A stretch of DNA of 32,090 bases from Dehalococcoidia bacterium (GTDB lineage Bacteria; Chloroflexota; Dehalococcoidia; DSTF01; WHTK01). Both the position numbers and the translations under genes were made by a program. The first letter of the stretch is position 1. Every line of letters starts with the position of its first letter. Location of the stretch: contig DATLYJ010000057.1 in the NCBI GenBank assembly GCA_035574915.1, positions 1 through 32,090 of the forward strand, given 5' to 3'. Positions 1 to 32,090 of the stretch are shown piece by piece. The notes beneath the pieces were generated by a model that was given only the letters and a program-made list of their open reading frames with translations, was not told the DNA's origin and made no database searches.

Positions 1-97
1 ATCGCTCTGGGCGCGGGTCAGGCCAGCCCTGGCTCCAGGCTCTCCACCGGGATGAACGCGGCAAAGGGTAGGTACAGGGTGGCGAAAGCCTGGGGGG

Positions 98-934
98 TCA
101 GGCGCGGCCTGCACATGAGCGCCCGGACGGCATTCTCGGCCAGATGAGTTGCAACCCTTGCCGAAGCTGCCAGGCCCGCGTTCTCGGGCCGGCCAGGGCC
201 GGCAGAGAATCAGGCTGGTCGCACTCGTGGTCAAGGTCGTCGACCTGCTCGGGCTCCACGTCGTCGTCCGTGAGCTCGATCTCCTCCTCAGCAACCTCGC
301 GGACGATCGCGGCGGTGGTGAACGCTGCTCGAGCCGTCTCGGCCACGGCGAGGAAGAGCCGCTCCTGGAGGGCCACGTCGCGGCCTGGCAGCGCGCTATC
401 GGCTGCCTTGATGGCAGCGGCGATGGCGCGCTCGCCGATGGCGTCATACGCCATCTCCCAGATTCGTAATGCACTTAACCAGTGGGCGTCGAGACGAGCT
501 GCACGCGAGACGAAGCGCTCTGCCAGAGTGTAAGTCAGCTTTACGGAAGGCAGCGGCGGCGAGCCCGGCAGTGACTCCGGTGGTATGACTTCCGAGAACG
601 GGCCATACGCCGCCTCGAAGAGCAACAGCGGGACTGCTTCGAATCCGGCGACTGCGAGCGCAGCCGGGATGATGAGCGCCTGACGAGCGTTATCAAGCCC
701 ACGAATCGAATCGGCGATGTGCCGCACCGCATCCTCGACGAAGGATTCCGGGTCGTCTCCGAAAACAAGGTCGATCTCATCCATGAGTTCTTCCACGCCC
801 ACGTGCCCAAAGCAGGCGAGCGAAGCTGCATAACGCTCGTCGACCCGGCTCCAGTCGTCGTCACGGAGGGCTAGAGAGCGATCAAGGAACGCCTGCAACT
901 GGGTCCCGTAGGTGCCGAGGCCCTTCCCCGCCAC
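98..934 (-). CDS. Hypothetical protein, apparently frameshifted near its 3' end
   Basis: I do not recognise this 278-aa protein. It is mostly helical (Ala/Leu/Glu-rich), has no signal peptide, and carries an acidic stretch at about residues 215-240 (IELTDDDVEPEQVDDLD). The GTG start at 934 overlaps the TAG stop of the reductase upstream by one base, so it is probably the last gene of that minus-strand run. The last ~30 residues (PRTRAWQLRQG to the stop) look unlike protein-coding sequence. Another frame, entered after Ala-Gly-Pro near base 188, reads on with plausible codons (ENAGLAASARVATHLAENAV and onward to PVESLEPGLA) and stops at 18. One missing base in the GGG/CCC run near 186-188 would restore a ~304-aa protein covering 18-934. 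Whether this is a sequencing error or a real mutation cannot be told here. Confidence 0.6.
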   Translation of the reverse strand: MAGKGLGTYGTQLQAFLDRSLALRDDDWSRVDERYAASLACFGHVGVEELMDEIDLVFGDDPESFVEDAVRHIADSIRGLDNARQALIIPAALAVAGFEAVPLLLFEAAYGPFSEVIPPESLPGSPPLPSVKLTYTLAERFVSRAARLDAHWLSALRIWEMAYDAIGERAIAAAIKAADSALPGRDVALQERLFLAVAETARAAFTTAAIVREVAEEEIELTDDDVEPEQVDDLDHECDQPDSLPALAGPRTRAWQLRQGLQLIWPRMPSGRSCAGRA

Positions 935-1737
935 TAGACTGTGATCTCCTCCCCACCGTCGACGCCGATGACATTGCCCGTCATCCAGTAGGTCCGCTCG
1001 TCCGCCAGCGCGGCGATGCAGCGGGCGACATCGACGGGCGTGGTGGCGCGGCCGCTGGGATTTGCCATGTTGACCCGCTCCAGCAGGTTGACGCCCTCCG
1101 GGATGCGCCGCAGGGCGGGCGTGTCGGTAACGCCGGCCCGGATGGCGTTGGCCGTGACGCCCATGGGCGCGAGTTCGAAGGCGAGTTGCCGTATGTGAGC
1201 TTCCAGGGCGGCCTTGGCGGCCGAGACTGCGCCGTAGCTCTTGATGACGCGCGTGGAGCCGGATGAAGTCATGGCGTAGATGCGGCTGCCCCGGCGCAGC
1301 AGGCCATGGGCGTAGAGGTCCTGGGCCCAGTAGATAAGGCTGTTGGCCATTACGTCCAGCGTCATCTCCATCTGACGTTGGGTCAGGGCCTCCTTGGGGT
1401 TGTCGGCAATTACGGGCTGCAGAGTGCCGAAGGCCAGCGAGTGCAGTACCACGCGCACGAAGGAGCCGGTCTCGGCCGCCTTCGCGGCCATTTTCTCGAC
1501 CGCCTCCTGACGCTTGGCCGCGTCGGCCGCGTTCATGTTGAAGAAAACGGCTTGGCGGCCCTCGGCGCGAATAGCCTCCATGACCTTCTCGGCGTTTGGC
1601 AGCGTCGACCGGAGGTCCAGGTGGACGCCGAAGATGTCCATCCCCGACCGCGCCAGCTCGACGGCCGTTGCGCCGCCGAACCCGCTCGACGCGCCGAGGA
1701 TCAGGGCCCAGTCGCTCAGCCTGCCGTTAGTCGTCAT
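934..1737 (-). CDS. SDR-family enoyl-[acyl-carrier-protein] reductase, FabI/FabL-like
   Basis: This 267-aa protein has the length and motifs of a short-chain dehydrogenase. A Gly-rich nucleotide-binding loop GASSGFG is at residues 15-21. The active-site pair is Tyr168 and Lys175, spaced Y-x6-K (SYGAVSAAK). That spacing is typical of FabI/FabL enoyl-ACP reductases rather than the Y-x3-K of most SDRs. The C-terminal GNVIGVDGGEEI matches the usual end of the family. The likely reaction is NAD(P)H-dependent reduction of an enoyl thioester in fatty-acid elongation, in the cytosol. The start overlaps the end of the 461-aa gene upstream by 11 bp, so the two are probably co-transcribed. A different SDR on an unrelated substrate is possible, because no other fatty-acid gene is nearby. 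Confidence 0.72.
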   Translation of the reverse strand: MTTNGRLSDWALILGASSGFGGATAVELARSGMDIFGVHLDLRSTLPNAEKVMEAIRAEGRQAVFFNMNAADAAKRQEAVEKMAAKAAETGSFVRVVLHSLAFGTLQPVIADNPKEALTQRQMEMTLDVMANSLIYWAQDLYAHGLLRRGSRIYAMTSSGSTRVIKSYGAVSAAKAALEAHIRQLAFELAPMGVTANAIRAGVTDTPALRRIPEGVNLLERVNMANPSGRATTPVDVARCIAALADERTYWMTGNVIGVDGGEEITV

Positions 1738-3112
1738 CTTCTTCGCCGTCCTCTTCTGCTGCGGCCTCGCCCTCCGGCGGCGGAGCCGCCGCCTGGGGCA
1801 CCGGCCCCTCGAACACGCCCTCCGTCCGCAGGAGGGCCGCCACGAACTCCTTCACGTCTTCGTCCGCGCCCGCCATTTTCGCGCGCACAGCCTGGAAGAG
1901 CTTCGTCGTCTCTATCAGGCAGTAGCGCATGGTCTCCGCCGCCACGGCGAGCTCCTCCGCGTACTGCCGCGGCCTGCTTGCGGGCGGGACCTGGCGGTTC
2001 CCGTTGACTACGAGGAGGGCCCGCGCCGCTTCCTTCCGCTCCGCGATGTGGCTTTCGAGACGCTGGCGCAGGCGGTAGTGCGCCGCCATGCCGACCTCAC
2101 CCGAGCTGCCCTCCGTCTCGACGATCACGTATTCGCCCTGGTAGGAGAACACGGCCGGGTCATCCGGACGGGAGAAGGAAGAGAGACCGAGGAGAGAGAG
2201 GGCGTCGCGCACCGGCAGGTCCAGGCCGTATTTGCCCTCCTGCCAGAGGATACGCCGGTAACGGTCCAGGGCGCGGTACGCGTTTCGGGCCTGCTCCAGC
2301 TCGATCTCGAGGTTCTCCAGCTTGCTCTCGGCCTGGTCCACGCGCTCCTGGGCCTCCTGGAGGCCGGGGACGTCGAAGCCTGAGACCCAGGCCGGCGCGG
2401 GGCCCTCCGCGGCGGCAAGGAGGAGGTTGCGCACGCCGGTGACGATCGACCCGGCGAGCGCGGTCCTGTCGGCCGAGCCGAGACGATGCGGCACCGCCGG
2501 CAGGAAGACGATGCGGCCGCCACCGACGGCGACATCGAGGCCGAGGGCAGCGCCACCGGGGCTGCGGGCGATGACGCGCGCCCCCTCGCCGAAGCCGGTC
2601 GCGCCTTCGGCGAAGATGGCGCGGTACTGGACCAGCTTGCGATGGCGCTCGACGAAGTCGGCGAAGGGATGTTCGTAGTCCGTGGGCACCGCCTCGATGC
2701 CGCCTGCCGGCTTGACGTAGTCGGGCCCGTAGCTGGCGCCGGCGGGCGCGGGCAGCCAGTAGTAGCGATGGCAGCCCGTGAAGTTCGCGACCCTCGGGTG
2801 CGGCACGTCCGGATAGGCGAAGCAGACGACCAGGCCGCCCCGGGCGAGGAGGCGTTCGGTCTCCGCGGCCCTGCGGCGCAGGAGGTCGGCGAGGCCGACT
2901 GTCGTCGCGGTCGTGGGGCCGTTCTCCACCGGCTCCTCGTTGTAGGTAGTGTGGCTGATGCCATCGCGGACGACGCCTTCGATCATCTCGGACACGGCGA
3001 CGGCCGGGTCGACCACGATCGCGTCGTAGTCGAAAAACGAGAGGGCGTTTGCCCAGCCGTAGTTATCGACCTGCTGGTCGGGCAACGCGATGCCGAGCGA
3101 GAGGATCCTCAC
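1727..3112 (-). CDS. Unknown protein: alpha/beta domain, coiled coil and nuclease-like C-terminal domain
   Basis: This 461-aa protein belongs to no named family that I recognise. Residues 1-235 look like an alpha/beta domain with strand-like segments (MRILSLGIALP, YDAIVVDPA, GGLVVCFAYP, GGRIVFLPAVPH) resembling glutamine-amidotransferase-like folds, but with no Cys-His-Glu triad that I can place. Residues ~250-290 form a charged coiled coil. Residues ~315-412 (EYVIVETEGSS, then ARALLVVNGNRQVPPASRP, then MRYCLIETTKLFQ) follow the strand pattern of PD-(D/E)XK nuclease-fold proteins. The usual E-x-K is E332-x-E334 here, so catalysis is doubtful. The tail (438-461) is Pro/Ala then poly-acidic. 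It lies 15 bp after galU and overlaps the reductase by 11 bp. The domain reading is inference from pattern, not from a profile match. Confidence 0.6.
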   Translation of the reverse strand: MRILSLGIALPDQQVDNYGWANALSFFDYDAIVVDPAVAVSEMIEGVVRDGISHTTYNEEPVENGPTTATTVGLADLLRRRAAETERLLARGGLVVCFAYPDVPHPRVANFTGCHRYYWLPAPAGASYGPDYVKPAGGIEAVPTDYEHPFADFVERHRKLVQYRAIFAEGATGFGEGARVIARSPGGAALGLDVAVGGGRIVFLPAVPHRLGSADRTALAGSIVTGVRNLLLAAAEGPAPAWVSGFDVPGLQEAQERVDQAESKLENLEIELEQARNAYRALDRYRRILWQEGKYGLDLPVRDALSLLGLSSFSRPDDPAVFSYQGEYVIVETEGSSGEVGMAAHYRLRQRLESHIAERKEAARALLVVNGNRQVPPASRPRQYAEELAVAAETMRYCLIETTKLFQAVRAKMAGADEDVKEFVAALLRTEGVFEGPVPQAAAPPPEGEAAAEEDGEEDDD

Positions 3113-3127
3113 GCGCTCTCCCCCACG

Positions 3128-4024
3128 CTAGGCACGCCCCTCGCCGTCCGCACCGAGGTCAAGGCTGCGGAGAAAGCGGCGCAGTTCCGGCGCGATGTCC
3201 TCACGCATCAGGCCAACCGTGACATTCGCCGTGATCAGGGACAGAGGGCGACCGATGTCGATACGGTAGCCCTCGAACTCGTAGGAGTACATGCCCTCCT
3301 CGCGCGCGAGGATTTGCATGGCGTCGGTGATCTGCATCTCGCCGCCGTGGCCGCGCCCGGCGCGTTCGATCGCGTCGAAGACGGCAGGGGTGAAGAGGTA
3401 ACGGCCGACTATCGCCAGGCGCCCCGGCGCGGTGCCGCGCGCCGGCTTCTCGACGAGCTGGCGCAGGCGCAGCACGCCCTCGGACACCGGCTCGCCGCTG
3501 ACAATGCCGTACTGGTGCGTAAGCTCTTCCGGCACCTCCTCGACCGCCACGACGCTGCATCCGTACTTCTCGAAGCACTCGATGAGGCCGAGGGCGACGG
3601 GCTTCGGCCCGAGGATGACATCGTCCGGAAGGAACAGCACGAAGGGGTCGTCGCCAATCAGGTGTCGGGCGGTGAGCACCGCGTGGCCGATGCCACCCAT
3701 TTCACCCTGGCGGACGTAGGCGAAATTGGCCTGGCTGGAGATGGCTCGCAAGCGCTGGGCGCCCTCGTAGTCGCCTTTCGACTCCAGTAGCTGCTCGACG
3801 TCGCGCGAGCGGTCGAAGTAGTCCTCGACGGCGCGCTTGCCGATCGCGGTGACGATGATGATGTCCTTGATGCCGGCCGCCACCGCCTCTTCGACGGAGT
3901 AGTGGATTACGGGCTTGTCGACGAGGGGCAGCATCTCCTTCGGCTGGGCCTTGGTGACAGGGAGAAGCCGCGTGCCGTACCCCGCGGCGAGTATCACTGC
4001 CTTGCGGACGTTAGCTTGCCCCAT
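3128..4024 (-). CDS. galU: UTP-glucose-1-phosphate uridylyltransferase
   Basis: GalU makes UDP-glucose from UTP and glucose-1-phosphate for cell-surface glycans and polysaccharides; it acts in the cytosol. The nucleotidyltransferase signature is near the N-terminus: AVILAAGYGTRLLPVTK at residues 9-25, then QPKEMLPLVDKPVIHY (28-43). Further GalU-type motifs follow: FVLFLPDDVIL around the metal-binding Asp, LVEKPARG, and GRYLFTPAVFD. The length of 298 aa is usual for bacterial GalU. The ATG at 4024 is the first reasonable start, and the N-terminus begins just before the first beta strand as expected. The 461-aa gene follows after 15 bp, so it is probably the first gene of a four-gene minus-strand operon ending at the unknown gene at 98-934. 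No clear promoter was found in the 107 bp upstream. Confidence 0.93.
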   Translation of the reverse strand: MGQANVRKAVILAAGYGTRLLPVTKAQPKEMLPLVDKPVIHYSVEEAVAAGIKDIIIVTAIGKRAVEDYFDRSRDVEQLLESKGDYEGAQRLRAISSQANFAYVRQGEMGGIGHAVLTARHLIGDDPFVLFLPDDVILGPKPVALGLIECFEKYGCSVVAVEEVPEELTHQYGIVSGEPVSEGVLRLRQLVEKPARGTAPGRLAIVGRYLFTPAVFDAIERAGRGHGGEMQITDAMQILAREEGMYSYEFEGYRIDIGRPLSLITANVTVGLMREDIAPELRRFLRSLDLGADGEGRA

Positions 4025-4131
4025 GCCGGCAGATGAAGGCAGAACACACCTCTACACAATGCGTAGTCGCGGGGCCAGCCCGATTCTAGCACGGGGTCCC
4101 GCGGAGACCTTCGCGGGCAGCGGAGGCGCGG

Positions 4132-5019
4132 TCAGCCCCAGATCCGCCTGAGCCGCTCGGCCTCAGCGCGGCCCTGGCGCAGGCCGCTCTCGGCCGCGCG
4201 CGGGTTCTGGCGGGAGTCCATGAGGTTCATGCCGAAGGCCTCGCGCGACTCGCTATCAGGGGTGATCAGCTCAACGGCTTTTGCGCCGGCTTCCCGGAGC
4301 GTGGCGATCTCGGCCTCGATGCGCTGGCGCGCAAGCAGGGCCCGCGGGTCGTCCGAACCTTCCCCGCCGCCAACGCTGATGATCAGCACGATCTCGGCGC
4401 CCGCGGCAAGGTCAGCGTTGCTCGCCGAGCGGATGCCGCCGTCGTAATAGCGCCTGCCGTCGATCGTGACCGGTGGGAAGATGCCGGGCACAGCGCAACT
4501 GGAGGCAACGGCCCGGACAAGCGGGACTCCCGAACTTCTGTCCCAGACGACAAAGCGTCCAGTGAGCGCATCGATAGCCGTGCAACGGAAGTCCTTCTCC
4601 GGCCAGGCGTCGGCGATGCCGCCCCGAAATCCAGCCACGAACGCCTCCTCGTCGCCGGTCTTCGCGGCGAGGGCGAAGGCGCCTACCTCTCGCAGCCTCT
4701 CCTCCAGCGGGCGGTCAGCCTGCCAGGCCCTTGCCATCACCTGCATCAGGCCCGAGAGGTCCGGAGCTGATGGCCGCTCACCCTCGCGGCCGGCCGGCCC
4801 GCCCTCGCGGTCGCGGCGGGCGAGCTGACCCGCGAGCATCTCGGCCGGAGCGCGTCCGAGCGCAAGCTGTGCGCCGACAACCGATCCCGCCGAGGTCCCG
4901 ATGATCAGGTCTGCATCCCTGAGGTCGATCCCCCGCTCGGCCAGCCCGGCGGCGACGCCTGTCTCCCAGGCGATGCCCACCGGTCCGCCGCCACTCAGAA
5001 CCAGCGCTCGCTTCGCCAC
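4132..5019 (-). CDS. Patatin-like phospholipase family protein
   Basis: This is a 295-aa serine hydrolase of the patatin/RssA type, acting on acyl esters of lipids. The glycine-rich oxyanion loop is LSGGGPVGIAWETG (residues 8-21). The nucleophile elbow is G-T-S-A-G with Ser43. The dyad Asp is in YDGG (Asp193). There is no signal peptide or membrane span, so it is probably cytosolic or membrane-peripheral. The start is GTG at 5019, chosen because GGAGG lies about 7 nt upstream and the protein begins directly at the first strand (AKRALVLSGGG). It is divergent from the radical SAM gene, and the 116 bp between them carries that gene's promoter. A 107-bp gap separates it from galU, so it is probably a separate unit. 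The natural substrate cannot be read from the sequence. Confidence 0.88.
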   Translation of the reverse strand: MAKRALVLSGGGPVGIAWETGVAAGLAERGIDLRDADLIIGTSAGSVVGAQLALGRAPAEMLAGQLARRDREGGPAGREGERPSAPDLSGLMQVMARAWQADRPLEERLREVGAFALAAKTGDEEAFVAGFRGGIADAWPEKDFRCTAIDALTGRFVVWDRSSGVPLVRAVASSCAVPGIFPPVTIDGRRYYDGGIRSASNADLAAGAEIVLIISVGGGEGSDDPRALLARQRIEAEIATLREAGAKAVELITPDSESREAFGMNLMDSRQNPRAAESGLRQGRAEAERLRRIWG

Positions 5020-5095
5020 TTTCAGCCTCCGGCCAGTACTGCGCCTACGATAGCGGACAGGTGCCCTTAACCCGAAGGCCCGGTGCCGCTCTCGC

Positions 5096-5123
5096 TTGAC
5101 GGACAGAACACATGTGCTATCAT
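5096..5123 (+). promoter_or_regulatory. Sigma-70-type promoter of the radical SAM gene, with an SOS-box-like element
   Basis: A -35 TTGACG (5096-5101) is followed by a 16-bp spacer and -10 TATCAT (5118-5123). TGC just before the -10 gives an extended -10. The predicted transcription start is near 5130, only a few bases before ATG 5136, so the mRNA would be almost leaderless. The spacer contains GAACACATGTGC (5106-5117), one base off the GAAC-N4-GTTC form of Gram-positive and actinobacterial LexA boxes. Confidence 0.6.
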
Positions 5124-5135
5124 CGTCGCCGTCCT

Positions 5136-6032
5136 ATGGCGACCGAGTACCGCGAGGAGCCGTGCAAGACGGCGCTCAATCGCGTCCAGGGAATGCCATT
5201 CGCATGGTCCCTTAACCCCTACATGGGCTGCGCCCACCAGTGCACGTTTTGCTACGTCCGCGCCTTCGAGCGCCGCGCGGACCGGCCCTATGACGGCCGC
5301 TACGGCGCCTCGATCCGGGTCAAGGTCAACATCCCGCAGGTCCTGCGCGCGGAGGTGGCTCGGCGCTCCTGGAAGCGCGAGCCGGTGGCGATTGGCGCGG
5401 CGACAGACCCCTACCAGCCCGCGGAGGGCAAGTACAGGCTCACCCGTGGCTGCCTGGAGGTCCTGTGCTCCGTCCGCAATCCCTTCAGCATCGTCACCCG
5501 CGGGCCCATGATCGTGCGCGACATCGATGTGCTGCAGGAAGCCTCCCGCCGGGCCGACGTGCAGGTGAACTTCTCGGTGCCGACGCTCCACCTCGAGGTG
5601 TGGCGGCGCACCGAACCGGGGACGGCCCCTCCCCGCCAGCGGCTGCGCGCCCTGCGCGCGCTGATCGATGCCGGAGTGAAGGCCGGCGTAGGGATGGCGC
5701 CGATCCTGCCGGGGATAAGCGACAAGCCGGAGATGCTGCGCGAGGTCGTAATGGCGGCAAGGGACGCCGGCGCGGCTTTCCTGTGGGCGAACGTCCTCTA
5801 TCTCAAGCCGGGCACGCGCGAGCACTTCCTCGAGAACCTGGCGCGCGACTGGCCGGAGATGCTGGACCGCTACCTGCGCCTCTACGCCCGCCCCTACGTC
5901 CCCAGGGAAGTCGCGGAGCCGATACAGGAGCGAGTCCGGCTCCTGCGCGGCGAGTACGACATCGCCGACCGGCGGCGGGAGCCCCTCGCGCCCGCGCCCG
6001 GCGCGGAGCAACTGGCGCTATTCGGCCTCTAG
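5136..6032 (+). CDS. SPL-family radical SAM protein
   Basis: This 298-aa radical SAM enzyme is of the spore-photoproduct-lyase-like (Rv2578c-type) family. The 4Fe-4S-binding cluster is C-x3-C-x2-C at Cys32, Cys36 and Cys39 within NPYMGCAHQCTFCYVRAF. This family uses Cx3Cx2C followed by Tyr. Later family motifs include GAATDPYQPAEGKYRLTRGC and VNFSVPTL. In true SPL the enzyme splits spore photoproduct in DNA using S-adenosylmethionine. The function of these non-spore relatives is not established, and no sporulation gene is present here. I chose ATG 5136 over the in-frame ATG at 5112, because the latter lies upstream of the -10 element and so could not be in the transcript. It is convergent with the TPP enzyme downstream. 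Confidence 0.88.
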   Translation: MATEYREEPCKTALNRVQGMPFAWSLNPYMGCAHQCTFCYVRAFERRADRPYDGRYGASIRVKVNIPQVLRAEVARRSWKREPVAIGAATDPYQPAEGKYRLTRGCLEVLCSVRNPFSIVTRGPMIVRDIDVLQEASRRADVQVNFSVPTLHLEVWRRTEPGTAPPRQRLRALRALIDAGVKAGVGMAPILPGISDKPEMLREVVMAARDAGAAFLWANVLYLKPGTREHFLENLARDWPEMLDRYLRLYARPYVPREVAEPIQERVRLLRGEYDIADRRREPLAPAPGAEQLALFGL

Positions 6033-6061
6033 GATGGCCGTGGCGAGCGCTGAGCTTGCCG

Positions 6062-6078
6062 GCCACTGCGGAAGTGGC
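6062..6078. terminator. Weak hairpin between convergent genes
   Basis: A 6-bp stem (GCCACT / AGTGGC) with a 5-nt loop lies between the convergent radical SAM and TPP-enzyme genes. It could act as a terminator in either direction, but no T-run follows, so this is only a candidate. Confidence 0.25.
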
Positions 6079-6107
6079 ATGACCTCGCCGGCCGGCCGTG
6101 CCCGCGT

Positions 6108-7760
6108 CTAGCCGCGCCCGAAGCTGGAGATCTGCGTCTCCTTCTGGGTGATGAACTCCAGCAGCGCGGGGCGGCCCTCCTGCGTTGCCTGGATGCCGCG
6201 TTTTATCGAGGGCACGATCTGGTCGGGCGTAGTCACGCGCTCGCCGTAGCCGCCGAGGGCGCAGGCGAAGTCCGCGTAGTTGCCGCTGATGTCCGTCGAG
6301 CGGTACTTCTCGGTCGAGACCGGCATGACCGGTAGCTCGATGGCCATGGAGAAGTTGTTGAGCAGGATGGACAAGATCGGGATGCGCTCGCGCGCGGCCG
6401 TTTCGAAGTCCATGCCCGTCATGCCGATGGCGGCGTCGCCCCAGACGTTTATGCACAGCTTGTCGGGACGGGCGAGCTTCGCGCCCATGGCCAGCCCCAG
6501 GCCGTAGCCGAGTTGCGTGGTCTTGCCCCAGCCGATGTAGCTCAGCGGCGTCACGGAGGGCCAGAAGGGCGAGAGTTGGTCGCGCGGGCTGCCGGCGTCG
6601 TGCGTGATGATCGTGTTGCGGACGTCGACCGTCTGCATGAGGTCGCGGATCACCCGGTACGGCGAAAGCGGCACCTCCTCGGAGTTCAGCTTCGGCGACC
6701 AGGTCTGCAGCCACTCGTCGCGGCAGCGGTCGATTTCGGCTTTTATGGCCGCCGTCTTGCCGCGCGGGCGGCCCTTCAGGCGCTCCCGCAGTTCGGCGGT
6801 TAGCGCCTGCAGGGTCAGCCTGGCATCGCCGACGAGCGGGTACTTCGTGGGGATGTCCTTGTTCAAGTCCGTGGGGTCGACAGTGTTGTGGATGTAGGTC
6901 TTGTTGGGGGAAAACTGGATGCCGTAGCTCGTGCGGCTGAAGCTGCAGCCAATGCCGCAGATCAGGTCAGAGGCCTGGAGGAAGTCCCAGACCGGCTTCG
7001 GCAAGGAACGCCCGCCGGAGCCGAGGGACAACGGGTGGTCTTCGGGGAAGGCGCTCTTGCCCTCCAGGCTGGTCGTTACCGGCGCCTCGAGCAACTCCGC
7101 GAACTCGCGCAGCTCGTCCCAGGCCTCGGCGTAGTGGACCCCCTGGCCGGCGTAGATGACCGGTCGCTCGGCGTTCGCCAGCGCCTCGGCCGCGCGCGAT
7201 ATGTCGGCCGGGTCGGGGGCATAGCGGGTTGCGCGCACGGGTTCGTACTTGAGGCCGTCTTCGGTGCCGGGGACCTCCTCGCGCCAGACATCGGCTGGCA
7301 CCTCGATGAGCGCGGGGCCCGGCCGGCCGTTGCGGACCTGGGTGAAGGCGCGGCGCATAGCCTCGACCACCGCGGCCGGCGTGAGTACCTGCTCCGACCA
7401 CTTCGTGACGTTGCGGTAGTTCAAGGTGGAGTTGAAGTTCGGATACACATGCGTCAGGTGGCGTCCGTAGCCGGCGGGGATGAAGACCAGGGGCACGGAC
7501 TCCGAGAAGGCCTGGGCGATGCCGCCGAAGGCGTTCTCTGCCCCCGGCCCGTTCTGACAGGCGAAGACGCCGACCTTCTTGCCCGAATTCAGGCGGCTGT
7601 AGGCGTCCGCCATGTGGATGCCGGTGCGCTCCTGCCGGACGATGATCGTGCGAATGTCGATCTGGGCGCAGGCCTCGATCAAGGCGTTCACCGGATAGGC
7701 AACGAGGAACTCTACGCCCTCGCGCTTCAAGACTTCGGCGATTACGTTCGCGACTCGCAT
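6108..7760 (-). CDS. Thiamine-diphosphate-dependent acetolactate-synthase-like enzyme
   Basis: This 550-aa protein has the three-domain layout of the ThDP decarboxylase/acetolactate synthase superfamily. The N-terminal pyrimidine domain carries the catalytic Glu44 in VRQERTGIHMADAYSR. A central domain spans about 190-330. The C-terminal diphosphate domain carries GDAAIGMTGMDF (Gly441-Asp442) and ends in Asn468-Asn469, matching the GDG-x(24-27)-NN Mg/ThDP motif. The start is ATG 7760, where AGGTGG lies 4 nt upstream. The frame is open to 7904, but the extra residues are not family-like and lie across the promoter region. No small regulatory subunit (ilvN) or branched-chain amino-acid gene is adjacent, so acetolactate synthesis is unproven. 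Sulfoacetaldehyde acetyltransferase-, oxalyl-CoA decarboxylase- or phosphonopyruvate-type activities are alternatives. Confidence 0.85.
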   Translation of the reverse strand: MRVANVIAEVLKREGVEFLVAYPVNALIEACAQIDIRTIIVRQERTGIHMADAYSRLNSGKKVGVFACQNGPGAENAFGGIAQAFSESVPLVFIPAGYGRHLTHVYPNFNSTLNYRNVTKWSEQVLTPAAVVEAMRRAFTQVRNGRPGPALIEVPADVWREEVPGTEDGLKYEPVRATRYAPDPADISRAAEALANAERPVIYAGQGVHYAEAWDELREFAELLEAPVTTSLEGKSAFPEDHPLSLGSGGRSLPKPVWDFLQASDLICGIGCSFSRTSYGIQFSPNKTYIHNTVDPTDLNKDIPTKYPLVGDARLTLQALTAELRERLKGRPRGKTAAIKAEIDRCRDEWLQTWSPKLNSEEVPLSPYRVIRDLMQTVDVRNTIITHDAGSPRDQLSPFWPSVTPLSYIGWGKTTQLGYGLGLAMGAKLARPDKLCINVWGDAAIGMTGMDFETAARERIPILSILLNNFSMAIELPVMPVSTEKYRSTDISGNYADFACALGGYGERVTTPDQIVPSIKRGIQATQEGRPALLEFITQKETQISSFGRG

Positions 7761-7894
7761 TGCCACCTGCCTCGTTGTGCGGAAGACCTTACGCGGGGAC
7801 TGGCCGCATTGTAGAGCACGCCAGCGCGACCGATTCCAGGGCGCCTCCCGGCCTTCAGGCGCCGCGCTGGTGAAGGTAAACTGACACGGGAGCC
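7761..7894. promoter_or_regulatory. Divergent promoter region of the TPP enzyme and histidine kinase
   Basis: These 134 bp separate two divergent genes. On the minus strand a TACAAT -10 (7808-7813) lies about 50 bp before the TPP-enzyme start, without a clear -35. On the plus strand TAAACT (7877-7882) lies 12 bp before the kinase ATG, with a poor -35 (TTCAGG, 7854-7859). Both are matched by eye. Confidence 0.4.
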
Positions 7895-8923
7895 ATGACG
7901 ACACCCAACATCGACCTCGAGCACCTTCTCGCCTCGGCGCCTGACGGCATCCTCATCGCGGACGAGAAGGGCGAGATCGTGCTGACCAACGAACAGGTGT
8001 CGCGGATTTTCGGATACGAGCGAGAGGAGCTGATCGGCCGGCCGGTGGAGCTGCTGATGCCGGAAGCGCGGCGTGAGGCCCACGTGCTGCACCGCGAGCG
8101 TTACTTCGAAAAGCCCACCACCCGGCCAATGGGGCTGCACCTCGACCTCGTGGGCCGGCGTAAGGATGGCGAGGAGTTCCCCGTCGAGATCAGCCTGAGC
8201 CCGTTCGTCAGTGACGGCCGGCGCCTGGTGACGGCCGTGATCCGCGACGTCAGCGAACGTCGCCGCCTGGAGCGCGAGCGCGAGCGCCTGCGCACCGAGC
8301 TCGAGACGGAGCGCGAACGACACCGGATAGGCATGGACCTGCACGACGGGATCATGCAGGCCATCTACGCCGTGGGCCTTACGCTCGAGCTGGCCGCGGA
8401 GGACCTCGCCGCCAATCCGGAGGAAGCGCGGGCCAACATGGAACGGGCGATCGACCAGCTGCACGGCGTCGTCCGCGATATCCGCAGCTACATCTTCGAC
8501 CTGCGCCCCCGCGAATACACCGGTGACCTGGGCCCCGCAGTCGCGAACCTGGCGGCCGAGTTCCGGCAGAACTCCCAGATCGAGACGCTCGTGGACGTCG
8601 GCGCCGACCTCGGCGGTGTCCCGGACGAAGTCGGTGTTGCCCTCTATCACGTGACGCATGAAGCCCTGAGCAACGTCCGCAGGCACGCCCGCGCCCGGTC
8701 AGTGCTGGTGGGACTGGAACGCAACGGCGGTACCCTGCGCCTCCGGGTCAGTGACGATGGCCGCGGCTTCGACCCCACCGCGGAGCGAGGCCAGACGCAC
8801 CGTGGCCTGCGAAACATCGCCACCCGCGTCGCGGCCGCCGGCGGAACGCTGGAGGTCAAGAGCGCGCCCGGCGCGGGCACGACCATAATCGTCGAGGTAC
8901 CGCTGCCCGAGAGTCCCGCCTGA
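7895..8923 (+). CDS. Soluble PAS-domain sensor histidine kinase (HisKA_3/NarL type)
   Basis: This 342-aa kinase has a PAS domain at residues ~5-120 (APDGILIADEKGEIVLTNEQ, EREELIGRPVELLMP, PVEISLSPF). A coiled-coil linker rich in Arg/Glu follows (120-145). The HisKA_3 dimerisation domain has the phospho-acceptor His150 in MDLHDGIMQAIYAVGL. The HATPase domain has an N-box (HEALSNVRRHA), G1 (VSDDGRGFDP) and a late G-box (SAPGAGTTI). There is no membrane segment, so it should sense a cytosolic signal through PAS, perhaps a ligand or redox state; no heme or flavin residues are evident. It is followed after 91 bp by the receiver-like gene, the obvious partner by position. The start ATG 7895 directly precedes the PAS domain. 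Confidence 0.9.
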   Translation: MTTPNIDLEHLLASAPDGILIADEKGEIVLTNEQVSRIFGYEREELIGRPVELLMPEARREAHVLHRERYFEKPTTRPMGLHLDLVGRRKDGEEFPVEISLSPFVSDGRRLVTAVIRDVSERRRLERERERLRTELETERERHRIGMDLHDGIMQAIYAVGLTLELAAEDLAANPEEARANMERAIDQLHGVVRDIRSYIFDLRPREYTGDLGPAVANLAAEFRQNSQIETLVDVGADLGGVPDEVGVALYHVTHEALSNVRRHARARSVLVGLERNGGTLRLRVSDDGRGFDPTAERGQTHRGLRNIATRVAAAGGTLEVKSAPGAGTTIIVEVPLPESPA

Positions 8924-9014
8924 GCCTGCGAAAGGGCCGTTTGGCCATGTACCTGGCCTCCGCCCTCAGGCACTCTACAACGCACGGCCCACTGCGTGGC
9001 CGCGGGGTGATCTC

Positions 9015-9602
9015 TTGGCCCGGAAAGCTCTCATCGTCTGCGCCAACCCCGTTGCCAGAGAGGCGATCCGTAAAGCCCTGGCCGGCCGGCTCAGCGTCGA
9101 CCTCGCGGCCGAGGCCGACTCGCTGCGCGCGGGCCTGCACGAAGCGCGCGAGACCCAGCCCGAGTTCGCGATTGTCGCGCAGCGCCTGCAGGACGCCTCG
9201 GACATCATGGCGCTGCGAGACATCCGAGACGCCGCGCCGGCCGCGAAGGTCGTCGTGCTCACCTGGTACGCGGTCGAGCGCGACTGGCTGGCCGCCCTCC
9301 TGGCAGGAGCCTCCGCCTGTCTCCTCATGGAGGTGCGGATGCTGACCGCGTTGGCAGATGTGCTCGAGCGCGTCGCGGCAGGTGAGAACCTGATCGCGGA
9401 GGAGCGCGGCGAACACCTTGCCCGCGTCACGGCGGCGCTGGCATCGGACGCCTCCGACTTCGAGCGCGAACTACTGCGCCGCATCTGTCAGTTGGAGACG
9501 GACGCTCGCATCGCCGAGGTTACGGGCGTGCCCATCGCCGGCGTCAAGGCAGGAGTGGAGGCGCTGGCACGGCGCTTTCTGCCGCTGACGGCGTCTCGCT
9601 GA
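9015..9602 (+). CDS. Atypical NarL-like response regulator lacking the phospho-acceptor Asp
   Basis: This 195-aa protein has a receiver-like N-terminal half (residues 1-125) and a C-terminal helix-turn-helix resembling LuxR/NarL DNA-binding domains (DFERELLRRI, ARIAEVTGVPIAGVKAGVEALARRF). The strand that normally ends in the phosphorylated Asp reads FAIVAQRLQDASD, with Ala where Asp should be. The acidic pair after beta-1 is also missing (ALIVCANPVA). The Thr of beta-4 is present (VVVLTWY). It is therefore probably not switched by phosphorylation at the normal site, despite following a histidine kinase by 91 bp. The start is TTG 9015 with GGGGTGA 4-10 nt upstream, and the first strand begins immediately after it. 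Confidence 0.75.
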   Translation: MARKALIVCANPVAREAIRKALAGRLSVDLAAEADSLRAGLHEARETQPEFAIVAQRLQDASDIMALRDIRDAAPAAKVVVLTWYAVERDWLAALLAGASACLLMEVRMLTALADVLERVAAGENLIAEERGEHLARVTAALASDASDFERELLRRICQLETDARIAEVTGVPIAGVKAGVEALARRFLPLTASR

Positions 9603-9615
9603 CACCTTCACGCAA

Positions 9616-9645
9616 TTTACGCCTGCTGACGCATCGGCATACCAT
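9616..9645 (+). promoter_or_regulatory. Candidate leaderless promoter of ligD
   Basis: TTTACG (9616-9621), an 18-bp spacer and TACCAT (9640-9645) lie just ahead of the ligD ATG at 9652. The predicted transcription start would fall on the start codon, and no Shine-Dalgarno sequence is visible. Consensus match is moderate. Confidence 0.4.
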
Positions 9646-9651
9646 CGGATC

Positions 9652-12444
9652 ATGCCGGCCCGAGAAAGCACGGCGCGCGCGCCCACGGACCGGGCTCTCC
9701 AGCGTTACCGCGAAAAGCGCGATTTCACCAGGACGCCGGAACCGCCCCCCGGCAGCGCCGATGACGCAGCGAAGAACCTCGTGTTCGTCGTCCAGCAGCA
9801 CGCCGCGACGCGCATGCACTGGGACTTCCGCCTCGAGGTCGATGGCGTCCTGAAGTCCTGGCCGCTGCCCAAGGGGCCTTCTCTCAACCCCAGGGACAGG
9901 CGCATGGCCGTAATGGTCGAAGACCATCCCTACGAGTACCGGAACTTCGAGGGCGTGATACCGCGGGGCGAGTACGGCGCCGGCCAGGTGATCATCTGGG
10001 ACGAGGGCACCTACACGCCCGACGAAGGCGGCGTGTACTCCTGGGACAACAAAGAGGAAGGCAACCGTCGCATGCGCGAGGGCCTCGAGAAGGGGAAGCT
10101 GTCCTTTACCCTGCGCGGCCACAAGCTCAAGGGCTCCTTCACCCTCGTGAAGACCCGGTACGACAAGAACTCCTGGCTGCTAATCAAGCACCAGGACGAG
10201 TACGCGACCACCGGGGACATCCTCGAGGAGGACCGTTCGGTCCGCAGCGGCCTCAGGATCGAGGACTTGAAGGAAGGGCGGCTGCCCGGCGGCGGACGCG
10301 GCGCGGAGCCGCATCCGGCGGCGAAGAAGACGCCGTTCCCGGATAGCCGCAAGGAGCGGCCCATGATGGCCACGCTTGTCGACCGGGTCTTCGACCGGCC
10401 CGGCTGGCTTTGGGAGCCCAAGCTCGACGGCATCCGCGCCCTCGCCTTCATCCGCGACGGCAAGGTGGAGCTCCGCAGCCGCCGCGGGCTCGACTGCACG
10501 CGCCAGTACCCCGCCCTGGCAGCGGACCTGGCGCGCCAGCAGGGCCAGCCCCTCGTGCTCGATGGCGAAATCTGCGCCCTGGACGAGGCCGGCGTACCTC
10601 GCTTCCAGCTCCTGCAGCCGCGCATCAACCTGACCCGCGAGCACGACATCGCGCGCATGGAGGCGGAGCTACCGGTCGTCTACTTCGTCTTCGACATCCT
10701 GTACGCGGAAGGCTGGGACCTGCACGGCGTACCCCTGAGAGACCGGAAGGCGCTCTTGGGGCGCTACGTGGCGCAGGGCCCCCGCATCAAGCTTGTCAGC
10801 TACGTCGCCGACGACGGCCCCGCGATGGAGGCGGCCTCGCGCGAGTTGGGCTTCGAGGGGGTGGTCGGCAAGCGCGCGGACTCGCGCTACGAGCCGGGCG
10901 TGCGCAGCAAGTCGTGGGTCAAGGTCAAGAGCGTGAATGAGCAGGAGTTCGTGGTCGGCGGTTACACGCCGGGCGAAGGCTCACGCAGCAAGTCCTTCGG
11001 GTCGATAGCCGTTGGCTACTGGGACGACGGCAAGCTCATTCATGTCGCCAACGTCGGCAGCGGCTTCACGGACGCCACGCTGGCCTCGACGCTCAAGCAG
11101 CTGCGAGATCTGGAGACCGATGAGAAGCCCTTCGCGAACAGAGTCGAGGGCAAGGTCGTCTGGGTGCGGCCGGAATTGGTCGCCCAGGTGAAGTTTCAGG
11201 AGTGGACGGCTGACAACCACCTGCGCGCGCCCGTCTTCCTGGGCCTGAGGCCGGACGTTGACCCGCGCCAGGTGCGCAAAGAGGCGCCAGCGCCGGCAGC
11301 GGCGGCCATCGAGGTCGTCGAGGAGCCTGCAGGCAGGAGCGAAGACGGCCTGGAGGAGGAAGTACGAGGCGTCCTGGCCCAAATCGACGCCGCGGCAAAG
11401 CGCGACGTTGTGGTCGAAGTCCAGGGCGAGCGCGTGAAGCTGACGAACCTCGACAAGGAGTTCTGGCCGGCTTACCGCGGCTCGGCGGCGACCGGCACGG
11501 AGGGGATAGAGCACCCGCCGCTCACCAAGGGTGACATGATCCGGTACTACGTGAAGGTCGCCCCCTGGCTGCTACGCCACCTCAAGGACCGGCCGCTGAC
11601 TCTCACCCGCTACCCTAACGGCATTACCGGCTCGCTCTTCTACCAGAAGCACTACTCGCAGCCGATCCCGCCCTTCGTGGAGACCGTCGACATCTGGTCG
11701 GAGCACAACCAGGAGAACGGCACCTACCTGATGTGCAACAACCTGCCCACGCTCATCTGGCTGGCGCAGATCGCGGACCTCGAGATCCACGCCTGGATGT
11801 CACGCATCGACCCGGAGCCGGACGCCCACGGCCGGAAGCTGGCAGCGCGAGGGTCGAAGCAGGAAGCGCGGGAGTCCATCCTCAACTTCCCGGACTACAT
11901 GGTCTTCGACCTCGACCCCTACATATACTCGGGGGCCGAAAAGAAGGGCGCCGAACCAGAGTTCAACCGCCGCGCCTGGGAGAAGACCGTCTCCGTGGCG
12001 CTGGACTTGAAAGCGCTCCTGGACCAGTTGAAGCTGTCGTCCTTCGTCAAGACGACGGGGAAGACCGGGCTGCACGTCTACGTCCCCATCCGCCGAGACT
12101 TCACCTACGATGAGGTGCGCGAGTTCACCCGGACGCTAGGCGTCTACCTGGTGCAGCAGCGTCCGGCTGACATCACGATGGAGTGGGACACCACGAAGCG
12201 CAGAGGCAAGGTCTTCTACGACTACAACCAGAACACGTTCGGGAAGCAACTGGCGGCCCAGTACTCGCTGCGGCCAACGCCCTGGGCCGGCGTTTCGATG
12301 CCGGTGCTCTGGTCCGAGCTGCCGAAGGCGGACCCGCTCGCGTTTCGGATCGACTCCGTGCCGGACAGGCTCGCAAGGTCCGGCGACCCCTGGCGGGATA
12401 TCCTCGATTTCAAGAACGACGTGTCGAGGCTGCTCGCGGGCTAG
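9652..12444 (+). CDS. ligD: Multifunctional non-homologous end-joining DNA ligase LigD (PE-Lig-Pol)
   Basis: LigD processes and seals double-strand breaks together with Ku. This 930-aa protein carries all three activities. The N-terminal 3'-phosphoesterase (~30-170) has His50, His56 and Asp58 in QQHAATRMHWDFRLE and His92 in VEDHPY. The central ATP-dependent ligase (~230-540) has the adenylated Lys257 in motif I (EPKLDGIR), followed by SRRGLD, LDGEICALD and VKVKSV. The C-terminal primase-polymerase domain (~590-925) begins with LTNLDKEFWPA and has catalytic Asp753 and Asp755 in MVFDLDPY, plus KTTGKTGLHVYVP. The order PE-Lig-Pol is that of Pseudomonas LigD, not the mycobacterial Pol-PE-Lig. A ydeI-like gene lies between it and ku. 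About 85 residues of a polar linker (535-590) precede the polymerase domain. Confidence 0.96.
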   Translation: MPARESTARAPTDRALQRYREKRDFTRTPEPPPGSADDAAKNLVFVVQQHAATRMHWDFRLEVDGVLKSWPLPKGPSLNPRDRRMAVMVEDHPYEYRNFEGVIPRGEYGAGQVIIWDEGTYTPDEGGVYSWDNKEEGNRRMREGLEKGKLSFTLRGHKLKGSFTLVKTRYDKNSWLLIKHQDEYATTGDILEEDRSVRSGLRIEDLKEGRLPGGGRGAEPHPAAKKTPFPDSRKERPMMATLVDRVFDRPGWLWEPKLDGIRALAFIRDGKVELRSRRGLDCTRQYPALAADLARQQGQPLVLDGEICALDEAGVPRFQLLQPRINLTREHDIARMEAELPVVYFVFDILYAEGWDLHGVPLRDRKALLGRYVAQGPRIKLVSYVADDGPAMEAASRELGFEGVVGKRADSRYEPGVRSKSWVKVKSVNEQEFVVGGYTPGEGSRSKSFGSIAVGYWDDGKLIHVANVGSGFTDATLASTLKQLRDLETDEKPFANRVEGKVVWVRPELVAQVKFQEWTADNHLRAPVFLGLRPDVDPRQVRKEAPAPAAAAIEVVEEPAGRSEDGLEEEVRGVLAQIDAAAKRDVVVEVQGERVKLTNLDKEFWPAYRGSAATGTEGIEHPPLTKGDMIRYYVKVAPWLLRHLKDRPLTLTRYPNGITGSLFYQKHYSQPIPPFVETVDIWSEHNQENGTYLMCNNLPTLIWLAQIADLEIHAWMSRIDPEPDAHGRKLAARGSKQEARESILNFPDYMVFDLDPYIYSGAEKKGAEPEFNRRAWEKTVSVALDLKALLDQLKLSSFVKTTGKTGLHVYVPIRRDFTYDEVREFTRTLGVYLVQQRPADITMEWDTTKRRGKVFYDYNQNTFGKQLAAQYSLRPTPWAGVSMPVLWSELPKADPLAFRIDSVPDRLARSGDPWRDILDFKNDVSRLLAG

Positions 12445-12450
12445 CCTTCG

Positions 12451-12478
12451 TCTCGGCTGTCGGCTCTCGGCCATCGGC
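12451..12478 (+). repeat. Short heptanucleotide array, NNTCGGC x4
   Basis: Four perfect 7-bp units of the form NNTCGGC (TCTCGGC, TGTCGGC, TCTCGGC, CATCGGC) begin 6 bp after the ligD stop. The phase is exact, with no interruptions. Confidence 0.8.
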
Positions 12479-12521
12479 CGGAGACTCGATGCGCTTTCAT
12501 ACGCTCAAGCCTTCGCGGGAG

Positions 12522-12598
12522 CATCTCTCTGCTCTCTGCCTTTTGCTCTGTGCTCTCCGCCCTCCGCCCTCTGCCCTCTGCACTCTGCACTCTGTACC
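12522..12598 (+). repeat. Pyrimidine-rich heptanucleotide array, about 11 units of YTGCNCT type
   Basis: Eleven consecutive 7-bp units run without a phase slip between ligD and the ydeI-like gene. The core from 12529 reads CTGCTCT, CTGCCTT, TTGCTCT, GTGCTCT, CCGCCCT (twice), CTGCCCT, CTGCACT (twice) and CTGTACC. The strand is nearly free of A, and the array ends 9 bp before the GTG of the next gene. It resembles the short tandem heptamer repeats (STRR) known from cyanobacteria. No protein reading is credible. Confidence 0.8.
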
Positions 12599-12607
12599 CT
12601 TTGATCC

Positions 12608-13192
12608 GTGGAGCCCCTGTTCTTTGCATCCCCGGAGGAGTTCCGCGCCTGGCTTGGCGCCAACCACGAGACGGCGCAGGAGCTTTGGGTGGGCTTTCAC
12701 AAGCGCGGGACGGGCCGGCCAAGCCTCACGTGGCCGCAGTCGGTCGATCAGGCGCTGTGCTTCGGCTGGATCGACGGCATTCGCAAGAGCCTCGGGCCGG
12801 AAGCGTACGTCATACGCTTCACGCCAAGGCGGCCGGACAGCTTCTGGAGCAACATCAACCTCAAGAAGGTGGAGGCCTTGATCGAACAGGGACTGATGCA
12901 CCCTGCGGGCCTTCGCGCGTTTGAGGCGCGCAAGGAGGCGCGCTCCGGCGCCTACTCGTTCGAAAACCGCCACATTCAGCTCGCGCCCGCGTTCGAGGCC
13001 GAGTTCAGGGCGAACGAGGAGGCCTGGCGCTGGTTCGAGTCCCAGGCTCCCTGGTACCGCCGCACCGCCGCCTTCTGGGTGATGAGCGCCAGGCGCGAGG
13101 AGACGCGCCGCAGGCGGCTCGTGACCCTGATCCGCGACTCGGAAGCGGGACGGACAGTGGGTCCCCTCACCCGCCCCGGGGCGGGGCAATAG
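12608..13192 (+). CDS. YdeI/OmpD-associated family protein
   Basis: This 194-aa protein matches the bacterial YdeI/OmpD-associated family. The pattern FASPEEFRAWLGANH is followed by ELWVGFHKRGTG, then LTWPQSVDQALCFGWIDGIRK, then YVIRFTPRRPDSFWSNINLKKVEALIEQGLMHPAG, which is highly characteristic. The C-terminal third is helical, rich in Arg and Trp, and ends in a short Pro/Gly tail overlapping a CG palindrome (13171-13184). The family has no firmly established biochemical function. The name comes from genetic links to antimicrobial-peptide and bacteriocin resistance in enteric bacteria. The start is GTG 12608; a heptamer array lies directly upstream and no ribosome-binding site is visible. 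Its place between ligD and ku may be incidental or may reflect shared expression. Confidence 0.85.
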   Translation: MEPLFFASPEEFRAWLGANHETAQELWVGFHKRGTGRPSLTWPQSVDQALCFGWIDGIRKSLGPEAYVIRFTPRRPDSFWSNINLKKVEALIEQGLMHPAGLRAFEARKEARSGAYSFENRHIQLAPAFEAEFRANEEAWRWFESQAPWYRRTAAFWVMSARREETRRRRLVTLIRDSEAGRTVGPLTRPGAGQ

Positions 13193-13334
13193 AGTCCCGG
13201 CGACCGCCACTGTTACGTCCCAGTTAGGCTGCCAGGGCTGCGCCGGAGCCGGCCTGGACCGGCTTTCGCTTACAATGGGAAGCCAACGGTCTGCAGGGCG
13301 GCGAGGTTCGCGCCCGCGGGCCGGGAGGTGGGAC

Positions 13335-14204
13335 ATGCCAAGGCCACTATGGAAGGGCGCGATCAGCTTCGGGATGGTCACCATCCCCGTCAAGCTTTAC
13401 TCCGCTACCGACGAAAAGGACGTCCGCTTCAACCAGCTTCACAGGACGGACCACTCTCGCATCCGCCAGAAGATCTTCTGCGCCGAAGAGGACATCGAGT
13501 TGGACCGGGACGACATCGTCAAGGGCTACCAGATCGCCCCCGGACAGTACGTTGTCCTCGAGGACGAGGACTTCGACAAGGTGCCCGTGAGCACCACTCG
13601 CACCATCGAGATCGCGCAGTTCGTGGACCTGAGCGAAATCGACCCCATCTACTACCAGAAGACCTACTATCTCGAGCCGGACGAGGTCGGGATGAAGCCG
13701 TTCGCGCTCCTGATGGCGGCCTTGAACGAGAGCAAGCGCGTCGCCATCGCCAAGATCTCGATGCGGCAGAAGGAGCATCTCTGCACGCTGCGCGTCTACG
13801 AGAACACGATCGCCCTCGAGACCATGTTCTACGCGGACGAGGTGCGCTCCACGGCGGACCTCACCGTGCCGGGCGAGGACGTGCAGGTGAGCGAGCGCGA
13901 ACTGCAGATGGCCCGCTCCCTGATCGACATGCTCACAGAGGAACTGGACCTCACCCAGTTCCGGGACAACTACCGCGAGGCGCTGCTGGAGGTCATAAGG
14001 GCCAAGGCCCAGGGCCAGACGATCGAGGCGCCGCAGCCTGCCGTCGCCAAAGTCACGGACCTCATGGAAGCGCTGCGGGCAAGTGTCGAGGCAGCGAAGG
14101 CGCGCCGCCAGGCTTCAGCGCCAGAGAAGGCGGAGGCTCCACGCCAGGCGGAAGAGGAAGACGAGCTCTCGACGCGGAGGAAGGCCAAGCGGAAGGCGAG
14201 CTAG
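13335..14204 (+). CDS. ku: Non-homologous end-joining protein Ku
   Basis: Bacterial Ku is a homodimer that encircles DNA ends and recruits LigD. This 289-aa protein starts with the family signature PRPLWKGAISFGMVTIPVKLYSATDEK, continues with FNQLHRTDHSRIRQKIFC, and has LSEIDPIYYQKTYYLEPDE and PFALLMAALNESKRVAIAKI in the core. The last ~40 residues are a low-complexity Ala/Glu/Lys/Arg tail (AEAPRQAEEEDELSTRRKAKRKAS), the usual basic extension of bacterial Ku. The start is ATG 13335, preceded by GGAGGTGGGAC. The frame is open to 13275, but those residues are Arg/Gly-rich and unlike Ku. A TACAAT -10 candidate is at 13271-13276, without a good -35. Confidence 0.96.
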   Translation: MPRPLWKGAISFGMVTIPVKLYSATDEKDVRFNQLHRTDHSRIRQKIFCAEEDIELDRDDIVKGYQIAPGQYVVLEDEDFDKVPVSTTRTIEIAQFVDLSEIDPIYYQKTYYLEPDEVGMKPFALLMAALNESKRVAIAKISMRQKEHLCTLRVYENTIALETMFYADEVRSTADLTVPGEDVQVSERELQMARSLIDMLTEELDLTQFRDNYREALLEVIRAKAQGQTIEAPQPAVAKVTDLMEALRASVEAAKARRQASAPEKAEAPRQAEEEDELSTRRKAKRKAS

Positions 14205-14207
14205 GCA

Positions 14208-14224
14208 GCGCGGGATAGCCGCGC
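14208..14224. terminator. Hairpin between convergent ku and peptidase genes
   Basis: GCGCGG, loop GATAG and CCGCGC form a 6-bp GC stem that fills most of the 24-bp gap between the two converging stop codons. It could terminate both, though there is no T-run on either side. Confidence 0.35.
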
Positions 14225-14228
14225 CCTC

Positions 14229-15476
14229 CTAGCGGCCGACGCAGTAGTTACGAGTGGTGCCGACGACCCGGTCGCAGTAGAGCTTCCGGATCGCGGGCTG
14301 CTTGTCCTCCGGCGCCAGTTCCAGGATGCGGGCCAGGAGTTCGTTGTCGTTGTAGGTCTTGGTGCGCAAGGCCTTTACCGTGTTGCTGAAGGCCTCCGGG
14401 CCTACCGTTTCGAAGATGGCATTTAGAAGGAGCAGGCCGCCAGCCTGCTCCAAGACCCACTGGCCAGTCGTGTAGTACCCGTAGTTGTAGACATCCAACC
14501 AGACTGCCCTGGCTGGCGCTGTCCGGGCGACGCCGCGTATGAAGCTGGACAGATCGCCTGTAAGGTATTCATGGGTGACGTACGCCAGGCCCTCTTCGAA
14601 CCAGATAGGGAAGAGGCCGTAGACGGTCGCATGGGTGAGTTCGTGCACCAACACGCCAGGCGTCACTGAGCCCGGGGCGACCAGGAGAAACTCATTCTTG
14701 AACGAGGCGCCCTCGTAATAGTCCTCTATCTCGGGGGTTACCTCGATGTAGAGGAAGGCGTACGGATACTTGCCGACCATTCCCTCCACCCGCGGCAGGT
14801 TCGCGACCGCGATGTCCAGCGCCTTGCGCCCGAGGGCGGGATCCTTGGCCGCGGCTATGACCATGACCTCGCCTGACTCGGGAAGCAGGGCGGCATCGAA
14901 CAGACGGTGCCGGAGCGTCGAGGCGGCGGACGCCCCGACGAGAGGCGCCTTCTGCGTAGTGAGGGAGCGTTCGTAAGCCTGCACCACACCACGGAGGCCT
15001 TTCGCCTCATAGTCGTCCAGGCCATCGAGGTACCAGGCCTGCTCGGTCGCGAACTGGAACAGGTCGCTTACCGACCTCTGCTCGCCCTGCGCCCGGGCCG
15101 CCTGCTCGCACTTCAGCAGCCAGGAAAGCAGGTCGAGCTTTTCCGGCGTCAGTTCCTGGTACCAGGGTTGGGCGCGGACCAGGTCGGCGAGGGGCTGGGA
15201 CATGCGCGGGACGAACTGGGCCTCCGCCTGCTTCAGCAGGCCCTGCGAGACAGGGGTTGGCGCCGCGGTGGGCCGAGGCTCGACGGCAGCGGCTGAGCCC
15301 GTCTTCGAGTCAGCGCCCGTCCCAACGTAGAGGAACGCGCCCGCCGCCACCGCTGCCACCACGAGCGCGCCCAGGGCGTACATCCACCACGAGGACGCCC
15401 CGCCGGCGGCCGCGGCCGGTGCGGGCTGCGGTTCCGGCGGCAGCGCGTCCGGGTCTTCGCGGATTATCCGAATCAT
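14229..15476 (-). CDS. Membrane-anchored peptidase MA-like zinc metalloprotease
   Basis: This 415-aa protein has a Pro-rich cytosolic N-terminus and one membrane span at residues ~29-51 (WWMYALGALVVAAVAAGAFLYVG). A large extracytoplasmic part follows. The zinc-binding motif is HELTH at residues 278-282, followed by FEEGLAYVTHEYL with Glu294/Glu295 as the probable third ligand. This is the arrangement of peptidase-MA-like gluzincins. Four Pro-flanked helices before it (residues ~80-180) look like a spacer or recognition region. Two Cys near the C-terminus (YCDRVVGTTRNYCVG) could form a disulfide outside the membrane. It is convergent with ku and divergent from arsR. The substrate is unknown; cell-wall or membrane-protein turnover is a guess from location only. 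Confidence 0.72.
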   Translation of the reverse strand: MIRIIREDPDALPPEPQPAPAAAAGGASSWWMYALGALVVAAVAAGAFLYVGTGADSKTGSAAAVEPRPTAAPTPVSQGLLKQAEAQFVPRMSQPLADLVRAQPWYQELTPEKLDLLSWLLKCEQAARAQGEQRSVSDLFQFATEQAWYLDGLDDYEAKGLRGVVQAYERSLTTQKAPLVGASAASTLRHRLFDAALLPESGEVMVIAAAKDPALGRKALDIAVANLPRVEGMVGKYPYAFLYIEVTPEIEDYYEGASFKNEFLLVAPGSVTPGVLVHELTHATVYGLFPIWFEEGLAYVTHEYLTGDLSSFIRGVARTAPARAVWLDVYNYGYYTTGQWVLEQAGGLLLLNAIFETVGPEAFSNTVKALRTKTYNDNELLARILELAPEDKQPAIRKLYCDRVVGTTRNYCVGR

Positions 15477-15596
15477 CTGCTCTCATAATCGGTAGCGATA
15501 GGCTCGGCTGTAGATTTTTTGGCCTGCCCGGGGCGCGACTCGATGGGATTGTCATAGGCCTCGGAGCCGGACATTGGCCTGCGGGCGAAGCAGTGC

Positions 15597-15625
15597 TTGC
15601 AGGCCCGCCAACCCCGTGGTATATA
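15597..15625 (+). promoter_or_regulatory. Promoter of the ArsR-family gene
   Basis: TTGCAG (15597-15602), a 17-bp spacer and TATATA (15620-15625) give a start site at about 15632, three bases before ATG 15635. The transcript would be essentially leaderless. The -10 overlaps the palindromic operator that follows. Confidence 0.6.
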
Positions 15626-15647
15626 CTGAACCATATGGTTCAGTATA
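15622..15647. promoter_or_regulatory. 26-bp perfect palindrome, probable ArsR operator overlapping the start codon
   Basis: The left arm TATACTGAACCAT (15622-15634) is followed directly by its exact reverse complement (15635-15647). The second arm begins with the ATG of the ArsR gene and encodes its first four residues (MVQY). Being symmetric and lying across the -10, start site and start codon, it is very likely the binding site for the ArsR dimer and the basis of autorepression. Confidence 0.8.
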
Positions 15648-15979
15648 GCTCCAGCCGCTTCGATTCGTCATTCGGCGCCCTCTCCGACGCAACGCGGCGT
15701 GGCGTCCTGGAGCTGCTTGCGCGGACGGACGCCTCGATCACGGACCTTGCCAGGAAGTTCCACATGACCCTTACGGGCATGAAGAAGCATGTCCGCGTCC
15801 TGGAACAGGCGGGGCTCGTCACCACAGAGAAAGTCGGCCGCGTGCGCACCTGCAAGCTCGGGCCGCGCCAACTCGAAGAGGAGGCGGCATGGATCGAACG
15901 GTATCGGCAGCTCTGGGCTGCACGCTTCGACGAACTGGATAAGGTCGTTGAGGAGCTGAAACGGCGGGAAGAAGGTTGA
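15635..15979 (+). CDS. ArsR-family winged-helix transcriptional regulator
   Basis: This 114-aa regulator has the compact ArsR fold. FGALSDATRRGVLELLAR (13-30) is the standard opening, followed by ASITDLARKFHMTLTGMKKHVRVLEQAGLV with the recognition helix, then the wing TTEKVGRVRTCKLGP, and a C-terminal helix rich in Trp/Glu. No Cys pair for metal binding is present, which fits the subgroup paired with SRPBCC genes rather than metal sensors. The start ATG 15635 is set by the promoter and palindrome; the frame is open to 15257 but would run through the promoter. Its stop (TGA) overlaps a possible ATG of the SRPBCC gene. It probably represses its own two-gene operon. Confidence 0.92.
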   Translation: MVQYSSSRFDSSFGALSDATRRGVLELLARTDASITDLARKFHMTLTGMKKHVRVLEQAGLVTTEKVGRVRTCKLGPRQLEEEAAWIERYRQLWAARFDELDKVVEELKRREEG

Positions 15980-16501
15980 TGGTCACAACGAGAGAAGGGA
16001 GCCAACCTATGAAAGACCAGACGACGACAGAGCGGGAGTCCGAGCGCGCCCTGGTGGTCACGCGAACATTCAATGGCTCTGCACGCATCCTGTTCGAAGC
16101 GTGGACGCAGCCTGAGATGTTCAAGCGTTGGTGGGTGCCGAAGTCAAGCGGCCTGACGCTGCTTACCTGCGAGATGGATGTCCGTGTTTGGGGGCGGGTA
16201 CCGGCTGGTTTTCGCCGGGGACCCGGAACCCATCGCGTTCTTCGGCAGATACCTCGAGGTGACCCCGCACTCGCGCCTCTCCTGGACCAATGATGAGACC
16301 CCGGATGGCGCCATCACCACCGTGACCTTCGAAGAAAGAGGCGGCGAGACACGGGTCGTCGTGCACGACCTCTATTCCTCGAAGGAAGCACTCGACGCCG
16401 CCATCTCCTCCGGAAGTACGGGTGGGTTCAGCGAGGCGTTCGAGCAACTCGACGAGCTTCTTGTCACCCTGGGCGCGAGCGCGCGGCCGCTGGACTCCTA
16501 G
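15979..16501 (+). pseudogene. SRPBCC (AHSA1-like) protein gene with a one-base frameshift
   Basis: The gene follows arsR and is split over two frames. The first part reads ALVVTRTFNGSARILFEAWT, then EMFKRWWVPKSSGLTLLTCEMDVRV. The second part, in the next frame, reads GGGYRLVFAGDPEPIAFFG, then SRLSWTNDE, then ETRVVVHDLYSSKEALDAAI up to the stop at 16501. They join exactly at the conserved MDVRVGGGY of this family if one base is removed from the T3G5 run at 16187-16194. The intact product would be about 163 aa, normal for SRPBCC proteins that bind hydrophobic ligands. The likely start is ATG 16009 (AAGGGAG just upstream); ATG 15979 overlapping the arsR stop is the alternative. Decay or a homopolymer read error are both possible. 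Confidence 0.8.
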
Positions 16502-16669
16502 TTCGTACGCGCCAACGCCGGACCGCGCTCCGCGGGTGATCGCGCGCTGGAGTCGTCGTCCAGAGTCAGCCCGCCGCTGCGAGCCAGTCCGTTAGGCAGG
16601 AATTGATAGACGCGTATACGGTCTTTTAACTTGCCTCCCTCTTAGATGCTTATGTAACCTCTTCGCGAT

Positions 16670-17992
16670 ATGAGAGATGGTCCTGCAATCAACGACATGG
16701 GTAGCGGTGGTATGAGCCGGCGCGCCTTCATCGGCGCCGCGGCGGCCGCCGGTGTCGGGGCTCTGCTTGGAGCAAGGGGGTTTGGGGCGCCGTCCGCGTC
16801 CGCGAGCACCAGCGCCGAAGGGCCGCGCCACCTGGTCTGGGTCTGGCAGTTCTCCGTCGACGGCGCGCCGAACGTGGTCGGGGCGAAGCTGCGGGAGCAT
16901 AACCTGGGCATTCTCCTGAAGACGCACGACGGCGTCGAGTGGATGTCCGAGTACGACAAGTCACCCTACGCGGTCAGCGGCCCCCGGCAGATCGAAACTC
17001 TCGTCCGCTACTACGAGGACGCGGGTGTGCCGTTCCACGCCTGGTGCGTGGTGAAAGGCATCGACCCGATTCGTGAGGCGCGCATGGCGGCGGACGTGTT
17101 CGCGGCCGGCGCCCGCAGCCTCTTCCTCGACCTCGAGCCGCATGACGGGTTCTGGCGCGGCACGCCCGCGGACGCGATGACCTTCGGCAACGAACTGCGG
17201 CGCCTGCAGCCGAACGGCTGGGTCGTGACGTCGATCGACCCGCGGCCCTGGGTGCTGGCCCGCGTGCCGCTGATGGAGTTCGCGTCCTTCAGCCAGTTGC
17301 TGGCGCCGCAGCAGTACTGGCGCACCTTCAACACGCAGCCGAACTACGACCGCTTCGCCCAGGCAGGCATGCCGGTGCCCCCGGGCGGCATCACGCCGGA
17401 GTTCCTTAACGACGTCAGCAAGACGGTGCTGGCGCCCTTCGGCAAGGACCTCGTACCGGTGGGCCAGGGCGCCACGCCGGACGTCGGGGAGTGGCACCGG
17501 TTCATCGAGCACGCCTTCGCTCAGGGCGTGCGCGTCGTGTCTTCCTGGCGCTACGGGGTCTCCGAGCCGTCCGTCTTCACCCTGCTGCGTGACAAGCCGG
17601 CCAGACTCCCGCCCGCTCCGCCACCGGGCGAGGCGCCGGTAAGCGCCTTCGAGGTCTACATCGTCCAGCCGGGCGACACGCTGGGGCGGATTGCAGCGAT
17701 GTTCGGGACAACTGTCGACGCTATCGTGCAGGCGAACAACCTGAGCGACCCCAACCTGATCTGGCCGGGACAGCAGCTCATCATTCCCGTGCCGGGTGGT
17801 GGCGGCAGCGGGCCGTTGGTCTCGGCGCCCTCGCCCGCGGCGCCGACGCCCACGACCTACACCGTGCAGCCTGGCGATACGCTCTCCGGGATCGCGGCTC
17901 GCTTCGGTACGACAGTGAGCCATCTCGCGAGGATCAACGGCCTCGCCAACCCCAACCTGATCTCCGTGGGCCAGGTCCTCCGCCTGGTTTGA
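16670..17992 (+). CDS. Tat-exported protein with glycosidase-like domain and two LysM repeats
   Basis: This 440-aa protein has a twin-arginine signal at residues 15-45 ([20 protein letters not shown], then an Ala/Ser-rich cleavage region). The central part (~50-310) has repeated alpha/beta features, including [41 protein letters not shown] and VVSSWRYG. This suggests a TIM-barrel of glycosidase type with LDLEPHD as possible acid residues, but the family is not certain. Two LysM domains follow a Pro-rich linker, at ~328-373 ([20 protein letters not shown]) and ~396-440 ([20 protein letters not shown]). They bind peptidoglycan or chitin-like glycans. It is probably a wall-associated enzyme. Starts at 16697 and 16712 are also possible; 16712 would begin exactly at the Tat motif. 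Confidence 0.75.
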
Positions 17993-18019
17993 GGCGTCCT
18001 GCAGGGCCTCAGGTATGAT
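17989..18019 (+). promoter_or_regulatory. Candidate promoter of the methyltransferase gene
   Basis: TTGAGG (17989-17994) and TATGAT (18014-18019) are separated by 19 bp, slightly long. The -35 overlaps the stop codon of the LysM gene. The predicted 5' leader is about 33 nt and contains GGAGG before ATG 18059. Confidence 0.35.
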
Positions 18020-18058
18020 GCCGAGGGCGTCGACGCCGCCCTCGGAGGCACCAACGGC

Positions 18059-18925
18059 ATGGCTGAAGATGTATCGTTGCCGCTCACGGACCTGCTGCGG
18101 CCGCCACTGGACCTCGCCTTGCGGTCCTGGGCGGCGATGGTGCGGGCCGATAACGAGCAGGTCGAGGGCCTGCCGGCCCGGCCGCGCCCCGAGGACTTCT
18201 ACGCACCGGTCGCCGAACAGTTCCGGGCTGACCCGCGCCGCGCGGACGACATGGTCCTGGATTTCCTTCGTTCGCTCGCCCAGCCGGACGAGACCTGGCT
18301 CGACCTGGGGGCCGGCGGTGGCCGTTACTCCCTCGCCCTTGCACTGAGCTCGCGGCGCGTCTACGCGGTCGAGCCCTCCGAGGGGATGCGGGCGGTCCTG
18401 ACCTCGGCGATGGCAGAGCACGGCGTGGCAAACATCGATGTCTTCGACGAGCGCTGGCCCGGGCCAAGCGCTTGCCCCACCGCAGACCTCGGGCTAATCA
18501 GCCACGTCGGCTACGACATCGCCGACATCGGGCCCTTCCTGGACCAGTTCGAGGCGCAAGTGTCGCGCCTGTGCGTCGCTGTCCTCTTCGAAAGGGCCCC
18601 GGTGCAGGACTTCGCGCCACTGTGGAAGCCAGTACACGGCGAGGAACGAGCCCTATTGCCCGGCCTCCGGGAGCTGATTGCCCTCCTGTTTGCCCGCGGC
18701 CGGGTTGCGGAGGTAACGCTCTTCCCCAGCAGGCGGCCGGTGTTCGAGAGCCTGGAAGCGCTCCATCGCGCGGCCCGCAGGCCTACCTGGGTGCTGGAAG
18801 GCACGCCTGAGGACCAGAGGCTGGCGCGGGCTGTGGAGGCAATCGCGGTCAGGGTTGAGGGGGGCTACGCGCTCTCGCCGGAGCCGCGCACGCTCGGTGT
18901 CGTGCGCTGGAAGCCTGCGGCCTAG
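18059..18925 (+). CDS. Class I SAM-dependent methyltransferase
   Basis: This 288-aa enzyme has the Rossmann-type SAM fold. Motif I is LDLGAGGGRYSLALA (from residue 81), followed by the acidic strand VYAVEPSEGM with Glu binding the ribose. The segment DLGLISHVGYDIADI matches the later core strand. The N-terminal ~70 residues are helical (a cap) and the C-terminal part contains the hydrophobic ELIALLFARGRV. The methyl acceptor cannot be told. There is no signal peptide, so it is cytosolic. ATG 18059 has GGAGG about 10 nt upstream. Its last four bases overlap the end of the convergent DUF192 gene. Confidence 0.82.
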   Translation: MAEDVSLPLTDLLRPPLDLALRSWAAMVRADNEQVEGLPARPRPEDFYAPVAEQFRADPRRADDMVLDFLRSLAQPDETWLDLGAGGGRYSLALALSSRRVYAVEPSEGMRAVLTSAMAEHGVANIDVFDERWPGPSACPTADLGLISHVGYDIADIGPFLDQFEAQVSRLCVAVLFERAPVQDFAPLWKPVHGEERALLPGLRELIALLFARGRVAEVTLFPSRRPVFESLEALHRAARRPTWVLEGTPEDQRLARAVEAIAVRVEGGYALSPEPRTLGVVRWKPAA

Positions 18926-19287
18926 GCCGCGATTTCAGCCACCTCGTCCTCGAAGACCAGCCGGTCGCCGACGCGCGTGTCGGACCTGGCGACGGCGTCC
19001 GTGGGCAACTCGAGCGCGTAGTAGGCGCGCAGCGGCGCGGCGACGAACTTGAAGGGCTTCACGCCTTTCCTGACCTTCAGCACCTTCCCCTGCCGGTCCA
19101 TGAAGATGATGTCGATGGGGAAGCGCATGAAAAGCGTGTGGAGGGACGAACAACTCTTGAAGAGGAGGCCCTGGCCGTCCTCCAGACACTCGCGGCCAAG
19201 CAGGCCTTTGACCCGCCGGACCGCCGTGTCCGCAACCTGGATCGCCTCTCCGAGAGTGGTGTCCCGGGTAAGATTGCGGACGATCAC
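18922..19287 (-). CDS. DUF192 domain protein, translationally coupled to tadC
   Basis: This 121-aa protein is a single DUF192 domain. The conserved pattern is present: ADTAVRRVKGLLGRECLEDGQGLLF, then TLFMRFPIDIIFMDRQGKVLKV, then YYALELPTDAV, then VGDRLVF. There is no signal peptide or membrane span in this reading. The domain's function is not established. Its GTG start (19285-19287) overlaps the tadC TGA by the four bases GTGA, a strong sign of translational coupling with the pilus operon. The frame is open much further upstream, but that part is an out-of-frame reading of tadC. It ends 4 bp inside the convergent methyltransferase gene. Confidence 0.85.
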   Translation of the reverse strand: MIVRNLTRDTTLGEAIQVADTAVRRVKGLLGRECLEDGQGLLFKSCSSLHTLFMRFPIDIIFMDRQGKVLKVRKGVKPFKFVAAPLRAYYALELPTDAVARSDTRVGDRLVFEDEVAEIAA

Positions 19288-20201
19288 TTGCCCTTCACCA
19301 GCGTCTCGTACAGCACCAAAGCCGCGGGCCCGAGAATGACTATGAACAGCGTCGGGAAGATGCAGAGCACCAGCGGGAAGATCATCTTCACAGGCGCCTT
19401 GTAGGCCTGCGCCTCCGCTCTCTGGCGGCGCCTGACCCGCATCTGGTCCGCCTGCACGCGCAGCACGGTCGCGATACTGGTACCCATCGTTTCGGCCTGG
19501 ATGACGGCGTTTATGAAGATGGTGAGGTCGGGGATGCCAATCCGTTCCGCCATCTCCTTCAGCGCCTCCCGGCGGAGCTTGCCGAGCGAGACCTCGCGCA
19601 GCATGACGCCGAGCTCCTCGGCGAAGGGGCCTTCGACCTTCTCGGCGACCTTCGCAAGGGCGGCATCGAGGCCGAGGCCAGCCTCCACGCACGTCGTCAC
19701 CAGGTCAAAGGCGTCCGGCAGGCTCTTGACGATTTCGTGCTGGCGGTGGCGCACCCTGTTGCCGAGCCACATGCGGGGCAGGAAGTAACCCATCGCGGCG
19801 CAGCCCAGGAAGACCAGCGTCCCCTGGCCGCCAAAGCCTCCCATCGAGATGGCCAGCATCGCCCCCATGAACAGCATCACGCCTTCGACCAGGACCACGG
19901 CGAAGAGGAAGCCGCTGGTGGAAACGGGCTGGCCCGCCTGGACCAGCTCTCGCTCCAGGGCGCGCAAGATGGCGCTGGGCAGCATGCTGCCCAGCTTCCG
20001 GCCGAGCGCCTCGCCCAGGGGGCCGAAGATGCGCACGGTTATGGACTCGCGCTGATTGACGGGGCCGAAGTTCGGGGCGTACGTCTCGCCGCGGATCGCT
20101 GACATCCTGGCCTCGATTGCGCTGGGTTCCCTCCAGGAGAGACCCAGCACAAGCAGCGCGATGGCCCCGAAGACGAAAAGGAGAGCGATGATCAACAGCA
20201 T
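19284..20201 (-). CDS. tadC: Tad pilus assembly inner-membrane platform protein TadC
   Basis: This 305-aa T2SSF-domain protein pairs with TadB to form the membrane platform on which the CpaF motor acts. It has an N-terminal membrane segment (MLLIIALLFVFGAIALLVLGL), a central pair of segments near residues 100-150 (LFAVVLVEGVMLFMGAMLAI, TLVFLGCAAMGYFLP) and a C-terminal one (MIFPLVLCIFPTLFIVILGPAAL). The cytosolic T2SSF core includes LPDAFDLVTTCVEAGLGLDAAL and GIPDLTIFINAVIQAETMGTSI, which are typical. It lies 3 bp after tadB and overlaps the DUF192 gene by 4 bp, within the same operon. Confidence 0.93.
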   Translation of the reverse strand: MLLIIALLFVFGAIALLVLGLSWREPSAIEARMSAIRGETYAPNFGPVNQRESITVRIFGPLGEALGRKLGSMLPSAILRALERELVQAGQPVSTSGFLFAVVLVEGVMLFMGAMLAISMGGFGGQGTLVFLGCAAMGYFLPRMWLGNRVRHRQHEIVKSLPDAFDLVTTCVEAGLGLDAALAKVAEKVEGPFAEELGVMLREVSLGKLRREALKEMAERIGIPDLTIFINAVIQAETMGTSIATVLRVQADQMRVRRRQRAEAQAYKAPVKMIFPLVLCIFPTLFIVILGPAALVLYETLVKGK

Positions 20202-20204
20202 CCG

Positions 20205-21197
20205 CTACACCTCGATCTGCAGGATCTTCCGGATGATCACGACGCCGGTGAGCTCCAGGCAGCCCGCGCCCACGAGCATGATGTTGCCTTCAATGGTGTT
20301 GAACAGCGGCGTCATGTAGTCCGGGCTCAGTACGGAGAAGCCCAGGGCCATGACGAAGGGCAGTCCGCCGATGATGAAGCCGGTGAGCATCTGCTGGGCT
20401 GTAAGTGTCGCGATCTCGCCACGGATGCGGATCCGCTCGCGCATTGTGTGACTGACGTTGTCGAGGATCTCGGCCAGATTACCGCCGGTGGACTGCTGGA
20501 TGAGCATCGCCGTGATGACGATATCGAAGTCCTTGCTCCCGCTGCGCTTTGCGAGCGCGCTCAGGGCGGCTTCGTTCGAAGACCCGACGTTGATGTCGTG
20601 CAGCGTGCGGCGGAACTCCGTGGCGATGGGGTGCTCCATCTGGCGGGCGGCCAGCTCGAGGCTCTGGATGAGCCCGAAGCCCGCCTTCAGCGAGTTGGAT
20701 ATGAGGCTCAGCGCCTCTATTAGTTGGTAGTCGAGCTTCTTCAGCCTGCGCCCCTTGGCGTATGACACATACAGGGAAGGCGCCATGAATGCGGCTGTTG
20801 CCACTCCGGCCATAGCAAGCATGCCAATAGGGCCGCGGCCGAGGATGAAGAGCGGCGCCATGGCGCCGAAGAGCGCCAACATCAGGCGAAGCGCCAGGTA
20901 CTCCGAGACCGTGAGCTTCAAGTCCGCCTTTTCGAGGTCGTCAGCGACCTTCGAGGTCCAGGCCTTGCCCTGGAGGAGAGAGGCGAGGATGGGCGTGCGG
21001 CCAACCTTCGTCGGGCGCAAGGCCTCATAGTCGACGGCTGTCGCCTGCCCGCCGCCGCTTCCGCCTTCACCCAGGATGGCCCCCAGGCGGCGCTCGATGT
21101 TGCCGCGCGGATGCGCGGTGGCCTGGTAGATGCCCAGCAGTCCGAAGACCACTGCGCCCATCACGGCTAATGCGGCTCCAAGGGCTACGATGTCCAT
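20205..21197 (-). CDS. tadB: Tad pilus assembly inner-membrane platform protein TadB
   Basis: This 330-aa T2SSF-domain protein has the first membrane segment at the N-terminus (IVALGAALAVMGAVVFGLLGIYQ), two more around residues 105-150 (LALRLMLALFGAMAPLFIL, GMLAMAGVATAAFMAPSLYV) and two near the C-terminus. The core LIEALSLISNSLKAGFGLIQSLELAARQM and DFDIVITAMLIQQSTGGNLAEILDNVSHTMRER is characteristic of TadB. It is the partner of TadC in the platform. Its ATG overlaps the cpaF TGA by one base (TGATG), so translation is probably coupled to the motor ATPase. Confidence 0.94.
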   Translation of the reverse strand: MDIVALGAALAVMGAVVFGLLGIYQATAHPRGNIERRLGAILGEGGSGGGQATAVDYEALRPTKVGRTPILASLLQGKAWTSKVADDLEKADLKLTVSEYLALRLMLALFGAMAPLFILGRGPIGMLAMAGVATAAFMAPSLYVSYAKGRRLKKLDYQLIEALSLISNSLKAGFGLIQSLELAARQMEHPIATEFRRTLHDINVGSSNEAALSALAKRSGSKDFDIVITAMLIQQSTGGNLAEILDNVSHTMRERIRIRGEIATLTAQQMLTGFIIGGLPFVMALGFSVLSPDYMTPLFNTIEGNIMLVGAGCLELTGVVIIRKILQIEV

Positions 21198-22546
21198 CAG
21201 GCTGCCATCCCGGAGAAGAGATTCGGAGCAAGGCTGACGCCGAGGCTCTCGAAGCGCTCCGCGAACTTGGGCCGGATGCCAGTGGAGCGGAAGTGGCCCT
21301 TAACGCGGCCTTCGCTGTCGATGCCTGTCTGCTCGAACTTGAAGATGTCCTGCATGGTGATCACCTGACCCTCCATGCCGTCCACTTCGCTGACTGCCGT
21401 CACCTTGCGACTGCCGTCCGAGAGGCGGGCGATCTGGATGATCACGTGGATCGCGGAGGCAATCTGTTCGCGGATAGCGCGCGAAGGCAGGTCCAGGCCG
21501 GCCATGAGGATCATGTTCTCGATACGGGCGAGCGCGTCACGGGGGCTGTTGGCGTGGACGGTGCTGATGGAACCCTCGTGACCGGTGTTCATGGCCTGCA
21601 TCATGTCAAAGGCTTCGGGACCGCGGACCTCACCGACGACGATGCGGTCAGGGCGCATACGCAGCGAGTTGCGCAGGAGGTCCCTCTGGCTGACTTCGCC
21701 GCGGCCTTCCAGGCTTGCCGGCCGCGCCTCCAGGGTCACGACATGCGCCTGCTGCAGTCGCAGCTCCGTCGGGTCCTCGATCGTCACGATCCGCTCGGTG
21801 TCGGGGATGAAGCCGGAGAGGGCGTTCAACAGCGTCGTCTTACCGGAGCCGGTACCGCCGGAGACGATGATGTTCAGCTTTGCCTGTACGGCAGCGCGCA
21901 GGAAGTCGGCCAACTCGCGTGTCATCGTCCCCACGCTGATCAGGTCGTCGATGTTCATCTTGTCCTGGCGGAACTTTCGGATGGTGACAGTCGGCGACTT
22001 CGGTGCGACCGGCGGGATGATGATGTTGACACGGGAGCCATCCGGCAGCCTCGCGTCGACCATGGGCGACGATTCGTCGACCCGGCGGCCCAGCGGGGCC
22101 AGGATGCGCTCGATGATGCGCATGATGTGCGCGGCGTCGCGGAAGCGGACGGGGCTGAGGTAGAGGCGGCCCTCTTTCTCGAAATACACCGTGTCCGGCG
22201 CGTTGATCATCACTTCGGAGATGGACGCGTCGTCCAGCAGCGGCGTGATCGGCCCGTAGCCCAGTATCTCGTCACAGACAGCGGCGATCAGTTCGTCACG
22301 CGAGAAGCCGACGACGCCCGGCATCTCCGAGGAGATGATGGCGCGGGCAGCGCCTTCGACGATCTCCCTTGCGCGGCCCTGCTCCGCGTCCAGCTTCGTC
22401 GGGTCCAGGTCTTCGATGAGGCGCTGGTGAAGCCGGAACTTCAGCTCATTGAACGCCTCACTCGATTGCAGGAGGGGATTGCGGGCGGCCCCGCGGTTTG
22501 GCGGGGGCGCGAACATCGATCGTCTCTGGCCAAATCCTTCGTTCAC
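21197..22546 (-). CDS. cpaF: Tad/Flp pilus assembly motor ATPase CpaF (TadA)
   Basis: This 449-aa secretion ATPase of the T2/T4 family powers Flp pilus assembly (and, in some Tad systems, retraction) as a cytosolic hexamer at the membrane. Motifs: Walker A GGTGSGKT (230-237), Asp box IEDPTEL (257-263), Walker B RIVVGEVRG (301-309) and His box TGHEGSISTVHA (321-332). The N-terminal domain contains EILGYGPITPLLDDASISEVMIN, typical of CpaF. The length is normal. It lies 23 bp downstream of cpaE and overlaps tadB by one base. ATG 22546 is preceded by a GGGAGGAA-type site. Confidence 0.96.
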   Translation of the reverse strand: MNEGFGQRRSMFAPPPNRGAARNPLLQSSEAFNELKFRLHQRLIEDLDPTKLDAEQGRAREIVEGAARAIISSEMPGVVGFSRDELIAAVCDEILGYGPITPLLDDASISEVMINAPDTVYFEKEGRLYLSPVRFRDAAHIMRIIERILAPLGRRVDESSPMVDARLPDGSRVNIIIPPVAPKSPTVTIRKFRQDKMNIDDLISVGTMTRELADFLRAAVQAKLNIIVSGGTGSGKTTLLNALSGFIPDTERIVTIEDPTELRLQQAHVVTLEARPASLEGRGEVSQRDLLRNSLRMRPDRIVVGEVRGPEAFDMMQAMNTGHEGSISTVHANSPRDALARIENMILMAGLDLPSRAIREQIASAIHVIIQIARLSDGSRKVTAVSEVDGMEGQVITMQDIFKFEQTGIDSEGRVKGHFRSTGIRPKFAERFESLGVSLAPNLFSGMAA

Positions 22547-22569
22547 GCGTTCCTCCCGGAGTCTCGTCT

Positions 22570-23757
22570 CTATCTGCCGAGCACTCGATCAAGGAAGCCT
22601 TTGCGCTCGCGCCTCATGCCGGCCAGGCTATAAGCCATGTCGGTAATGGCGCGTGACGCGCGCGCGTAGGGCTTTGCCAGCACGATGGGCTGCCCGAGTT
22701 GGTTGCTGTTGCTGACGGCCACATCGTGCGGGATGCGCCAGTACACCTCGTACTCGAGCACTCGTTCGACGTCCTCAGGCCGCAGGCTGTTCGAGGAGGT
22801 GGAGTGGTTGATCACCAGCTTCACCTTGTCCTCCGAAACCGACGCTGCTCGAAGCATTTCCAGCGCCAGCGCGGTGTCCTTGATGCTGGCAATGTCCATG
22901 CTGGTGACGAGGAGGATGATGTTCGCACACTCGAGGGCGGTGGCCACGAGCTCGTTGAAGGCGCCCGGCGTGTCGACAACCACGTAGTCGTGGGTCTGCG
23001 CTAGCAGGTCAACGATCTTCGTGATGTGCTGCCGGCTCAGAGCGCCCCACTCGGTCGGGTGGAGGGGGGCCGGGAGGATCTCGACGCCGCTCGAGTGGCG
23101 CACGAGATAGTCGCCGATGTTCTCGCGGTTGACGCTCTCGATGTTGCGTCCGACGTCCGCGATGGAGAACTCGACCACCACGTCCATCATGATTGCCACG
23201 TCGCCGAAGCGAGTGTCCATGTCCACGATGGCGACGGAGCTGTTGCTGTGCCGGCAGAGGGCGCTGGCCAGGTTGGTGGAGATGGTGGTCTTGCCGATTC
23301 CGCCCTTGGCGCCGAAGACCGTCAGGACGGTACCCCGCGCCGCCGTGGAGGCGGCGTCACCGAGCAGGCGCGTACGCCGCCGCTCCTCTTGCTCCAGGAC
23401 GGCGTAGATGGCGCGCGCCAGCTCCTCCGGCCGCGGCGGCTTCACGAGATAGTCGCGCGCACCCGAGACCATCGCCCGGCGGACGGAGCCCGCGTCCGAA
23501 AGGCTGGAGTAAACGATGATCGGCGTCTCCGGGAGGGCGTCCGCGAGCGAGTTCATGGTCTGGACGGCCCGGGCGACCGGCTCCTCCATCGCCAGGACGA
23601 TGACGTCCGGGTTCTTGTCCCTGGCCATGCTGACGGCGTCGATCCCGTACCCGGCTTCACCCGAGACGGTGAAGTGGCTCATCAGCAGGGCGCGGTTCGT
23701 GTCCGCGCGGCTATTGACATCCGGGTCTACGACGACTACTTCAAGGTTCTTCGGCAA
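22570..23757 (-). CDS. cpaE: Pilus localisation ATPase CpaE/TadZ with degenerate receiver domain
   Basis: This 395-aa protein has an N-terminal receiver-like domain (1-125) and a MinD/ParA-like ATPase domain (from ~142). The receiver has Ala56 where the phospho-acceptor Asp should be (VIVLAMEEP), as is usual in TadZ/CpaE, but keeps the Lys of YLVKP. The ATPase has the deviant Walker A KGGIGKTT (151-158), AIVDMDTRFGDVAIMMDV and VVDTPGAFNELVATALECANIILLVTSMD. The family marks the site of pilus assembly, often at a cell pole. It sits between cpaB (30 bp) and cpaF (23 bp). Confidence 0.93.
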   Translation of the reverse strand: MPKNLEVVVVDPDVNSRADTNRALLMSHFTVSGEAGYGIDAVSMARDKNPDVIVLAMEEPVARAVQTMNSLADALPETPIIVYSSLSDAGSVRRAMVSGARDYLVKPPRPEELARAIYAVLEQEERRRTRLLGDAASTAARGTVLTVFGAKGGIGKTTISTNLASALCRHSNSSVAIVDMDTRFGDVAIMMDVVVEFSIADVGRNIESVNRENIGDYLVRHSSGVEILPAPLHPTEWGALSRQHITKIVDLLAQTHDYVVVDTPGAFNELVATALECANIILLVTSMDIASIKDTALALEMLRAASVSEDKVKLVINHSTSSNSLRPEDVERVLEYEVYWRIPHDVAVSNSNQLGQPIVLAKPYARASRAITDMAYSLAGMRRERKGFLDRVLGR

Positions 23758-23787
23758 GGGCTGCCTCCTACGTCTCTTGCCTCGGCC

Positions 23788-24642
23788 TTATCGGATGAAG
23801 GGGTTCGGCAGGTTTCTTGGAAACAGGTCGCTTTCGATCATCGGGTCGATAGGCCTGATCTCCGTATCGTTGTAAGGCCGGACGGAGAGCCGAATATAGC
23901 CGTTCTTCTCCGCCAGATAGAGCTTCTGGGCATCCTCCGGGCTCAGGGCCAGGGTGACAGTTATCGCCTCGGGGTTGGGATTCGCCTCGCTGTTTCGGGG
24001 GCGATGTCCCGTCGTAGCTTCATTGGAAGCGACGGTATCGACTACCGTGGTCGAGACGGCGAGGACCTCGACGTCCTGAAAGAGTGTGTGGATGAAGTAG
24101 GCGCTTGCCTTCTCGCGCGATGATGGGTCACGCGGGTCGCTCTGGAAGTCGATGTCGTACACCACGAGGATGTCGACGTAATCGCCCGGCAGGATAAGCC
24201 CCCCGGCGGAGGTAACCTCATCCACCGTAATGGCGATGGCGCGCTTGCCCGGCGGGATGGCGTACGAGAGGGACTTGCTCACAGTGGAACCGGTGCCGGT
24301 GAGGGGCACAAGCTTGGTCGAGAGCACCTGCTCGTTGGCGGCAATCGGAAAACGGGTGACCTGGCCAATCACGGCAGCGGTGTCACTGAACGCGGTCGCG
24401 CTGACGTCGGCGGCGTTCACGAGCTTCACCTCGACCATCGAGGCGGTGATCTTGGTGCGGGCGGCGATGTCCGACTTGGCGACAACGACAGGCACCTGGT
24501 CGCCGGAGCCGCCGCCGGAGCCGGTGTTCCGGGAGAAGGCTACGTAGACGAGGATCGCGCCGATGAGGCCAAGGACGACGGCCATGAGGATGAATCGACG
24601 GTTTGTCTGTCCGGGGCTCATAGCTGCGGCGGGTCTGCTCAT
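23788..24642 (-). CDS. cpaB: Flp pilus assembly protein CpaB (RcpC), SAF domain
   Basis: This 284-aa protein has one N-terminal membrane span at residues 17-36 (FILMAVVLGLIGAILVYVAF), a Gly/Ser spacer, and then a SAF domain (~50-115: VPVVVAKSDIAARTKITASMVEVKLV, then VTRFPIAANEQVLSTKLV). The rest (IPPGKRAIAITVDEVTSAGGLILPGDYVDILVVYDI) is the conserved CpaB core, facing the outside of the membrane. In diderms it is thought to contact the secretin; no secretin gene is seen here. The start ATG 24642 has GAGG just upstream; Met8 is an alternative. It begins the part of the operon lying after the pilin hairpin. Confidence 0.92.
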   Translation of the reverse strand: MSRPAAAMSPGQTNRRFILMAVVLGLIGAILVYVAFSRNTGSGGGSGDQVPVVVAKSDIAARTKITASMVEVKLVNAADVSATAFSDTAAVIGQVTRFPIAANEQVLSTKLVPLTGTGSTVSKSLSYAIPPGKRAIAITVDEVTSAGGLILPGDYVDILVVYDIDFQSDPRDPSSREKASAYFIHTLFQDVEVLAVSTTVVDTVASNEATTGHRPRNSEANPNPEAITVTLALSPEDAQKLYLAEKNGYIRLSVRPYNDTEIRPIDPMIESDLFPRNLPNPFIR

Positions 24643-24810
24643 ACCTAACCTCGCGTACTGATGGACTTAGTGGGGATTGCCCTTATGGATAATCGGCAGG
24701 CGGCGAATCGGGATTATGCCTGGGATGGCCCAGCGGCCAGAAAAGCGCCATCGATAGGGCCTCCGCAGTGTGGTGTCGCCGCCGCCTCCGCCTGGGCGGG
24801 CCCCAAGCGA
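24643..24810 (-). other. Spacer between pilin hairpin and cpaB
   Basis: No gene is visible here. On the minus strand a CATAAT -10 candidate (24713-24718) lies about 70 bp before cpaB, with only a poor -35. cpaB to tadC may thus have their own weak promoter in addition to read-through from the pilin gene. Confidence 0.35.
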
Positions 24811-24838
24811 AGGCGGCGCCGGATGGCCGGCGCCGCCT
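24811..24838 (-). terminator. Strong hairpin just after the pilin gene
   Basis: A perfect 12-bp GC-rich stem (AGGCGGCGCCGG and its complement) with a 4-nt loop lies 23 bp after the pilin stop codon. There is no T-run, so it is more likely a partial terminator or 3'-stabilising structure, which would raise pilin mRNA over the assembly genes. Confidence 0.65.
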
Positions 24839-24861
24839 CATCCAACTCTGACTGAGACCGC

Positions 24862-25041
24862 TTAGAAAGCCGCGATGATGTCGTCGAAGACGCCGTCGAT
24901 GCCGCCCGCGAGGGCCGTCAGGGACGCGACCAGGACGATGCTGACGAGAGCGATAATCAGGGCGTACTCGACCAGGGTCTGGCCCTCTTCGCGCTCGGTC
25001 CAGCTGGTCAGGCGGGCGATGAGCTCGTTAAGAAACTGCAC
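24862..25041 (-). CDS. flp: Flp/Fap-type pilin
   Basis: This 59-aa major-pilin precursor begins at a GTG and reads MQFLNELIARLTSWTEREEG, then QTLVEYALIIALVSIVLVAS, then LTALAGGIDGVFDDIIAAF. The prepilin peptidase site is Gly20|Gln21, with the essential Glu at +5 (Glu25) followed by Tyr26, the Flp signature. One hydrophobic helix (28-46) packs the fibre core; the mature pilin would be 39 aa. AGGAGG (25051-25056) lies 9 nt before the GTG and fixes the start. A strong hairpin follows and the Tad assembly genes come next on the same strand. The prepilin peptidase is not in this window. Confidence 0.93.
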   Translation of the reverse strand: MQFLNELIARLTSWTEREEGQTLVEYALIIALVSIVLVASLTALAGGIDGVFDDIIAAF

Positions 25042-25056
25042 TTGAGATGTCCTCCT

Positions 25057-25368
25057 AATTGTTTGCCTTGCGGCTAGAGACTTGGATCGAACTTCGGCAT
25101 CCGTTCCTTAACTCGGTGTCGCCCCCGGGAGACGCGTTCCATCGCCTCTCGTGTCCCGGCAAGCTGTTCGGTCTTCGTCGGATCCTCTAGGCACTACCTC
25201 CATCCCCAGTCAGGCTGCCAGCGACCTGGGAGCCGCCGCGCGCTTCTGTGTTGATATTCGGCAGTTCCCTGATCTCCTGAAGGGACTCTCCTGATTTTTT
25301 CGTAGAGCGCCGAAATGCCCGGAAGGGGGCCCGAATGTCAGAGTTGGAGCCGGAGGGTGGCGACTGGT
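25057..25368 (-). promoter_or_regulatory. Long non-coding region upstream of the pilin gene, possible structured leader
   Basis: These ~310 bp between the small ORF and the pilin ribosome-binding site hold no credible gene. On the minus strand, small hairpins appear near the pilin: GCC-GCAA-GGC with a GNRA loop at about 25064-25073, and GGAT..ATCC enclosing CGA..TCG at about 25084-25102. GCTGGCAGC forms another near 25213-25221, and TCAGGAGA is repeated about 14 bp apart near 25272-25294. I found no clear -35/-10 pair and no match to a riboswitch I know. Confidence 0.35.
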
Positions 25369-25557
25369 CTAGGCTGCCCGGATCTCGCTTCGCTCCAGGA
25401 CGCGCGAGTCGTTTGCCTGGAGGCGCAGGAGGCGCAGCTTCATGCGCCGGTGAAATTCCGGGGAAGGGCGCACGTCGCGGCCGAGTGGCCGGATACAGGC
25501 AATGATCGTGTCGTTCGCCTTGCTGTTGGAGGAGAGAAGAGTGAGTTTTGCGCGCAT
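25369..25557 (-). CDS. Small basic ORF, possible remnant of an anti-sigma-like gene
   Basis: This 62-aa reading frame lies 70 bp after the sigma-factor gene on the same strand. Codon third positions are mostly G/C, like neighbouring genes. The segment RPSPEFHRRMKLRLLRLQAN resembles the PSPEF-x-xRL-x-xRLL block found in DUF5667-type proteins that often follow ECF sigma genes in Chloroflexota and Actinobacteria. The rest of such a protein, including any membrane span or zinc finger, is absent. It may be a short real protein or a relic of a lost anti-sigma factor. The ATG at 25557 is the best start; an upstream in-frame GTG exists at about 25590. Confidence 0.35.
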   Translation of the reverse strand: MRAKLTLLSSNSKANDTIIACIRPLGRDVRPSPEFHRRMKLRLLRLQANDSRVLERSEIRAA

Positions 25558-25627
25558 GCCGTTCCCGGGTACTCCTGTACTAGCTTTGGTCACCTCTAGA
25601 TTCGGCAAAGAGCGCCACATCTTTACG

Positions 25628-26239
25628 TCACGCCTGCATAAGTTTGCGAAGATTTCCCAGGGCCCTGTGCTGGATCACGCGCACGGCGGGAATGCTCTTG
25701 CCGATGACCTGGGCGACCTCCCGATAATCTAGCTCCTCGACGAAGCGGAGGATGATCACCTGGCGCTGCTCGTCGCGCAGGCCCAGGATGGCCTGGCGCA
25801 CGCTGTCCTCGTCGGCGGACTGCTCGAGGGCCTCTTCGGGGTTGCGGTGCAGCTTCTGGTCGATGAAGGTCTCCTCCAGCGTGCCGTGCTCGCGCTTCGA
25901 GCGCAGATAGCTAATCGTGAGGTTGTGGGCAATGCGCAGGAGCCAGGCCACGATGGGCGCCCCGCGCTCCTTGTAGCGGTCGATGGCCTCCCAGGCCTTG
26001 AGGAAGGTCTGGGCCGTCAGGTCCTCGGCCTCGCGGGCATCGTTCACCAGGTAGTAGATGTGTCTGTACACCCGCACCACGTGGCGGTCATACAGCTCGG
26101 CGAAGGCCTCCGCATCCCGGTCAATCGCGCGGAGGACCAGGCGGCGCTCCTCCTCGCGGTCCGGCCGGCGCGGTTCGCTCTCTGGGGGCGAGGATGGCTC
26201 CTCCGGGGCGGAGGAAAGGGGTTGCGGGAGTATGGTCAT
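25628..26239 (-). CDS. ECF-type RNA polymerase sigma factor (sigma-70 family)
   Basis: This 203-aa sigma factor has region 2 at ~44-115 (DAEAFAELYDRHVVRVYRHIYYLVNDAREAEDLTAQTFLKAW, then IVAWLLRIAHNLTISYLRSKR) and region 4 at ~145-200 (ILGLRDEQRQVIILRFVEELDYREVAQVIGKSIPAVRVIQHRALGNLRKL). Region 3 is lacking, which defines the ECF group. The N-terminal ~30 residues are a Pro/Glu-rich tail. I chose ATG 26239 because AGGAAGGA lies 9 nt upstream; ATG 26266 has no such site. It lies between the VWA-FHA gene and the pilin gene and could control the pilus locus, but no complete anti-sigma gene is next to it. Confidence 0.92.
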   Translation of the reverse strand: MTILPQPLSSAPEEPSSPPESEPRRPDREEERRLVLRAIDRDAEAFAELYDRHVVRVYRHIYYLVNDAREAEDLTAQTFLKAWEAIDRYKERGAPIVAWLLRIAHNLTISYLRSKREHGTLEETFIDQKLHRNPEEALEQSADEDSVRQAILGLRDEQRQVIILRFVEELDYREVAQVIGKSIPAVRVIQHRALGNLRKLMQA

Positions 26240-26305
26240 GCGCACGCATCCTTCCTGAAGAAGCATCGGCGCAGGCGTATGGACTCTTAAGTGGTTTTGG
26301 CGGCC

Positions 26306-28132
26306 CTAATCCGAAGAAGCGCCTAGTGGTTCCGCCTCATCGGGGCGGAGCGGCCACAGCTCGCGCATGCGAGGCGGAGGGGCTGGTTCTGGAGCCGGCT
26401 CCGGCACAACGTCCAGCTGGAAGACGAGGCGGCAGTGCCCTACCTGGATGTCTTCGCCCGAGTCCAGAAACTGCCAGCCGCTGGTGACGCCTTCGGTGGC
26501 CATCGCGGAGAGGGTGGTGAGCTTGTGGTACACAAGGCGCCCGCGCTGGACCCACAGGCGCGCTTCCTCCCCCGCGATGCGGCCTTCGGGGTCGTTGATG
26601 ATGATGTCGCAGTCGGGCGTGTTCCCTAAGGTCAAGGGACTGGAGCCTATGGCGTATTCGCGGATCGCGCCGAGCTCTCCCGTGCGCACCGCGGCCTCAT
26701 CCATAACCACGACCCGGCCCAGGGGTTCATCGACGCGCGCCGGAATACTCGGCATAGCCTTCGGCTCCCACTCACCCGGGGGGGAGGACAGAGGCGAAGT
26801 CACGTCAGGCAGGCGAGTCCGCCAGGGCTTGATGCGGTCGGCATAACGGTCGCTTTCGGGCCGCTGGCGGCGAATGATGATGTAGACGACGCCCGCGGCC
26901 GTCAGTAGCAGCACAGGTACGGCGACAAGCATGACCGGGAAGCTGGACGGCGGCGCTAGCGGCTCGGCCTCGAAGGTAATCTGGCGTTCCCCCCGGCGAC
27001 CGCGGGGGTCGGTGACCACGAGGGTGACGAGGTGATTGCCCTCGGCGAGGTCCTTCGGGTCGAGCACGAAGGCGTAGGGTGGCGCTTCGGTCTTGAACAC
27101 ACTCTTGCCGTCGATCAGCACTTCGTACGTCGCGGCCTGTATGCCCTCCGGCAGGACAGGCGAGAGTGTCACCGGCTCTCTGACCTTAGCGCCCGCCTCC
27201 AGGCCGCTCACGGCCAGGTCAAAGGGCGGCGGCGTCGCCCCTGCGAGCGGCTGGACGACCTTCTCCGCCGTGCCCACCTCGCCGCCAAGGCTGACGCGGA
27301 CAGTCAGCTTTGCCGGCAGGGTGCGGTCGATGGACTGAGGCACTGTCAGGGACACCGTGTACTGGGTGCGGATAGCGGCCGCGAGATTGGCGTAGACCTG
27401 GCGAAGGGCCGCGGGAGTCGGCGCATCCAGATAGCGGCCGCCGCTCACCGAGGCGAGCTCGTTCAGGTAGGCCCTGTCGAGCGCCGAGCCGAGGCCTATG
27501 ACCACGAAGGCGATCCCGCTCTGCTTCGCGGCTTCGATTGAGGCCGCGCGCTTCTCGAGGCCGACGGTGGCGACGCCGTCCCCGAGGAGGACCACCAGCC
27601 GGCGCTCGGTCGGCGCCTCGGATGCCTTTGCGGCCGCCTGGATGACGGCATCGTAAAGGGCTGTATCGCCCGCCGGGGCTAGGCGAGCGACGGCCTGGGT
27701 GGCAAGCGTCTTGTTCGCGGTGAAGTCCTGAAGCAGGCGGACGCCCGTATCGAAGGACATGATTGCCACCTGGTCATCCGGCTGCAGCGTGCCGACGAAG
27801 TCGGTCAGTGCCCGCCGCGCCTGGGTGATGGGGTCGCCTGCCATGCTGCCGCTGACGTCCACCATGAGGACGACGCTCAGGGGCGATCTCGCGGTCGAAC
27901 TCGACTGGACGCCGGCAACGGCCAGCGGCGTACCATCCAGACTCGCCCGCACGCTACCGGCGGGCAGACTCGGGACAGGCAGTCCGTCGGGGCCGTAGAC
28001 GGCGATGACCGCGGTCATGCGTCCCGCCTGTTCCTGGACCGACAGGATCTCCACGCGGACCGGCTCGGCGGCGGAAGCGGCCGAGAGCGCAAGCGCCGCG
28101 ACGAGTGCGAGAACGGGTGCGACCAGCCTCAT
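26306..28132 (-). CDS. Secreted/membrane VWA domain protein with cytosolic FHA domain
   Basis: This 608-aa protein has a signal peptide (1-22, MRLVAPVLALVAALALSAAS), then a VWA domain (~84-255) with a complete MIDAS: D92-x-S94-x-S96 in VDVSGSMAGD, Thr157 in GDTALYD and Asp185 in LLGDG. Two Ig-like beta segments follow (~265-390), then a membrane span (398-420, FPVMLVAVPVLLLTAAGVVYIII) with a positive stop, and a FHA-like domain (~490-575: REYAIGSSPLTLGNTPDCDIIINDP). It thus links metal-dependent adhesion outside with phospho-Thr recognition inside. ATG 28132 has AGGTGA 6 nt upstream; GTG 28141 overlaps that site. The sigma gene follows at 66 bp. The FHA lacks the usual SxxH, so phosphopeptide binding is uncertain. 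Confidence 0.88.
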   Translation of the reverse strand: MRLVAPVLALVAALALSAASAAEPVRVEILSVQEQAGRMTAVIAVYGPDGLPVPSLPAGSVRASLDGTPLAVAGVQSSSTARSPLSVVLMVDVSGSMAGDPITQARRALTDFVGTLQPDDQVAIMSFDTGVRLLQDFTANKTLATQAVARLAPAGDTALYDAVIQAAAKASEAPTERRLVVLLGDGVATVGLEKRAASIEAAKQSGIAFVVIGLGSALDRAYLNELASVSGGRYLDAPTPAALRQVYANLAAAIRTQYTVSLTVPQSIDRTLPAKLTVRVSLGGEVGTAEKVVQPLAGATPPPFDLAVSGLEAGAKVREPVTLSPVLPEGIQAATYEVLIDGKSVFKTEAPPYAFVLDPKDLAEGNHLVTLVVTDPRGRRGERQITFEAEPLAPPSSFPVMLVAVPVLLLTAAGVVYIIIRRQRPESDRYADRIKPWRTRLPDVTSPLSSPPGEWEPKAMPSIPARVDEPLGRVVVMDEAAVRTGELGAIREYAIGSSPLTLGNTPDCDIIINDPEGRIAGEEARLWVQRGRLVYHKLTTLSAMATEGVTSGWQFLDSGEDIQVGHCRLVFQLDVVPEPAPEPAPPPRMRELWPLRPDEAEPLGASSD

Positions 28133-28139
28133 GCAGCTC

Positions 28140-28151
28140 ACCTAATTAGGT
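28140..28151. promoter_or_regulatory. 12-bp perfect palindrome upstream of the VWA gene
   Basis: ACCTAATTAGGT is fully symmetric, AT-rich in a GC-rich setting, and overlaps the ribosome-binding site of the VWA gene. It could be an operator or an RNA-level site. Confidence 0.35.
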
Positions 28152-28662
28152 TTTCGGCACGCACGGCGAAAACCGCAGCGCGCAAGGGCGAAGAGGCCAT
28201 TGCCGCTCCGGGAAGTGGTCGCACCGTCGGGCTGGTTGCGGCCCGGGCCTGGGGCTGGCGCCCGGGCTTGAGTGGCACGATTTCACGCTTCGATTAGCAT
28301 CGGGAAACGATGTCGGCTGGCGGAGCCGCCACTGCGCTGCACCCGGTGGACGCAAATTGGCGCAATCTCAAGGAGTAGGGACGCTTTAAGGAGCAAAGGG
28401 GCTTGACTTAACGCAAAATGTTATGGCACCATTGCGCAGCCTCGCCGGAGAAGCCCTCACAGGCGGCACGGCGAGCGGGAGCGTCGCCTCGAGGCCCGGC
28501 CCTCCAGGCGGCGAAAGTTTCAGTAGCCGGACCAATAAGGACGCATCCGGCCCACCCCTTACCGGGAGGGCACTATTATCGCCGGGGCCGGACCGGAGGC
28601 TTGAGGCACAGGAGGCGGGGCCTGGGCCGCATTTCTCCGGCCCCGGACCCGTCCTCGAACTC

Positions 28663-28682
28663 AGCCGCCCGAATGGGCGGCT
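28663..28682 (+). terminator. Hairpin followed by T-rich tract, upstream of the AAA+ gene
   Basis: AGCCGCCC, loop GAAT and GGGCGGCT form a perfect 8-bp stem followed by TTCATTTG. It resembles an intrinsic terminator on the plus strand. It could end a short leader or non-coding RNA ahead of the AAA+ gene at 28802, acting as an attenuator. Confidence 0.5.
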
Positions 28683-28801
28683 TTCATTTGCCCACCGGCG
28701 CACCCCTCAGATTCCCCTACGGCTCGCGGACGCCTGGGCCGAACATTAGATGGAGGGATACGTTTCCCCTTCGACCCATCGTCCAAGGAGGCCCGCCACA
28801 A

Positions 28802-30163
28802 GTGGTTGCTGCCCGCATCGAGGTTAAGAATGAGAGTCCCCGCTGGGGGAACGGTACAACGCCCCCGGAGACGCCATTCCGGCCCCAACCAAACTCCGTA
28901 GAAGAGACAGGCATCGACTTCGGTCAGCTGCTCGACCTCTGCGTGAAGACCATCTACTACGGCGGCAGGCCTTCCGCCCGCACGATCAGCAGCCGCATGG
29001 CGATGCCCTTCCCCATCGTCGAGAACCTGTTGACCTTCCTGAAGCGCGAGCAGTACATCGAAGTCGTCGGTTCATCCGGCATCGGCGAGCAGCAGTACCA
29101 GTACGCCCTGACCTCCCGCGGCCAGGAAAAGGCCGTGGAGGCCCTGGAGCGCAACCAGTACGTGGGCCCGGCCCCGGTCCCTTTCGAGGAATACGTCGAA
29201 GTCGTGCTCGAACAGTCGGTGCGCAAGATCCGCGTCGACGCGACCGTGGTCGAACGAGCGCTGTCGGAACTCGTCCTCAGCGAGACGACCCACAACCTGA
29301 TCGGCCCGGCCGTGAACTCCGGCCGCTCGATCTTGCTGTACGGGGACCCTGGTAACGGCAAGAGCTCGATCGCAAAGGCAATCGGTAAAATGCTCCCCGG
29401 GGAAATCCTGGTCCCGCACGCCGTGGACATCAACGGCCAGACGGTCAAGGTCTTCGACCCGCGGGTCCACAACCTGGTCGCCGACTACCCCGAGGAGGAC
29501 CGCAGGGTCAACCCGGCGAGCCTGCCTACGAACGGAGAGCGTCGGCGAGACCTTCGCTGGGCCGTCTGCACCCGGCCCGTGATCATGGCCGGCGGCGAAC
29601 TCACGCTGGCCGACCTCGAGCTGCGCTACTCCCCCCAGTCCAAGTTCTACATGGCCTCGCTCCAGGTAAAGGCGAACTGCGGCATCCTCGTGGTGGACGA
29701 CTTCGGACGCCAGCTTGTCCAGCCGAAGGAGCTCCTCAACCGCTGGATCGTCCCTATGGAGGCAAGGGTCGACCACCTGACGCTGCTGAGCGGCGACACG
29801 GTGGAGATACCCTTCGAGTGCCTGCTTGTCTTCTCGACTAACCTGCCGCCGCACAGCCTGGGCGACGAGGCCTTCTTCCGCCGCATCCGCCACAAGATCG
29901 AGGTCGGGGACCCGGACGAAGCGGCCTTCCTCCGGATCCTGGAGATGATGTGCCGCGCCCGGAACATACCTTACGCCCCCGAGGGCGGACGCTACCTCAT
30001 CGAGAAGTGGTACCGGCCCAAGGGGAGGCACTTCCGCGGCTGCCATCCGCGGGACATTACCGACCTCCTGCTCGACATCGCGAGCTTCCGCGGCAGCCAG
30101 CCGGCCTTCACACCGCAGTGGATCGACCTGGCCTGCGCGTCCTACTTCATCGAGAACGACTAG
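28802..30163 (+). CDS. AAA+ ATPase with N-terminal winged-helix domain
   Basis: This 453-aa protein has an N-terminal helical/winged-helix region (~40-120: SARTISSRMAMPFPIVENLLTFLKREQYIEVVG, then YALTSRGQEKAVEAL). The ATPase domain follows: Walker A GDPGNGKS (181-188, Lys187), Walker B ILVVDD (295-300), sensor-1 FSTN (Asn347), arginine-rich FFRRIRHKIEV and a C-terminal lid. Walker A and B are about 110 residues apart, with a long insert (DINGQTVKVFDPRVHNLV and onward). The start is GTG 28802, chosen for AAGGAGG 9 nt upstream; the frame is open to 28418 but that part is not protein-like. Divergent from the VWA-FHA gene, it may be its MoxR-like partner. Confidence 0.82.
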   Translation: MVAARIEVKNESPRWGNGTTPPETPFRPQPNSVEETGIDFGQLLDLCVKTIYYGGRPSARTISSRMAMPFPIVENLLTFLKREQYIEVVGSSGIGEQQYQYALTSRGQEKAVEALERNQYVGPAPVPFEEYVEVVLEQSVRKIRVDATVVERALSELVLSETTHNLIGPAVNSGRSILLYGDPGNGKSSIAKAIGKMLPGEILVPHAVDINGQTVKVFDPRVHNLVADYPEEDRRVNPASLPTNGERRRDLRWAVCTRPVIMAGGELTLADLELRYSPQSKFYMASLQVKANCGILVVDDFGRQLVQPKELLNRWIVPMEARVDHLTLLSGDTVEIPFECLLVFSTNLPPHSLGDEAFFRRIRHKIEVGDPDEAAFLRILEMMCRARNIPYAPEGGRYLIEKWYRPKGRHFRGCHPRDITDLLLDIASFRGSQPAFTPQWIDLACASYFIEND

Positions 30164-30273
30164 GCGACGCTACCCCGTCGGGGCTAGGCATTCAGCCGGG
30201 GAGAAGCTCGACTGTTAGCTCCGTGCGAGGGGCACATCCTGCCGGAACGCACGCATGCAAGGCGGCCGCCGAC

Positions 30274-30290
30274 TAGCCTACGGGTATGAG
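30274..30290 (+). promoter_or_regulatory. CsoR-box-like element over the -10 of the copper-protein gene
   Basis: TAGCC-TAC-GGGTA (30274-30286) is a near-symmetric element with one mismatch between its 5-bp arms. It overlaps the TATGAG -10 candidate (30285-30290), and AGGAGG follows at 30293-30298. The shape resembles copper-responsive CsoR sites (TACCC-N3-GGGTA). No csoR gene is in the window. Confidence 0.3.
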
Positions 30291-30304
30291 ACAGGAGGCG
30301 GCCC

Positions 30305-30727
30305 GTGGCGACAAGTAACGAGATCCTGGTCCAGCACCCGGAGTCACACGCGAGGATCCTTGGCCAGCTTGCGGGATGTGTCGATGCTTGCCTGGAGTGC
30401 GCGCAGGCCTGCACGAGTTGCGCCGACGCCTGCCTGGCGACTGGCGAGGCGTCAGCGCTGGCATCGTGCATCCGCGCCAACCTCGACTGCGCCGATATCG
30501 CCGGCGTGACGGCGCGGCTCCTGTCGAGACAGACGGAGACCGACTGGTACCTGGCGATTAGCGTGCTGGACACCTGCATCCACGCCTGCGAGATCTGCGC
30601 CGAAGAGTGCGACGCGCACGGCGAACGCTATGCCCACTGCCGCACATGCGCGCAGGCCTGCAAGGAGTCCGCCGACGCCTGCCGGCGGCTCATGGGCGAG
30701 CTACCGCAGCCGACCGACGTGTTCTAG
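30305..30727 (+). CDS. Four-helix-bundle copper-storage protein, Csp-like
   Basis: This 140-aa protein has 16 Cys, at 25, 29, 32, 36, 39, 43, 55, 62, 91, 95, 98, 102, 112, 115, 119 and 126, mostly at C-x2-C and C-x3-C spacing along predicted helices. This is the pattern of the Csp/DUF326 family, whose helix bundle holds many Cu(I) ions by thiolates in its core. There is no Tat or Sec signal, so it resembles cytosolic Csp3 rather than exported Csp1. GTG 30305 is fixed by AGGAGG 6 nt upstream. It stands alone, with the AAA+ gene 141 bp upstream and a convergent DUF35 gene 55 bp downstream. Confidence 0.85.
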   Translation: MATSNEILVQHPESHARILGQLAGCVDACLECAQACTSCADACLATGEASALASCIRANLDCADIAGVTARLLSRQTETDWYLAISVLDTCIHACEICAEECDAHGERYAHCRTCAQACKESADACRRLMGELPQPTDVF

Positions 30728-30782
30728 AAGCCCGCCGCGTCAGCCGGCCAGGGTCCGGTGGCGGCGGGGTCCGAGTCTACCC

Positions 30783-31181
30783 TCAGGCAGGGGCGAAGAA
30801 GGGGAGGGCGACCTCGTCGTGATCTTCCCACTTCACCTTCACGCGCATGCCGATCTTCACCTGCTCCGGCGGCACGTCGACTATGTTCGACATCATGCGG
30901 AACCCCTCGTCGAGGTCGACGTAAGCGACGGTGTAGGGGACCTCGTCGCGGAAGAGGGGGCTGCGGTTCGCGCGTACGACGCTATAGGTGTAGACGACGC
31001 CCTCGCCGCGAGAGTCGTTCCACTTGAGGTCCGGCGACCCGCAATTGGTGCAGTGGTGCTTCGGGTAGAACACCACCTTGCCGCAGGTGTTGCAGGTCTG
31101 GTAGGTGAGCCTGTGCTCCTTCGTCGCGCGCCAGAAGGGCTCGCTGTCGCGCTCCGGGAACCGGGGTAGGGGTCTAGGCAT
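30783..31181 (-). CDS. DUF35 Zn-ribbon/OB-fold protein, acyl-CoA/thiolase partner
   Basis: This 132-aa protein has the DUF35 layout: an N-terminal helix (RDSEPFWRATKEHRL), a zinc ribbon with Cys30, Cys33, Cys44 and Cys47 (CNTCGKVVFYPKHHCTNC), and a C-terminal OB-fold (GEGVVYTYSVVRAN, then PYTVAYVDLDEGFRMMSNIVDV, then VKIGMRVKVKWE). Such proteins bind acyl-CoA and form complexes with thiolase-fold enzymes or with hydratases, as in steroid side-chain breakdown. The thiolase gene lies 60 bp upstream on the same strand, so the two are probably co-transcribed subunits. ATG 31181 has AAGGAG about 9 nt upstream. Confidence 0.92.
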   Translation of the reverse strand: MPRPLPRFPERDSEPFWRATKEHRLTYQTCNTCGKVVFYPKHHCTNCGSPDLKWNDSRGEGVVYTYSVVRANRSPLFRDEVPYTVAYVDLDEGFRMMSNIVDVPPEQVKIGMRVKVKWEDHDEVALPFFAPA

Positions 31182-31241
31182 GAGTTCGTGCTCCTTCGCC
31201 GCGTGCGTGCGCGCTGCCGGACATCTCGCTCTTCCTGCGCT

Positions 31242-32090
31242 TCAGTCCGCGGCCAGAATGATCGTGCCGCCGGTATGCGTGCCGCCGAGGTTGCCGCCGT
31301 TGCCGTGCGCTACGGCCAGCTTCGCCCCCGGCACCTGCGAGGTGGACTCGCCGCGGAGTTGGCGCGTGGCCTCCGTGAGAAGGAAGAGGCCGCGCATCCC
31401 GGGGTGGTTAGAGGACAAGCCGCCGCCGTCCGTGTTCAAGGCCGGGCCGCCTGGCTTGTCATAGCGCAGCTTCCCGTCCTGCACGTAAGCGCCGCCTTCC
31501 CCCTTCTTGCAGAAGCCAAGGTCCTCCAGGCAGACCAGGACGGTGATCGTGAAGCTGTCGTAGATCATCGCGACGTCGATCTCTTGCGGTGTCACGCCCG
31601 CCTCGCCGAAGGCGATAGGCCCCGACTGCGCACCGGCGCTGACGGTGATGTCGCCGCCGTTCTCGCGGTACTTGGTGGCCTCGCCGGCGCCGATGATCCA
31701 GACCGGCTTCTTGCGCGTGCCGCGCGCCACCTCAGGCGAGGCGATGATGACCGCACCGCCTCCATCCGAGACCATGCAGCATTCGTAGAGGTGCAGGGGG
31801 TCGGCGATCATGCGCGACGTCGTCACGGTCTCGATCGTGAGCTCGCCGGTGTCCATGAAGCCGAGGTCCGTCATCGCCCGTACGGCCTCTGGGTTGCGGA
31901 CGGCGTGGTGACGCGTGTCCACCGATATCTGGGCCAGCTGCTCCGAGGTCGTGCCGTACTGGTACATGTGCCGGTGGGCGACGAGCGCGTAGTTGGAGAT
32001 GAGAACGCTACCCCAGGGGTTCTCCATGTTGCCGGTCAGCGTCGGCATGCCGCCGCCGGCAAAGCCGCCCGTGCCGATGTTGCGCGACTG
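31242..32090 (-). CDS. Thiolase-family protein (SCP-x/lipid-transfer type), 5' end outside the window
   Basis: The frame is open to the window edge (282 codons before the stop seen); residues before the internal Met at 32048 read SRNIGTGGFAGGG, so the true start lies beyond 32090. Thiolase features: VSDGGGAVIIAS, VTPQEIDVAMIYDSFTITVLVCLEDLGFC, SNHPGMRG carrying the active-site His, and HGNGGNLGGTHTGGTIIL near the end. The C-terminal Cys of classical thiolases (C-x-G) is replaced by HGNGG, as in SCP-x-like or aldolase-type members such as Ltp2. With the DUF35 partner, a role in CoA-linked side-chain cleavage or lipid breakdown is likely, but the substrate is unknown. Confidence 0.9.
   Translation of the reverse strand, partial: QSRNIGTGGFAGGGMPTLTGNMENPWGSVLISNYALVAHRHMYQYGTTSEQLAQISVDTRHHAVRNPEAVRAMTDLGFMDTGELTIETVTTSRMIADPLHLYECCMVSDGGGAVIIASPEVARGTRKKPVWIIGAGEATKYRENGGDITVSAGAQSGPIAFGEAGVTPQEIDVAMIYDSFTITVLVCLEDLGFCKKGEGGAYVQDGKLRYDKPGGPALNTDGGGLSSNHPGMRGLFLLTEATRQLRGESTSQVPGAKLAVAHGNGGNLGGTHTGGTIILAAD

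Follow-up and report, generated by a model that had tools for sequence, protein, structure and literature searches.

The place of two tandem heptanucleotide arrays at a locus of non-homologous end joining (NHEJ) raises the question of whether these repeats are scars of slippage or end joining that belong to this locus, or members of something more widely distributed in the genome. The window, that is, the whole stretch of 32,090 nucleotides analysed here, is contig C57 of a Dehalococcoidia assembly of 3.25 Mb in 183 contigs, and the best matches of its Ku are Dehalococcoidia and other Chloroflexota MAGs, with 67% identity to Dino_bin34. The genes are ordered as ligD, the gap with the arrays, a ydeI/OmdA-like gene and ku (Table 1), and both arrays lie inside the 163 bp between the ligD stop (12444) and the predicted GTG start of the ydeI-like gene (12608).

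Table 1. Features of the ligD/ydeI gap and its surroundings, in window coordinates.
Feature	Position	Strand	Basis
ligD (phosphoesterase, ligase, polymerase domains)	9652..12444	+	Pfam
Predicted stem-loop just 3' of the ligD stop, enclosing the TCGGC units	12450..12485	+	Fold of 12448-12492
Four NNTCGGC units	12451..12478	+	TRF, pattern count, Markov test
Ten in-phase units, consensus CTCTGCN, with 12 bases left to the predicted start of ydeI	12527..12595	+	TRF, Markov test
ydeI/OmdA-like gene, predicted GTG start	12608..13192	+	Pfam OmdA
ku	13275..14204	+	Pfam Ku

Both arrays are real. TRF detects them at 12451-12478 and 12527-12594, and their order at a lag of seven bases exceeds that of 5000 copies simulated from the stretch with a first-order Markov model: for the TCGGC part, 2 of 5000 copies reached the lag-7 match (14 of 5000 at any lag of 4-12), and for the CTCTGC part 0 of 5000. 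Besides, TCGGCNNTCGGC occurs 3 times in the window against 0.49 expected. The sequence-only reading had counted four NNTCGGC and about eleven YTGCNCT units in exact 7-bp phase. The four TCGGC units stand (TCTCGGC, TGTCGGC, TCTCGGC and CATCGGC), but the CTCTGC units number ten (CTCTGCT, CTCTGCC, TTTTGCT, CTGTGCT, CTCCGCC, CTCCGCC, CTCTGCC, CTCTGCA, CTCTGCA and CTCTGTA), and the phase is kept within each array but not between the two, which are 75 bases apart from unit to unit (10 x 7 + 5). The fold of 12448-12492 has a predicted energy of -22.2 kcal/mol and a z of -2.40, with 4 of 200 shuffles equally good, and the TCGGC block may be a variant array of few units, enclosed in a small stem-loop that follows ligD. 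Within 12300-12800, three Rfam matches were obtained, every one under the gathering score, the promoter scan gave no promoter, and the terminator scan marked a single terminator-like site, 12517-12536, against an expected 0.4.

The CTCTGC motif is found far from this locus. The pattern CTCTGYNCTCTGY has 34 matches in the whole genome and its reversed-pattern control has 0, and the matches group into 17 clusters on 14 contigs, 16 of these clusters lying outside called genes and the exception, C30:9594, at a doubtful gene start. With additional copies on C40, C162 and C5, about 20 arrays were seen in this genome; only strong copies were counted, since the search for weak ones by doublets had a high background, with 102 clusters in 602 kb versus 82 in the reversed sequence. 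The link to NHEJ suggested by the sequence-only reading finds no support in this distribution, as 16 of the 17 core clusters are on other contigs. Pfam searches covered one neighbouring gene per locus at ten loci, namely C40 and nine of the gaps that contain the 17 clusters, and identified an AMP-binding enzyme, a TrpRS/TyrRS-type synthetase, an amidase, a glyoxalase, an M19 peptidase, an SDR, a luciferase-like enzyme (twice), GAPDH and HPPK, all metabolic or tRNA synthetase genes. No end-joining gene and no common pathway were found among these ten neighbours, the genes at C81, C94, C142 and C161 lying outside the scan. The location of the array between ligD and ku would suit a scar left by LigD/Ku end joining, but the family is scattered beside unrelated genes, and ordered 7-base units in regular phase would be the pattern of slippage and not that of a junction, so that an end-joining origin is extremely improbable. 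We conclude that the arrays of the ligD/ydeI gap are real, ordinary in kind and without sign of an NHEJ scar, and that for the NHEJ locus itself they are of little consequence.

The motif is rare among relatives. The three-unit form CTCTGCNCTCTGCNCTCTGC occurs in 2 of 393 genomes of the class, the own genome included, the other being the distant genome G347; with one mismatch it was found in 1 of 60 relatives, which is the own genome itself. The exact TCGGC pattern TCGGCNNTCGGCNNTCGGC is confined to the window within the own genome and occurs in 10 of 60 relatives, the own genome included; its reversed control, which is itself 7-periodic and whose matches were taken as counts, also matches in six of the 60. 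In G347, the CTCTGC-type pattern has 24 matches versus one for the reversed control. The two motifs of the window had been described as unrelated, yet TCTCGGC and TCTCTGC are one base apart and alternate in one array of G347. On contig C116 of that genome, GCTCTCT, GCTCTCG and GCTCTTT units alternate in phase within a single array, and on its contig C35 five CTGGAGG units stand beside six CTCTGCT-type units over about 100 bases. Because of this one-base distance and these mixed arrays, the two arrays of the window may be variants of one satellite family, or a mixed make-up may be possible in such gaps, the blocks of the window not being joined in phase.

Considering these results, the CTCTGC array of the window is probably one copy of a genome-specific, dispersed family of intergenic heptamer satellites. 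In tblastn searches with E values up to 1e-5, the ydeI-like gene was matched at none of 58 other Ku loci with fetched flanks of at most 6 kb, some of them shorter, and had matches of 33-35% identity in 2 of 17 other genomes of the order; no orthologous ligD/ydeI junction was found for a comparison of copy number among these 58 loci and 17 genomes. Unit number does vary in one paralogous pair, the divergent gaps on C91 and C142 (the C91 gene is the SDR identified by Pfam, and the C142 gene was matched by alignment of the starts), where a close alignment runs from the final two units of the array into the start of the gene and the clean units number 7 versus 2. The array on C109 is composed of CTCTGCT and CTCCGCT, and its CTCCGCT variants reappear in groups, which is what successive rounds of slippage would be expected to produce. 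The sequence-only reading had named the lack of other copies and of length variation as the mark of chance low complexity, and we found both other copies and, in that one pair, length variation. The corresponding explanation, that chance seeds slipped independently in plain low-complexity DNA with no dispersal or structure, could account for the heptamer arrays of unlike motifs in several members of the class and for the few arrays of other motifs in the own genome. It is nevertheless quite improbable, since one motif recurs in 17 clusters with a reversed control of 0 and yet has its three-unit form in only 2 of 393 genomes, and since the arrays have the polarity and the inverted partners described below.

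Measured to the adjacent gene boundary, the CTCTGC strand has its 3' end closer than its 5' end in 15 of 17 arrays, with median distances of 18 versus 112 bases (permutation p about 0.001); the 17 arrays that suggested this regularity are also those on which it was counted. This set includes the C91/C142 paralogues and two arrays of one gap on C74, the gene starts are from a simple in-house caller, and without C30:9594, for which the called gene overlapping the array was skipped, the count is 14 of 16. Expressed for the other strand, 15 of 17 arrays have the purine-rich strand starting at the shorter distance; the boundary concerned is the start of a gene for 12 arrays and the end of one for 5. 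Within the window, the CTCTGC array obeys this polarity and the TCGGC array violates it. Of the arrays in G347, all three that are flanked by called genes on either side conform to it, and 6 of 7 point to a gene start. An independent test, run in relatives on period-7 arrays with different motifs, gave the same orientation in 17 of 20 scored arrays (25 found, 5 unscorable), one of the fits having exactly 50% purine and some arrays sharing a gap; the binomial p, calculated by hand with gap-sharing arrays treated as independent, is about 0.0013, and scoring by G-richness gave 15 of 20. The most purine-skewed non-periodic stretches of 28 bases were scored likewise as a control: 113 of 234 started nearer the boundary in these relatives, as did 127 of 267 in the own genome, and the share was 43-52% over eight control settings. 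A polarity that is independent of the motif and occurs without a G-quadruplex motif is a useful lead.

Such placement could also be that of a regulatory leader, in which pyrimidine-rich repeats in the 5' UTR bind a protein (of the S1, cold-shock or Csr type) or substitute for the ribosome site, a role proposed for the TAACTGA repeats of a Beggiatoaceae genome (MacGregor 2015, PMC4679880). This is consistent with the predicted gene start on the 3' side of the CT strand in 12 of 17 arrays, several of them 3 to 20 bases off (3 at HPPK, 6 on C161 and 12 at ydeI), and with the direction of the arrays in G347; similar placement with rare ribosome sites is described for the TAACTGA repeats (MacGregor 2015, PMC4679880). 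In the window, the pyrimidine array reaches almost to the ydeI-like start, so that a purine-rich ribosome site is not seen there. However, a leader function does not predict the mirrored orientation of the 5 of 17 arrays at gene ends, the ten flanking genes have no pathway in common, and the gaps on C91 and C142, which differ in unit number, retain an AGGAGG site in addition to the array. We consider a leader function of the family unlikely; at most, the pyrimidine leader may tune the translation of ydeI.

Inverted partners are a further property of the satellite family. An opposite-strand doublet scoring at least 9.4 was found within 150 bases on the inner side of 8 of 17 arrays and on the outer side of 0 of 17, with a threshold chosen after the scores had been seen and three of the eight partners at exactly 9.4. 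Two of the eight partnered arrays pair with each other, which leaves seven gaps, and the background in gaps of unselected contigs is 5 of 239 for one strand and 2 of 239 for the other. Folding of five partnered gaps gave z values of -4.13, -2.80, -2.66, -1.94 and -0.72, and the inverted-pair regions on C40 and C5, outside the 17, gave -2.72 and -4.45; these regions were chosen for their inverted look, and the sole partner-free gap folded is that of the window, whose CTCTGC array has no opposite-strand partner within the 150 bases searched. The inner partners would allow hairpins of the form boundary-GCAGAG...loop...CTCTGC-boundary, and the family as a whole has both inverted convergent pairs and boundary polarity. 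Hairpin form and dispersal are also features of REP-like elements mobilised by a Y1 (RAYT/IS200) transposase, and the genome has two Y1_Tnp matches. In the 1.7 and 3.2 kb around these matches no CTCTGC array was seen, however, their best doublets scoring 9.0 and 9.4, the latter isolated, and the first surroundings (1.7 kb) showing one weak, unrelated lag-7 stretch, and the loops and flanks have, by eye, no common sequence except in the C91/C142 paralogues. We consider mobilisation of this kind very improbable.

For the satellite family, we propose that hairpin-forming arms would seed and stabilise slippage by seven bases, and that repeated slippage would spread unit variants along the array. 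Single long arrays, such as that of the window, could then be hairpins with one arm expanded or the other lost.

Heptamer arrays are not limited to this motif or this genome. Unselected stretches of the own genome (441 kb) contained 2 period-7 and 5 period-8 arrays, and G001 (159 kb) gave 2 period-7 arrays and the class (349 kb) gave 4. The order (271 kb) gave 3, every one from G005, versus 0.7 in its Markov control. Summed over these four Chloroflexota groups, period 7 had 11 arrays, period 8 had 7, and periods 4, 5, 10, 11 and 13 had 0 to 3, while periods 6, 9 and 12, multiples of three and largely coding, had 17, 11 and 21; the surroundings of Ku genes from non-Chloroflexota (585 kb), whose G+C is lower, had no period-7 array. 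These counts support a modest preference for period 7 in the class, which is not visible in the own genome alone at that threshold. The view that such repeats are unusual outside cyanobacterial STRRs is at odds with the period-7 arrays in several genomes of the class and with the published repeats of Xanthomonas, Beggiatoaceae, Geobacter and Chloroflexus, although the likeness to the cyanobacterial STRRs that it implied is borne out, the heptamer arrays being comparable. The STRRs of cyanobacteria (Mazel et al. 1990) reportedly consist of 7-bp units, with hairpins situated upstream of genes or between them.

Several arrays of relatives were observed in other settings. Contigs C13 (L080:1-66) and C60 (L081:11935-11998) of G003 both end inside a (CGCCGAC)n array; the assembly possibly broke at the array, and counts from assemblies of this sort may miss some of the long heptamer arrays. 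In G017, contig C273 (L085:1400-1700) has a tandemly repeated block, about 90 bases long, in which CGATTGC-type heptamers follow a GCTGGAGCGCCAGC...GGCGCTCCA hairpin, and in G043, contig C2 (L207:23-135) has a CCCCTGA-type heptamer array present twice, identical and 72 bases apart. A -10-box-like TACTAGAATGGG is found close behind heptamers at L260:4186-4225 and L262:1307-1330.

Our literature search found no paper on intergenic tandem repeats of Dehalococcoidia and one on intergenic heptamer repeats of Chloroflexi. The CTCTGC family joins a known kind of dispersed heptamer satellites, that of Xanthomonas, Nostoc and Chloroflexus. Like the GGGAATC and GGGGA(C/T)T repeats of Xanthomonas and Nostoc, it is dispersed and intergenic, with degenerate 7-base units in variable number (PMC4692102), and it has the tandem degenerate heptamers at many separate intergenic loci that define this type apart from its G-quadruplex clause. 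The Xanthomonas GGGAATC repeats have a published architecture like that of the CTCTGC family, with inverted pairs that converge, of which two genomes contain 70 and 75, and with similar distances of 28 nt on the 5' side and 160 nt downstream, and in the part of the paper cited here the authors were unable to identify a role in gene regulation (PMC4692102). The two differ in number, with 186 and 183 arrays per genome in Xanthomonas and about 20 here, and in that the Xanthomonas/Nostoc unit can form G-quadruplexes (PMC4692102), whereas NRCAGAG/CTCTGYN lacks a run of at least three G per unit. The TAACTGA repeats of Beggiatoaceae, cyanobacteria and Bacteroidetes lie forward before start codons in several genomes, as here; one reverse set directly follows a stop, heptamers of other sequence share the gap, strains differ by 7-nt indels, and contigs end in repeats (PMC4679880). 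They differ in motif, and the Maribeggiatoa genome has few related heptamers, with most sets at starts (PMC4679880). Within the same phylum, the (GATAGRA)n of Chloroflexus aurantiacus is one heptamer in 22 satellites scattered in one species, but differs in motif and class (PMC6749651). The GGGACCG repeats of Geobacter metallireducens are also dispersed tandem heptamers, at 49 sites, but have four units and occur inside genes as well (PMC2700814). A hairpin-forming STRR is described for cyanobacteria (PMC2670836), which differ in lineage and motif, the host of the present arrays being not cyanobacterial, as its Ku matches Dehalococcoidia and Chloroflexota.

To this known kind, the CTCTGC family adds a like geometry without G runs and a polarity across several motifs. 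The quadruplex reading of the Xanthomonas and Nostoc heptamers leans on G runs, and the placement, polarity and inverted pairing of NRCAGAG, together with the polarity of other motifs of Dehalococcoidia, point to a cause that would not require quadruplexes. We tentatively suggest that the heptamer satellites of unrelated phyla might constitute one intergenic class set by geometry and not by sequence, with a purine arm at one boundary, a pyrimidine arm at the other, 7-base units and fast turnover of the motif, and that, because the geometry rule holds here without a G-quadruplex motif, their cause might be a strand-polar process of hairpin formation or slippage common to bacteria.
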